This document shows positions 1-64,000 of a stretch of DNA of 64,000 nucleotides, piece after piece. Position numbers and translations under genes: made by a program. The notes beneath the pieces were generated by a model. That model was not told the origin of the DNA, searched no databases, and saw only the letters and a list, made by a program, of their open reading frames with translations. The stretch covers positions 5,005,371 to 5,069,370 of the forward strand of contig CM074764.1 in NCBI GenBank assembly GCA_037355855.1, written 5' to 3'. The stretch's first letter is position 1. Every line of letters starts with the position of its first letter. This DNA is from Pseudo-nitzschia pungens. Taxonomy: Eukaryota; Bacillariophyta; Bacillariophyceae; Bacillariales; Bacillariaceae.

Positions 1-1
1 A

Positions 2-382
2 TTAGTTGTTATTTTAGCTGGCTATAAAGAACCAATGGATAAATTTTATGATTCAAATCCAGGATTATCGTCACGTATTGCAAATCATATTGATTTCCCT
101 GATTATAGTGTAGATGAGTTACTACAAATTGCTAAAATTATGTTAGATGATCAACAATATAAATTAACTCCAGAAGCTGAAGTTGCATTATCACAATATA
201 TTACGAAGCGAAAAGAAAAACCTTTATTTGCAAATGCAAGAAGTGTGAAAAATGCTTTAGATCGAGCTCGTATGCGTCAAGCAAATCGAATTTTTGATAG
301 TCGTGGCCAAGTCTTAACTAAAAAAGAGTTAGTAAATTTAGAAGCCGAAGATATTTTACAAAGTACAGTTTTTAATGATTAA
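2..382 (+). CDS. cbbX: CbbX, red-type Rubisco activase (3' part)
   Basis: AAA+ ATPase that removes inhibitory sugar phosphates from red-type (form ID) Rubisco in the stroma. Only the C-terminal 126 or so codons are present; the frame is open from base 2 and the 5' part lies outside the window. Visible are the [15 protein letters not shown] segment, which leads into the pore/sensor region, the [13 protein letters not shown] stretch ([15 protein letters not shown]) with the arginine finger area, and the helical lid ending in [18 protein letters not shown]. Ycf39 follows 15 bases later on the same strand. The presence of form ID rbcL/rbcS 3 kb away fits its role. Identity is confident from the conserved C-terminal motif series. 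Confidence 0.93.
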
Positions 383-397
383 AGAATTTTAAATATT

Positions 398-1357
398 ATG
401 AGTTTATTAATTATTGGAGGAACAGGAACACTGGGTCGACAAATGGTTTTACAAGCTTTGTTAAAAGGTTACCCAGTTCGTTGTATGGTTCGTAACTTCC
501 GAAAAGCAAATTTCTTGAAAGAATGGGGAGTTGAGTTAGTATATGGAGATTTAACAAAACCGGAAACATTACCACCTTGTTTTAAAGGAATTACGGCTGT
601 TATTGATGCGTCTACAAGTCGTCCAAATGAATTAGAATCATTAAAAAAAGTTGATTGGGATGGCAAAATAGCTTTAATTGATGCTGCAAAAGCAGCAAAT
701 ATTCAACGCTTTATCTTTTTCTCTGCTCAAAATGTGGAGCAATTTGAAAATATTCCATTGATGAAATTAAAATATGGAATTGAAAAAAAATTGGAAGCTT
801 CAAACATTCCATATACAATCTTTCGATTAACTGGTTTTTATCAAGGATTAATTGAACAGTATGCAATTCCAATTTTAGAAAATTTACCAATATGGGTAAC
901 AAATGAAAATACTTATATTGCGTATATGGATACACAAGATATTGCAAAATTTAGTCTTCGATCTTTACAAATTCCACAAACAATCAATCAAACCTTCTTC
1001 TTAAGTGGCTTAAAAGGTTGGGTTTCATCGGAAATTATTATGTTATGTGAGCAATTAGCTGGGCAAACTGCACGTGTTCAACGTGTTCCATTAATTGTAT
1101 TAAAATTAATTAGTAATTTCTTTGGATTTTTCGAGTGGGGTCAAAATATCAGTGATCGTCTAGCATTTGTTGAAATTTTAAATACCGAAAATAATTTTTC
1201 AAAATCAACTTTTGATTTATATAAATTATTTAAAGTAGATTCAGATGAAATAGTGCAATTAGATGATTACTTCTTAGAATATTTTATTCGTTTATTAAAA
1301 CGTTTACGCGATATTAATTTTGAAGATGTTCAAAAACAACGAAATTTAATAATCTAG
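398..1357 (+). CDS. ycf39: Ycf39, NmrA-like NAD(P)-binding protein
   Basis: Atypical short-chain dehydrogenase. The cyanobacterial homologue works with high-light-inducible proteins in photosystem II assembly and chlorophyll delivery to D1. The 319-residue product has the N-terminal Rossmann motif GGTGTLGRQ (residues 7-15), then RCMVRN and the VYGDL segment typical of the NmrA/Ycf39 family, and normal family length. The frame is intact. It lies 15 bases after cbbX and 8 bases before ycf41 on the same strand, so joint transcription is likely. Confidence 0.93.
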   Translation: MSLLIIGGTGTLGRQMVLQALLKGYPVRCMVRNFRKANFLKEWGVELVYGDLTKPETLPPCFKGITAVIDASTSRPNELESLKKVDWDGKIALIDAAKAANIQRFIFFSAQNVEQFENIPLMKLKYGIEKKLEASNIPYTIFRLTGFYQGLIEQYAIPILENLPIWVTNENTYIAYMDTQDIAKFSLRSLQIPQTINQTFFLSGLKGWVSSEIIMLCEQLAGQTARVQRVPLIVLKLISNFFGFFEWGQNISDRLAFVEILNTENNFSKSTFDLYKLFKVDSDEIVQLDDYFLEYFIRLLKRLRDINFEDVQKQRNLII

Positions 1358-1365
1358 ATTAAACA

Positions 1366-1724
1366 ATGAGATTTGGGACTACAAGTTATTTCTTAGGATT
1401 AGTCAAATTGACTGGCGATTTCAGAACATATTATGTACAACCGCAAAAAAAATAATGTTGTCTTTTGTGAAACTAGGTTAGCTCCGGCTCGACCAAAAAG
1501 TACGAAACAAAAGCCTTTGACACGAGTTATGATCTATTTTTTTGGTGCATTGGGAACACAAGCACAAACTTATTATCAGAAAGGTGATTATGTCCTTGTT
1601 CAAGGGCGTTTAAAAATTTTGAAAAAAGCAACAGAATAAACCTGGAACACAGAGTTTATCGACCAAAGAATACCATTTAAATGTTTTTAAAATGTCTTTA
1701 ATTTGCCGTCCGGAAAAAGTTTGA
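1366..1724 (+). CDS. ycf41: Ycf41, OB-fold/SSB-like protein, frame broken twice
   Basis: Small conserved plastid protein of unknown role with a single-strand-binding-like fold. The ATG at 1366 opens MRFGTTSYFLGLVKLTGDF and stops at 1455, because the run of eight A near 1445 shifts the frame. The next frame carries NNVVFCETRL through GDYVLVQGRLKIL. A second slip in the A run near 1625 puts the ending YHLNVFKMSLICRPEKV, closing at 1724, in another frame. All three parts match the family order. Both breaks are in homopolymers, as in the neighbouring psbI, psaF and psaJ, so sequencing error is more likely than decay. Confidence 0.85.
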
Positions 1725-1862
1725 GAATGCTATTTTCTGGTAAACTAAAGATCAGATATGAATGCAAATTTTTAGTCTTCTTCAAAAAAACTAAAAATAA
1801 TTTAGAATCATTTTATTTTAGTATAATACATACTATTAAAAATAACTTTTAAGAAAAATAAA

Positions 1863-1980
1863 ATGCTAACTTTAAAAAATTTTAGTTTATACAACGGTTA
1901 TCTTCTTTGTCTCTTTATTTATTTTTGGACTTCTTTCAGGTGATCCATCAAGAAACCCAAATCGTAAAGATTTCGAATAA
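1863..1980 (+). CDS. psbI: Photosystem II reaction centre protein I, one frameshift
   Basis: Single-span thylakoid protein of the photosystem II core, normally 38 residues. The ATG at 1863 starts MLTLK. After the A run at about 1876 the frame shifts, and the rest of the protein is read one base on: [14 protein letters not shown] (membrane span), then [15 protein letters not shown] and TAA at 1980. The total of 118 bases is one more than the 117 expected for 38 codons plus stop, so there is a single surplus base, probably an extra A. Confidence 0.9.
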
Positions 1981-2195
1981 TTTAAAGTCTATATAGATGT
2001 TCGAACCTTTTTTATTATAAAATGGGTTCGAGCGTCCAATAATATTTATTTTTTATTTATTGCAAACTAATTCTAATTAATATATTAAACAAAAAATTTT
2101 TTTTAAACTACAGTAATATATATAGTAATAATTTTAGTTTTTTCTTTAAAATCGTTTACCAAAAATAAATTTAAAATTTAACTCAGTTACTAATT

Positions 2196-2754
2196 ATGAA
2201 AACGTTTTAATATAATTGCTTCCTTTTTTGCATTATTATTAGTCTTTACTCCAAATCAAGCTTTTGCTGAGATCGGAGGATTAAAAAAATGTAGTGAGTC
2301 GCCAGCTTTTACAAAAAGATTAAATGGTAGTGTTAAAAAGTTAGAATTAAGAATGAAACAGTACGAAGCAGATTCACCTCCAGCTTTAGCACTACAACAA
2401 CAAATTGATCGAACTAAAGCTCGTTTTGATAAGTATAGTCGATCAGAATTATTATGTGGAACTGATGGTCTACCACATTTAATTGCAGATGGTAGATGGA
2501 GTCACGCTGCAGAATTCATTTTACCTGGTTTTGGATTCATCTATATTTCTGGTTGGATTGGTTGGGTTGGTCGTAAATATTTACGTGCAGTAAGTACAAC
2601 TAAAAATCCAGCAGAAAATGAAATCATTATCAATGTTCCATTAGCTTTAAAAATTATGACTACAGGTTACATTTGGCCAATTTCAGCATGGCAAGAATTA
2701 ATTAGTGGTGAGTTAGTAGCACCAGATAGTGAAGTGACTGTTTCACCTCGTTAA
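2196..2754 (+). CDS. psaF: Photosystem I subunit III (PsaF), frameshift in leader
   Basis: Plastocyanin/cytochrome c6 docking subunit of photosystem I. The mature part is intact: after the signal peptide (cleaved after ALLLVFTPNQAFA) come the family start EIGGLKKCSESPAF, the lysine-rich donor-docking helix, the WSHAAEFILPGFGFIYISGWIGW membrane segment region and the WPISAWQELISGELVAP ending. The ATG at 2196 is followed by four A where three would keep the frame (MKRFNIIASFF). The first in-frame ATG after the break, at 2353, is internal and would lose the lumenal domain, so it is not the true start. PsaJ follows after 67 bases. Confidence 0.92.
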
Positions 2755-2821
2755 TTTTTTAATGATCAACATGTTCAATATTATTTAACAATAGTAAATT
2801 ATTTACTTTAACTTAATTTTT

Positions 2822-2948
2822 ATGGAAGACTTACAAAAATATTTATCAACTGCTCCTGTTCTTCTAACGATTTGGATGACATTTACCGCAGGTTTTATCA
2901 TTGAGATTAATCGTTTTTTTCCCAGATATGTTAGGATTATATTTCTAG
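2822..2948 (+). CDS. psaJ: Photosystem I subunit IX (PsaJ), one frameshift
   Basis: Small single-span photosystem I protein, normally about 41 residues, that steadies PsaF. The ATG at 2822 gives [18 protein letters not shown] and the membrane span to IEINRFF. A surplus T in the T run near 2918 shifts the frame; the correct ending PDMLGLYF with TAG at 2948 is one base off. The length of 127 bases is one more than 126. PsaF directly upstream is the usual partner. Confidence 0.9.
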
Positions 2949-2955
2949 ATATGAA

Positions 2956-2990
2956 GAAAGTTAGATTTAAAATATTTAAATCTAACTTTC
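2956..2990 (+). terminator. Hairpin after psaJ
   Basis: Perfect 16-bp inverted repeat with a 3-base loop (arms 2956-2971 and 2975-2990), eight bases after the psaJ stop and followed by ATTTTT. It fits a terminator or 3'-end stabilising hairpin for the psaF-psaJ transcript. Confidence 0.75.
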
Positions 2991-3155
2991 ATTTTTAAAG
3001 TAATAGAAATTTCTGATAATATCATATTTAAATATAATAAAAATAAATTTAGTTTTTAATAGATTAAGAATACTATCAATAACCCTTTAAATCATCAAGT
3101 ACTTCTATGTTATAGGGATATGTTGGTCATTTTTAGAATATTTTGTGATAGTAAA

Positions 3156-3197
3156 AAATTTTTGGACAAGAGTACAAAAACTCTTGTCCAAAAATTT
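3156..3197. terminator. Two-way hairpin between psaJ and rbcS
   Basis: Perfect 17-bp inverted repeat (arms 3156-3172 and 3181-3197, 8-base loop) with AAATTTTT and AAAAATTT outer ends. It sits between the convergent psaJ and rbcS genes, so it can end transcripts from either side. The rest of 2991-3267 shows no gene. Confidence 0.8.
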
Positions 3198-3267
3198 AGA
3201 ATCAATGTGAATAAATAACGTTTAAGTTAATTATTAGAAGTTAATCCTAGCACAATTACTAATAATA

Positions 3268-3687
3268 TTAGTAACGAGCACCTTCTGGATTAGCTTGAAC
3301 ACTGTATGATTTAATTGTGTATTGAATGAAACGACCTTCACGTTCTGTACGCTCTAAGTAGAAACCTGGTTCGTTTGCTGGACGGTTTGCGATAAATGAC
3401 ATAACACAACTTTCAGTACCGTAACTTGCATCAAATGCGTTAATACGGATGTAACCAGCAGCACATGCTTTACGAGCTTCTTTTAATTCGAACATTACAG
3501 ATGCAGAATCTTTAATATCGAATAAAGGTAAACCCCATAATTCCCAGTAACTATTACGTGGGTGTGGATCATCTGTCCATTCAACGTTCATTGCTAAACC
3601 GCGGCTAATAGCGTAAGCAATTTGCTTTTCAATTTGTTCATCAGTTAAATCTGGTAAGAACGAGAAACAACCTTGTGTAAGTCTCAC
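3268..3687 (-). CDS. rbcS: Rubisco small subunit, form ID
   Basis: Small subunit of form ID Rubisco, plastid-encoded in diatoms, 139 residues, intact. It begins MRLTQGCFSFLPDLTDEQI and shows YWELWGLPLF and the extended C-terminus of red-type small subunits. The start codon is GTG (3687-3685), preceded ten bases upstream by AAGGAG. No ATG in a sensible position keeps the conserved N-terminus, so the ribosome binding site decides this start. It lies 37 bases after rbcL in the same direction: a classic rbcL-rbcS operon. Confidence 0.96.
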   Translation of the reverse strand: MRLTQGCFSFLPDLTDEQIEKQIAYAISRGLAMNVEWTDDPHPRNSYWELWGLPLFDIKDSASVMFELKEARKACAAGYIRINAFDASYGTESCVMSFIANRPANEPGFYLERTEREGRFIQYTIKSYSVQANPEGARY

Positions 3688-3724
3688 TATTCAAATACTC
3701 CTTTAATTTTTTAAAAGTAATTTA

Positions 3725-5509
<1,785 letters not shown>

Positions 5510-6678
5510 ATGATTAACCAATCAAATAAAGTTTTAAATACCAATATTACTAAATTGGTAAATAAAACCTACCAATATGGATTTTCAACAAATATTGAAA
5601 AAGATATTATTAAGAAAGGACTAAATGAACAAACGGTTACCTTGATTTCAAAGAAAAAACAAGAACCAGAATTTTTGTTAGAATTTCGTTTAAAGGCATA
5701 CAAAAGATGGAAACAAATGTCTGAGCCTGAATGGGCTTATTTAAAATTTCCACAAATTAATTATCAAGAAATTGTTTATTATTCCGCGCCTAAATCTAAA
5801 AAGAAATTACAAGATTTAAATGAAGTTGATCCAGAATTACTGCAAACTTTTGAAAAATTAGGAATTTCATTAACGGAACAAAAACGATTAGCAAATGTTG
5901 CTGTTGATGTGGTATTCGATAGTGTTTTCAGTAGGAACAACATTTCAAGATGAATTAAGTAAATATGGAATTATTTTTTCATCAATTTCAGAAGCGGTTC
6001 ATCATTCACCTGAATTAATTAAAAAATACTTAGGTTCAGTTGTACCAATTGGAGATAATTATTTTTCGGCATTAAATTCGGCGGTATTTACGGATGGATC
6101 GTTTTGTTATATTCCCGAGGATACAATTTGTCCATTAGATATTTCTACATATTTTAGAATCAATGATGAAAATTCAGGACAGTTTGAACGCACATTATTA
6201 ATTGCTGAAAAAAAATAGCCAAGTTAATTATTTAGAAGGTTGTACTGCTCCTCAGTATGATACCAATCAACTTCATGCAGCTGTTGTTGAATTAGTAGCT
6301 TTAGAAAATGCCACAATTAAATATTCAACAGTTCAGAATTGGTATTCAGGAAATGAATATGGTAAGGGGGGAATTTATAACTTTGTGACTAAACGTGGTT
6401 TATGTGCTGGAGCCAATTCAAAAATTTCCTGGACACAAGTTGAAACGGGATCTGCAATCACATGGAAATACCCAAGTTGTGTTTTAATGGGTGATAACTC
6501 ACAAGGTGAGTTTTATTCCGTTGCATTAACGAATAATTATCAGCAAGCGGATACGGGAACAAAAATGATGCATATTGGTAAAAATTCACGAAGTCGAATT
6601 ATCTCCAAAGGTATTTCTGCTGGTAAATCTAAAAATAGTTACCGTGGATTTGTAAATGTATTGAATAAGGCTCATGGT
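5510..6678 (+). CDS. sufB: SufB Fe-S assembly scaffold, two frameshifts, 3' end in gap
   Basis: Component of the SufBCD scaffold that builds Fe-S clusters in plastids (also called ycf24). The protein is in three frames: residues from [10 protein letters not shown] to [13 protein letters not shown], then [23 protein letters not shown] to LLIAEK, then [27 protein letters not shown] onwards to the N gap. The slips are a surplus T near 5922 and a surplus A in the A run near 6210. YLEGCTAP and [15 protein letters not shown] are SufB signatures. Roughly the last fifth of the usual 480 or so residues is hidden by N. Confidence 0.93.
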
Positions 6679-7178
6679 NNNNNNNNNNNNNNNNNNNNNN
6701 NNNNNNNNNNNNNNNNNNNNNNNNNNNNNNNNNNNNNNNNNNNNNNNNNNNNNNNNNNNNNNNNNNNNNNNNNNNNNNNNNNNNNNNNNNNNNNNNNNNN
6801 NNNNNNNNNNNNNNNNNNNNNNNNNNNNNNNNNNNNNNNNNNNNNNNNNNNNNNNNNNNNNNNNNNNNNNNNNNNNNNNNNNNNNNNNNNNNNNNNNNNN
6901 NNNNNNNNNNNNNNNNNNNNNNNNNNNNNNNNNNNNNNNNNNNNNNNNNNNNNNNNNNNNNNNNNNNNNNNNNNNNNNNNNNNNNNNNNNNNNNNNNNNN
7001 NNNNNNNNNNNNNNNNNNNNNNNNNNNNNNNNNNNNNNNNNNNNNNNNNNNNNNNNNNNNNNNNNNNNNNNNNNNNNNNNNNNNNNNNNNNNNNNNNNNN
7101 NNNNNNNNNNNNNNNNNNNNNNNNNNNNNNNNNNNNNNNNNNNNNNNNNNNNNNNNNNNNNNNNNNNNNNNNNNNNNN
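6679..7178. other. Scaffold gap, 500 N
   Basis: Exactly 500 undetermined bases. The left edge cuts sufB and the right edge begins in the spacer between ccsA and rps16. The round size suggests a placeholder, so true distance and adjacency are unknown. Confidence 0.98.
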
Positions 7179-7394
7179 ATATTAAGAAATTATTTTCAAT
7201 TAACAGTAGTTTTAGAATACTCCTCGAAAACTATAAATAAAAAGTAGATTCGAATTATTGGCTAGAATTATCATAGAGTGGTTTTGTCACAAAAGATTAT
7301 TAGGAAAATATCATCTTTTTGCAACAAAATTTTTTAACTTAGAGATACTTACAAGTTAAAAATTCTATAGGTTGCGAAAACCGTTTCAAATTGT

Positions 7395-8378
7395 TTATGC
7401 AAAACCCACCCATAACTATTGGTAAGCCTTTTCCTAAGAAATTCACTCCTAAATAACAAATCCAAATTACGAAGAATCCTAAACCACCTAAAGGATTGCT
7501 GTTTTTTTTTTCCTTCCCATCCTTTGTAATACGTGCAAATGAAGATAATAAGTAGCAAATACTAACCATGTAATTAATGCCCATGTTTCTTTGGGATCCC
7601 AACTCCAGTAAAGAACCCCAAGCTTCATTTGCCCAAACACCCACCAGAGATAATGCCAATTGTTTAAAAATGGAAAAACCTAATCCAATAATACGATAAC
7701 TCCAGTTATCAATACTCTGTAATAATTTTAATTCCCAAAGTCTGAAACTTCAGAGTCCCCCCCCCCCCCCCCGGCAACTTCAGAAGATGAGAAATTAATT
7801 TGGCTTCATAATAATCTAACATACATTATAAAACCCTGATGAAGAGTTATCTATTGATTTTAAATCGTCTCTTTATAGCCAGAAATTACTAAAAATAAGA
7901 TACATAGAAGAGAAACCCATAATTAGTGTTCCATAACTTAATAACATCATACTTACATGCATCATCAACCAATTAGATTGTAAGGCCGGAAACTAAAGGG
8001 GCTAGATTTCTGCATTTCGGGTGAAAGTGTTAAATTCGCAAATCCACTAATTAATAATGTAATTGGAATAACGATAGCACCAATTAACCGACTACTTGTT
8101 TTTGTTTCAATATACAAATAAACCGCTAATAAGATCATGTTAAAAAAAAGTAAAGATTTCATATAAATTACTTAATGGGAAATAACCCGCTACGATCCAA
8201 CGAGAGCAAAGAATAAAAATAGAGACACAGTAGCAAGACTTGTACTGATTCGACCTACTGTCGATAAAGAAGATTTATCATTAAAGAATAATAAATTAAC
8301 CCAATAAATTACCATTGCAAAAAGTAAAATAGCAAAAACAGCATTTGATAACGCGTTTTGAATTTCATTCCAATCCAT
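7395..8378 (-). CDS. ccsA: CcsA, copy 1, many frameshifts
   Basis: Same gene as the intact copy at 33976-34929. This copy is about 30 bases longer and broken in many places, including a run of 16 C at 7757-7772 where the clean copy has a single C. The start [25 protein letters not shown] is readable from 8378. Sequencing error is the likely cause. Confidence 0.85.
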
Positions 8379-8547
8379 GAAATTTCTCCAATAAAATTTT
8401 TTTGTGTAAATTGTAATACGCTTTTATTATTGTACCACAAAATGATCAAATTATATTGAAGTATAAAACATATCTAAGAATTTACGTTGACATTCATTTC
8501 GGTATGACGTTATTATCAATTTACTTTTAATTAAAAATTATTATTGT

Positions 8548-8848
8548 ATGGCAGTGCAAAGAGACTATGAGATAATGATTCTTTTAACAGAAGAATTTAA
8601 TGACAGTGAACTAAAAAACGTGGGTATTTAATTATGCCAAAAATTTACGAAAGTTTAACGTATCGGATATTTCTGTAATTTCACGTGGAAAACATAATTT
8701 GGCTTATTCAATTGTTAATAAAACAAAAGGAAATTATATTCAATTGAATTTCTCAAGTATGCCAAAATATATCAACAATTTTGCTAATACTTTAAAATTA
8801 GATTCACATGTTTTACGATTCTTAATCTTTAATAAAGAAACCAATTAA
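8548..8848 (+). CDS. rps6: Ribosomal protein S6, copy 1, one frameshift
   Basis: Matches the intact copy at 35095-35394 except for one surplus A in the run near 8617, which breaks the frame after LTEEFNDSELK. Its start is divergent from ccsA. Confidence 0.88.
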
Positions 8849-8932
8849 TACAATTGGTTTTTTATTAGAATAAACTTACCTATTTAAATTAGTTTATTGA
8901 GGCAACATGGGAATTTTACCTTAAATAAATTG

Positions 8933-8961
8933 TTGTAATCTGAAATATTATATGTTATACT
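8933..8961 (+). promoter_or_regulatory. Sigma70-like promoter of trnN, copy 1
   Basis: TTGTAA (8933-8938), 17-base spacer, TATACT (8956-8961), 29 bases before trnN. Same as in copy 3 at 35480-35508. Confidence 0.6.
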
Positions 8962-8990
8962 TTTAACATCATACTCAGGTATGTGTACTG

Positions 8991-9062
8991 TCCTCAGTAG
9001 CTCAGTGGTAGAGCAATCGGCTGTTAACCGATTGGCCGTAGGTTCAAGTCCTACCTGGGGAG
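8991..9062 (+). tRNA. trnN: tRNA-Asn(GUU), copy 1
   Basis: 72 bases with acceptor pairs TCCTCAG/CTGGGGA, D stem, anticodon GTT in the loop of CGGCTGTTAACCG, and the GGTTCAAGTCC T arm. Identical to the other two copies. Confidence 0.95.
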
Positions 9063-9081
9063 TAAAAAAACTAAATATTCT

Positions 9082-9891
9082 ATGATAAATAACTCTGATA
9101 AATTAAAGATTGGCGACAAGACCTTTACATCAAGATTAATGTTAGGAACTGGGAAATACAAAACAACAAAAGATGGGATTGATAGTATTTCTAGTAGTGA
9201 ATGTGAAATTGTGACTGTAGCGATTCGACGCTTACCAACAAATTTAAAACATGATACAACGAACTTTTTAAATCATTTAGATTGGAATAAACATTGGTTA
9301 TTACCAAATACAGCAGGCTCCCAAACAGCAGATGAAGCTATTCGAATGGCCTTTTTAGGGCACGAATTAGCTTGCCGCCTTGGGCAAGAAGATAATTTTT
9401 TTGTCAAATTAGAAGTAATTTCAGATCCAAAATATTTACTACCCGATCCAATTGGAACTTTAAAAGCTGCTGAATTTTTAATAAAAAAAGGTTTTACTGT
9501 ATTACCTTATATTAATGCTGACCCTATGTTGGCATTACACTTAGAAGATTTAGGGTGTGCGACTGTGATGCCATTAGGTTCTCCTATTGGCTCCGGACAA
9601 GGTTTAGCAAATTTGACAAACATTAAAATTATTGTTGAAAATGCCCAAGTTCCAGTAATTGTTGATGCTGGAATAGGAACAACTAGTGAAGCAACCATGG
9701 CAATGGAGTTAGGCGTTGATGGAGTTTTATTAAATACGGCCGTTGCGCAAGCTAAAAATCCAGCGCAAATGGCTTACGCTATGAATTTAGGAGTCAAAGC
9801 CGGACGCTTAACTTATTTAGCCGGTCGAATGGAGAAAAAACATTATGCAACTGCAAGCTCTCCACTTACTAATATTAGTACATTATTATAA
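9082..9891 (+). CDS. thiG: Thiazole synthase ThiG, copy 1, intact
   Basis: Intact 269-residue copy; see the description at 35629. It differs from copy 3 by one silent base in the Asp codon of INADPM (GAC here, GAT there). The inverted copy 2 shares the GAC form. Confidence 0.95.
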
Positions 9892-10018
9892 GAATTTATG
9901 TATAATAACTAATGGGTGGTAAGACTGACTCACCCTTAATTAATTAAGTCAGTAGTATAATAAATAAGTGAATAGAAACTAACGCAGATTTTTAAATAAC
10001 TACAACTAATTAATTATT

Positions 10019-12874
10019 ATGTTTGAAAAATTTACTGAAGGTGCGATTAAAGTTATCATGTTATCGCAAGAAGAAGCACGACGAATGGGCCATAACTTTG
10101 TTGGAACTGAACAACTTTTATTAGGGGTAATTGGTCAACGACATGGTATTGGTGCTCGAGCTTTAAAAAAGATAAAAGTTACTTTAAAAAAAACTAGAAA
10201 AGAAATTGAATTGTATATTGGACGTGGTACAGGATTTGTTGCTTCTGAAATTCCTTTTACACCAAGAGCAAAACGTGTTCTAGAAATGGCGGTTCATGAA
10301 GGAAAAGATTTAGGACAAAATTTTGTTGGTACGGAACACATCTTATTAGCTCTTATTGCTGAACCTGATGGTGTTGCACGACGCACATTGGACAAAATGC
10401 GTGTTAATCTTCCTAATCTAAGAAATTTAGTTTTAGCCTATATTGAAGAAACGCAAGAGGAAATGCTACGTCCATTATCACAAGCTGAAAAATACTTATT
10501 AGAACGTGAGAGACGTGGTAGTCAAACTCCAACATTGGATGAGTATGCTGAAAATATTAGTAAAGAAGCAGTGGATGGCGAGTTAGATCCAGTTATTGGA
10601 CGAGAACAAGAAATTGATAATGTAATTGCAACTCTAGCTCGTCGAAGAAAAAACAATCCAGTTTTAATCGGTGAACCTGGGGTTGGTAAAACTGCAGTTG
10701 CAGAAGGATTAGCGCAATTAATTTTAACAGAAAAAGGGCCAAACTTCTTAGATGGCAGTATTATCATGGCGTTAGATTTAGGCTCAATTTTAGCTGGTAC
10801 TAAATATCGTGGTGAATTTGAAGAACGTTTAAAACGAATTGTTGAAGAGGCGCAAAATGAGCGTTCAGTTATTGTAGTTATTGATGAAATTCATACATTA
10901 GTTGGAGCTGGTGCAGCCGAAGGCGCTGTAGATGCTGCAAACATTTTAAAACCAGCTTTAGCACGTGGTAAATTCCGTTGTATTGGAGCAACTACAAACG
11001 AAGAATATCGTAAATATATTGAGCGTGATGCAGCTTTAGAACGTCGTTTCCAACCTGTTCGTGTAGATGAGCCAAGTGTTGGTACAACAATTGAAATCTT
11101 ACGTGGTTTAAGATCCAAATTTGAACAACATCATGCATTAAGCTATCATGATAAAGCGTTAGAACAAGCAGCTATTCTTTCAAATAAATATATTGCAGAT
11201 CGTTTCTTACCAGATAAAGCAATTGATGTTATCGATGAAGCAGCAGCTCGTGTTCGATTAGAAAATAGACGATTACCAAAAGGTTTACAAATCTTATTAA
11301 CAGAATTACAAGATACACTAAAAGATAAAGAAGAGTGTGTTAAAGATCATGATTTTGATGCCGCAAGACAGTTGGTAGATCATGAAATCGAAGTGCGAAC
11401 ACATATTCGTATCATGAAAAAATCAGCAGCAGCTCAGAAAAAACGATTAGGCATTGTGAGAGAAGATATCGACATTGTTAATGAAAATGACATTGCAAAT
11501 GTAATTTCAAATTGGACTGGGGTTCCCGTAAATAAACTTACAGGTTCTGAATCAGAACGATTAATGAAAATGGAAGAAGAGCTTCATAAACGACTTATTG
11601 GTCAAGATCATGCCGTAACGTCAGTTTCCAAAGCGGTTCGTCGTGCCCGAGTAGGCTTAAATGATCCAAATCGTCCAATTGCAAGTTTTATCTTTGCGGG
11701 ACCAACGGGTGTTGGAAAAACGGAATTAACAAAAGCATTATCAGACTACATGTTTAGTACAGATATGATTCGATTAGATATGTCTGAATTTATGGAAAAA
11801 CATACGGTAGCTAAATTAATTGGTTCACCTCCAGGTTATGTAGGTTATAACGAAGGTGGTTTATTAACAGAAGCTGTTCGTTCAACTCCATATACTGTAG
11901 TATTATTTGATGAGGTTGAAAAAGCTCATCCGGATGTTTTCAATTTATTATTACAAATTTTAGATGATGGTCGTTTATCTGATTCAAAAGGTCGTGTTGT
12001 AGATTTTACAAATACCTTAATTATCATGACAACGAATTTAGGATCTAAGATTATTGAACGTGAAAGTGGAATTAAAACCAAATTACAACAAGGTGATGAT
12101 AGAAAGTTTAAAGTAACTCCTGATGCTGTTTTAGGGTGGGAACCAAGACCGGAACCTGCTACAGATCCAAAAGTTTTTGGGCGTATTAAATCATTAGTAC
12201 ATGAAGAACTTAAAAATTTCTTCCGTCCAGAATTCTTAAACCGTATTGATGAGATTATTGTATTCAACCATTTAACACGTCTTGATCTTTGGAGAATTTG
12301 TGGATTAATGATTAACCAAATTAAAACACGATTAGCAGATAAAGAATTAGAATTAGTAGTTACATTCCCGGTTCAAGCCTTTTTAACTGATGAAGGTTAT
12401 GACCCACTTTATGGGGCTAGACCATTACGACGTTCGATCTCTAAATATTTAGAAGATACGTTAGCAGAACAATGTTTATCGCAAACTCTATTCCCAAATA
12501 CTAAAATTATTGTTCGTCGTAAACGAGTAGAAGATAGTATTTTAACTTATACAAATGAATTGGAAGTAGAAATCAATTTTGATAACGTCGATCGTCGTTT
12601 CTTCGAAGAAGGTGGTTCAGAAGGAGCTGTAACTAATGCTAGCAATGCTTTAACAGATGCACCTACTGATAAATCATCAGATTCAATTAATCCATCTAGT
12701 GACCAAGATGATGATCAAAAAGAAAGTGCATGGCAAAAAGCTAAAAGAAAGTATAACGAACGAAAAGAGAAACGCTCACAGGACAAAAAAGCAAGAAAAT
12801 TTAAAATTCCAAGAGCAGAAGGTGAAGACAAGGGTGGTATTTTTGGCTCTAGAAAAAAAATAGATGAAGAGTAG
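10019..12874 (+). CDS. clpC: ClpC AAA+ chaperone, copy 1, intact
   Basis: Intact 951-residue copy, the same in length and, as far as compared, in sequence as the copy at 36566-39421, where domains are described. It begins 127 bases after thiG. Confidence 0.97.
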
Positions 12875-12894
12875 TTAAAATTAACTATAAAAAC

Positions 12895-12970
12895 TTGAAA
12901 TAATAAATCACGACTTTGAAATAAAAAATAACGTTATTTTTTATTTCAAAGTCGTGATTTATTATTTCAA
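12895..12970. repeat. 76-bp perfect palindrome after clpC, copy 1
   Basis: Two 38-base arms meet at AACGTT with no loop. It lies 20 bases after the clpC stop and before rpl32, like the palindromes at 26260-26335 and 39442-39517. Probable transcript-end hairpin. Confidence 0.9.
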
Positions 12971-13049
12971 AAACTATTACTATTAATACTTGACTTTTAA
13001 AACAAATTAGTATAAGATTGTTAAAAGTATATTCATATAAAAAATAATA

Positions 13050-13220
13050 ATGGCTGTACCTAAAAAAAGAACATCGAAAGCAAAAAAAAATGCTCGTAAA
13101 GCCAATTGGAAACGAAAAGGTGCTGTAGCAGCACAAAAATCGTTCTCATTAGCTAAATCAATGTTACGAGGAAAACCAACAAGTTTTGTATATAGTGTAT
13201 ATGTAGATGAAAGCGAATAA
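13050..13220 (+). CDS. rpl32: Ribosomal protein L32, copy 1
   Basis: 56 codons beginning [20 protein letters not shown] and ending YVDESE; intact. Same as 39597-39767. Confidence 0.95.
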
Positions 13221-13287
13221 ATCTTAAAAGATCCTTTCAAGATTTATTTCCAAGAATTATAGAGATTTTATAATAGTGTTTTATTTA

Positions 13288-13370
13288 GCGGATGTGGGCG
13301 AAATTGGTATACGCACTGGTTTTAGGTACCAGCGCCGAAAGGTTTGATGGTTCGAGTCCATCCATCCGCA
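13288..13370 (+). tRNA. trnL: tRNA-Leu(UAG), copy 1, one surplus G
   Basis: As the clean copy at 39835-39916 but with GTGGGCGAA instead of GTGGCGAA at the acceptor/D-arm junction. The length of 83 against 82 points to a homopolymer error. Confidence 0.92.
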
Positions 13371-13426
13371 ATTATTATTTTTAAATTCTTTCTTATTTAT
13401 TTCAATATTACGTAATTAAATTCAAT

Positions 13427-14350
13427 ATGCTTCCTTTACTCTTCAACAACTTAGAATTTTAAAAGCAATTGCAACCGAAAGAAATTTTACTCGAGCTGCT
13501 GCTCGTTTATACATTTCACAACCATCTTTAAGTAAACAAATTAAAATATTAGAAAAAAATTTAGACACAATATTAATTAATCGTGAACGGAACGATATTT
13601 CTTTAACAGAGAGTGGAAGAATCTTTTTGCAATATTCCGAACGTATATTAATTCTTTGTGAAGAAAGTTGTCGTGCTTTAATTGATTTAAAAAAGGGAGA
13701 TAGAGGAAATTTAAAAGTTGGAGCTAGTCAAACTATTGGAACATATTTAATGCCTAGAATTCTAGCATTATTTGCTCAAAATTATCCACAGATTGATTTA
13801 AAAGTCCAAGTCGATTCTACAAGAAGTATATCAACAAGTATTATCAAACGTGAAATAGACGTAGCCATTGTTGGTGGTGAAATATCAAAAAAATTGAAAA
13901 AAAAAATTAACAATTCGACCATTTGTTTGTGACGAATTAAGTCTTATTATTTCAAAATCACATCCATTTGCATTAAAACAAGTCATTAAAAAAGAGGACT
14001 TATATTGTTTAGATTTTATCACGTTACATTCGACTTCGACTATCAAAAAGTTTATTGATAATACCTTAATTCAGAATAAAATTAAAACCAATGAATTAAA
14101 AACAATTCTACAGTTAAATTCAATTGAAGGTATTAAAACAGCTGTTAGTTTAGGATTAGGTGCAGCGTTTGTGTCATCTTCCTCAATCGAAAAGGAGATC
14201 AAATTAAAACAAATTAAAATTTTAAAAATTGAAAGTCTAAATATTAATCGCCAGTTATCCATTATTAGTAACCCAGAATGCTATAAATCAAAAGCATTTC
14301 ATTTGTTTTATAAAGAGTTAATTCGATTAAAAAGTAAAAGTCAAACGTAA
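13427..14350 (+). CDS. rbcR: RbcR LysR-type regulator, copy 1, two frameshifts
   Basis: Starts at ATG 13427. One T is missing from the T run near 13435 and one A is surplus in the A run near 13905, so total length equals the intact copy (39973-40896) while the frame is broken twice. Confidence 0.88.
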
Positions 14351-14430
14351 ACTATATTTGAAAAAAAGTTGACGGTTTAAAAAAATTTTTAGTAGTATTT
14401 AATTTAAGTAAAAATAAATTAATTTAGATT

Positions 14431-14748
14431 ATGAAATACGCAATTGTCGAAATTAGTGGAAGACAATTTTGGATTGAATCTGGAAAATACTATGATTTCA
14501 ATCGAATTCCAACAGAATTAGGAAAACAAATAACATTAAATCGAATCTTATTATTGAATGATGAGGGGAATGTATTAATTGGACAACCCTACTTAGAAAG
14601 TGTAAAAATTAAAGGTAAAATTTTAGAACACTTCCGTGGGAAGAAAAAAATTGTCTATAAAATGCGTCCAAAAAAGAAAACTCGTAAAAAACAAGGTCAT
14701 CGACAAGAATTAACACGAGTTTTCATTGAAGATATTATTATGAATTAA
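14431..14748 (+). CDS. rpl21: Ribosomal protein L21, copy 1, intact
   Basis: 105 residues, intact. A silent difference from copy 3 is seen in the Gly codon of KKQGHRQ (GGT here, GGG at 41242). Copy 2 shares the GGT form. Confidence 0.94.
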   Translation: MKYAIVEISGRQFWIESGKYYDFNRIPTELGKQITLNRILLLNDEGNVLIGQPYLESVKIKGKILEHFRGKKKIVYKMRPKKKTRKKQGHRQELTRVFIEDIIMN

Positions 14749-14773
14749 TTAAAAACAATAGGAATTTAATATT

Positions 14774-15025
14774 ATGGCACATAAAAAAGGTGCGGGAAGT
14801 ACAAAAAATGGTCGTGATTCAAATGCAAAACGATTAGGTGTAAAAAAATTTGGTGGTGAAAAAGTTAAGGCAGGAAATATTTTAATTCGTCAACGTGGCA
14901 TGAAATTTAAACCAGGTCTTAATGTTGGATGTGGGAAAGATTTTACTTTATTTGCCTTAACAGAAGGAACAATAAAATTTGATTATCAGGAAGGAAAACA
15001 AAAGCGTATCAATATTATTGTTTAA
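14774..15025 (+). CDS. rpl27: Ribosomal protein L27, copy 1, intact
   Basis: 83 residues beginning [21 protein letters not shown], the L27 signature; same as 41320-41571. Confidence 0.96.
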
Positions 15026-15045
15026 AAACCTTTAAATAATTTTAA

Positions 15046-17663
15046 ATGCAAAAAAATTCTATTACAAAAAAATATCAAAACTTAGTTAATCAAATAAATA
15101 ATTTTGAAGATAAGTTTCAAACTCTTACAGATAATGAGTTACGTGCTCACAGTTTTAAATTAAAAAAACAATATCAGGACTCTAAAGATTTAAATTCAGT
15201 AATTAGTGAATCTTTTGCATTAACCCGAGAAGCTAGTGTACGAACATTAGGATTAAGACATTTTGATGTTCAATTGATTGGTGGACTTACTTTAAATAAT
15301 CAAAAAATTGCTGAAATGAAAACTGGGGAAGGGAAAACCCTTGTCGCCACACTTGCGGCTTCCTTAAATGCGTTAACAGGCAAAGGTGTTCATATTATTA
15401 CTGTGAATGATTATTTAGCAAGTCGTGATCATGCGTCAATGAGCCCAATTTATAGTTTATTAGGGTTAAATACTGGATTAATTCAAGATGATATGGCTAA
15501 ATTAGAACGTAAAAAAAATTATAACGCAGATGTAACTTATGTAACAAATTACGAGGTAACATTTGATTTCTTACGTGACAATATTGCCTTAAATTCAAAA
15601 GATGTTGTACTTCGACCATTTAATTACTGTATTATTGATGAAGTTGATTCAGTCTTAATTGATGAAGCCCAAACACCTTTAATTCTTTCAGATAATTTTG
15701 AAACGCCAGTTGATAAATATATCATTGCAGCTGAAATTGTAGAGTATTTAGAGCCTAATATTGATTATACAGTAGATGAAAAAAATAAGAATGTAGTCTT
15801 ACTGGATAAAGGTAGTCAACAAATTGAAAAAATTCTACAAATTCAAGATTTATACGATACAAGCAATCCATGGATTCCATATATAATTAATGCAATTAAA
15901 GCTAATGCATTATTTAATAATAATGTACAGTATATTATCCAAAATAATCGTATTGTAATTGTTGATGAATTTACAGGTAGAATTATGCCAGATCGACGTT
16001 GGGGGGACGGCCTTCATCAAGCTATTGAAGCTAAAGAAAAGTTACCAATTCGTCAAAAATCTGAGACACAAGCTGAAATAACCTATCAAAATTTTTTTTA
16101 CTTTATCCCAAACTAGCTGGTATGACAGGGACTGGCAAAACTGCTGAAGTTGAATTTGAAAAAATTTATAAATTATCTGTAGATGAAGTTCCAACGGCAC
16201 GTCCAACTTTACGAAAAGATTTACCAGATTTAGTTTATAAAGATCAGTTTTTAAAATGGAATGCTATTTCAAAAACGTGTAATGAAATTTCATCAACAGG
16301 CCAACCCGTCTTGATTGGAACAACTACTATTGAAAAGTCAGAAATGTTAGCTGAATTGCTGAATGAATATAAATTATCCTATCAGCTTTTAAATGCTAAA
16401 CCAGAGAACGTTCGCCGAGAATCCGAAATTGTTGCTCAAGCCGGGAACCGTGGAGCTATCACCATTGCAACAAATATGGCTGGACGTGGTACTGATATTA
16501 TACTTGGTGGAAATAGTATATTTAGTGTTCAAAAAGAATTATATGATATCTTGACTTTGTCACGAAATTATATACTTTCGAAAGGTATGAATATTTTCCA
16601 ATCTCCATTAAAGAGTCAATTCAAATGTACATCGCAAAACTTTTTAAGTGTTCTTCTTTCGTTACTTAAAGATCCGTTGTTTTTAGAATTATCTGACATT
16701 GGAATTTTGCGTGCATTAAAAGAAAATGATACAAACTCAATTCCAAACTTATCTTATCAACGTTCAATTAAATTTTTAATTGACGAACTAAAAACACATT
16801 ATAATAAGAATCAAAAGCAAGAGAATCAAATTGTAAAAAACTTAGGTGGGTTATATATCGTTGGAACTGAACGAAATGACTCGAGACGCGTCGATAATCA
16901 ATTACGTGGAAGATGTGGACGTCAAGGTGACCCAGGAACTTCTCAATTTTTCTTAAGTTTAGATGATAACTTATTAAGACTATTTGGTGGATCCAAAGTT
17001 CAAACTTTTTTCCAATCACAAATGTTAGATGACTCACCTTTAGAATCAGAATTTCTTACACGAAGTTTAGATTCAGCACAACAAAAAGTTGAAGAACGAG
17101 CTTATCAACAACGAAAAAAATTTATTTGATTATGATGAAGTTTTAAATAAACAACGAAATGTTGTTTATTCAGAAAGAACAAAAATTTTAAATAAAGAAT
17201 CACTTCAAAAAAATATTATTGCGTATGGTGAACAATTAATTACTGATCTATTGTTAGAAATGACGGTAAAAAATTATTCCACAAAGCAAATTATTTCATT
17301 GTTTGAGAATTTATTTGATAAACATTTTTTAGTAAATTCAGATACGAAACCAACCGGGTTTCAACAATATTTATTCAATGAATTTTGGTTAATTTATCAA
17401 ACGAAAATTAATGAGTTTAAAGTTCACGGTGATGGTTTCTGTGAAAACATGGAACGCAATGTGAGTTTATTGAATATTGATTTTATTTGGTGTAAACATT
17501 TACAAGAAATGTCATTACTTCGTGAAGCTGTTAGTTGGCGAGGTTATGGACAACGAAATCCGTTGTATGAATATAAAGAGAAGCATTAGAAGCTTTCAAA
17601 GAACAATCAAGAGTGGTAAAACGTTTAATAATTAATGAATTTTTAAGCTCATCTGTTTTATAA
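15046..17663 (+). CDS. secA: SecA, copy 1, three frameshifts
   Basis: Matches the intact copy at 41592-44210. Breaks are one T missing in the T run near 16098, one surplus A near 17120, and one A missing near 17577. The first 350 residues, with the Walker A motif, are in one frame. Confidence 0.92.
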
Positions 17664-17691
17664 AACAATTTATTTTTAATTTAATTTAAAT

Positions 17692-17839
17692 ATGGCAAAA
17701 CGCACACTTTCAAACAAAAGTCGATATGCAGTCTTAAAAGTATCTGGTTTCAGAGCACGTATGTCGACTCCTCAAGGTCGTAAAACTATCAAAAACCGTC
17801 GTAGAAAAAGGAAGAAAATCATTAGCAATTGGTCATTAA
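17692..17839 (+). CDS. rpl34: Ribosomal protein L34, copy 1, one frameshift
   Basis: Matches 44239-44385 but has one surplus A in GTAGAAAAAGG near 17810, breaking the last dozen codons. Confidence 0.9.
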
Positions 17840-17851
17840 TTTCTTCATTTC

Positions 17852-17887
17852 ATTATTAGAGTGAATTTTTTTAATCACTCTAATAAT
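17852..17887. terminator. Hairpin after rpl34, copy 1
   Basis: 13-bp perfect arms ATTATTAGAGTGA/TCACTCTAATAAT around a T-rich loop, 12 bases after rpl34. Confidence 0.75.
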
Positions 17888-17968
17888 AAATAATTTTTTA
17901 TTTAAAATAACAGTAATAGTAGCTCCGAGTGTTTACACCAAACGAATTAACTTTTGAATAAATATTTT

Positions 17969-19459
17969 ATGAAATTTACCAGTGAATTAGCTCTCTTTTT
18001 AAAAGCTCGTTATCCAATTATTTATATTAATACAATTGAAGAAGATCGAGTGGAATATATTATTCGAAAAAATATAAAAACAAATTTAAATCGTAGTATA
18101 TATAGCTGGGATTTTGTAGATGGTTATACAAATAATCCAAATAATGAAGGATTTGCGAAAAAAAATCCGTTACAAGCTTTAGAACTTATAGAACGAATTA
18201 ATTCAGAAACTCCTGCTTTATTTCTATTAAAGGACTTTAATCGGTTTTTAACTGACCTTTCCATTTCTCGAAAACTTCGAAATATAAGTCGTATCTTAAA
18301 ACTTCAACCTAAAACCATTATTATTATTGGGTCGGATTTATCAATTCCTAAAGAATTACAAGAACTAATTACTATTTTGCAATTTCAATTGCCATTAGAA
18401 GAAGAAATTAATCAAGAATTAACAAGATTAGTTACATCTTTAAATCTGGAGGTAGATACCGAATTATTTGAAAGTTTAACACGTGCTTGTCAAGGATTAT
18501 CCTTAGAACGAATACGACGTGTTTTATCTAAAATTATCGCAACTTATAAAACAATTGACCATAACAGTATTAATGTTTTATTAAGTGAGAAAAAACAAAT
18601 TATAAGTCAGACTGAAATTTTAGAATATTGTTCAGTAAATGAACAAATTACAAGTCTAGGTGGCTTAAATAATTTAAAAGATTGGTTAACCAAACGAAAA
18701 ACAGCTTTTGGGATTCAAGCATCAAATTATGGATTACCAACTCCACGTGGATTACTATTAGTTGGGATTCAAGGAACAGGTAAATCTTTAGCGGCAAAAG
18801 CAATCGCAAATGATTGGCAATTACCACTTTTAAAATTAGATGTTGGTAAATTATTTGGAGGAATTGTTGGTGATGTCAGAATCTCGTTTACGTCAAATGA
18901 TTAATGTTTCTGAAACAATCTCACCTTGTATTTTATGGATTGATGAAATTGATAAAGCATTTACAAATACTGATAGCAGGGGTGATAGTGGCACCAGTAA
19001 CCGAGTATTAGCAACATTTATTAGTTGGTTATCAGAAAAAACAAAACCTGTTTTTGTTATTTCAACGGCGAATAATATTGATTTATTACCGTTAGAAATT
19101 ATTCGAAAAGGAAGGTTTGATGAATTTTTTTTTAGATTTACCAAAATTAAAAGAACGTGAAGAAATATTTAAGATTCATATTCAAGAATTTAGACCGAAT
19201 AGTTGGGAATTATTTAATTATGAAAAATTAGCCCAATTATCAGAATCTTTTTCAGGTGCTGAAATTCGCCAAAGTATTATTGAAGGGATGTATCAAGCTT
19301 TTTATGAGAAGCGTGAAGTTACAACAGAAGATATTTCATTAGCTTTAAAAGACTTCATTCCATTAGCTAATTTAGAAAGTAATCAAATGGTAAAATTACA
19401 AAATTGGGCAACTTCCGGTCAGATTCGTTTAGCATCGTCGGAAACCTATATATATTTAA
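17969..19459 (+). CDS. ycf46: Ycf46 AAA+ protein, copy 1, frameshifts
   Basis: Matches the intact copy at 44515-46005. Breaks: an inserted T in GGTGATGTCAG near 18872, lost bases in the A/T run near 19125, and a surplus A near 19443. Confidence 0.9.
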
Positions 19460-19478
19460 ATTAAAATTTTTATTTTTA

Positions 19479-19604
19479 ATGAAAAAAACAAATTTTTCGA
19501 TTATTCGCAGATTTACGGTTTGCCAATTTTTACACTTCTGTTAATTAGTTTTTGTAGTATTATTGGAACGGTAATTGAGCAAGATCAGTCTATTGAAATG
19601 TATT
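19479..19604 (+). CDS. ccs1: Ccs1, 5' fragment, copy 1
   Basis: Only the first 42 or so codons are present, with indels (start MKK, then RLFADLRF and LLISFCSIIGTVIEQDQSIEMY in shifted frames). The fragment ends at the palindrome centre. The whole gene is at 46025-47296. Confidence 0.85.
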
Positions 19605-19640
19605 AATGATAATTATTATCTTATACAATCTTACAATTAT
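19605..19640. other. Centre of the 25-kb palindrome
   Basis: Copy 1 stops matching the clean copy after GAAATGTAT (19604). The following 36 or so bases are a degraded reading of the opposite strand of the same place, around GATAATTATTATC, which is itself nearly self-complementary. The clean sequence here contains ATTAATTAT. Confidence 0.7.
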
Positions 19641-19740
19641 CTTGCCTTCCGTTCCAATAATACTACAAAAACTAATTAACAGAAGTGTAAAAATTGCAAA
19701 CCGTAAATCTGCGAATAATCGAAAAATTTGTTTTTTTCAT
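19621..19740 (-). CDS. ccs1: Ccs1, 5' fragment, copy 2
   Basis: Start codon complement at 19738-19740. About 40 codons before the sequence is lost at the palindrome centre; indels present. Confidence 0.82.
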
Positions 19741-19760
19741 TAAAAATAAAAATTTTTAAT

Positions 19761-21260
19761 TTAAATATATATAGGATTTTCCGACGATGCTAAACGAATC
19801 TGACCGGAAGTTTGCCCAATTTTGTAATTTTACCATTTGATTACTTTCTAAATTAGCTAATGGAATGAAGTCTTTTAAAGCTAATGAAATATCTTCTGTT
19901 GTAACTTCACGCTTCTCCATAAAAAGCTTGATACATCCCTTTCAATAATACTTTGGCGAATTTCAGCACCTGAAAAAGATTCTGATAATTGGGCTAATTT
20001 TTCATAATTAAATAATTCCCAACTATTCGGTCTAAATTCTTGAATATTGAATCTTAAATATTTTCTTCACGTTCTTTTAATTTTGGTAAATCTAAAAAAA
20101 AATTTCATCAAACCTTCCTTTTCGAATAATTTCTAACGGTAATAAATCAATATTATTCGCCGTTGAAATAAACAAAAACAGGTTTTGTTTTTTCTGATAA
20201 CCAACTAATAAATGTTGCTAATACTCGGTTACTGGTGCCACTATCACCCCTGCTATCAGTATTTGTAAATGCTTTATCAATTTCATCAATCCATAAAATA
20301 CAAGGTGAGATTGTTTCAGAAACATTAATCATTTGACGTAAACGAGATTCTGACTCACCAACAATTCCTCCAAATAATTTACCAACATCTAATTTTAAAA
20401 GTGGTAATTGCCAATCATTTGCGATTGCTTTTGCCGCTAAAGATTTACCTGTTCCTTGAATCCCAACTAATAGTAATCCACGTGGAGTTGGTAATCCATA
20501 ATTTGATGCTTGAATCCCAAAAGCTGTTTTTCGTTTGGTTAACCAATCTTTTAAATTATTTAAGCCACCTAGACTTGTAATTTGTTCATTTACTGAACAA
20601 TATTCTAAAATTTCAGTCTGACTTATAATTTGTTTTTTCTCACTTAATAAAACATTAATACTGTTATGGTCAATTGTTTTATAAGTTGCGATAATTTTAG
20701 ATAAAACACGTCGTATTCGTTCTAAGGATAATCCTTGACAAGCACGTGTTAAACTTTCAAATAATTCGGTATCTACCTCCAGATTTAAAGATGTAACTAA
20801 TCTTGTTAATTCTTGATTAATTTCTTCTTCTAATGGCAATTGAAATTGCAAAATAGTAATTAGTTCTTGTAATTCTTTAGGAATTGATAAATCCGACCCA
20901 ATAATAATAATGGTTTTAGGTTGAAGTTTTAAGATACGACTTATATTTTCGAAGTTTTCGAGAAATGGAAAGGTCAGTTAAAAACCGATTAAAGTCCTTT
21001 AATAGAAATAAAGCAGGAGTTTCTGAATTAATTCGTTCTATAAGTTCTAAAGCTTGTAACGGATTTTTTTTCGCAAATCCTTCATTATTTGGATTATTTG
21101 TATAACCATCTACAAAATCCCAGCTATATATACTACGATTTAAATTTGTTTTTATATTTTTCGAATAATATATTCCACTCGATCTTCTTCAATTTGTATT
21201 AATATAAATAATTGGATAACGAGCTTTTAAAAAGAGAGCTAATTCACTGGTAAATTTCAT
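19761..21260 (-). CDS. ycf46: Ycf46, copy 2, frameshifts
   Basis: The central AAA+ part is in one frame from about 20851 to 20153, including the Walker A motif GIQGTGKS and Walker B WIDEIDKAF. Both ends are shifted. It is nine bases longer than the intact gene. Confidence 0.88.
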
Positions 21261-21341
21261 AAAATATTTATTCAAAAGTTAATTCGTTTGGTGTAAACAC
21301 TCGGAGCTACTATTACTGTTATTTTAAATAAAAAATTATTT

Positions 21342-21377
21342 ATTATTAGAGTGATTAAAAAAATTCACTCTAATAAT
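21342..21377. terminator. Hairpin after rpl34, copy 2
   Basis: Same 13-bp arms as at 44398-44433, seen on the other strand. Confidence 0.72.
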
Positions 21378-21389
21378 GAAATGAAGAAA

Positions 21390-21536
21390 TTAATGACCAA
21401 TTGCTAATGATTTTCTTCCTTTTCTACGACGGTTTTTGATAGTTTTACGACCTTGAGGAGTCGACATACGTGCTCTGAAACCAGATACTTTTAAGACTGC
21501 ATATCGACTTTTGTTTGAAAGTGTGCGTTTTGCCAT
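21390..21536 (-). CDS. rpl34: Ribosomal protein L34, copy 2, intact
   Basis: 48 codons intact, beginning [20 protein letters not shown]. Here copy 2 is right where copy 1 is broken, which shows that errors arose independently in the two copies. Confidence 0.94.
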
Positions 21537-21564
21537 ATTTAAATTAAATTAAAAATAAATTGTT

Positions 21565-24182
21565 TTATAAAACAGATGAGCTTAAAAATTCATTAATTAT
21601 TAAACGTTTTACCACTCTTGATTGTTCTTTGAAAGCTTCTAATGCTTCTCTTTTATATTCATACAACGGATTTCGTTGTCCATAACCTCGCCAACTAACA
21701 GCTTCACGAAGTAATGACATTTCTTGTAAATGTTTACACCAAATAAAATCAATATTCAATAAACTCACATTGCGTTCCATGTTTTCACAGAAACCATCAC
21801 CGTGAACTTTAAACTCATTAATTTTCGTTTGATAAATTAACCAAAATTCATTGAATAAATATTGTTGAAACCCGGTTGGTTTCGTATCTGAATTTACTAA
21901 AAAATGTTTATCAAATAAATTCTCAAACAATGAAATAATTTGCTTTGTGGAATAATTTTTTACCGTCATTTCTAACAATAGATCAGTAATTAATTGTTCA
22001 CCATACGCAATAATATTTTTTTGAAGTGATTCTTTATTTAAAATTTTTGTTCTTTCTGAATAAACAACATTTCGTTGTTTATTTAAAACTTCATCATAAT
22101 CAAATAAATTTTTTCGTTGTTGATAAGCTCGTTCTTCAACTTTTTGTTGTGCTGAATCTAAACTTCGTGTAAGAAATTCTGATTCTAAAGGTGAGTCATC
22201 TAACATTTGTGATTGGAAAAAAGTTTGAACTTTGGATCCACCAAATAGTCTTAATAAGTTATCATCTAAACTTAAGAAAAATTGAGAAGTTCCTGGGTCA
22301 CCTTGACGTCCACATCTTCCACGTAATTGATTATCGACGCGTCTCGAGTCATTTCGTTCAGTTCCAACGATATATAACCCACCTAAGTTTTTTACAATTT
22401 GATTCTCTTGCTTTTGATTCTTATTATAATGTGTTTTTAGTTCGTCAATTAAAAAATTTAATTGAACGTTGATAAGATAAGTTTGGAATTGAGTTTGTAT
22501 CATTTTCTTTTAATGCACGCAAAATTCCAATGTCAGATAATTCTAAAAACAACGGATCTTTAAGTAACGAAAGAAGAACACTTAAAAAGTTTTGCGATGT
22601 ACATTTGAATTGACTCTTTAATGGAGATTGGAAAATATTCATACCTTTCGAAAGTATATAATTTCGTGACAAAGTCAAGATATCATATAATTCTTTTTGA
22701 ACACTAAATATACTATTTCCACCAAGTATAATATCAGTACCACGTCCAGCCATATTTGTTGCAATGGTGATAGCTCCACGGTTCCCGGCTTGAGCAACAA
22801 TTTCGGATTCTCGGCGAACGTTCTCTGGTTTAGCATTTAAAAGCTGATAGGATAATTATATTCATTCAGCAATTCAGCTAACATTTCTGACTTTTCAATA
22901 GTAGTTGTTCCAATCAAGACGGGTTGGCCTGTTGATGAAATTTCATTACACGTTTTTGGAAATAGCATTCCATTTTAAAAACTGATCTTTATAAACTAAA
23001 TCTGGTAAATCTTTTCGTAAAGTTGGACGTGCCGTTGGAACTTCATCTACAGATAATTTATAAATTTTTTCAAATTCAACTTCAGCAGTTTTGCCAGTCC
23101 CTGTCATACCAGCTAGTTTGGGATAAAGTAAAAAAAAATTTTGATAGGTTATTTCAGCTTGTGTCTCAGATTTTTGACGAATTGGTAACTTTTCTTTAGC
23201 TTCAATAGCTTGATGAAGGCCGTCCCCCCAACGTCGATCTGGCATAATTCTACCTGTAAATTCATCAACAATTACAATACGATTATTTTGGATAATATAC
23301 TGTACATTATTATTAAATAATTGCATTAGCTTTAATTGCATTAATTATATATGGAATCCATGGATTGCTTGTATCGTATAAATCTTGAATTTGTAGAATT
23401 TTTTCAATTTGTTGACTACCTTTATCCAGTAAGACTACATTCTATATTTTTTCATCTACTGTATAATCAATATTAGGCTCTAAATACTCTACAATTTCAG
23501 CTGCAATGATATATTTATCAACTGGCGTTTCAAAATTATCTGAAAGAATTAAAGGTGTTTGGGCTTCATCAATTAAGACTGAATCAACTTCATCAATAAT
23601 ACAGTAATTAAATGGTCGAAGTACAACATCTTTTGAATTTAAGGCAATATTGTCACGTAAGAAATCAAATGTTACCTCGTAATTTGTTACATAAGTTACA
23701 TCTGCGTTATAATTTTTTTACGTTCTAATTTAGCCATATCATCTTGAATTAATCCAGTATTTAACCCTAATAAACTATAAATTGGGCTCATTGACGCATG
23801 ATCACGACTTGCTAAATAATCATTCACAGTAATAATATGAACACCTTTGCCTGTTAACGCATTTAAGGAAGCCGCAAGTGTGGCGACAAGGGTTTTCCCT
23901 TCCCCAGTTTTCATTTCAGCAATTTTTTGATTATTTAAAGTAAGTCCACCAATCAATTGAACATCAAAATGTCTTAATCCTAATGTTCGTACACTAGCTT
24001 CTCGGGTTAATGCAAAAGATTCACTAATTACTGAATTTAAATCTTTAGAGTCCTGATATTGTTTTTTAATTTAAAACTGTGAGCACGTAACTCATTATCT
24101 GTAAGAGTTTGAAACTTATCTTCAAAATTATTTATTTGATTAACTAAGTTTTGATATTTTTTTGTAATAGAATTTTTTGCAT
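21565..24182 (-). CDS. secA: SecA, copy 2, several frameshifts
   Basis: Matches the intact gene at 41592-44210 but is split among at least five frame segments. Breaks lie near 22465, 22850, 22960, 23330, 23715 and 24065. Start complement at 24180-24182. Confidence 0.9.
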
Positions 24183-24202
24183 TTAAAATTATTTAAAGGT
24201 TT

Positions 24203-24454
24203 TTAAACAATAATATTGATACGCTTTTGTTTTCCTTCCTGATAATCAAATTTTATTGTTCCTTCTGTTAAGGCAAATAAAGTAAAATCTTTCCCACATC
24301 CAACATTAAGACCTGGTTTAAATTTCATGCCACGTTGACGAATTAAAAATATTTCCTGCCTTAACTTTTTCACCACCAAATTTTTTACACCTAATCGTTT
24401 TGCATTTGAATCACGACCATTTTTTGTACTTCCCGCACCTTTTTTATGTGCCAT
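24203..24454 (-). CDS. rpl27: Ribosomal protein L27, copy 2, compensating indels
   Basis: Same length as the intact gene, but residues 25-36 are misread ([12 protein letters not shown]) between a lost and a gained base, after which the frame returns. Confidence 0.92.
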
Positions 24455-24479
24455 AATATTAAATTCCTATTGTTTTTAA

Positions 24480-24798
24480 TTAATTCATAATAATATCTTC
24501 AATGAAAACTCGTGTTAATTCTTGTCGATGACCTTGTTTTTTACGAGTTTTCTTTTTTGGACGCATTTTATAGACAATTTTTTTCTTCCCACGGAAGTGT
24601 TTCTAAAATTTTACCTTTAATTTTTACACTTTCTAAGTAGGGTTGTCCAATTAATACATTCCCCTCATCATTCAATAATAAGATTCGATTTAATGTTATT
24701 TGTTTTCCTAATTCTGTTGGAATTCGATTGAAATCATAGTATTTTCCAGATTCAATCCAAAATTGTCTTCCACTAATTTCGACAATTGCGTATTTCAT
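24480..24798 (-). CDS. rpl21: Ribosomal protein L21, copy 2, one frameshift
   Basis: 319 against 318 bases; a surplus base near 24601 breaks the frame after the KGKILE segment. Confidence 0.9.
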
Positions 24799-24878
24799 AA
24801 TCTAAATTAATTTATTTTTACTTAAATTAAATACTACTAAAAATTTTTTTAAACCGTCAACTTTTTTTCAAATATAGT

Positions 24879-25806
24879 TTACGTTTGACTTTTACTTTTT
24901 AATCGAATTAAACTCTTTATAAAACAAATGAAATGCTTTTGATTTATAGCATTCTGGGTTACTAATAATGGATAACTGGCGATTAATATTTAGACTTTCA
25001 ATTTTTAAAATTTTAATTTGTTTTAATTTGATCTCCTTTTCGATTGAGGAAGATGACACAAAACGCTGCACCTAATCCTAAACTAACAGCTGTTTTAATA
25101 CCTTCAATTGAATTTAACTGTAGAATTGTTTTTAATTCATTGGTTTTAATTTTATTCTGAATTAAGGTATTATCAATAAACTTTTTGATAGTCGAAGTCG
25201 AATGTAACGTGATAAAATCTAAACAATATAAGTCCTCTTTTTTAATGACTTGTTTTAATGCAAATGGATGTGATTTTGAAATAATAAGACTTAATTCGTC
25301 ACAAACAAATGGTCGAATTGTTAATTTTTTTTTCAATTTTTTTGATATTTCACCACCAACAATGGCTACGTCTATTTCACGTTTGATAATACTTGTTGAT
25401 ATACTTCTTGTAGAATCGACTTGGACTTTTAAATCAATCTGTGGATAATTTTGAGGCAAATAATGCTAGAATTCTAGGCATTAAATATGTTCCAATAGTT
25501 TGACTAGCTCCAACTTTTAAATTTCCTCTATCTCCCTTTTTTAAATCAATTAAAGCACGACAACTTTCTTCACAAAGAATTAATATACGTTCGGAATATT
25601 GCAAAAAGATTCTTCCACTCTCTGTTAAAGAAATATCGTTCCGTTCACGATTAATTAATATTGTGTCTAAATTTTTTTCTAATATTTTAATTTGTTTACT
25701 TAAAGATGGTTGTGAAATGTATAAACGAGCAGCAGCTCGAGTAAAATTTCTTTCGGTTGCAATTGCTTTTAAAATTCTAAGTTGTTTGAAGAGTAAAAGG
25801 AAGCAT
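24879..25806 (-). CDS. rbcR: RbcR, copy 2, frameshifts
   Basis: Four bases longer than the intact gene. Breaks lie near the start (about 25790), near 25455, near 25062 and near 25015. Confidence 0.88.
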
Positions 25807-25862
25807 ATTGAATTTAATTACGTAATATTGAAATAAATAAGAAAGAATTTAAAAATAATAAT

Positions 25863-25944
25863 TGCGGATGGATGGACTCGAACCATCAAACCTTTCGGCG
25901 CTGGTACCTAAAACCAGTGCGTATACCAATTTCGCCACATCCGC
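25863..25944 (-). tRNA. trnL: tRNA-Leu(UAG), copy 2
   Basis: 82 bases, same as the clean copy at 39835-39916, without the surplus G of copy 1. Confidence 0.95.
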
Positions 25945-26011
25945 TAAATAAAACACTATTATAAAATCTCTATAATTCTTGGAAATAAATCTTGAAAGGA
26001 TCTTTTAAGAT

Positions 26012-26180
26012 TTATTCGCTTTCATCTACATATACACTATATACAAAACTTGTTGGTTTTCCTCGTAACATTGATTTAGCTAATGAGAACGATTTTGTGC
26101 TGCTACAGCACCTTTCGTTTCCAATTGGCTTTACGAGCATTTTTTTTTGCTTTCGATGTTCTTTTTTTAGGTACAGCCAT
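26012..26180 (-). CDS. rpl32: Ribosomal protein L32, copy 2, two bases lost
   Basis: 169 instead of 171 bases: one T lost in each of the runs near 26096 and 26115, breaking the frame in the middle. Confidence 0.88.
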
Positions 26181-26259
26181 TATTATTTTTTATATGAATA
26201 TACTTTTAACAATCTTATACTAATTTGTTTTAAAAGTCAAGTATTAATAGTAATAGTTT

Positions 26260-26335
26260 TTGAAATAATAAATCACGACTTTGAAATAAAAAATAACGTT
26301 ATTTTTTATTTCAAAGTCGTGATTTATTATTTCAA
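26260..26335. repeat. 76-bp perfect palindrome after clpC, copy 2
   Basis: Same palindrome as at 39442-39517, unchanged despite the indel-rich surroundings. Confidence 0.9.
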
Positions 26336-26355
26336 GTTTTTATAGTTAATTTTAA

Positions 26356-29212
26356 CTACTCTTCATCTATTTTTTTTCTAGAGCCAAAAATACCACCCTT
26401 GTCTTCACCTTCTGCTCTTGGAATTTTAAATTTTCTTGCTTTTTTGTCCTGTGAGCGTTTCTCTTTTCGTTCGTTATACTTTCTTTTAGCTTTTTGCCAT
26501 GCACTTTCTTTTTGATCATCATCTTGGTCACTAGATGGATTAATTGAATCTGATGATTTATCAGTAGGTGCATCTGTTAAAGCATTGCTAGCATTAGTTA
26601 CAGCTCCTTCTGAACCACCTTCTTCGAAGAAACGACGATCGACGTTATCAAAATTGATTTCTACTTCCAATTCATTTGTATAAGTTAAAATACTATCTTC
26701 TACTCGTTTACGACGAACAATAATTTTAGTATTTGGGAATAGAGTTTGCGATAAACATTGTTCTGCTAACGTATCTTCTAAATATTTAGAGATCGAACGT
26801 CGTAATGGTCTAGCCCCATAAAGTGGGTCATAACCTTCATCAGTTAAAAAGGCTTGAACCGGGAATGTAACTACTAATTCTAATTCTTTATCTGCTAATC
26901 GTGTTTTAATTTGGTTAATCATTAATCCACAAATTCTCCAAAGATCAAGACGTGTTAAATGGTTGAATACAATAATCTCATCAATACGGTTTAAGAATTC
27001 TGGACGGAAGAAATTTTTAAGTTCTTCATGTACTAATGATTTAATACGCCCAAAAACTTTTGGATCTGTAGCAGGTTCCGGTCTTGGTTCCCACCCTAAA
27101 ACAGCATCAGGAGTTACTTTAAAACTTTCTATCATCACCTTGTTGTAATTTGGTTTTAATTCCACTTTCACGTTCAATAATCTTAGATCCTAAATTCGTT
27201 GTCATGATAATTAAGGTATTTGTAAAATCTACAACACGACCTTTTGAATCAGATAAACGACCATCATCTAAAATTTGTAATAATAAATTGAAAACATCCG
27301 GATGAGCTTTTTCAACCTCATCAAATAATACTACAGTATATGGAGTTGAACGAACAGCTTCTGTTAATAAACCACCTTCGTTATAACCTACATAACCTGG
27401 AGGTGAACCAATTAATTTAGCTACCGTATGTTTTTCCATAAATTCAGACATATCTAATCGAATCATATCTGTACTAAACATGTAGTCTGATAATGCTTTT
27501 GTTAATTCCGTTTTTCCAACACCCGTTGGTCCCGCAAAGATAAAACTTGCAATTGGACGATTTGGATCATTTAAGCCTACTCGGGCACGACGAACCGCTT
27601 TGGAAACTGACGTTACGGCATGATCTTGACCAATAAGTCGTTTATGAAGCTCTTCTTCCATTTTCATTAATCGTTCTGATTCAGAACCTGTAAGTTTATT
27701 TACGGGAACCCCAGTCCAATTTGAAATTACATTTGCAATGTCATTTTCATTAACAATGTCGATATCTTCTCTCACAATGCCTAATCGTTTTTTCTGAGCT
27801 GCTGCTGATTTTTTCATGATACGAATATGTGTTCGCACTTCGATTTCATGATCTACCAACTGTCTTGCGGCATCAAAATCATGATCTTTAACACACTCTT
27901 CTTTATCTTTTAGTGTATCTTGTAATTCTGTTAATAAGATTTGTAAACCTTTTGGTAATCGTCTATTTTCTAATCGAACACGAGCTGCTGCTTCATCGAT
28001 AACATCAATTGCTTTATCTGGTAAGAAACGATCTGCAATATATTTATTTGAAAGAATAGCTGCTTGTTCTAACGCTTTATCATGATAGCTTAATGCATGA
28101 TGTTGTTCAAATTTGGATCTTAAACCACGTAAGATTTCAATTGTTGTACCAACACTTGGCTCATCTACACGAACAGGTTGGAAACGACGTTCTAAAGCTG
28201 CATCACGCTCAATATATTTACGATATTCTTCGTTTGTAGTTGCTCCAATACAACGGAATTTACCACGTGCTAAAGCTGTTTTAAAATGTTTGCAGCATCT
28301 ACAGCGCCTTCGGCTGCACCAGCTCCAACTAATGTATGAATTTCATCAATAAACTACAATAACTGAACGCTCATTTTGCGCCTCTTCAACAATTCGTTTT
28401 AAACGTTCTTCAAATTCACCACGATATTTAGTACCAGCTAAAATTGAGCCTAAATCTAACGCCATGATAATACTGCCATCTAAGAAGTTTGGCCCTTTTT
28501 CTGTTAAAATTAATTGCGCTAATCCTTCTGCAACTGCAGTTTTACCAACCCCAGGTTCACCGATTAAAACTGGATTGTTTTTTCTTCGACGAGCTAGAGT
28601 TGCAATTACATTATCAATTTCTTGTTCTCGTCCAATAACTGGATCTAACTCGCCATCCACTGCTTCTTTACTAATATTTTCAGCATACTCATCCAATGTT
28701 GGAGTTTGACTACCACGTCTCTCACGTTCTAATAAGTATTTTTCAGCTTGTGATAATGGACGTAGCATTTCCTCTTGCGTTTCTTCAATATAGGCTAAAA
28801 CTAAATTTCTTAGATTAGGAAGATTAACACGCATTTTGTCCAATGTGCGTCGTGCAACACCATCAGGTTCAGCAATAAGAGCTAATAAGATGTGTTCCGT
28901 ACCAACAAAATTTTGTCCTAAATCTTTTCCTTCATGAACCGCCATTTCTAGAACACGTTTTGCTCTTGGTGTAAAAGGAATTTCAGAAGCAACAAATCCT
29001 GTACCACGTCCAATATACAATTCAATTTCTTTTCTAGTTTTTTTTAAAGTAACTTTTATCTTTTTTAAAGCTCGAGCACCAATACCATGTCGTTGACCAA
29101 TTACCCCTAATAAAAGTTGTTCAGTTCCAACAAAGTTATGGCCCATTCGTCGTGCTTCTTCTTGCGATAACATGATAACTTTAATCGCACCTTCAGTAAA
29201 TTTTTCAAACAT
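26356..29212 (-). CDS. clpC: ClpC, copy 2, three frameshifts
   Basis: 2857 instead of 2856 bases: a surplus A/T near 27122, a lost base near 28273 and a surplus base near 28350. All domains of the intact copy (36566-39421) are recognisable. Confidence 0.93.
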
Positions 29213-29339
29213 AATAATTAATTAGTTGTAGTTATTTAAAAATCTGCGTTAGTTTCTATTCACTTATTTATTATACTACTGACTTAATTAATTAAGGGTG
29301 AGTCAGTCTTACCACCCATTAGTTATTATACATAAATTC

Positions 29340-30152
<813 letters not shown>

Positions 30153-30171
30153 AGAATATTTAGTTTTTTTA

Positions 30172-30243
30172 CTCCCCAGGTAGGACTTGAACCTACGGCC
30201 AATCGGTTAACAGCCGATTGCTCTACCACTGAGCTACTGAGGA
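30172..30243 (-). tRNA. trnN: tRNA-Asn(GUU), copy 2
   Basis: 72 bases, identical to the other two copies. Confidence 0.95.
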
Positions 30244-30272
30244 CAGTACACATACCTGAGTATGATGTTAAA

Positions 30273-30301
30273 AGTATAACATATAATATTTCAGATTACA
30301 A
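30273..30301 (-). promoter_or_regulatory. Sigma70-like promoter of trnN, copy 2
   Basis: Complement of TTGTAA-N17-TATACT, as in the other copies. Confidence 0.55.
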
Positions 30302-30386
30302 CAATTTATTTAAGGTAAAATTCCCATGTTGCCTCAATAAACTAATTTAAATAGGTAAGTTTATTCTAATAAAAAAACCAATTGTA

Positions 30387-30688
30387 TTAATTGGTTTCTT
30401 TATTAAAGATTAAGAATCGTAAAACATGTGAATCTAATTTTAAAGTATTAGCAAAATTGTTGATATATTTTGGCATACTTGAGAAATTCAATTGAATATA
30501 ATTTCCTTTTGTTTTATTAACAATTGAATAAGCCAAATTATTGTTTTCCACGTGAAATTACAGAAATATCCGATACGTTAAACTTTCGTAAATTTTTGGC
30601 ATAATTAAATACCCACGTTTTTTAGTTCACTGTCATTAAATTCTTCTGTTAAAAGAATCATTATCTCATAGTCTCTTTGCACTGCCAT
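30387..30688 (-). CDS. rps6: Ribosomal protein S6, copy 2, two surplus bases
   Basis: 302 instead of 300 bases; indels near 30540 and 30620 break the frame. Start complement at 30686-30688. Confidence 0.87.
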
Positions 30689-30856
30689 ACAATAATAATT
30701 TTAATTAAAAGTAAATTGATAATAACGTCATCACCGAAATGGAATGTCAACGTAAATTCTTAGATATGTTTATACTTCAATATAATTTGATCATTTTTTG
30801 GTACAATAATAAAGCGTATTACAATTTACACAAAAAAATTTTATTGGAGAAATTTC

Positions 30857-31828
30857 ATGGATTGGAATGAAAATTCAAAACGCGTTATCAAATGCTGTTT
30901 TTTGCTATTTTACTTTTTGCAATGGTAATTTATTGAACACCCCCCGGTTAATTTATTATTCTTTAATGATAAATCTTCTTTATCGACAGTAGGTCGAATC
31001 AGTACAAGTCTTGCTACGTGTCTCTATTTTTTTATTCTTTGCTCTCGTTGGATCGTAGCGGGTTATTTCCCATTAAGTAATTATATATGAATCTTTTACT
31101 TTTTTTAACATGGATCTTATTAGGCGGTTTATTTGTATATTGAAACAAAAACAAGTAGTCGGTTAATTGGTGCTATCGTTATTCCAATTACATTATTAAT
31201 TAGTGGATTTGCGAATTTAACACTTTCACCCGAAATGCAGAAATCTAGCCCTTTAGTTCCGGCCTTACAATCTAATTGGTTTGATGGATGCATGTAAGTA
31301 TGATGTTATTAAGTTATGGAACACTAATTATGGGTTCTCTTCTATGTATCTTATTTTAGTAATTTCTGGCTATAAAGAGATCGATTTAAAATCAATAGAT
31401 AACTCTTCATCAGGGTTTTATAATGTTATGTTAGATTATTATGAAGCCAAATTAATTTCTTCATCTTCTGAAGTTGCCGACTCTGAAGTTTTCAGACTTT
31501 GGGAAATTAAAATTATTACAGAGTATTGATAACTGGAGTTATCGTATTATTGGATTAGGTTTTCCATTTTTAACAATTGGCATTATCTCTGGTGGTGTTT
31601 GGGCAAATGAAGCTTGGGGTTCTTACTGGAGTTGGGATCCCAAAGAAACATGGGCATTAATTACATGGTTAGTATTTGCTACTTATCTTCATGCACGTAT
31701 TACAAAAGGATGGGAAGGAAAAAAAAACAGCAATTTTAGGTGGTTTAGGATTCTTCGTAATTTGGATTTGTTATTTAGGAGTGAATTTCTTAGGAAAAGG
31801 CTTACATAGTTATGGGTGGGTTTCATAA
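30857..31828 (+). CDS. ccsA: CcsA, copy 2, many frameshifts
   Basis: Inverted copy of 33976-34929 with many indels, among them a C-rich insertion at 30936-30947 where the clean copy reads ATTGGGTTA. The [18 protein letters not shown] haem-handling motif is readable near 31600-31660. The spacer to 32127 holds no gene and ends in the rps16 terminator. Confidence 0.85.
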
Positions 31829-32127
31829 ACAATTTGAAACGGTTTCGCAACCTATAGAATTTTTAACTTTTAAGTATCTCTAAGTTAAAAATTTGTTGCA
31901 AAAAGATGATATTTTCCTAATAATCTTTGTGACAAAACCACTCTATGATAATTCTAGCCAATAATTCGAATCTACTTTTTATTTATTAGTTTTAAGAGTA
32001 TTCTAAAACTACTGTTAATTGAAATAATTTTCTTAATATTTAAATGGACATAAATTCGATCTCTTATTAAAAATCTATTACTAACATTTTAACAAATTAT
32101 GTTAATTTTATAAATTAACATAATTTT

Positions 32128-32627
32128 NNNNNNNNNNNNNNNNNNNNNNNNNNNNNNNNNNNNNNNNNNNNNNNNNNNNNNNNNNNNNNNNNNNNNNNNN
32201 NNNNNNNNNNNNNNNNNNNNNNNNNNNNNNNNNNNNNNNNNNNNNNNNNNNNNNNNNNNNNNNNNNNNNNNNNNNNNNNNNNNNNNNNNNNNNNNNNNNN
32301 NNNNNNNNNNNNNNNNNNNNNNNNNNNNNNNNNNNNNNNNNNNNNNNNNNNNNNNNNNNNNNNNNNNNNNNNNNNNNNNNNNNNNNNNNNNNNNNNNNNN
32401 NNNNNNNNNNNNNNNNNNNNNNNNNNNNNNNNNNNNNNNNNNNNNNNNNNNNNNNNNNNNNNNNNNNNNNNNNNNNNNNNNNNNNNNNNNNNNNNNNNNN
32501 NNNNNNNNNNNNNNNNNNNNNNNNNNNNNNNNNNNNNNNNNNNNNNNNNNNNNNNNNNNNNNNNNNNNNNNNNNNNNNNNNNNNNNNNNNNNNNNNNNNN
32601 NNNNNNNNNNNNNNNNNNNNNNNNNNN
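32128..32627. other. Scaffold gap, 500 N
   Basis: Exactly 500 undetermined bases between the end of copy 2 and trnH. Placeholder size; adjacency not proven. Confidence 0.98.
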
Positions 32628-32629
32628 AT

Positions 32630-32703
32630 GGCGGGTGTGGCCAAGTGGTTAAGGCAGCGGGTTGTGATTCCGCCATTCGCCGGTTCAAGTCCGGTCACTC
32701 GCC
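32630..32703 (+). tRNA. trnH: tRNA-His(GUG)
   Basis: Acceptor GCGGGTG/CACTCGC with the extra G at position -1 typical of His tRNA (base 32630), D arm GCCAAGTGGTTAAGGC, anticodon GTG in GGGTTGTGATTCC, and T arm CCGGTTCAAGTCCGG. Upstream of rps4. It lies right at the gap edge. Confidence 0.93.
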
Positions 32704-32763
32704 CTTATTGATTCAAAAAGATTTCAGAATTTACAAAAGATTATTTATCACTAAAATTAATTT

Positions 32764-33399
32764 ATGTCACGTTATCGCGGACCCCGATTAAGACTTGTTA
32801 GACGTTTTGGTAAAGACGTTAGCTTACCAGGTTTGACAACGAAAAAATCAATTAAAGAACAACCTCCTGGAAAAAGCTAAAGCTTCTGATGATGGGTGGG
32901 CAAAAAACGACAGAATACGGTATTCGTTTAAATTGAAAAACAAAAACTTAAATTTAATTACGGATTAACTGAAAAGCAATTATTCCGTTATGTCAAAGAA
33001 GCCCGTAGAAGAAAAGGTGTAACCGGTTTAATTTTACTTCAATTATTAGAAATGAGATTAGATACACTTTGTTTTACATTAGGATTTGCAAAAAGTATTG
33101 CCCAAGCTCGTCAATTAGTGAATCATGGTCATATTACTGTAAACAATAAAGTAATTAGTATTCCAAGTTTCCAATGTCGATTAAATGATGTAATTAGTGT
33201 AAAAGAAAGAAGTATTTCAAAAAATCTTGTTACTAATAATTTAAAAGCAAATCAACGTAATGAGATTCCATCTAATTTAGAGTTTAATGATGCAAAATTA
33301 GAAGCAACTGTTTTAGATTATTGTGATCGCGATGACGTTCAATTACAATTAAATGAATTACTTGTAGTTGAGTATTATTCCTCGACGCTAAGACCCTAA
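32764..33399 (+). CDS. rps4: Ribosomal protein S4, frameshifts in first half
   Basis: 30S assembly protein that binds 16S rRNA. The ATG at 32764 gives [24 protein letters not shown], then frame slips near 32873, 32898 and 32928. The later part is in one frame from about 32940: [23 protein letters not shown] and the S4 RNA-binding domain [28 protein letters not shown], ending at 33399. The ATG at 33052 is internal. The breaks are probably sequencing errors, since the gene is essential and the piece end is error-prone. Confidence 0.9.
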
Positions 33400-33426
33400 A
33401 TTGTTATATATTATCTATTTATTACT

Positions 33427-33690
33427 ATGTTAAAATTACGATTAAAACGAATTGGCCGAAAACGTGCCACCATCATATCGATTAGTGGTTATGGAAAGTA
33501 GCACTCGTAGAGATGGTCGACCAGTAGAAGAAGTGTGGGTTATTATGATCCAATATCAAAAAAAAGTCATTTTGATATTCCAAAAATTGAAAAATGGCTA
33601 AGCTATGGAGTACAACCGACAGAAACGGTTTTTAATTTATTAAAAAAAGCAGGAAATTGTATAAGAACTCCAAATAAAAAATTATGTTAA
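33427..33690 (+). CDS. rps16: Ribosomal protein S16, frameshifted
   Basis: Small 30S protein. The ATG at 33427 gives MLKLRLKRIGRKRA, then a surplus C near 33467 and surplus bases near 33535 shift the frame. LVVMESSTRRDGRPVEE and YYDPISKKSHFDIPKIEKWLSYGVQPTETV, the S16 core, are readable in other frames, ending at TAA 33688-33690. Its usual length is about 80-90 residues, which fits. It is too fragmented to show as one open frame. Confidence 0.88.
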
Positions 33691-33710
33691 TTATAAAATT
33701 AACATAATTT
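33679..33710. terminator. Hairpin at the rps16 stop
   Basis: 14-bp perfect arms (33679-33692, 33697-33710) with a 4-base loop, overlapping the rps16 stop codon. It lies between the convergent rps16 and ccsA. Confidence 0.75.
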
Positions 33711-33975
33711 GTTAAAATGTTAGTACTAGATTCTTAATAAGAGATCGAATTTATGTCCATTTAAATATTAAGAAAATTATTTCAATTAACAGTAGTTTTA
33801 GAATACTCTAAAACTAATAAATAAAAAGTAGATTCGAATTATTGGCTAGAATTATCATAGAGTGGTTTTGTCACAAAAGATTATTAGGAAAATATCATCT
33901 TTTTGCAACAAATTTTTAACTTAGAGATACTTAAAAGTTAAAAATTCTATAGGTTGCGAAACCGTTTCAAATTGT

Positions 33976-34929
33976 TTATGAAACCCACCCATAACTATGT
34001 AAGCCTTTTCCTAAGAAATTCACTCCTAAATAACAAATCCAAATTACGAAGAATCCTAAACCACCTAAAATTGCTGTTTTTTTTCCTTCCCATCCTTTTG
34101 TAATACGTGCATGAAGATAAGTAGCAAATACTAACCATGTAATTAATGCCCATGTTTCTTTGGGATCCCAACTCCAGTAAGAACCCCAAGCTTCATTTGC
34201 CCAAACACCACCAGAGATAATGCCAATTGTTAAAAATGGAAAACCTAATCCAATAATACGATAACTCCAGTTATCAATACTCTGTAATAATTTTAATTTC
34301 CCAAAGTCTGAAACTTCAGAGTCGGCAACTTCAGAAGATGAAGAAATTAATTTGGCTTCATAATAATCTAACATAACATTATAAAACCCTGATGAAGAGT
34401 TATCTATTGATTTTAAATCGATCTCTTTATAGCCAGAAATTACTAAAAATAAGATACATAGAAGAGAACCCATAATTAGTGTTCCATAACTTAATAACAT
34501 CATACTTACATGCATCATCAACCAATTAGATTGTAAGGCCGGAACTAAAGGGCTAGATTTCTGCATTTCGGGTGAAAGTGTTAAATTCGCAAATCCACTA
34601 ATTAATAATGTAATTGGAATAACGATAGCACCAATTAACCGACTACTTGTTTTTGTTTCAATATACAAATAAACCGCTAATAAGATCCATGTTAAAAAAA
34701 GTAAAGATTCATATAAATTACTTAATGGGAAATAACCCGCTACGATCCAACGAGAGCAAAGAATAAAAAATAGAGACACAGTAGCAAGACTTGTACTGAT
34801 TCGACCTACTGTCGATAAAGAAGATTTATCATTAAAGAATAATAAATTAACCCAATAAATTACCATTGCAAAAAGTAAAATAGCAAAAACAGCATTTGAT
34901 AACGCGTTTTGAATTTCATTCCAATCCAT
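33976..34929 (-). CDS. ccsA: CcsA, cytochrome c haem attachment protein
   Basis: Membrane protein of the System II cytochrome c maturation pathway that, with Ccs1, delivers haem to apocytochromes f, c6 and c550 in the thylakoid lumen. 317 residues, intact. The start [15 protein letters not shown] at 34929 is chosen because AGAAATTTCATGG places a GGAGAAA ribosome site just upstream (TTGGAGAAATTTC); the open frame reaches further but is not conserved in character. Many hydrophobic spans; the signature [22 protein letters not shown] (WWD haem domain) sits near residue 240. Divergent from rps6. Copies at 7395 and 30857 are broken. Confidence 0.95.
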   Translation of the reverse strand: MDWNEIQNALSNAVFAILLFAMVIYWVNLLFFNDKSSLSTVGRISTSLATVSLFFILCSRWIVAGYFPLSNLYESLLFLTWILLAVYLYIETKTSSRLIGAIVIPITLLISGFANLTLSPEMQKSSPLVPALQSNWLMMHVSMMLLSYGTLIMGSLLCILFLVISGYKEIDLKSIDNSSSGFYNVMLDYYEAKLISSSSEVADSEVSDFGKLKLLQSIDNWSYRIIGLGFPFLTIGIISGGVWANEAWGSYWSWDPKETWALITWLVFATYLHARITKGWEGKKTAILGGLGFFVIWICYLGVNFLGKGLHSYGWVS

Positions 34930-35094
34930 GAAATTTCTCCAATAAAATTTTTTTGTGTAAATTGTAATACGCTTTATTATTGTACCAAAAATGATCAAAT
35001 TATATTGAAGTATAAACATATCTAAGAATTTACGTTGACATTCATTTCGGTATGACGTTATTATCAATTTACTTTTAATTAAAATTATTATTGT

Positions 35095-35394
35095 ATGGCA
35101 GTGCAAAGAGACTATGAGATAATGATTCTTTTAACAGAAGAATTTAATGACAGTGAACTAAAAACGTGGGTATTTAATTATGCCAAAAATTTACGAAAGT
35201 TTAACGTATCGGATATTTCTGTAATTTCACGTGGAAAACATAATTTGGCTTATTCAATTGTTAATAAAACAAAAGGAAATTATATTCAATTGAATTTCTC
35301 AAGTATGCCAAAATATATCAACAATTTTGCTAATACTTTAAAATTAGATTCACATGTTTTACGATTCTTAATCTTTAATAAAGAAACCAATTAA
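35095..35394 (+). CDS. rps6: Ribosomal protein S6
   Basis: 30S protein, 99 residues, intact. It begins MAVQRDYEIMILLTEEF, with the family's alternating beta-alpha pattern and the KTKGNYIQLNFSSMPKYINNF stretch. It ends at 35394 and the stop codon lies inside a hairpin. It is divergent from ccsA, with a 165-base spacer. Confidence 0.92.
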   Translation: MAVQRDYEIMILLTEEFNDSELKTWVFNYAKNLRKFNVSDISVISRGKHNLAYSIVNKTKGNYIQLNFSSMPKYINNFANTLKLDSHVLRFLIFNKETN

Positions 35395-35406
35395 TACAAT
35401 TGGTTT
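35384..35406 (+). terminator. Hairpin at end of rps6
   Basis: AAACCAATT-AATAC-AATTGGTTT followed by more T: a classic intrinsic terminator that overlaps the stop codon. Confidence 0.8.
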
Positions 35407-35479
35407 TTTTATTAGAATAAACTTACCTATTTAAATTAGTTTATTGAGGCAACATGGGAATTTTACCTTAAATAAATTG

Positions 35480-35508
35480 TTGTAATCTGAAATATTATAT
35501 GTTATACT
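35480..35508 (+). promoter_or_regulatory. Sigma70-like promoter of trnN
   Basis: TTGTAA (35480-35485), exact 17-base spacer, TATACT (35503-35508), 29 bases before the tRNA. Present in all three copies. It may also serve thiG, 19 bases after trnN. Confidence 0.62.
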
Positions 35509-35537
35509 TTTAACATCATACTCAGGTATGTGTACTG

Positions 35538-35609
35538 TCCTCAGTAGCTCAGTGGTAGAGCAATCGGCTGTTAACCGATTGGCCGTAGGTTCAAGTCCTA
35601 CCTGGGGAG
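35538..35609 (+). tRNA. trnN: tRNA-Asn(GUU)
   Basis: 72 bases, full cloverleaf: acceptor TCCTCAG/CTGGGGA, anticodon stem ATCGGCT/ACCGATT around GTT, T arm GTAGG TTCAAGT CCTAC. Confidence 0.96.
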
Positions 35610-35628
35610 TAAAAAAACTAAATATTCT

Positions 35629-36438
35629 ATGATAAATAACTCTGATAAATTAAAGATTGGCGACAAGACCTTTACATCAAGATTAATGTTAGGAACTGGG
35701 AAATACAAAACAACAAAAGATGGGATTGATAGTATTTCTAGTAGTGAATGTGAAATTGTGACTGTAGCGATTCGACGCTTACCAACAAATTTAAAACATG
35801 ATACAACGAACTTTTTAAATCATTTAGATTGGAATAAACATTGGTTATTACCAAATACAGCAGGCTCCCAAACAGCAGATGAAGCTATTCGAATGGCCTT
35901 TTTAGGGCACGAATTAGCTTGCCGCCTTGGGCAAGAAGATAATTTTTTTGTCAAATTAGAAGTAATTTCAGATCCAAAATATTTACTACCCGATCCAATT
36001 GGAACTTTAAAAGCTGCTGAATTTTTAATAAAAAAAGGTTTTACTGTATTACCTTATATTAATGCTGATCCTATGTTGGCATTACACTTAGAAGATTTAG
36101 GGTGTGCGACTGTGATGCCATTAGGTTCTCCTATTGGCTCCGGACAAGGTTTAGCAAATTTGACAAACATTAAAATTATTGTTGAAAATGCCCAAGTTCC
36201 AGTAATTGTTGATGCTGGAATAGGAACAACTAGTGAAGCAACCATGGCAATGGAGTTAGGCGTTGATGGAGTTTTATTAAATACGGCCGTTGCGCAAGCT
36301 AAAAATCCAGCGCAAATGGCTTACGCTATGAATTTAGGAGTCAAAGCCGGACGCTTAACTTATTTAGCCGGTCGAATGGAGAAAAAACATTATGCAACTG
36401 CAAGCTCTCCACTTACTAATATTAGTACATTATTATAA
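35629..36438 (+). CDS. thiG: Thiazole synthase ThiG
   Basis: Forms the thiazole phosphate of thiamine from deoxyxylulose phosphate, dehydroglycine and ThiS thiocarboxylate in the stroma. 269 residues, intact, normal family length. It begins [18 protein letters not shown]; the likely Schiff-base lysine is in FVKLEVI (about residue 109). Further family motifs are [29 protein letters not shown] and [20 protein letters not shown]. It follows trnN by 19 bases and precedes clpC by 127 bases. No thiS is seen in this window. Confidence 0.96.
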
Positions 36439-36565
36439 GAATTTATGTATAATAACTAATGGGTGGTAAGACTGACTCACCCTTAATTAATTAAGTCAGT
36501 AGTATAATAAATAAGTGAATAGAAACTAACGCAGATTTTTAAATAACTACAACTAATTAATTATT

Positions 36566-39421
36566 ATGTTTGAAAAATTTACTGAAGGTGCGATTAAAGT
36601 TATCATGTTATCGCAAGAAGAAGCACGACGAATGGGCCATAACTTTGTTGGAACTGAACAACTTTTATTAGGGGTAATTGGTCAACGACATGGTATTGGT
36701 GCTCGAGCTTTAAAAAAGATAAAAGTTACTTTAAAAAAAACTAGAAAAGAAATTGAATTGTATATTGGACGTGGTACAGGATTTGTTGCTTCTGAAATTC
36801 CTTTTACACCAAGAGCAAAACGTGTTCTAGAAATGGCGGTTCATGAAGGAAAAGATTTAGGACAAAATTTTGTTGGTACGGAACACATCTTATTAGCTCT
36901 TATTGCTGAACCTGATGGTGTTGCACGACGCACATTGGACAAAATGCGTGTTAATCTTCCTAATCTAAGAAATTTAGTTTTAGCCTATATTGAAGAAACG
37001 CAAGAGGAAATGCTACGTCCATTATCACAAGCTGAAAAATACTTATTAGAACGTGAGAGACGTGGTAGTCAAACTCCAACATTGGATGAGTATGCTGAAA
37101 ATATTAGTAAAGAAGCAGTGGATGGCGAGTTAGATCCAGTTATTGGACGAGAACAAGAAATTGATAATGTAATTGCAACTCTAGCTCGTCGAAGAAAAAA
37201 CAATCCAGTTTTAATCGGTGAACCTGGGGTTGGTAAAACTGCAGTTGCAGAAGGATTAGCGCAATTAATTTTAACAGAAAAAGGGCCAAACTTCTTAGAT
37301 GGCAGTATTATCATGGCGTTAGATTTAGGCTCAATTTTAGCTGGTACTAAATATCGTGGTGAATTTGAAGAACGTTTAAAACGAATTGTTGAAGAGGCGC
37401 AAAATGAGCGTTCAGTTATTGTAGTTATTGATGAAATTCATACATTAGTTGGAGCTGGTGCAGCCGAAGGCGCTGTAGATGCTGCAAACATTTTAAAACC
37501 AGCTTTAGCACGTGGTAAATTCCGTTGTATTGGAGCAACTACAAACGAAGAATATCGTAAATATATTGAGCGTGATGCAGCTTTAGAACGTCGTTTCCAA
37601 CCTGTTCGTGTAGATGAGCCAAGTGTTGGTACAACAATTGAAATCTTACGTGGTTTAAGATCCAAATTTGAACAACATCATGCATTAAGCTATCATGATA
37701 AAGCGTTAGAACAAGCAGCTATTCTTTCAAATAAATATATTGCAGATCGTTTCTTACCAGATAAAGCAATTGATGTTATCGATGAAGCAGCAGCTCGTGT
37801 TCGATTAGAAAATAGACGATTACCAAAAGGTTTACAAATCTTATTAACAGAATTACAAGATACACTAAAAGATAAAGAAGAGTGTGTTAAAGATCATGAT
37901 TTTGATGCCGCAAGACAGTTGGTAGATCATGAAATCGAAGTGCGAACACATATTCGTATCATGAAAAAATCAGCAGCAGCTCAGAAAAAACGATTAGGCA
38001 TTGTGAGAGAAGATATCGACATTGTTAATGAAAATGACATTGCAAATGTAATTTCAAATTGGACTGGGGTTCCCGTAAATAAACTTACAGGTTCTGAATC
38101 AGAACGATTAATGAAAATGGAAGAAGAGCTTCATAAACGACTTATTGGTCAAGATCATGCCGTAACGTCAGTTTCCAAAGCGGTTCGTCGTGCCCGAGTA
38201 GGCTTAAATGATCCAAATCGTCCAATTGCAAGTTTTATCTTTGCGGGACCAACGGGTGTTGGAAAAACGGAATTAACAAAAGCATTATCAGACTACATGT
38301 TTAGTACAGATATGATTCGATTAGATATGTCTGAATTTATGGAAAAACATACGGTAGCTAAATTAATTGGTTCACCTCCAGGTTATGTAGGTTATAACGA
38401 AGGTGGTTTATTAACAGAAGCTGTTCGTTCAACTCCATATACTGTAGTATTATTTGATGAGGTTGAAAAAGCTCATCCGGATGTTTTCAATTTATTATTA
38501 CAAATTTTAGATGATGGTCGTTTATCTGATTCAAAAGGTCGTGTTGTAGATTTTACAAATACCTTAATTATCATGACAACGAATTTAGGATCTAAGATTA
38601 TTGAACGTGAAAGTGGAATTAAAACCAAATTACAACAAGGTGATGATAGAAAGTTTAAAGTAACTCCTGATGCTGTTTTAGGGTGGGAACCAAGACCGGA
38701 ACCTGCTACAGATCCAAAAGTTTTTGGGCGTATTAAATCATTAGTACATGAAGAACTTAAAAATTTCTTCCGTCCAGAATTCTTAAACCGTATTGATGAG
38801 ATTATTGTATTCAACCATTTAACACGTCTTGATCTTTGGAGAATTTGTGGATTAATGATTAACCAAATTAAAACACGATTAGCAGATAAAGAATTAGAAT
38901 TAGTAGTTACATTCCCGGTTCAAGCCTTTTTAACTGATGAAGGTTATGACCCACTTTATGGGGCTAGACCATTACGACGTTCGATCTCTAAATATTTAGA
39001 AGATACGTTAGCAGAACAATGTTTATCGCAAACTCTATTCCCAAATACTAAAATTATTGTTCGTCGTAAACGAGTAGAAGATAGTATTTTAACTTATACA
39101 AATGAATTGGAAGTAGAAATCAATTTTGATAACGTCGATCGTCGTTTCTTCGAAGAAGGTGGTTCAGAAGGAGCTGTAACTAATGCTAGCAATGCTTTAA
39201 CAGATGCACCTACTGATAAATCATCAGATTCAATTAATCCATCTAGTGACCAAGATGATGATCAAAAAGAAAGTGCATGGCAAAAAGCTAAAAGAAAGTA
39301 TAACGAACGAAAAGAGAAACGCTCACAGGACAAAAAAGCAAGAAAATTTAAAATTCCAAGAGCAGAAGGTGAAGACAAGGGTGGTATTTTTGGCTCTAGA
39401 AAAAAAATAGATGAAGAGTAG
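36566..39421 (+). CDS. clpC: ClpC, AAA+ chaperone of the stromal Clp protease
   Basis: Hsp100 ATPase that unfolds substrates for ClpP. 951 residues, intact. Domains: two N-terminal Clp repeats ([24 protein letters not shown], residues 1-150); first AAA domain with Walker A GEPGVGKT near 217 and VIDEIHTL; a UVR-like middle segment near 430-450; second AAA domain with Walker A GPTGVGKT near 562, and [23 protein letters not shown]. After about residue 860 comes a charged tail: an acidic/serine-rich stretch, then lysine/arginine-rich ([18 protein letters not shown]). This tail is longer than in most bacterial ClpC proteins. A large palindrome follows the gene. Confidence 0.97.
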
Positions 39422-39441
39422 TTAAAATTAACTATAAAAAC

Positions 39442-39517
39442 TTGAAATAATAAATCACGACTTTGAAATAAAAAATAACGTTATTTTTTATTTCAAAGTC
39501 GTGATTTATTATTTCAA
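39442..39517. repeat. 76-bp perfect palindrome between clpC and rpl32
   Basis: Arms of 38 bases meet directly at AACGTT (39477-39482) without loop or mismatch. It lies 20 bases after clpC and 79 before rpl32, with both genes on the same strand. RNA from either strand can fold into a very stable hairpin, so it likely ends or protects transcripts. Confidence 0.9.
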
Positions 39518-39596
39518 AAACTATTACTATTAATACTTGACTTTTAAAACAAATTAGTATAAGATTGTTAAAAGTATATTCATATAAAAAATAATA

Positions 39597-39767
39597 ATGG
39601 CTGTACCTAAAAAAAGAACATCGAAAGCAAAAAAAAATGCTCGTAAAGCCAATTGGAAACGAAAAGGTGCTGTAGCAGCACAAAAATCGTTCTCATTAGC
39701 TAAATCAATGTTACGAGGAAAACCAACAAGTTTTGTATATAGTGTATATGTAGATGAAAGCGAATAA
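39597..39767 (+). CDS. rpl32: Ribosomal protein L32
   Basis: 50S protein, 56 residues, basic. It begins [20 protein letters not shown], the L32 N-terminal signature, and ends [12 protein letters not shown]. It lies 67 bases before trnL. Confidence 0.95.
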
Positions 39768-39834
39768 ATCTTAAAAGATCCTTTCAAGATTTATTTCCAA
39801 GAATTATAGAGATTTTATAATAGTGTTTTATTTA

Positions 39835-39916
39835 GCGGATGTGGCGAAATTGGTATACGCACTGGTTTTAGGTACCAGCGCCGAAAGGTTTGATGGTTCG
39901 AGTCCATCCATCCGCA
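39835..39916 (+). tRNA. trnL: tRNA-Leu(UAG)
   Basis: 82 bases, class II with a short variable arm: acceptor GCGGATG/CATCCGC, anticodon TAG in TGGTTTTAGGTACCA, T arm GGATGG... TTCGAGT ...CCATCC. Conserved neighbour of rpl32 and rbcR in diatom plastids. Confidence 0.95.
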
Positions 39917-39972
39917 ATTATTATTTTTAAATTCTTTCTTATTTATTTCAATATTACGTAATTAAATTCAAT

Positions 39973-40896
39973 ATGCTTCCTTTTACTCTTCAACAACTTA
40001 GAATTTTAAAAGCAATTGCAACCGAAAGAAATTTTACTCGAGCTGCTGCTCGTTTATACATTTCACAACCATCTTTAAGTAAACAAATTAAAATATTAGA
40101 AAAAAATTTAGACACAATATTAATTAATCGTGAACGGAACGATATTTCTTTAACAGAGAGTGGAAGAATCTTTTTGCAATATTCCGAACGTATATTAATT
40201 CTTTGTGAAGAAAGTTGTCGTGCTTTAATTGATTTAAAAAAGGGAGATAGAGGAAATTTAAAAGTTGGAGCTAGTCAAACTATTGGAACATATTTAATGC
40301 CTAGAATTCTAGCATTATTTGCTCAAAATTATCCACAGATTGATTTAAAAGTCCAAGTCGATTCTACAAGAAGTATATCAACAAGTATTATCAAACGTGA
40401 AATAGACGTAGCCATTGTTGGTGGTGAAATATCAAAAAAATTGAAAAAAAAATTAACAATTCGACCATTTGTTTGTGACGAATTAAGTCTTATTATTTCA
40501 AAATCACATCCATTTGCATTAAAACAAGTCATTAAAAAAGAGGACTTATATTGTTTAGATTTTATCACGTTACATTCGACTTCGACTATCAAAAAGTTTA
40601 TTGATAATACCTTAATTCAGAATAAAATTAAAACCAATGAATTAAAAACAATTCTACAGTTAAATTCAATTGAAGGTATTAAAACAGCTGTTAGTTTAGG
40701 ATTAGGTGCAGCGTTTGTGTCATCTTCCTCAATCGAAAAGGAGATCAAATTAAAACAAATTAAAATTTTAAAAATTGAAAGTCTAAATATTAATCGCCAG
40801 TTATCCATTATTAGTAACCCAGAATGCTATAAATCAAAAGCATTTCATTTGTTTTATAAAGAGTTAATTCGATTAAAAAGTAAAAGTCAAACGTAA
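39973..40896 (+). CDS. rbcR: RbcR, LysR-type transcription factor
   Basis: Regulator of the Rubisco operon in red-lineage plastids and cyanobacteria (also ycf30). 307 residues, intact. The N-terminal winged helix-turn-helix is plain: LQQLRILKAIATERNFTRAAARLYISQPSLSKQIKILEKNL (residues 6-46). The effector-binding domain follows from about residue 90 (GNLKVGASQTIGTYLMP, DVAIVGGEI). The ATG at 39973 gives the expected family start MLPFTLQQLRILK. Its probable target is the rbcL region (5198-5509). Rpl21 follows after 80 bases. Confidence 0.95.
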   Translation: MLPFTLQQLRILKAIATERNFTRAAARLYISQPSLSKQIKILEKNLDTILINRERNDISLTESGRIFLQYSERILILCEESCRALIDLKKGDRGNLKVGASQTIGTYLMPRILALFAQNYPQIDLKVQVDSTRSISTSIIKREIDVAIVGGEISKKLKKKLTIRPFVCDELSLIISKSHPFALKQVIKKEDLYCLDFITLHSTSTIKKFIDNTLIQNKIKTNELKTILQLNSIEGIKTAVSLGLGAAFVSSSSIEKEIKLKQIKILKIESLNINRQLSIISNPECYKSKAFHLFYKELIRLKSKSQT

Positions 40897-40976
40897 ACTA
40901 TATTTGAAAAAAAGTTGACGGTTTAAAAAAATTTTTAGTAGTATTTAATTTAAGTAAAAATAAATTAATTTAGATT

Positions 40977-41294
40977 ATGAAATACGCAATTGTCGAAATT
41001 AGTGGAAGACAATTTTGGATTGAATCTGGAAAATACTATGATTTCAATCGAATTCCAACAGAATTAGGAAAACAAATAACATTAAATCGAATCTTATTAT
41101 TGAATGATGAGGGGAATGTATTAATTGGACAACCCTACTTAGAAAGTGTAAAAATTAAAGGTAAAATTTTAGAACACTTCCGTGGGAAGAAAAAAATTGT
41201 CTATAAAATGCGTCCAAAAAAGAAAACTCGTAAAAAACAAGGGCATCGACAAGAATTAACACGAGTTTTCATTGAAGATATTATTATGAATTAA
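40977..41294 (+). CDS. rpl21: Ribosomal protein L21
   Basis: 50S protein, 105 residues, intact. It begins [26 protein letters not shown], the L21 signature, with a basic C-terminal half ([21 protein letters not shown]). Rpl27 follows after 25 bases, the usual L21-L27 pair. Confidence 0.96.
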   Translation: MKYAIVEISGRQFWIESGKYYDFNRIPTELGKQITLNRILLLNDEGNVLIGQPYLESVKIKGKILEHFRGKKKIVYKMRPKKKTRKKQGHRQELTRVFIEDIIMN

Positions 41295-41319
41295 TTAAAA
41301 ACAATAGGAATTTAATATT

Positions 41320-41571
41320 ATGGCACATAAAAAAGGTGCGGGAAGTACAAAAAATGGTCGTGATTCAAATGCAAAACGATTAGGTGTAAAAAAATTTGGT
41401 GGTGAAAAAGTTAAGGCAGGAAATATTTTAATTCGTCAACGTGGCATGAAATTTAAACCAGGTCTTAATGTTGGATGTGGGAAAGATTTTACTTTATTTG
41501 CCTTAACAGAAGGAACAATAAAATTTGATTATCAGGAAGGAAAACAAAAGCGTATCAATATTATTGTTTAA
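41320..41571 (+). CDS. rpl27: Ribosomal protein L27
   Basis: 50S protein near the peptidyl transferase centre, 83 residues, intact: [24 protein letters not shown], then [24 protein letters not shown]. SecA starts 20 bases on, so rpl21-rpl27-secA look co-transcribed. Confidence 0.97.
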
Positions 41572-41591
41572 AAACCTTTAAATAATTTTAA

Positions 41592-44210
41592 ATGCAAAAA
41601 AATTCTATTACAAAAAAATATCAAAACTTAGTTAATCAAATAAATAATTTTGAAGATAAGTTTCAAACTCTTACAGATAATGAGTTACGTGCTCACAGTT
41701 TTAAATTAAAAAAACAATATCAGGACTCTAAAGATTTAAATTCAGTAATTAGTGAATCTTTTGCATTAACCCGAGAAGCTAGTGTACGAACATTAGGATT
41801 AAGACATTTTGATGTTCAATTGATTGGTGGACTTACTTTAAATAATCAAAAAATTGCTGAAATGAAAACTGGGGAAGGGAAAACCCTTGTCGCCACACTT
41901 GCGGCTTCCTTAAATGCGTTAACAGGCAAAGGTGTTCATATTATTACTGTGAATGATTATTTAGCAAGTCGTGATCATGCGTCAATGAGCCCAATTTATA
42001 GTTTATTAGGGTTAAATACTGGATTAATTCAAGATGATATGGCTAAATTAGAACGTAAAAAAAATTATAACGCAGATGTAACTTATGTAACAAATTACGA
42101 GGTAACATTTGATTTCTTACGTGACAATATTGCCTTAAATTCAAAAGATGTTGTACTTCGACCATTTAATTACTGTATTATTGATGAAGTTGATTCAGTC
42201 TTAATTGATGAAGCCCAAACACCTTTAATTCTTTCAGATAATTTTGAAACGCCAGTTGATAAATATATCATTGCAGCTGAAATTGTAGAGTATTTAGAGC
42301 CTAATATTGATTATACAGTAGATGAAAAAAATAAGAATGTAGTCTTACTGGATAAAGGTAGTCAACAAATTGAAAAAATTCTACAAATTCAAGATTTATA
42401 CGATACAAGCAATCCATGGATTCCATATATAATTAATGCAATTAAAGCTAATGCATTATTTAATAATAATGTACAGTATATTATCCAAAATAATCGTATT
42501 GTAATTGTTGATGAATTTACAGGTAGAATTATGCCAGATCGACGTTGGGGGGACGGCCTTCATCAAGCTATTGAAGCTAAAGAAAAGTTACCAATTCGTC
42601 AAAAATCTGAGACACAAGCTGAAATAACCTATCAAAATTTTTTTTTACTTTATCCCAAACTAGCTGGTATGACAGGGACTGGCAAAACTGCTGAAGTTGA
42701 ATTTGAAAAAATTTATAAATTATCTGTAGATGAAGTTCCAACGGCACGTCCAACTTTACGAAAAGATTTACCAGATTTAGTTTATAAAGATCAGTTTTTA
42801 AAATGGAATGCTATTTCAAAAACGTGTAATGAAATTTCATCAACAGGCCAACCCGTCTTGATTGGAACAACTACTATTGAAAAGTCAGAAATGTTAGCTG
42901 AATTGCTGAATGAATATAAATTATCCTATCAGCTTTTAAATGCTAAACCAGAGAACGTTCGCCGAGAATCCGAAATTGTTGCTCAAGCCGGGAACCGTGG
43001 AGCTATCACCATTGCAACAAATATGGCTGGACGTGGTACTGATATTATACTTGGTGGAAATAGTATATTTAGTGTTCAAAAAGAATTATATGATATCTTG
43101 ACTTTGTCACGAAATTATATACTTTCGAAAGGTATGAATATTTTCCAATCTCCATTAAAGAGTCAATTCAAATGTACATCGCAAAACTTTTTAAGTGTTC
43201 TTCTTTCGTTACTTAAAGATCCGTTGTTTTTAGAATTATCTGACATTGGAATTTTGCGTGCATTAAAAGAAAATGATACAAACTCAATTCCAAACTTATC
43301 TTATCAACGTTCAATTAAATTTTTAATTGACGAACTAAAAACACATTATAATAAGAATCAAAAGCAAGAGAATCAAATTGTAAAAAACTTAGGTGGGTTA
43401 TATATCGTTGGAACTGAACGAAATGACTCGAGACGCGTCGATAATCAATTACGTGGAAGATGTGGACGTCAAGGTGACCCAGGAACTTCTCAATTTTTCT
43501 TAAGTTTAGATGATAACTTATTAAGACTATTTGGTGGATCCAAAGTTCAAACTTTTTTCCAATCACAAATGTTAGATGACTCACCTTTAGAATCAGAATT
43601 TCTTACACGAAGTTTAGATTCAGCACAACAAAAAGTTGAAGAACGAGCTTATCAACAACGAAAAAATTTATTTGATTATGATGAAGTTTTAAATAAACAA
43701 CGAAATGTTGTTTATTCAGAAAGAACAAAAATTTTAAATAAAGAATCACTTCAAAAAAATATTATTGCGTATGGTGAACAATTAATTACTGATCTATTGT
43801 TAGAAATGACGGTAAAAAATTATTCCACAAAGCAAATTATTTCATTGTTTGAGAATTTATTTGATAAACATTTTTTAGTAAATTCAGATACGAAACCAAC
43901 CGGGTTTCAACAATATTTATTCAATGAATTTTGGTTAATTTATCAAACGAAAATTAATGAGTTTAAAGTTCACGGTGATGGTTTCTGTGAAAACATGGAA
44001 CGCAATGTGAGTTTATTGAATATTGATTTTATTTGGTGTAAACATTTACAAGAAATGTCATTACTTCGTGAAGCTGTTAGTTGGCGAGGTTATGGACAAC
44101 GAAATCCGTTGTATGAATATAAAAGAGAAGCATTAGAAGCTTTCAAAGAACAATCAAGAGTGGTAAAACGTTTAATAATTAATGAATTTTTAAGCTCATC
44201 TGTTTTATAA
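41592..44210 (+). CDS. secA: SecA, thylakoid preprotein translocase ATPase
   Basis: Motor that drives lumenal proteins through the thylakoid SecY channel. 872 residues, intact. Motifs: Walker A MKTGEGKT near residue 92, [11 protein letters not shown], Walker [17 protein letters not shown] near 200, [13 protein letters not shown] near 357, [14 protein letters not shown] near 475, [25 protein letters not shown] near 615, and the helical wing domain to the end. The C-terminal zinc-binding tail of many bacterial SecA proteins is absent. Rpl34 lies 28 bases downstream. Confidence 0.97.
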   Translation: MQKNSITKKYQNLVNQINNFEDKFQTLTDNELRAHSFKLKKQYQDSKDLNSVISESFALTREASVRTLGLRHFDVQLIGGLTLNNQKIAEMKTGEGKTLVATLAASLNALTGKGVHIITVNDYLASRDHASMSPIYSLLGLNTGLIQDDMAKLERKKNYNADVTYVTNYEVTFDFLRDNIALNSKDVVLRPFNYCIIDEVDSVLIDEAQTPLILSDNFETPVDKYIIAAEIVEYLEPNIDYTVDEKNKNVVLLDKGSQQIEKILQIQDLYDTSNPWIPYIINAIKANALFNNNVQYIIQNNRIVIVDEFTGRIMPDRRWGDGLHQAIEAKEKLPIRQKSETQAEITYQNFFLLYPKLAGMTGTGKTAEVEFEKIYKLSVDEVPTARPTLRKDLPDLVYKDQFLKWNAISKTCNEISSTGQPVLIGTTTIEKSEMLAELLNEYKLSYQLLNAKPENVRRESEIVAQAGNRGAITIATNMAGRGTDIILGGNSIFSVQKELYDILTLSRNYILSKGMNIFQSPLKSQFKCTSQNFLSVLLSLLKDPLFLELSDIGILRALKENDTNSIPNLSYQRSIKFLIDELKTHYNKNQKQENQIVKNLGGLYIVGTERNDSRRVDNQLRGRCGRQGDPGTSQFFLSLDDNLLRLFGGSKVQTFFQSQMLDDSPLESEFLTRSLDSAQQKVEERAYQQRKNLFDYDEVLNKQRNVVYSERTKILNKESLQKNIIAYGEQLITDLLLEMTVKNYSTKQIISLFENLFDKHFLVNSDTKPTGFQQYLFNEFWLIYQTKINEFKVHGDGFCENMERNVSLLNIDFIWCKHLQEMSLLREAVSWRGYGQRNPLYEYKREALEAFKEQSRVVKRLIINEFLSSSVL

Positions 44211-44238
44211 AACAATTTATTTTTAATTTAATTTAAAT

Positions 44239-44385
44239 ATGGCAAAACGCACACTTTCAAACAAAAGTCGATATGCAGTCTTAAAAGTATCTGGTTTCAG
44301 AGCACGTATGTCGACTCCTCAAGGTCGTAAAACTATCAAAAACCGTCGTAGAAAAGGAAGAAAATCATTAGCAATTGGTCATTAA
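44239..44385 (+). CDS. rpl34: Ribosomal protein L34
   Basis: 50S protein of 48 residues, very basic: [20 protein letters not shown] then [27 protein letters not shown]. Intact. Confidence 0.95.
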
Positions 44386-44397
44386 TTTCTTCATTTC

Positions 44398-44433
44398 ATT
44401 ATTAGAGTGAATTTTTTTAATCACTCTAATAAT
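44398..44433. terminator. Hairpin after rpl34
   Basis: 13-bp perfect arms ATTATTAGAGTGA (44398-44410) and TCACTCTAATAAT (44421-44433) around a 10-base T-rich loop. Likely end of the rpl21-rpl27-secA-rpl34 transcript. Confidence 0.78.
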
Positions 44434-44514
44434 AAATAATTTTTTATTTAAAATAACAGTAATAGTAGCTCCGAGTGTTTACACCAAACGAATTAACTTT
44501 TGAATAAATATTTT

Positions 44515-46005
44515 ATGAAATTTACCAGTGAATTAGCTCTCTTTTTAAAAGCTCGTTATCCAATTATTTATATTAATACAATTGAAGAAGATCGAGTGGA
44601 ATATATTATTCGAAAAAATATAAAAACAAATTTAAATCGTAGTATATATAGCTGGGATTTTGTAGATGGTTATACAAATAATCCAAATAATGAAGGATTT
44701 GCGAAAAAAAATCCGTTACAAGCTTTAGAACTTATAGAACGAATTAATTCAGAAACTCCTGCTTTATTTCTATTAAAGGACTTTAATCGGTTTTTAACTG
44801 ACCTTTCCATTTCTCGAAAACTTCGAAATATAAGTCGTATCTTAAAACTTCAACCTAAAACCATTATTATTATTGGGTCGGATTTATCAATTCCTAAAGA
44901 ATTACAAGAACTAATTACTATTTTGCAATTTCAATTGCCATTAGAAGAAGAAATTAATCAAGAATTAACAAGATTAGTTACATCTTTAAATCTGGAGGTA
45001 GATACCGAATTATTTGAAAGTTTAACACGTGCTTGTCAAGGATTATCCTTAGAACGAATACGACGTGTTTTATCTAAAATTATCGCAACTTATAAAACAA
45101 TTGACCATAACAGTATTAATGTTTTATTAAGTGAGAAAAAACAAATTATAAGTCAGACTGAAATTTTAGAATATTGTTCAGTAAATGAACAAATTACAAG
45201 TCTAGGTGGCTTAAATAATTTAAAAGATTGGTTAACCAAACGAAAAACAGCTTTTGGGATTCAAGCATCAAATTATGGATTACCAACTCCACGTGGATTA
45301 CTATTAGTTGGGATTCAAGGAACAGGTAAATCTTTAGCGGCAAAAGCAATCGCAAATGATTGGCAATTACCACTTTTAAAATTAGATGTTGGTAAATTAT
45401 TTGGAGGAATTGTTGGTGAGTCAGAATCTCGTTTACGTCAAATGATTAATGTTTCTGAAACAATCTCACCTTGTATTTTATGGATTGATGAAATTGATAA
45501 AGCATTTACAAATACTGATAGCAGGGGTGATAGTGGCACCAGTAACCGAGTATTAGCAACATTTATTAGTTGGTTATCAGAAAAAACAAAACCTGTTTTT
45601 GTTATTTCAACGGCGAATAATATTGATTTATTACCGTTAGAAATTATTCGAAAAGGAAGGTTTGATGAAATTTTTTTTTTAGATTTACCAAAATTAAAAG
45701 AACGTGAAGAAATATTTAAGATTCATATTCAAGAATTTAGACCGAATAGTTGGGAATTATTTAATTATGAAAAATTAGCCCAATTATCAGAATCTTTTTC
45801 AGGTGCTGAAATTCGCCAAAGTATTATTGAAGGGATGTATCAAGCTTTTTATGAGAAGCGTGAAGTTACAACAGAAGATATTTCATTAGCTTTAAAAGAC
45901 TTCATTCCATTAGCTAATTTAGAAAGTAATCAAATGGTAAAATTACAAAATTGGGCAACTTCCGGTCAGATTCGTTTAGCATCGTCGGAACCTATATATA
46001 TTTAA
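44515..46005 (+). CDS. ycf46: Ycf46, AAA+ ATPase of unclear role
   Basis: Conserved in cyanobacteria and red-lineage plastids; linked in cyanobacteria to inorganic carbon use, mechanism unknown. 496 residues, intact. Walker A GIQGTGKS near residue 267, Walker B CILWIDEIDKAF near 322, sensor ISTANNIDLLPLEIIRKGRFDEIF with the arginine finger, FSGAEIRQSI sensor 2. ATG 44515 (MKFTSELALFLKARYPIIYI) is preferred over an in-frame TTG 15 bases earlier. Ccs1 follows after 19 bases. Confidence 0.94.
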   Translation: MKFTSELALFLKARYPIIYINTIEEDRVEYIIRKNIKTNLNRSIYSWDFVDGYTNNPNNEGFAKKNPLQALELIERINSETPALFLLKDFNRFLTDLSISRKLRNISRILKLQPKTIIIIGSDLSIPKELQELITILQFQLPLEEEINQELTRLVTSLNLEVDTELFESLTRACQGLSLERIRRVLSKIIATYKTIDHNSINVLLSEKKQIISQTEILEYCSVNEQITSLGGLNNLKDWLTKRKTAFGIQASNYGLPTPRGLLLVGIQGTGKSLAAKAIANDWQLPLLKLDVGKLFGGIVGESESRLRQMINVSETISPCILWIDEIDKAFTNTDSRGDSGTSNRVLATFISWLSEKTKPVFVISTANNIDLLPLEIIRKGRFDEIFFLDLPKLKEREEIFKIHIQEFRPNSWELFNYEKLAQLSESFSGAEIRQSIIEGMYQAFYEKREVTTEDISLALKDFIPLANLESNQMVKLQNWATSGQIRLASSEPIYI

Positions 46006-46024
46006 ATTAAAATTTTTATTTTTA

Positions 46025-47296
46025 ATGAAAAAACAAATTTTTCGATTATTCGCAGATTTACGGTTTGCAATTTTTACACTTCTGTTAATTAGTTTTTGTA
46101 GTATTATTGGAACGGTAATTGAGCAAGATCAGTCTATTGAAATGTATAAGATTAATTATCCTTTAACAAACCCTGTATTTGGAGTTCTTGCATGGGATAA
46201 AATTCTCTATTTTGGATTAGATCATGTTTACAAAACGTGGTGGTTTTTATTTTTAATATTTTTATTTGGGTGTAGTTTAGTTCTATGTAGTTTTTTACAA
46301 CAAGTCCCGTCACTAAAAGTTGCACGTCGATGCCAATTTTTTAGAACAAATCTTGCTTTTTCTAAATTAAAAAACTCTACAATTTTAATAAACCCCTCTT
46401 TTCCTAAAATTTTAGCTTCTGTTAAAACAAAACAATATTCAATGTTTCAACAAAAGAACATAGTTTATTCTTATAAAGGTTTAATTGGTAGAATTGCACC
46501 AATTGTTGTTCACTTTAGTATGATTTTAGTCTTAGTAGGAACAATTATAAGCTCATTATTTGGTTTTAAAGCACAAGAAATTGTTCCAAAAACAGAAAAT
46601 TTTCATATTCAAAATATTCTATCAAATGGTGGACTAACTATTATTCCCCAAAATTCAGCACGGGTTAATGATTTTTGGATAACTTATACTAAAAGTAAAA
46701 CTGTTTCTCAATTCTATTCTGACATCTCGATTTTAAATAATCATGGAAATGAAATTCAACGAAAAACAATTTCTGTTAATTCACCTTTAACACATAAAGG
46801 AATTTATTATTATCAAACTGATTGGAATTTAGTAGGTTTAAGATTTAAAACAAATAATAATCAAAAAATTGAATATCCATTAGTTAATGTTTTCCCAAAT
46901 CAAGAAAAGATTTGGCTAACATGGATTTCGAATAATCAATTTACAGAAAATGGAATCATTTTATTAATTGATAATCTTGAAGGCTATTGTTCAATTTATA
47001 GCGAAGATGGTCAGTTTTTAGGAAACATGGAAATTAATGAAAAGTTAAATTTCAATCAAAATCTCACATTATTAGAAATTTTAAGTTCGACAGGTTTACA
47101 GGTTAAACTTGACCCAGGTATTCCGTTAATTTATTTAGGATTCTTCTTCTTAATGATCAGTACATTAATCAGTTATATTACTTATTCACAAGTTTGGATG
47201 CTTAAAAAAGATAAAAAACTTTTTATTGGGGGTAATACAAATAGAGCTTTATTTGATTTTGAATTGGAATTTTTAAACATTGTTAAAAATTATTAA
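46025..47296 (+). CDS. ccs1: Ccs1, cytochrome c biogenesis protein (Ycf44/ResB-like)
   Basis: Partner of CcsA in System II cytochrome c maturation. 423 residues, intact. Pattern of the ResB family: three N-terminal hydrophobic spans (LRFAIFTLLLISFCSIIGTVI; WWFLFLIFLFGCSLVLCSFL; IAPIVVHFSMILVLVGTII), a large lumenal domain with the conserved YYYQTDWNLVG segment, and a last span near residues 360-385. It lies between ycf46 and psbA. Both other copies are cut off after about 40 codons at the palindrome centre. Confidence 0.93.
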   Translation: MKKQIFRLFADLRFAIFTLLLISFCSIIGTVIEQDQSIEMYKINYPLTNPVFGVLAWDKILYFGLDHVYKTWWFLFLIFLFGCSLVLCSFLQQVPSLKVARRCQFFRTNLAFSKLKNSTILINPSFPKILASVKTKQYSMFQQKNIVYSYKGLIGRIAPIVVHFSMILVLVGTIISSLFGFKAQEIVPKTENFHIQNILSNGGLTIIPQNSARVNDFWITYTKSKTVSQFYSDISILNNHGNEIQRKTISVNSPLTHKGIYYYQTDWNLVGLRFKTNNNQKIEYPLVNVFPNQEKIWLTWISNNQFTENGIILLIDNLEGYCSIYSEDGQFLGNMEINEKLNFNQNLTLLEILSSTGLQVKLDPGIPLIYLGFFFLMISTLISYITYSQVWMLKKDKKLFIGGNTNRALFDFELEFLNIVKNY

Positions 47297-47386
47297 AAAG
47301 TAAATTTATAAAGCGTCTTATAATCTTATATAATTGAAATTAACAAACTAAACATTTGGGAAGATTTATAATAAATAAAATTTTTT

Positions 47387-48469
47387 ATGACAGCAACTTT
47401 AGAAAGACGTGAAAGCGTTTCAGTATGGGAACGTTTCTCTGCTTGGATTACTAGTACAGAAAACCGTTTATACATCGGTTGGTTTGGTTGTTTAATGTTC
47501 CCTACATTATTAACAGCTACATCTTGTTACATCATTGCGTTCATCGCAGCACCTCCAGTTGATATCGATGGTATCCGTGAGCCTGTAGCAGGTTCTTTAT
47601 TATACGGTAACAACATCATCACTGGTTCAGTTATCCCAAGTTCAAACGCTATCGGTATGCACTTCTACCCAATCTGGGAAGCAGCTTCAATCGATGAGTG
47701 GTTATACAACGGTGGTCCTTACCAATTAGTAGTTATGCACTTCTTATTAGGTGTAGCTTCTTACATGGGTCGTGAATGGGAATTATCTTACCGTTTAGGT
47801 ATGCGTCCTTGGATTTTCGTAGCATTCTCAGCTCCAGTAGCTGCAGCTTCTGCTGTATTCTTAGTATACCCAATCGGACAAGGTTCATTCTCTGATGGTA
47901 TGCCTTTAGGTATCTCTGGTACTTTCAACTTCATGCTTGTATTCCAAGCTGAGCACAACATTTTAATGCACCCATTCCACATGGCTGGTGTTGCTGGTGT
48001 ATTTGGTGGTTCTTTATTCTCAGCTATGCACGGTTCATTAGTAACTTCTTCTTTAATTCGTGAAACAACTGAAAACGAATCTACTAACAACGGTTACAAA
48101 TTCGGTCAAGAAGAAGAAACTTACAACATCGTTGCAGCACACGGTTACTTTGGTCGTTTAATCTTCCAATACGCTTCATTCAACAACTCTCGTGCTTTAC
48201 ACTTCTTCTTAGCTTTATGGCCAGTTTTAGGTATCTGGTTAACTGCTATGGGTATCAGCACAATGGCGTTCAACTTAAACGGTTTCAACTTCAACCAATC
48301 AGTTGTTGATTCTCAAGGTCGTGTAATTAACACATGGGCTGACATCATCAACCGTGCTGATTTAGGTATGGAAGTAATGCACGAACGTAACGCTCACAAC
48401 TTCCCATTAGATTTAGCTTCAGGTGAAGTATTACCAGTAGCTTTAACAGCTCCAGCTGTTAACGGTTAA
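47387..48469 (+). CDS. psbA: Photosystem II D1 protein
   Basis: Reaction centre subunit binding P680, pheophytin, QB and the manganese cluster. 360 residues, intact. Motifs: five spans, [14 protein letters not shown], the Tyr161 region [30 protein letters not shown], and the C-terminus HNFPLDLA followed by a cleavable tail [16 protein letters not shown] removed by CtpA after Ala344. Codon choice is strongly skewed to C-ending AAC/TTC/TAC/CAC codons, as expected of a very highly expressed plastid gene. The hairpin at 48488-48522 follows. Confidence 0.98.
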
Positions 48470-48487
48470 TTTTTAATCGAAGTCTAC

Positions 48488-48522
48488 AATTAAATTTAAG
48501 GGTTATCCCCTTAAATTTAATT
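48488..48522 (+). terminator. psbA 3' hairpin
   Basis: 15-bp perfect arms AATTAAATTTAAGGG/CCCTTAAATTTAATT with a 5-base loop, 19 bases after the stop. A second weaker GC hairpin (CGGGA...TCCCG) lies near 48621-48640. The rest of 48523-48750 shows no gene. Confidence 0.82.
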
Positions 48523-48751
48523 ATTTAATAATCTGACTCAATGTTAGTAACTTTTCAACATTTTATTTGTTTAGATCCAAAAGGTTAAATTAAATTAATA
48601 ATATTTCTTATCCCTAAAGTCGGGATTTTTTAGCGTCCCGCTTTATCTTGCAGATAAGACTTTGTTCCTCTTGGTCATTATTTAATCGTGTTTTTAAAAT
48701 ATTTTCTTTTTCTATTTTTTTTCAATGAAACTCTCGTAAAAGGTAAGTTAA

Positions 48752-49075
48752 CATTACTCAACAATTCAAGGTGCTTCGACATTAAGTGAAAGTGAAGTTC
48801 AATCGATGTTAGACGAAGCAGAAAAAAATGCAGCTGCAGATAAAATTAAACGTGAAAATATTGATCTAAAAAATCAAGCTGATTTATTATGTTCTGAAGT
48901 GGAAAAAGAACTTCCAAATGTCCCTTCTGAAGATGAGCAACAGGCAATTACAAAATTAATTGGAGAAATTAAAGAAAGTATTCAAAGCGATAATATTGAG
49001 ACTTTAAAAGTCTTAATTGAAGATTTAAAAGAAAAATTAAATAACATGAAGTCTCAAGATACAGTAAATCCTTAA
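48752..49075 (+). pseudogene. dnaK: dnaK 3' fragment (Hsp70 C-terminal part)
   Basis: The frame is open from 48752 (an in-frame stop lies just before) to TAA at 49075. From about 48761 the product reads TIQGASTLSESEVQSMLDEAEKN, then ENIDLKNQADLLCSEVEKEL to the end: the helical lid and C-terminus of plastid DnaK, about 107 of the usual 600 or more residues. The nucleotide-binding domain and most of the substrate-binding domain are missing upstream, where unrelated sequence is found. The ATG at 48806 is internal. Likely a copy cut by a repeat boundary or an insertion event; the complete gene would be elsewhere in the genome. Confidence 0.85.
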
Positions 49076-49099
49076 TATCCCTTGGAATGAAATGTTATA

Positions 49100-49126
49100 G
49101 GATCAGTTTTGTTTTTAACTAGATCC
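49100..49126 (+). terminator. Hairpin after the dnaK fragment
   Basis: GGATCAGTT and AACTAGATCC pair with one bulged base, 25 bases after the stop. It fits the native dnaK terminator carried along with the fragment. Confidence 0.6.
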
Positions 49127-49164
49127 AATTTATAATTTCTTATACAAAGTATTGTCCACCAACG

Positions 49165-49212
49165 TATAAAATTAATTTTTATAAGAATAGAACTATAAAA
49201 ATTAATTTTATA
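49165..49212. repeat. 19-bp perfect inverted repeat before the Rep-like module
   Basis: Arms 49165-49183 and 49194-49212 pair perfectly around a 10-base loop (AGAATAGAAC). It may be a terminator for the dnaK fragment or, since it lies upstream of a Rep-like gene, a relic replication origin. The loop has no canonical NANTATTAC nonamer. Confidence 0.75.
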
Positions 49213-49243
49213 CTTTTATACACTAGTTCTTAAAAATCCTTAA

Positions 49244-49456
49244 GATGAAGAAATTGATGATTGGCCTATGGCTAATGCCTATACCGAAATCACCAAATTA
49301 GGGAGAAATAGAAATATAAAAGATTTTAATATCAATTACGAAGAAATATACATTCCAAATCCAAATCAAAAAGAAACTCCTCAGAATACTTTTAGATTAG
49401 TCGTAGATCAACCAATAAATACCCCTTTTAAGCACCGAATTAGAGCGAATGATTAA
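49244..49456 (+). CDS. Unknown small ORF 1 of the Rep module
   Basis: Open from 49244, with the first ATG at 49268 (62 residues: MANAYTEITKLGRNRN ... FKHRIRAND). I recognise no family. The seven codons before the ATG (DEEIDDW) are in frame after a stop, so a longer protein broken by a frameshift is possible. Its end overlaps the next ORF start by 8 bases (ATGATTAA), a pattern of translational coupling or of one gene with a slipped base. Confidence 0.4.
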   Translation, partial: DEEIDDWPMANAYTEITKLGRNRNIKDFNINYEEIYIPNPNQKETPQNTFRLVVDQPINTPFKHRIRAND

Positions 49457-49646
49457 AAAAGTGAGTGTAGTTGACCCAGAATTAGCTAATCAATTAACAG
49501 AAGATGATTTGGATTTTATAGATTCTAATATAACTAATAAATATCCTGATGATACCGATGACACAAAAATTGAAGAGGAGTTGTTTGGGAATTTTGACGA
49601 ATTTGATCAGGAGGGAGATGATCTCTTGGATTTTGACATAAAATAA
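49449..49646 (+). CDS. Unknown small acidic ORF 2 of the Rep module
   Basis: 65 residues, very acidic (FDEFDQEGDDLLDFDIK at the end; about a third Asp/Glu). No family recognised. It lies between ORF 1 (8-base overlap) and the Rep-like gene (22-base gap), all on the same strand, so the three may form one transcript. It could be a fragment. Confidence 0.4.
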   Translation: MIKKVSVVDPELANQLTEDDLDFIDSNITNKYPDDTDDTKIEEELFGNFDEFDQEGDDLLDFDIK

Positions 49647-49668
49647 TAACAATAAATAATATATTAAT

Positions 49669-50563
49669 ATGGTTATATCAGCACAAAATAAAGGCTCATA
49701 TTTTAAAATTAAAATTATTTTGGAGCGAAACCTAATATCAATGGAAGAACGCTCCGAAAATGCCTTAGAAAACGAAATAGACATTATATTAGCTAAGATG
49801 AATGCATCTTCTCAGGTGTATAAATTTGAAAGTGAAGATAAGAGTCGGATTGTTTATTTATTTTCAACAGGGACTAGAAAACGGAAAGGACAGCTCGAGA
49901 AATTATTAGCTACGAGCGAAACCATAGGTAGCTTAGTTTATAAGTATCAAACAGAAGGATTATTGAAAAATGAATTTGCCGATCAAGTAAAACTTTATAC
50001 AAGCAAACTAAAAAATATAAAAAAACCCCAAGCGTTCGATGGGTACATGGGAAATGACCTTAAAATTCTAAGTAATTTCGAAAACTATTACCCGTGGCAG
50101 AAACAAGTCTGGAACATTATAAAAGTAATTCCGAGTTTAGACCTTCTGATTCCCGTGAAATTATACATTTAATTGATCGAGAAGGGTGTACGGGAAAATC
50201 GAAATTCGCTAAAAAAATAGTCTTCGATCACCCTTACGACGTTGGAGTTATAACATATGGGACAACATCACAGATAAATTCTTCCATTGTAAATTTAGGT
50301 CCGAAAAAATTATATATAATTGACTTAACACGAGCAAAATGTAAGACAGACAGTGAACGTGATTTAATTGCAGGGCTAGAATCGGGTAAAAATGGGAAAG
50401 GGACGGCCCCTTTTAATGGAACCACCTCATATTTTAATTATGAGTCATTCCGAACATTGATAAGTCATTATTATCTAAAGATAGATGGAAAGTCTTCGAA
50501 ATCGAAGATAAGGAATTAAGAAAAATAGAGCTAGAAGAAGATGAAAATATTTTAGTAAAGTAA
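49669..50563 (+). pseudogene. Rep-like superfamily 3 helicase, frame broken
   Basis: About 300 codons in at least four frame segments. Segment 1 (49669 to about 50120) has no recognised endonuclease motif but ends in the YPWQKQVW stretch that opens the helicase part of CRESS-type Rep proteins. Segment 2 (about 50120-50410) has DSREIIHLIDREG, Walker A GCTGKS and Walker B LYIID. A segment near 50424-50445 has PPHILIM, matching motif C. The last (about 50450 to TAA 50563) has SKDRWKVFEI, the usual sequel. No HUH motifs (HxQ, YxxK pair) are visible. Codon use differs from neighbours (more CGG, GGG, AGA, CTC). It is encoded 145 bases before 5S rRNA, tail to tail. Homology to Rep is a motif judgement; breaks may be sequencing errors or decay. 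Confidence 0.7.
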
Positions 50564-50707
50564 CCGGCCTGATTAAAAAGAAACCATTTAAATTACTGGC
50601 AGTTATCACTCTTAGTATAAAAATAATTAACAGGATTCAACAAAATAATATTGAAGTTGAATTATTAAATAATTTACCTTTTAGAAAAATTAATATTAGA
50701 ATAAAAC

Positions 50708-50829
50708 TTTGGCATTGAACTATTTTCCCAGGAGGTGTCCCTCCAAGTATTTTCGTCGATTTATAACGTTTCACTACTGAGTTCGAGATGGATCAGTGTG
50801 GTTCCGTTGAATACACTAAAAACACCAAA
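50708..50829 (-). rRNA. rrn5: 5S rRNA
   Basis: Complementary strand shows the 5S core: helix ends TTTGG/CCAAA, CACACTGATCCATCTCGAAC and AGTAGTGAAACG. It follows 23S by about 45 bases in the same direction, as in plastid rRNA operons. Ends are set from the terminal helix. Confidence 0.93.
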
Positions 50830-50875
50830 GCAAAAATAGTTACTAATATTTTAGTAACTATATGTTTATTTAAAA

Positions 50876-51003
50876 ATTCAAGTCCTCGGTCTGTTAGCAC
50901 ATCTCAGCTCATATATTACTATATTTATACTTAATGCCTATCAAACGGTTAGTCTTACCGTGACCTTACTCACTTACGTGATGAGAATACTTATCTTGAG
51001 GTG

Positions 51004-51037
<34 letters not shown>

Positions 51038-51161
51038 CTCCGTACATAGCTACCCAGCGTTTACCGTTGGCACGATAACTGGTACACCAGAGGTACGTCC
51101 TTCTCGGTCCTCTCGTACTAAAGAAGGCTCCTCTCAATATTCTAACGCCTACACCGGATAT

Positions 51162-51209
<48 letters not shown>

Positions 51210-51245
51210 CATGGGCGAACAGCCCAACCCTTGGGACGTACTACC

Positions 51246-51314
<69 letters not shown>

Positions 51315-51509
51315 CAGCCTGTTATCCCTAGAGTAACTTTTATCCGTTGAGTGACGGCCTTTCCACTCAGCACCGTCAGATCACTAAGACCGACTTTCGT
51401 CCCCTGCTCGACTTGTAGGTCTCACAGTCAAGCTTCCTTATGCCTTTACACTCTAGATACGATTTCTACACGTTCAGAGGAAACCTTTGTACGCCTCCGT
51501 TACCATTTG

Positions 51510-51543
<34 letters not shown>

Positions 51544-51795
51544 AACTGTCCTTTGACCAGATCATGATACAAAGTTAGAAATCTAACATTACCAGAGTGG
51601 TATCTCACTGATGGCTCCTAAATTCCCGCAAGAATAAACTCAACGCCTCCCACCTATACTGCGCAAGTAAAGTCCAATTCCAATTTCAAGTTACAGTAAA
51701 GCTTCATAGGGTCTTTCTGTCCAGGTGCAGGTAGTCCGCATCTTCACAGACAAGTCTATTTCACCGAGCCCCTCTCCGAGACAGTATCCAAATCA

Positions 51796-51878
<83 letters not shown>

Positions 51879-52647
51879 AGGGCTTCAGTTATCAGCTTCG
51901 CGGATGCTAACCAACTTCTTTAACCTTCTGGCACTGGGCAGGCGTCAGCCCCCATACATCGTCTTACGACTTAGCGGAGACCTGTGTTTTTGGTAAACAG
52001 TTGCTTGGATCTTGTTATTGCAACCTTATAAATAAGGCACTCCTTCTCCCGAAGTTACGGAGTCATTTTGCCGAGTTCCTTAGAGAGAGTTATCTCGCGC
52101 CCCTTAGTATACTCTACCTACCCACCTGTGTCGGTTATGGTACAGGCATTATTTATTTACGACAGTGCGAGCTTTTCTTGGAAGTCTGACATAGACTGCT
52201 TCAATGCCGTAGCATCTCGTCATCACGCCTCAACTCAAAACGTTTTCTCCGTTTCTCAACATCTCGAACGCTTAAACCGGTAACCAACATCCGGCCAGCT
52301 TAGCCTCCTTCGTCCCTCGTTATCAATAAATAATGGTACGGGAATATTAACCCGTTGTCCATCGACTACGCTTTTCAGCCTCGCCTTAGGTCCTGACTTA
52401 CCCTCCGCGGACGAGCCTTCCAGAGGAAACCTTGGGTTTTCGGGGTATAGGATTCTCACCTATATTTTCGTTACTCAAGCCGACATTCTCACTTCTGCTT
52501 CGTCCATATCCACTTACGTTAATACTTCAATCTACAACAGAACGCTCCCCTACCGATATATCTTCTATATATCGCACAGTTTCGGCAAATTACTTAGTCC
52601 CGTACATTTTCGGCGCAGGTTTACTCGATCAGTGAGCTATTACGCAC

Positions 52648-52683
<36 letters not shown>

Positions 52684-53247
52684 ATTGTTTCTGCACTCCC
52701 ACCTCCTTTATCACTTAGTAATTATTTGGGGGCCTTAACTGGTGCTCTGGGCTGTTTCCCTCTTGACAATGGAGCTTATCCCCCACAGTCTCACTGATAA
52801 ACTGTTCACTTAGTATTCTTAGTTTGCAACGATTTGGTACCGAATTACCAGCCCGCATACGTAACAGTGCTTTACCCCTAAGTTATAATATTTATCGCTG
52901 CGCCAAAACGCATTTCGGGGAGAACCAGCTAGCTCCGAATTCGATTGGCATTTCACCCCTAACCACAATTCATCCGCTGATTTTTCAACATCAGTCGGTT
53001 CGGTCCTCCACTTAGTATTACCTAAGCTTCAACCTGACCATGGTTAGATCATCCGGGTTCGGGTCTATAACCAGTGACATATGCCCTATTCAGGCTCGCT
53101 TTCACTATGGCTCCAGCATTCTCTGCCTTAACCTGCCACTACCTATAAGTCGCCGGCTCATTCTTCAACAGGCACGAAGTCAGACGATTTAGTCGTCCTC
53201 CTACTGATTGTAAGTTTATGGTTTCATGTTCTTTTCACTCCCCTCCC

Positions 53248-53278
<31 letters not shown>

Positions 53279-53500
53279 ATTTCACTATCGGTCATTCAGG
53301 AATATTTAGCCTTACGAGGTGGTCCTCGCAGATTCACACGGAATTTCACGTGCTCCATGCTACTTGGGATAAGATTTGATTATTTCAATTTTCAACTACA
53401 AGACTATCACTCTCTTTGGTTAAGCATTCCAACTTATTCGTCTAATTGTCCTAATCGATTTACAATCGTCCCACTACCCTTAGTTAAGAACTAAGTTTAG
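50876..53500 (-). rRNA. rrn23: 23S rRNA, 5' end in gap
   Basis: About 2.6 kb of large-subunit rRNA on the minus strand, recognised from the peptidyl transferase region, the sarcin-ricin loop (AGTACGAGAGGACC complement near 51106-51120) and domain II/III landmarks. The first 170-250 or so bases fall in the N gap. Several open frames inside it are chance. A highly expressed rRNA operon of the plastid inverted repeat is implied; 16S, trnI and trnA are not in this window. Confidence 0.96.
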
Positions 53501-54000
53501 NNNNNNNNNNNNNNNNNNNNNNNNNNNNNNNNNNNNNNNNNNNNNNNNNNNNNNNNNNNNNNNNNNNNNNNNNNNNNNNNNNNNNNNNNNNNNNNNNNNN
53601 NNNNNNNNNNNNNNNNNNNNNNNNNNNNNNNNNNNNNNNNNNNNNNNNNNNNNNNNNNNNNNNNNNNNNNNNNNNNNNNNNNNNNNNNNNNNNNNNNNNN
53701 NNNNNNNNNNNNNNNNNNNNNNNNNNNNNNNNNNNNNNNNNNNNNNNNNNNNNNNNNNNNNNNNNNNNNNNNNNNNNNNNNNNNNNNNNNNNNNNNNNNN
53801 NNNNNNNNNNNNNNNNNNNNNNNNNNNNNNNNNNNNNNNNNNNNNNNNNNNNNNNNNNNNNNNNNNNNNNNNNNNNNNNNNNNNNNNNNNNNNNNNNNNN
53901 NNNNNNNNNNNNNNNNNNNNNNNNNNNNNNNNNNNNNNNNNNNNNNNNNNNNNNNNNNNNNNNNNNNNNNNNNNNNNNNNNNNNNNNNNNNNNNNNNNNN
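53501..54000. other. Scaffold gap, 500 N
   Basis: Exactly 500 undetermined bases between 23S rRNA and rpl19. The two pieces need not be neighbours: 23S lacks its 5' end on one side and rpl19 its 3' end on the other. Confidence 0.98.
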
Positions 54001-54268
54001 CAATTGAAGCAATTTTAGGTGAATGAATTAAAAAGATTCGTTCAATTCCAATACCTTGGAAAGTTTTTCTAACAGTAATAGTTGTATTTATTGAACTATT
54101 TTTTTTAGCGATGATTGTTCCTTCGTAAAATTGAACACGTTCTTTATTTCCCTCAATAATTTTAACACCAACTTTAATATTATCTCCAATTTGTACCGGT
54201 GGAATATCTTCTTTTAGAAACTTGGCTTCTACTCCATTTACTATTTGTTGAACATTTAATTTAGCCAT
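54001..54268 (-). CDS. rpl19: Ribosomal protein L19, 3' end in gap
   Basis: 50S protein. 89 codons present: MAKLNVQQIVNGVEAKFLKEDIPPVQIGDNIKV, then VQFYEGTIIAKKNSSINTTITVRKTFQGIGIERIFLIHSPKI, the L19 core. About 30 C-terminal residues are lost in the gap. Confidence 0.95.
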
Positions 54269-54352
54269 AAGTTTAAATTATTAACTTTGATTATTTATTA
54301 TAAATAAGTTTACAACCACATTTGAAAAAAAACAATATTTAAATTATTTAAA

Positions 54353-54436
54353 TGCATCCGACTGGATTTGAACCAGTGATGTTCCTAAGAAGACGGATTA
54401 TGAGTCCGGTGCCTTCGACCACTCGGCCACGAATGC
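54353..54436 (-). tRNA. trnI: tRNA with CAU anticodon, probably tRNA-Ile(CAU)
   Basis: 84 bases: acceptor GCATTCG/CGGATGC, D arm GCCGAGTGGTCGAAGGC, anticodon loop CTCATAA, variable region about 15 bases (could form TTC/GAA stem), T arm ACTGG TTCAAAT CCAGT. The acceptor and CTCATAA loop resemble land-plant trnI(CAU), whose C34 is changed to lysidine so it reads AUA. The long variable arm is unusual for Ile. Elongator Met is the alternative; initiator tRNA is at 58155. Confidence 0.7.
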
Positions 54437-54441
54437 AAATA

Positions 54442-54783
54442 TGGAGCTGATGGGAATTGAACCCACGTCCATCTAAACTTTTTAATCTACTTTTATCACA
54501 AGCATAGTTCAAAAGAACGAGATAGAGTTTTATATTATTCTAAACTATTGGACTTAAAACGTCTAGTAATAGTGAAAAAAGATTAAAGAAAGATAATTAT
54601 TACATAGCAAATCGTAATGAATTTGCTTGATTAACTTTACAAATAGAATTTAGAAAAGTTGAAACGGATAAAATTAAATTTTTAGCAGTTATTTTAAAGT
54701 TGTATATTTTTTTTTCGAAGAATATAAACTTCGGCTTGATTCATATTTTAATAAAATTTAAATGTCGAAACCAAAGCAGCCCC
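54442..54783 (-). ncRNA. ssrA: tmRNA (ssrA)
   Basis: One-piece tmRNA of 342 bases that rescues stalled ribosomes and tags broken proteins. The 5' end GGGGCTG with TTTGGTTTCGACAT and the 3' end GGGTTCAATTCCCATCAGCTCCA form the tRNA-like half with a TTCAATT T loop. The tag frame runs from GCT at 54686 to TAA at 54600: 28 residues starting AKNLILSV and ending SLRFAM. It lies between the CAU tRNA (5 bases away) and trnR. Confidence 0.94.
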
Positions 54784-54804
54784 ATTTATTTTTAATACAC
54801 AGTT

Positions 54805-54877
54805 TAAGCATGAAGGGAATCGAACCCTTGACTTTCAGAATCGGAATCTGATGCTCTATCCCCTGAGCTACATGCTT
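54805..54877 (-). tRNA. trnR: tRNA-Arg(CCG)
   Basis: 73 bases: acceptor AAGCATG/CATGCTT, D arm GCTCAGGGGATAGAGC, anticodon stem TCAGA/TCTGA around TTCCGAT (CCG), T arm AAGGG TTCGATT CCCTT. Confidence 0.93.
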
Positions 54878-54967
54878 ATATTCTAGAAATATTTTTAATT
54901 TTTGTAAAATAGAAAGTATGTGAAAATTTCAAAAATAATAAAATTTTTTGAAATTTTCGATAAAAAA

Positions 54968-55459
54968 TTAGAAGTAAATTTTTCCACCACCCCATTTTTC
55001 TGTAATAATTTTTGGTTGTAATAAAATATGACCAGAAATTGCTGTTAAATCTTCATCGGTTACAGAACGCATACGTGGGTAGATATCAGCACTCTTAATA
55101 CTTGGGTGTACTTCTGCAATAGATTCTAATCCATCATATGTTGTTGGATTTTTTAAGAAGTCTACTAATGCATCAATATTATCACGACGAGGTGTTGCTA
55201 AACTTAAAGCTTCTGGATCTAAACCAACGTTCGGGTTTGTTTTTGTAATACCACCGATATGACATGCACCACATGTTGCATTAAATAAACGCTTACCACG
55301 TTTTACTTGTTCAGGTGTTAAAACAGTTGTCTTACCGCTACCATCTTGAACAACTGTTCGTGTTGCTTCATCTAAATCAATTGCTGATGCATTTGTTACA
55401 AAAAATCCAAAAACACCAACAAATAACATTGAAACGATCTGTGAATACTTTCTAAGCAT
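54968..55459 (-). CDS. psbV: Cytochrome c550 (PsbV)
   Basis: Lumenal haem protein of the photosystem II oxygen-evolving complex. From ATG 55459: 163 residues, the family's length, with signal peptide MLRKYSQIVSMLFVGVFGFFVTNASA, mature start IDLDEATRTV, haem site CGACH near residue 63 and HPSIKSADIYPRMR near the second axial ligand. The open frame reaches 55513, but the extra 18 residues are outside the conserved signal peptide. Confidence 0.96.
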   Translation of the reverse strand: MLRKYSQIVSMLFVGVFGFFVTNASAIDLDEATRTVVQDGSGKTTVLTPEQVKRGKRLFNATCGACHIGGITKTNPNVGLDPEALSLATPRRDNIDALVDFLKNPTTYDGLESIAEVHPSIKSADIYPRMRSVTDEDLTAISGHILLQPKIITEKWGGGKIYF

Positions 55460-55519
55460 AAGGTAAAAAAAATTATTTACAAACTTGAAACCAAGATTTT
55501 TAAAAAGTTCCATGAATGG

Positions 55520-55828
55520 TTAACTTTCATTTTTATTCTTCTGCTTTGATTTAGCTAAATTAGCAATTAAACCACGTAAACGAATATTTTCCCAACCTGC
55601 AACTAATACAGTTATAACAATTAATACTTGACTAAATAATAGAATTGGATCTAAACGCCAACCATGAACCATTAAAATACAACTATATAAGAAACCCATT
55701 GTAGAAAAGAAAATATCCTCATCACGTGCAATTTCTGGTTTAACATTTCGAAGAGAATATAAAATTAAAACGCCAACACTCACAATAATACCTAAGAAAA
55801 TATTTGGACCAAAACTAACATTTATCAT
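55520..55828 (-). CDS. ycf66: Ycf66 membrane protein
   Basis: Conserved plastid/cyanobacterial protein of unknown function. From ATG 55828: 102 residues, MINVSFGPNIFLGIIVSVGVL then RNVKPEIARDEDIFFSTMGFLYSCILMVHGWRLDPILLFSQ, with three hydrophobic spans and a charged tail. A longer open frame to 55885 adds a stretch not seen in the family. It is 60 bases upstream of psbV in the same direction. Confidence 0.9.
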   Translation of the reverse strand: MINVSFGPNIFLGIIVSVGVLILYSLRNVKPEIARDEDIFFSTMGFLYSCILMVHGWRLDPILLFSQVLIVITVLVAGWENIRLRGLIANLAKSKQKNKNES

Positions 55829-55907
55829 AAAAGATTTATTTGTAATAGAGCATAAGATAAAATTAACTAAAAAGAGTATAACCAAATATGTCTAAATGTT
55901 TAGACTA

Positions 55908-56024
55908 TTATGCTCGTGTAACTTTATCACTTTTACTAATAATTGCTAATGCAACGCCGATAACAATTACAACTGCTCCGCCTGCAACTAAACTAGATAC
56001 AAAATTTGCTAATGAAGGTGTCAT
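55908..56024 (-). CDS. psbX: Photosystem II protein X
   Basis: 38-residue single-span subunit near cytochrome b559: MTPSLANFVSSLVAGGAVVI, span to AIISKSD, end KVTRA. Intact. It is divided from ycf66 by 79 bases. Confidence 0.93.
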   Translation of the reverse strand: MTPSLANFVSSLVAGGAVVIVIGVALAIISKSDKVTRA

Positions 56025-56227
56025 TTATAAAATTTCCTTTTTTTTAATAGTAATAAAATTAAAAATAGTAAAATTAACTACAATATACATTGTATCAAGT
56101 TTTTATAAAAAATAGAAAAATTTTTTATAAGTCTATGTAATATTTTATAGTTAACCTTTTAATTTATATAGTGAGTCCGATCTGTTTTTTATTTTTTAAC
56201 CTATTAAAATTTTTTGATTTATCAAAA

Positions 56228-56265
56228 ATGTTATAATTATTAAGAAATATTAATAATTATAACAT
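56228..56265. terminator. Hairpin after petD
   Basis: 15-bp perfect arms around an 8-base loop (core arms 56230-56242 and 56251-56263), 38 bases after the petD stop on the minus strand. Likely 3' end of petB-petD. The remainder of 56025-56303 is AT-rich spacer with the psbX promoter region. Confidence 0.7.
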
Positions 56266-56303
56266 ATTGTATAAAAATTAAACAAATTGATGTTACTCAA
56301 GGT

Positions 56304-56786
56304 TTACCAGAAACCTAATGAAACTGCTTTATCAATTGGTAAACATGCACCAATACCTAACCAAACTGCTGTGAAGAAACCTAAAATGAATAATAAGCTT
56401 GCAATCGGACGACGGAATGGGTTTTGGAATTTGTTAACATTTTCAATAAATGGAACAGTAATAAGCCCAGCTGGAACAGCTGCCATTGCTAATACACCTA
56501 ATAATTTATTAGGTAATACTCGTAATAAGTTAAATGTTGGGAAGAAATACCATTCTGGTAAAATTTCTAATGGTGTATTAAATGGATCTGCAGGTTCACC
56601 CATTTGAGTCGGTGCTAAAACTGCTAAACCTGTACAACATGCAAAAATACCTAACATTGTTAATGGGAAAATGTATAAGATATCATTTGGCCATGCTGGC
56701 TCACCATAATAGTTATGACCCATTCCTTTTGCTAATTTTGCTCTTAATTTTGGATCCGTTAAATCCGGTTTTTTAATTACTGACAT
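56304..56786 (-). CDS. petD: Cytochrome b6f subunit IV
   Basis: 160 residues, intact: [35 protein letters not shown], three membrane spans, PEWY in [17 protein letters not shown] at the plastoquinol site. It is the second gene of the petB-petD operon, 34 bases after petB. Confidence 0.97.
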
Positions 56787-56820
56787 AATATTTTATTAGT
56801 TAAATTATTTAATTGTTCAA

Positions 56821-57468
56821 TTATAGAGGACCTGAAATACCTTGTTTGCGAATCATTAAGAAATGAGTTAGCATTAAAACTGCTGCTGCTACAGGTAAAA
56901 CAAATGTATGAGCACTATAGAATCGTGTTAAAGTTGCCTGGCCAACACTTTCACCACCACGTAAAATTAAAACTAATGGGGGTCCAACAACTGGTACCGC
57001 TGCTGGTACACCTGTTACAATTTTACATGCCCAGAATCCTACTTGATCCCAAGGTAATGAGTAGCCTGTTACACCAAATGACACTGTTACAACTGATAAA
57101 ATAACACCAGTTACCCAAGTTAATTCTCGAGGTTTTTTGAAACCACCTGTTAAATATACACGGAATACATGTAGTACTAACATTAATACCATCATACTAG
57201 CAGACCAACGGTGTAAAGAACGAATTAACCAACCAAAATTTACACTTGTCATAATGTATTCTACTGATGCAAATGCATCAACTACACTAGGTCGATAGTA
57301 GAAAGTCATTGCAAATCCAGTTGCAACCTGAATTAAGAAACAAGTAAGAACAAGACCACCAAAACAATAAAAGATATTTACATGCGGCGGAACATATTTA
57401 CTAGAAATATCATCAGCAATTGCTTGAACTTCTAATCGTTCCTCAAACCAATCATATACCTTGCTCAT
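56821..57468 (-). CDS. petB: Cytochrome b6
   Basis: Haem-carrying core subunit of the b6f complex. From ATG 57468: 215 residues, the usual length, [21 protein letters not shown], four spans with paired haem histidines ([31 protein letters not shown]), and Cys35 region (FYCFGG) for haem c. The frame extends to 57504 but the added codons are not conserved. Confidence 0.97.
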
Positions 57469-57517
57469 AAGATAATTTTTACATTCTTCAACGCTATTAA
57501 GCAAACTTTATAATAAA

Positions 57518-57604
57518 GGCGAGAGTGGGATTCGAACCCACGGAACCCGTAAAGATTCATCTGATTTCAAATCAGACGCAATCGACCAACTCTGCCATCT
57601 CGCC
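57518..57604 (-). tRNA. trnS: tRNA-Ser(UGA)
   Basis: Class II tRNA of about 87 bases: acceptor GGCGAGA/TCTCGCC, anticodon TGA in TCTGATTTGAAATCAGA, long variable arm, T arm GTGGG TTCGAAT CCCAC. Confidence 0.94.
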
Positions 57605-57638
57605 AAAAAGATTAGTTTTAAAACTAATCTTGATTTTA

Positions 57639-58058
57639 TTAACTTTCGTATGTAGTTGTTTCACTAAATTTAATTTGACTTGGATTCGGATTTTTTCCAA
57701 TAGAAAAATCACGACTACCACAAGCAACTCGACCTGGATTTACTTTTTCAGGTACGACACCATCTTTTGGATGTAAATATTGAACTTCACCACTTGGGAA
57801 AATCCGATAAATTTTATAGTTATTGATCTTAAACGTTCTCAATTGAGTTCCTAATGCTAAACACTGTTCTTTTCGTGCCATATACAATAGATTCTCTCCA
57901 CTACGCATCATTGCTGCGCCACCAGTTGGCATTTCAAAGATTTGTTCTTTCGCGCTTGTCCAAGTAATAGCATATTTTTCTTCAACCTCAGCTGAGCGTA
58001 ACCAACCGCCAGTACTTCCGCCGAATGTTGGGAAAGGTGTTTGTAAGTTTAATGTCAT
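57639..58058 (-). CDS. psaD: Photosystem I subunit II (PsaD)
   Basis: Stromal ferredoxin-docking subunit, 139 residues, intact: [62 protein letters not shown], then YPHP-like [17 protein letters not shown]. Normal length. Confidence 0.97.
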
Positions 58059-58154
58059 TTGTAAAACTTTATAAATGTTTAATATTCAATATATAATTTT
58101 AATATAAAAAAAAAGTTTTTTATTAAAATTATTAGAACTAAAACTATTTGCTTC

Positions 58155-58229
58155 TAGCGGAGAGTGGATTTGAACCACCGTCCTTCGGGTTATGAGCCCA
58201 ACGAGCTAACCAGGCTGCTCTACTCCGCG
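58155..58229 (-). tRNA. trnfM: Initiator tRNA-fMet(CAU)
   Basis: 75 bases: acceptor CGCGGAG with an unpaired first base (initiator feature), GTAGAGCAGCCTGG, anticodon stem TTGGG CTCATAA CCCGA, T arm GGTGG TTCAAAT CCACT. Confidence 0.93.
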
Positions 58230-58617
58230 TCAAATAACTAAGTTTTAATTCTTACATCTAAGTATTCGAATTAAAATTATTCTACAGTTAATAACTTACT
58301 ATGTATTGTAACATAATTGAATTAAAATTGTCAATGATTATTTAAAAAAAAGTTTGGAGGGTTACGATATGGTAATTTTTGTATAAACTTTTAGCTTTGA
58401 ATATTATTTTTATTATTTTTTTCAAAATTGTCTACAATATAAAGATGAAAACTCATCCGAAACAGCGATCAAACTTTCTAGGGTAGGAACGCTTCGACGT
58501 TCACACAGATGGAATTCTGTATCAACTACAGACAAGTATGACAAGTTTATTCAAATTCCTGTTTCTTTCCTTATGAGCGTTTCATAGATTTTTGTCTCCC
58601 AATAAGGAGAAATATTA
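58230..58617 (+). promoter_or_regulatory. psaA leader and promoter region
   Basis: 388 bases without a gene. AT-rich up to about 58440, then a less AT-rich part with small stem-loops: GATG/CATC 58444-58457, GAACG/CGTTC 58487-58502, CTGTA/TACAG 58517-58531. The psaA ribosome site AAGGAGA lies at 58604-58610, eight bases before the ATG. The structured part is probably the psaA-psaB 5' untranslated leader. Confidence 0.55.
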
Positions 58618-60876
58618 ATGGCAATAAGCTCAACAGATCTTCAGGAAAAAAATTTTGAAGTTTTTATCGATAAAGATGCAGTCGAAACGAGTTTCGCGAA
58701 ATGGGCCCAACCAGGTCATTTTTCTCGAACTTTAGCAAAAGGTCCAAAAACTACAACTTGGATTTGGAACTTACATGCTGACGCGCATGATTTTGATACT
58801 CAAACAAATTCCTTAGAAGAAGTTTCTCGAAAAATTTTCAGTGCACATTTTGGACAATTAGCAATTATTTTCTTATGGATTAGTGGTATGCATTTCCATG
58901 GTGCATATTTCTCTAACTATTCAGCTTGGTTAAATGATCCTGTCAATATTAAACAAAGTTCTCAAGTTGTTTGGCCAATTGTTGGTCAAGAAATTTTAAA
59001 TGGGGATGTAGGTGGTAACTTCCAAGGTGTTCAAACAACTTCTGGTTGGTTCCAGATGTGGCGTGCGGAAGGTATTACTAGTGAAGTGGAATTATATTGG
59101 ATTGCAATTGGTGGACTTGCTATGTCAGCAATTATGCTATTTGCAGGCTGGTTCCATTACCACAAAGCTGCACCTAGATTAGAATGGTTCCAAAATGCGG
59201 AATCAATGATGAATCACCATTTAGCTGGTTTATTAGGCTTAGGATGTTTATCTTGGTCTGGTCACCAAATCCATATTGCTTTACCAATTAACAAATTGTT
59301 AGATGCGGGTGTATCACCACAGGAAATTCCATTACCTCACGAATTTTTAATCAATCGTGAATTAATGAGTCAATTATATCCTAGTTTTTCAAAAGGATTA
59401 GCGCCGTTCTTTGGCGGTCACTGGGGTGAATATTCTGATTTCTTAACATTTAAAGGTGGTTTAAATCCTGTAACAGGAGGCTTATGGTTAAGTGATATTG
59501 CTCATCATCATTTAGCTTTAGCAGTCTTATTCATTTTTGCTGGTCACATGTATCGCACAAACTGGGGTATTGGACACAGCATGAAAGAAATTTTAGAGGC
59601 TCATAAAGGACCATTTACTGGTGAAGGTCACAAAGGTTTATACGAAATTTTAACAACTTCATGGCATGCTCAATTAGCAATTAATTTAGCTATGATGGGT
59701 TCATTAAGCATTATTGTGGCACATCATATGTATGCAATGCCACCATATCCTTATATTGCTACAGACTACGCAACACAACTTTCATTATTCACTCACCATA
59801 TGTGGATTGGTGGATTCTGTGTGGTTGGTGGTGCAGCTCATGGAGCAATCTTTATGGTTCGTGATTATACACTTGCTGATAATTATAATAATTTATTAGA
59901 TCGAGTTTTACGTCACCGTGATGCAATTATTTCGCACTTAAATTGGGTTTGTATTTTCTTAGGATGTCATGCTTTTGGATTCTATATTCATAATGATACA
60001 ATGCGAGCGTTAGGTCGTCCGCAAGATATGTTCTCAGATAAAGCAATTCAATTACAACCAATTTTTGCTCAATGGATTCAAAATATTCATTTACTAGCAC
60101 CGGGAACAACAGCTCCAAATGCCTTAGCTACAACTAGTTACGCTTTTGGTGGTGAAGTAGTAGAAGTAGGTGGTAAAATTGCAATGATGCCTATTCAATT
60201 AGGTACAGCTGATTTTATGGTACACCATATTCACGCTTTTACAATTCATGTAACTGTTTTAATTTTATTAAAAGGTGTGTTATACGCACGAAGCTCAAAA
60301 TTAATTCCGGATAAAGCAAACTTAGGTTTCCGTTTCCCTTGTGATGGTCCAGGTCGTGGTGGTACATGTCAAAGTTCAAGTTGGGATCATGTGTTTTTAG
60401 GTTTATTCTGGATGTATAATTCAATTTCAGTAGTAATTTTCCATTTCAGTTGGAAAATGCAATCTGATGTTTGGGGTACTATTTCACCTGATGGTAGTAT
60501 TTCACATATTACTGGTGGTAACTTTGCGAAAAGTGCTATTACAATCAATGGTTGGTTACGTGATTTCTTATGGTCACAAGCTTCACAAGTAATTCAATCG
60601 TATGGTTCTGCATCGTCAGCATATGGTTTAATTTTCTTAGGCGCTCACTTCATTTGGGCATTTAGTTTAATGTTCTTATTCAGTGGTCGTGGATATTGGC
60701 AAGAATTAATCGAGTCAATTGTTTGGGCACATAATAAATTAAACTTTGCACCAGCTATTCAACCACGTGCATTAAGTATTACACAAGGTCGTGCAGTTGG
60801 ATTAGCTCACTACTTATTAGGTGGTATTGGAACAACGTGGTCATTCTTCTTAGCACGTGCAATCTCAATTAGTTAA
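58618..60876 (+). CDS. psaA: Photosystem I P700 apoprotein A1
   Basis: Large reaction-centre subunit, 752 residues, intact, normal length. Eleven spans, many histidines for chlorophyll, the Fe-S cluster FX loop [13 protein letters not shown] near residue 570, and the end LARAISIS. PsaB follows after 125 bases, the usual pair. Confidence 0.98.
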
Positions 60877-61001
60877 ATTCCTGAAACGTTTGTAACGTTT
60901 TACTATTTAACTCTTATACATTCATCAGATGTAAAATATTAAAAGATTACTTAATATTTTATTACTAACTAAAATTTATATAAATAAGGTATTTTATAAT
61001 T

Positions 61002-63203
61002 ATGGCAACTAAATTCCCAAAATTTAGCCAAGCCCTAGCACAAGATCCAGCAACGAGACGAATCTGGTATGGGATCGCAACTGCTCATGATTTAGAAGCT
61101 CATGATGGTATGACAGAAGAAAACTTGTACCAAAAGATCTTTGCATCACACTTTGGTCACTTAGCTATCATCTTCTTATGGACTTCTGGAAATCTTTTTC
61201 ATGTTGCTTGGCAAGGAAATTTCGAAAAATGGGTCGCTAATCCTTTAAAAGTGAAACCAATTGCACACGCAATTTGGGATCCACACTTTGGTGATTCAGC
61301 TTTAAAAGCGTTTAGTAAAGGAAATGCATATCCAGTGAATATTGCATATTCAGGTGTCTACCAATGGTGGTACACAATTGGATTCCGTACTAATCAAGAA
61401 TTATATGCAGGCTCAATTGGACTATTATTACTTTCATGTGCATTGTTATTTGCGGGTTGGTTACATTTACAACCAAAATTCCGCCCAAGTTTATCTTGGT
61501 TTAAAAACAACGAGTCACGCTTAAACCATCACTTATCAGGTTTATTAGGTGTTAGTTCATTAGCATGGACGGGACATATTGTTCACGTAGCAATTCCTGT
61601 TTCACGTGGTGTACACGTTGGTTGGGATAATTTCTTAACGACTCCACCGCATCCTGCTGGTTTAACTCCATTCTTTACTGGAAATTGGACTGTTTACGCA
61701 GAAAATCCTGATAGTCCTTCTCATGTTTATGGAACAAGTGAAGGTGCTGGAACGGCAATTTTAACATTCTTAGGTGGTTTCCACCCACAAACTCAAGCAT
61801 TATGGTTAACTGATATTGCACATCATCAATTAGCAATTGCTGTTGTCTTCATCGTTGCGGGTCATATGTACCGAACAAACTTTGGTATTGGTCACAATAT
61901 GAAAGAAATCTTAGATGCTCACCGACCTCCTGGAGGTAGATTAGGAGCTGGTCATGTGGGATTATTTGAAACAATTACAAATTCTTTACACATGCAATTA
62001 GGTTTAGCATTAGCAAGTTTAGGTGTTGCAACTTCTTTAACTGCTCAACATATTTATGCATTAACTCCGTATGCTTACTTATCGAAAGATTTTACAACTG
62101 AAGCAGCGCTATACACTCATCATCAATATATCGCTGGTTTCTTAATGGTTGGAGCATTTGCACACGGTGCTATCTTCTTTGTTCGTGATTACGATCCAGA
62201 GTTAAATAAAAATAATGTTTTAGCAAGAATGTTAGAGCATAAAGAAGCTATTATTTCACATTTAAGTTGGGCATCTTTATTCTTAGGCTTCCATACATTA
62301 GGCTTATATATTCACAATGACACAGTAGTGGCATTTGGTCAACCAGAAAAACAAATTTTATTTGAACCTGTATTTGCAGAATATATTCAAGCAGCATCAG
62401 GGAAAGCAATCTATCAATTTAATGTTCTACTTTCATCATCAACTAGTCCTGCTACTATTGCTGGAAACCAAGTTTGGTTACCAGGTTGGTTAGAAGCTAT
62501 TAATAATGATAAGAATGATTTATTCTTAACTATTGGACCAGGTGACTTCTTAGTTCATCACGCTATTGCTTTAGGTTTACATGTTACCGCATTAATTTTA
62601 GTGAAAGGTGCTTTAGATGCACGTGGTTCAAAATTAATGCCGGATAAAAAAGACTTTGGTTATAGTTTCCCTTGTGATGGTCCAGGTCGTGGTGGTACAT
62701 GTGATATTTCAGCATGGGATGCTTTCTATTTAGCTATGTTCTGGATGTTAAACACAATTGGTTGGGTAACATTCTACTGGCACTGGAAACACATGACAAT
62801 TTGGGGCGGTAACCCAGGTCAATTTAATGAATCATCAAACTACATTATGGGTTGGTTAAGAGATTACTTATGGTTAAACTCATCACCATTAATTAATGGT
62901 TACAACCCATTTGGTATGAATAATTTATCTGTTTGGGCTTGGGCTTTCCTATTTGGTCATTTAATTTGGGCTACTGGATTCATGTTCTTAATTTCTTGGC
63001 GTGGTTACTGGCAAGAATTAATTGAAACATTAGTTTGGGCTCATGAACGTACACCACTTGCGAACTTAGTTCGTTGGCGTGATAAACCAGTCGCTTTATC
63101 GATTGTTCAAGCACGTTTAGTTGGTTTAGTACATTTCTCTGTTGGTTATATTGTAACATACGCTTCGTTTGTTATTGCATCAACTTCTGGGAAATTTGCA
63201 TAA
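61002..63203 (+). CDS. psaB: Photosystem I P700 apoprotein A2
   Basis: Partner of PsaA, 733 residues, intact. Begins [26 protein letters not shown] loop [13 protein letters not shown] near residue 560, end [13 protein letters not shown]. Second gene of the psaA-psaB operon. Confidence 0.98.
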
Positions 63204-63208
63204 TTTCC

Positions 63209-63242
63209 TCAAAAAGGTCAAATTAATCTTTGACCTTTTTGA
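63209..63242 (+). terminator. Hairpin after psaB
   Basis: 14-bp perfect arms TCAAAAAGGTCAAA/TTTGACCTTTTTGA with a 6-base loop, six bases after the psaB stop. Confidence 0.82.
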
Positions 63243-63336
63243 AAAACCATTATAAAAATTTGGAAAAAAACTTGAATTTTTTTGCCAAATCTTCTAAAGT
63301 TTAAAGTATAAGACTATTTCATTTTGACTAGTTTAC

Positions 63337-63410
63337 CGGGATATAGCTCAGCTTGGTAGAGCACCTGCTTTGGGAGCAGGGGGTCGTAGGTTCAAATCCT
63401 ACTATCCCGA
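63337..63410 (+). tRNA. trnP: tRNA-Pro(UGG)
   Basis: 74 bases: acceptor CGGGATA/TATCCCG, D arm GCTCAGCTTGGTAGAGC, anticodon TGG in CTGCTTTGGGAGCAG, T arm GTAGG TTCAAAT CCTAC. In diatom plastids trnP marks the edge of the inverted repeat next to ycf89. Confidence 0.95.
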
Positions 63411-63678
63411 TTAAAAAAAAGATTCTATTAAGTAAAAATAGAAGATAGAGATTTATTCAGAAGAGAAAAATCAAAATCAAATATTTATAGTTTAAGCTTC
63501 GTTGGCTCATTAAGCTCACATTGAAAAATAATTCTTAGAAATAAGAATGTCATTATAGACAATTTTTTTTAAATTTATCCTTTCAAATATTTTTATTTTA
63601 TATTATCATATTAATGTACAATATTATGTCCTATATTTTTTAGTAATCAAATACTTATTAACTTAATACGAATTCAAA
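63411..63678. other. Spacer before the ycf89-like gene
   Basis: 268 AT-rich bases. I see no gene and no clear promoter; there is no obvious strong ribosome site before the ATG at 63679. Confidence 0.5.
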
Positions 63679-64000
63679 ATGGGTTTAGATGAAAAATTTG
63701 CTTCTGTTCGAACTGCATTCTACGATAAAGTTGGAGAATTATTTAAAACAATCGCTTCTCAGTTTGGATATCCAGAAAATTCGGGTATGCCAACAATTAC
63801 TCGAGTTTTAACTGAAGGGCAAGAAAGATTTGCATCGATGGATAGTCTCCCAAAACGGATAACATATTTTCCTCCAGATCAGTGTCCCGAAACCTGGTTT
63901 GAAATGGTCTTTGGACCAGCACCAAGAGTTGAGCCACTCCCGCGATATATATATGAAACTCAAGATGAAGGTTTTTATAACTTCTATATTGAAAACTATA
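63679..64000 (+). CDS. ycf89: Ycf89-like protein, 5' part
   Basis: 107 codons, open to the window end: MGLDEKFASVRTAFYDKVGE, then FGYPENSGMPTITRVL, PETWFEMVFGPAPRVEPLP. The name is assigned from position (after psaB-trnP, at the expected start of the diatom inverted repeat) and general character; function is unknown. The 3' part lies outside the window. Confidence 0.65.
   Translation, partial: MGLDEKFASVRTAFYDKVGELFKTIASQFGYPENSGMPTITRVLTEGQERFASMDSLPKRITYFPPDQCPETWFEMVFGPAPRVEPLPRYIYETQDEGFYNFYIENY

What the first reader, a model, noticed from the sequence alone, without database searches (positions are those of the whole stretch)
49669..50563. Rep-like SF3 helicase gene beside the plastid rRNA operon
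Seen: GCTGKS (Walker A), LYIID (Walker B), PPHILIM (motif C) and SKDRWKVFEI occur in this order and with spacing close to that of the helicase half of CRESS-DNA virus and related plasmid Rep proteins, with YPWQKQVW at the domain entrance. Known: Rep genes of this type exist in plasmids of red algae, and single-stranded DNA viruses (Bacilladnaviridae) infect diatoms. Inferred: a plasmid or virus Rep was captured into a diatom plastid genome, next to 5S rRNA. I do not recall a described case in a diatom plastid. The N-terminal third shows no HUH nuclease motifs, so it may be an unusual helicase-only or fused form.
Basis: partly seen in the sequence, partly recalled or inferred. Interest (0 to 1): 0.88.

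Follow-up and report, generated by a model that had tools for sequence, protein, structure and literature searches.

The report
Broken replication gene in diatom plastid
A diatom's chloroplast DNA carries the broken remains of a replication gene from a little-known family of proteins, probably of tiny DNA elements, that keep a DNA-unwinding motor but have lost the DNA-cutting part that their viral relatives use.

Summary
Window 49669-50563 (+), beside plastid 5S rRNA, encodes in three frames the pieces of a CRESS-type Rep without HUH motifs. It lies in the plastid inverted repeat: seven accurate copies exist in this assembly, three next to psbA and four next to dnaK. It is broken: two frame changes shared by all seven copies coincide with net losses of 7 and 23 bases against an intact relative, P0002, while dnaK beside it is intact.

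The new part is the family: 129 protein clusters found, 120 listed, about 310 aa, without Pfam names. In 69 of 117 the longest contig is 3.0-4.3 kb, suggesting a small replicon. Its helicase half resembles HUH-bearing CRESS Reps, but a complete motif II and the motif III tyrosine are absent in 91 of 91 aligned members and present in 52 of 52 HUH relatives. One member's predicted N-terminal fold resembles, among others, polyomavirus T-antigen origin-binding domains.

I read it as a nickase-less initiator that arose from CRESS Reps separately from T-antigen/E1, a dead copy of which sits in a diatom plastid. Plasmid or virus is undecided.

The parts
49669..50563 (+). Rep-like gene remnant, pieces in three frames
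   Evidence: tblastn of P0002, P0003, P0119; whole-genome searches
49669..50121 (+). piece 1: degenerate HUH / origin-binding-like domain plus linker with the WQ box
   Evidence: 73% to P0002 residues 1-151, 43% to P0003; family N-termini match HUH N-termini by profile, E=7.4e-6
50118..50396 (+). piece 2: SF3 helicase core
   Evidence: 86% to P0002 residues 153-245; best HUH-bearing relatives P0217 (35%, 1.4e-20) and P0127 (42%, 3.0e-20)
50184..50201 (+). Walker A, GCTGKS
   Evidence: G, K and S in 52 of 52 HUH Reps and 91 of 91 family members
50310..50324 (+). Walker B, LYIID
   Evidence: D in 52 of 52 and 91 of 91
50395..50454 (+). piece 3: motif C, PPHILIM
50456..50563 (+). piece 4: arginine box SKDRWKVFEI and C-terminal tail (in frame with piece 3 in the six other accurate copies)
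   Evidence: 83% to P0002 residues 273-307
49268..49646 (+). acidic ORF, two frames here, one ORF of 125 aa in L020, L022 and L023; possibly part of the insert
   Evidence: no Pfam, PHROG or NCBIfam match that I trust
49161..49216 (.). AT-rich hairpin, 23-nt arms (96% complementary), 10-nt loop, between dnaK and the acidic ORF
48760..50700 (.). part of the plastid inverted repeat covered by the query; at 48760 the copies with dnaK and those with psbA part
48806..49075 (+). 3' end of dnaK (truncated copy on the psbA side)
   Evidence: HSP70 1.8e-6; same 315 bases as the end of the full dnaK of L020-L023
47387..48469 (+). psbA, intact, single-copy flank
50707..50829 (-). 5S rRNA
   Evidence: Rfam RF00001
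50886..53500 (-). 23S rRNA, ending at an N gap 53501-54000
   Evidence: Rfam RF02541, three stretches; N runs

Best explanation
The segment is the decayed remains of the replication-initiator gene of a small extrachromosomal element that integrated into the inverted repeat of a diatom plastid genome, between dnaK and the rRNA operon. Shown by sequence: the pieces belong to an unnamed protein family (about 310 aa) with an SF3 helicase of the CRESS-Rep kind and an N-terminal domain without HUH nuclease motifs; the plastid copy has two frame-changing losses. Inferred: living members are encoded by replicons of about 3.2-3.9 kb; their N-terminal domain binds the origin without nicking it; the helicase assembles as a ring there and melts the DNA; host enzymes copy it, in the manner of polyomavirus T-antigen or papillomavirus E1 rather than by rolling circle. 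The plastid copy does nothing now and is kept alike in both repeat arms by copy-correction.
Confidence: 0.77

Rival explanations
1. Direct capture of a CRESS DNA virus Rep (for example from a diatom-infecting virus), with no plasmid stage; the family consists of encapsidated viruses whose Rep lost nicking.
For: HUH-bearing relatives include named CRESS viruses, and one HUH relative, L043, carries a basic 339-aa ORF that could be a capsid protein. A 3.5 kb replicon leaves room for a capsid gene. A nuclear Rep fragment is known in the diatom Chaetoceros tenuissimus (PMC8613185, passages).
Against: No family member was found in IMG/VR by four pattern scans with Rep queries nor a relative of the acidic ORF by one; but the HUH relatives, which are virus-like, gave only one locus, so this says little. 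A plastid location fits a plastid-resident plasmid better than a nuclear virus (inference).
Confidence: 0.3
2. The frames are broken only by sequencing error; the plastid gene is intact and working.
For: The assembly holds indel errors: the window copy differs from six others by single bases, dnaK is broken in L023, and one copy is noisy (94%).
Against: The two shared breaks are net losses of 7 and 23 bases against P0002, not single-base changes; the first recurs in P0001; dnaK in L020 and L022, next to the same broken Rep, is intact.
Confidence: 0.04
3. Nuclear insert of plastid DNA or assembly chimaera rather than true plastid sequence.
For: The window lies in a 5.2 Mb contig of a 66.9 Mb assembly, with N gaps and repeated noisy blocks.
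Against: Near-identical copies with both inverted-repeat flanks and intact psbA, psaA and psaB frames in the window; the noisy copy L024 spans dnaK, Rep, 5S and 23S; P0001 in other data.
Confidence: 0.06
4. The N-terminal domain is not a lost HUH domain but an unrelated ferredoxin-like DNA-binding domain fused to a CRESS helicase.
For: Motifs are absent and several ferredoxin-like folds score alike.
Against: Profile match to HUH N-termini with shared NK, F.T and R.R columns.
Confidence: 0.15

Closest known systems
CRESS DNA virus Reps (HUH nuclease + SF3 helicase); named relatives listed: Ulva CRESS virus 1, Cressdnaviricota sp.
   Same: Helicase half aligns throughout with the same invariant residues; linker YxGxD and WQ boxes and the R.R pair are shared.
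   Different: Complete motif II and the motif III tyrosine absent in 91 of 91 aligned family members.
Polyomavirus T-antigen / papillomavirus E1 (inactivated HUH + SF3 helicase; PMC6668415, Discussion section read)
   Same: Same domain order and same loss of nuclease motifs; predicted N-terminal fold close to T-antigen origin-binding domains.
   Different: Helicase matches CRESS Reps by sequence, so the loss looks separate; about 310 aa, far smaller than T-antigen (recalled).
Diatom plasmids pCf1 and pCf2 and the Haslea plasmids, and their inserts in plastid genomes (PMC2873285, PMC8070900, passages read)
   Same: Small elements (Haslea plasmids 3,534-4,513 bp) that leave decayed genes in diatom plastids.
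   Different: Those carry a serine recombinase; no Resolvase (PF00239) match was found in this assembly, and the passages read do not describe a Rep helicase.
Red-algal plasmids with Rep genes, Pyropia pulchra and P. tenera (PMC4814812, PMC6668415, passages read)
   Same: Virus-like Rep on algal plasmids; plasmid-derived DNA found in organelle genomes.
   Different: Grouped with HUH Reps of CRESS viruses in PMC6668415; no direct sequence comparison was made here.

Membership tests
CRESS DNA virus / plasmid Rep | SF3 helicase motifs A, B, C and arginine box in order | tested here: met
CRESS DNA virus / plasmid Rep | HUH motif II (HxH or HxQ) | tested here: not met
   second place H or Q in 0 of 91 family members, 52 of 52 HUH relatives; first place H in 1 of 91; absent in window piece 1
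CRESS DNA virus / plasmid Rep | motif III catalytic tyrosine | tested here: not met
   0 of 91 against 52 of 52
CRESS DNA virus / plasmid Rep | circular replicon of a few kb | tested here: inconclusive
   longest contig 3.0-4.3 kb in 69 of 117 clusters; circularity not seen
T-antigen / E1-type initiator (works like) | HUH-type domain without nuclease motifs followed by an SF3 helicase | tested here: met
   fold is predicted, for P0003, and of a common class
T-antigen / E1-type initiator (works like) | origin binding and melting without nicking | not testable with these tools
   needs protein
Polyomaviridae / Papillomaviridae (is a member) | helicase closest to T-antigen or E1 by sequence | tested here: not met
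   no T-antigen or E1 chain among PDB sequence matches at E up to 10 for P0002, P0003 or the A2 profile, while HUH-bearing CRESS-type Reps match piece 2 at about 1e-20
pCf-type diatom plasmids | serine recombinase gene | tested here: inconclusive
   no PF00239 match in G000, but the free replicons of the family could not be read
Bacilladnaviridae | Rep groups with bacilladnavirus Reps | not tested
   no bacilladnavirus sequence was fetched

The most novel reading that the evidence does not exclude
There is a widespread, undescribed class of tiny plastid-associated replicons (about 3.2-3.9 kb) in algae whose initiator is a nickase-less descendant of CRESS Reps: a separate, parallel invention of the T-antigen/E1 way of starting replication. 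The diatom plastid relic is the first physical link of the class to a host compartment.
Probability: 0.4. Interest if true: 0.87.

Novelty: new variant of a known kind. Interest (0 to 1): 0.72.

Why it matters
The step from nicking, rolling-circle initiators to nick-free T-antigen/E1 initiators is thought to lie on the way from ssDNA viruses to polyoma- and papillomaviruses, and its driving forces are called obscure in PMC6668415 (Discussion). A second lineage, beside CRESS Reps, that made the same loss, with HUH-bearing relatives still alive, would let that step be studied by comparison. It would also add a Rep-type element to the serine-recombinase plasmids known to insert into diatom plastids, and give a host clue for an unnamed family.

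Tried and rejected
Programmed frameshift or working gene: set aside because both shared breaks are net losses of several bases and the frame between them is full of stops.

Lack of matches in IMG/VR, GTDB genome contigs, PLSDB and INPHARED was not used as evidence for a plasmid, because the HUH relatives also gave only one IMG/VR locus. One search gave only weak matches to phage Ndd proteins (E 3-4), taken as chance.

Pfam on the window's Rep pieces gave nothing useful, PDB by sequence gave nothing useful for piece 2, P0002, P0003 and the A2 profile, and PF00910 found nothing in the genome: single pieces are too divergent. Rows taken as chance: MMR_HSR1, CARD, AMP_N and the PHROG match of the acidic ORF's second piece (E 0.08). 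RNA_helicase PF00910 is too weak alone for P0003 (0.065).

Repeats at the ends of the insert are short and imperfect; no target-site duplication was recognised.

Papers: the listings of eight searches (some capped at 10-20 of up to 216 papers) showed no report of a CRESS-type Rep in a diatom plastid or of a HUH-less family beside CRESS Reps. Seen were passages of PMC6668415, PMC2873285, PMC11528492, PMC4814812, PMC10581178, PMC8613185, PMC8070900, PMC6608930 and PMC9235467, and the Discussion section of PMC6668415. No whole paper was read. Subscription papers on diatom plasmids were not available.

Rows dropped: A2 used 93 of the 120 listed proteins (129 found), mostly fragments or near-copies, were left out by eye, and P0119 and P0120 (HUH-bearing) were then removed to give 91. 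A5 used 52 of 120 listed of 223. The helicase tree used 65 of 91 and 26 of 52 rows; the second tree used 87 rows, 18 of them HUH. Contig lengths were counted for 117 of the 118 listed proteins other than P0119 and P0120; P0101 has no value.

Full report
What was checked. Pfam and PHROGs do not recognise the single Rep pieces. Independent full-length relatives do: in the 66.9 Mb assembly P0003 finds the window's first two pieces at E=2.8e-30 and 1.4e-25, and the last piece in six other copies at 5.8e-8. P0119, a Rep with intact HUH motifs, finds the window's helicase piece at 9.0e-14 and its N-terminal piece only weakly, at 0.086.

Where it is. The window is G000:C7:5005371-5069370, in a 66.9 Mb assembly of 28 contigs. 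Its genes are plastid genes: rbcL, psbA, psaA, psaB, secA, clpC, ycf46 (gene names partly recalled). The Rubisco large subunit matches PDB chains 5n9z, 5mz2 and 5oya best, which I recall as diatom enzymes; the species was not identified. Plastid DNA was assembled repeatedly into C5 and C7, with N gaps. The Rep region occurs eight times: three accurate copies with psbA upstream, four with full-length dnaK upstream, and one noisy copy at 94%. All eight have 5S and 23S on the other side. The two kinds of flank part at window position 48760, as expected at the border of a plastid inverted repeat. The noisy copy L024 runs from dnaK through Rep and 5S into 23S, which supports real linkage. No match outside these blocks was listed (the tool scores only the best candidates).

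How it is broken. Of the six other accurate copies, five are identical over 1,030 bases from the start of the gene and one, L022, has one substitution. The window copy differs from them by one single-base length difference in the acidic ORF and one in the Rep. The first splits the acidic ORF (125 aa in L020, L022, L023), the second adds a third break to the Rep. The two breaks common to all seven lie between P0002 residues 151 and 153 and between 245 and 248. Counted from the ends of ungapped tblastn matches, the plastid gene is 7 and 23 bases shorter there than P0002 would need. The second loss falls between Walker B and motif C. Protein P0001 (167 aa, 99%) from JGI and ENA data ends at the same wrong frame with one different residue, which suggests that the first break is not an error of this assembly. 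dnaK, next to the broken gene, is an intact 598-aa frame in L020 and L022; its broken frame in L023 is a copy-specific one-base difference.

The family. A search with P0002 plus P0003 gave 129 protein clusters at E up to 1, best 120 listed. They are mostly about 310 aa long, carry no precomputed Pfam domain, and where a source gives a name it is 'hypothetical protein', once in a Dolichospermum sp. MAG (P0013). Among the 118 listed clusters other than P0119 and P0120, 117 have a contig length: in 69 the longest contig is 3,000-4,300 bases (median 3,550), 38 are shorter and 10 longer. HUH-bearing relatives found with P0119 and P0120 (223 clusters, 120 listed) show a like pattern: 91 of 120 between 2,900 and 4,300, median 3,213, 4 longer. 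This points to small replicons of defined size, but I could not read any of their DNA.

Loss of the nuclease. P0119 and P0120 carry FTWN, [FL]HYQG and YCTK, Pfam Viral_Rep matches below the curated cut-off (3.7e-5 and 9.1e-4), and for P0119 weak matches to Rep structures in the PDB (best E 0.014), which I recall as circovirus Reps. In a joint alignment the motif II histidine is kept in 52 of 52 HUH members and 1 of 91 family members, the following H or Q in 52 of 52 and 0 of 91, the motif III tyrosine in 52 of 52 and 0 of 91, and the motif III lysine in 52 of 52 and 33 of 91. Two arginines beyond motif II are kept in both groups: R65 in 52 of 52 and 90 of 91, R67 in 52 of 52 and 91 of 91. The helicase residues examined are kept in at least 87 of 91 family members, except Y247 (70 of 91, mostly F otherwise) and the variable I215 of Walker B. 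N-terminal profiles of the two groups, aligned apart, match with E=7.4e-6, probability 84% and score 36.2; 30 column-shuffled controls reach at most 14.2 and a reversed control 16.6. In a helicase-only tree the two groups lie on two sides of one branch with support 99, and in a second tree with support 100. Window piece 2 groups with P0002 (98), and the next starred set holding it has three rows (99); its nearest row after P0002 is P0082. No outgroup was included, so one loss is the simplest reading, not a proven one.

How it most likely works. Shown: the domain order, the loss of nuclease residues, and the conservation of the ATPase residues. Inferred: the N-terminal domain binds the replicon's origin, perhaps through the conserved RKR stretch; the helicase forms a ring and melts the site; host polymerases copy the DNA without a Rep-made nick. 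The plastid copy cannot do this, because its frame is broken and a stretch between Walker B and motif C is shortened. It probably came in when a small element in the plastid recombined into the repeat, as serine-recombinase plasmids have done in other diatoms (PMC2873285, PMC8070900; passages). No serine recombinase match was found in this assembly.

Compared with what is known. PMC6668415 (Discussion) states that polyoma- and papillomaviruses have an SF3 helicase with an inactivated HUH domain and most likely derive from parvoviruses. The present family has the same make-up but its helicase matches CRESS-type Reps by sequence, so the loss looks separate. It fails the membership test for a CRESS Rep in the strict sense (no HUH motifs) while lying beside that group, and it works, by inference, like T-antigen or E1. 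The only named HUH relatives listed were Ulva CRESS virus 1 and Cressdnaviricota sp., and the Ulva virus Rep matches the segment itself only weakly. The listings of eight paper searches showed no such family and no CRESS-type Rep in a diatom plastid. A diatom nuclear genome is known to hold a Rep fragment (PMC8613185, passages).

Noticed in passing
L037:3311-4675 (-), around G000:C7:1264322-1265383: A second psbA, 91% identical to plastid D1 over residues 5-358, lies in sequence of GC 43-45% as an uninterrupted 454-aa frame with an N-terminal extension that looks like a diatom plastid-targeting presequence (motif recalled). A natural nuclear D1 gene would be remarkable; one paper search listed only an engineered rice study and a review.
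   Followed up: partly
window 7200-47000: The block from ccsA through trnN, clpC, trnL, rbcR, secA and ycf46 to ccs1 occurs three times, two of them with broken frames and one inverted, next to 500-N gaps: probably unpolished read-derived copies scaffolded together.
   Followed up: partly
window 49268-49646; L023:2554-2931 (-): Acidic ORF of 125 aa between dnaK and the Rep, no trusted family match; possibly a second gene piece of the inserted element.
   Followed up: partly
P0117 and P0103 (proteins): Two divergent family members sit on contigs of 91 kb and 31 kb; P0117 lacks the MYG stretch between Walker B and motif C. They may be further integrated copies.
   Followed up: no
P0013 (protein): A family member with 76 contigs is deposited inside a MAG named Dolichospermum sp.; either a cyanobacterial host or a binning error.
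   Followed up: no
L043:500-3067: An IMG/VR contig with an HUH-bearing relative followed by a basic 339-aa ORF that could be a capsid protein; the rest of the contig may be other DNA.
   Followed up: no
window 54442-54783 (-): tmRNA gene with an unusually long predicted tag (28 residues) in ARAGORN output; my guess is a small sequence error in the tag frame.
   Followed up: no
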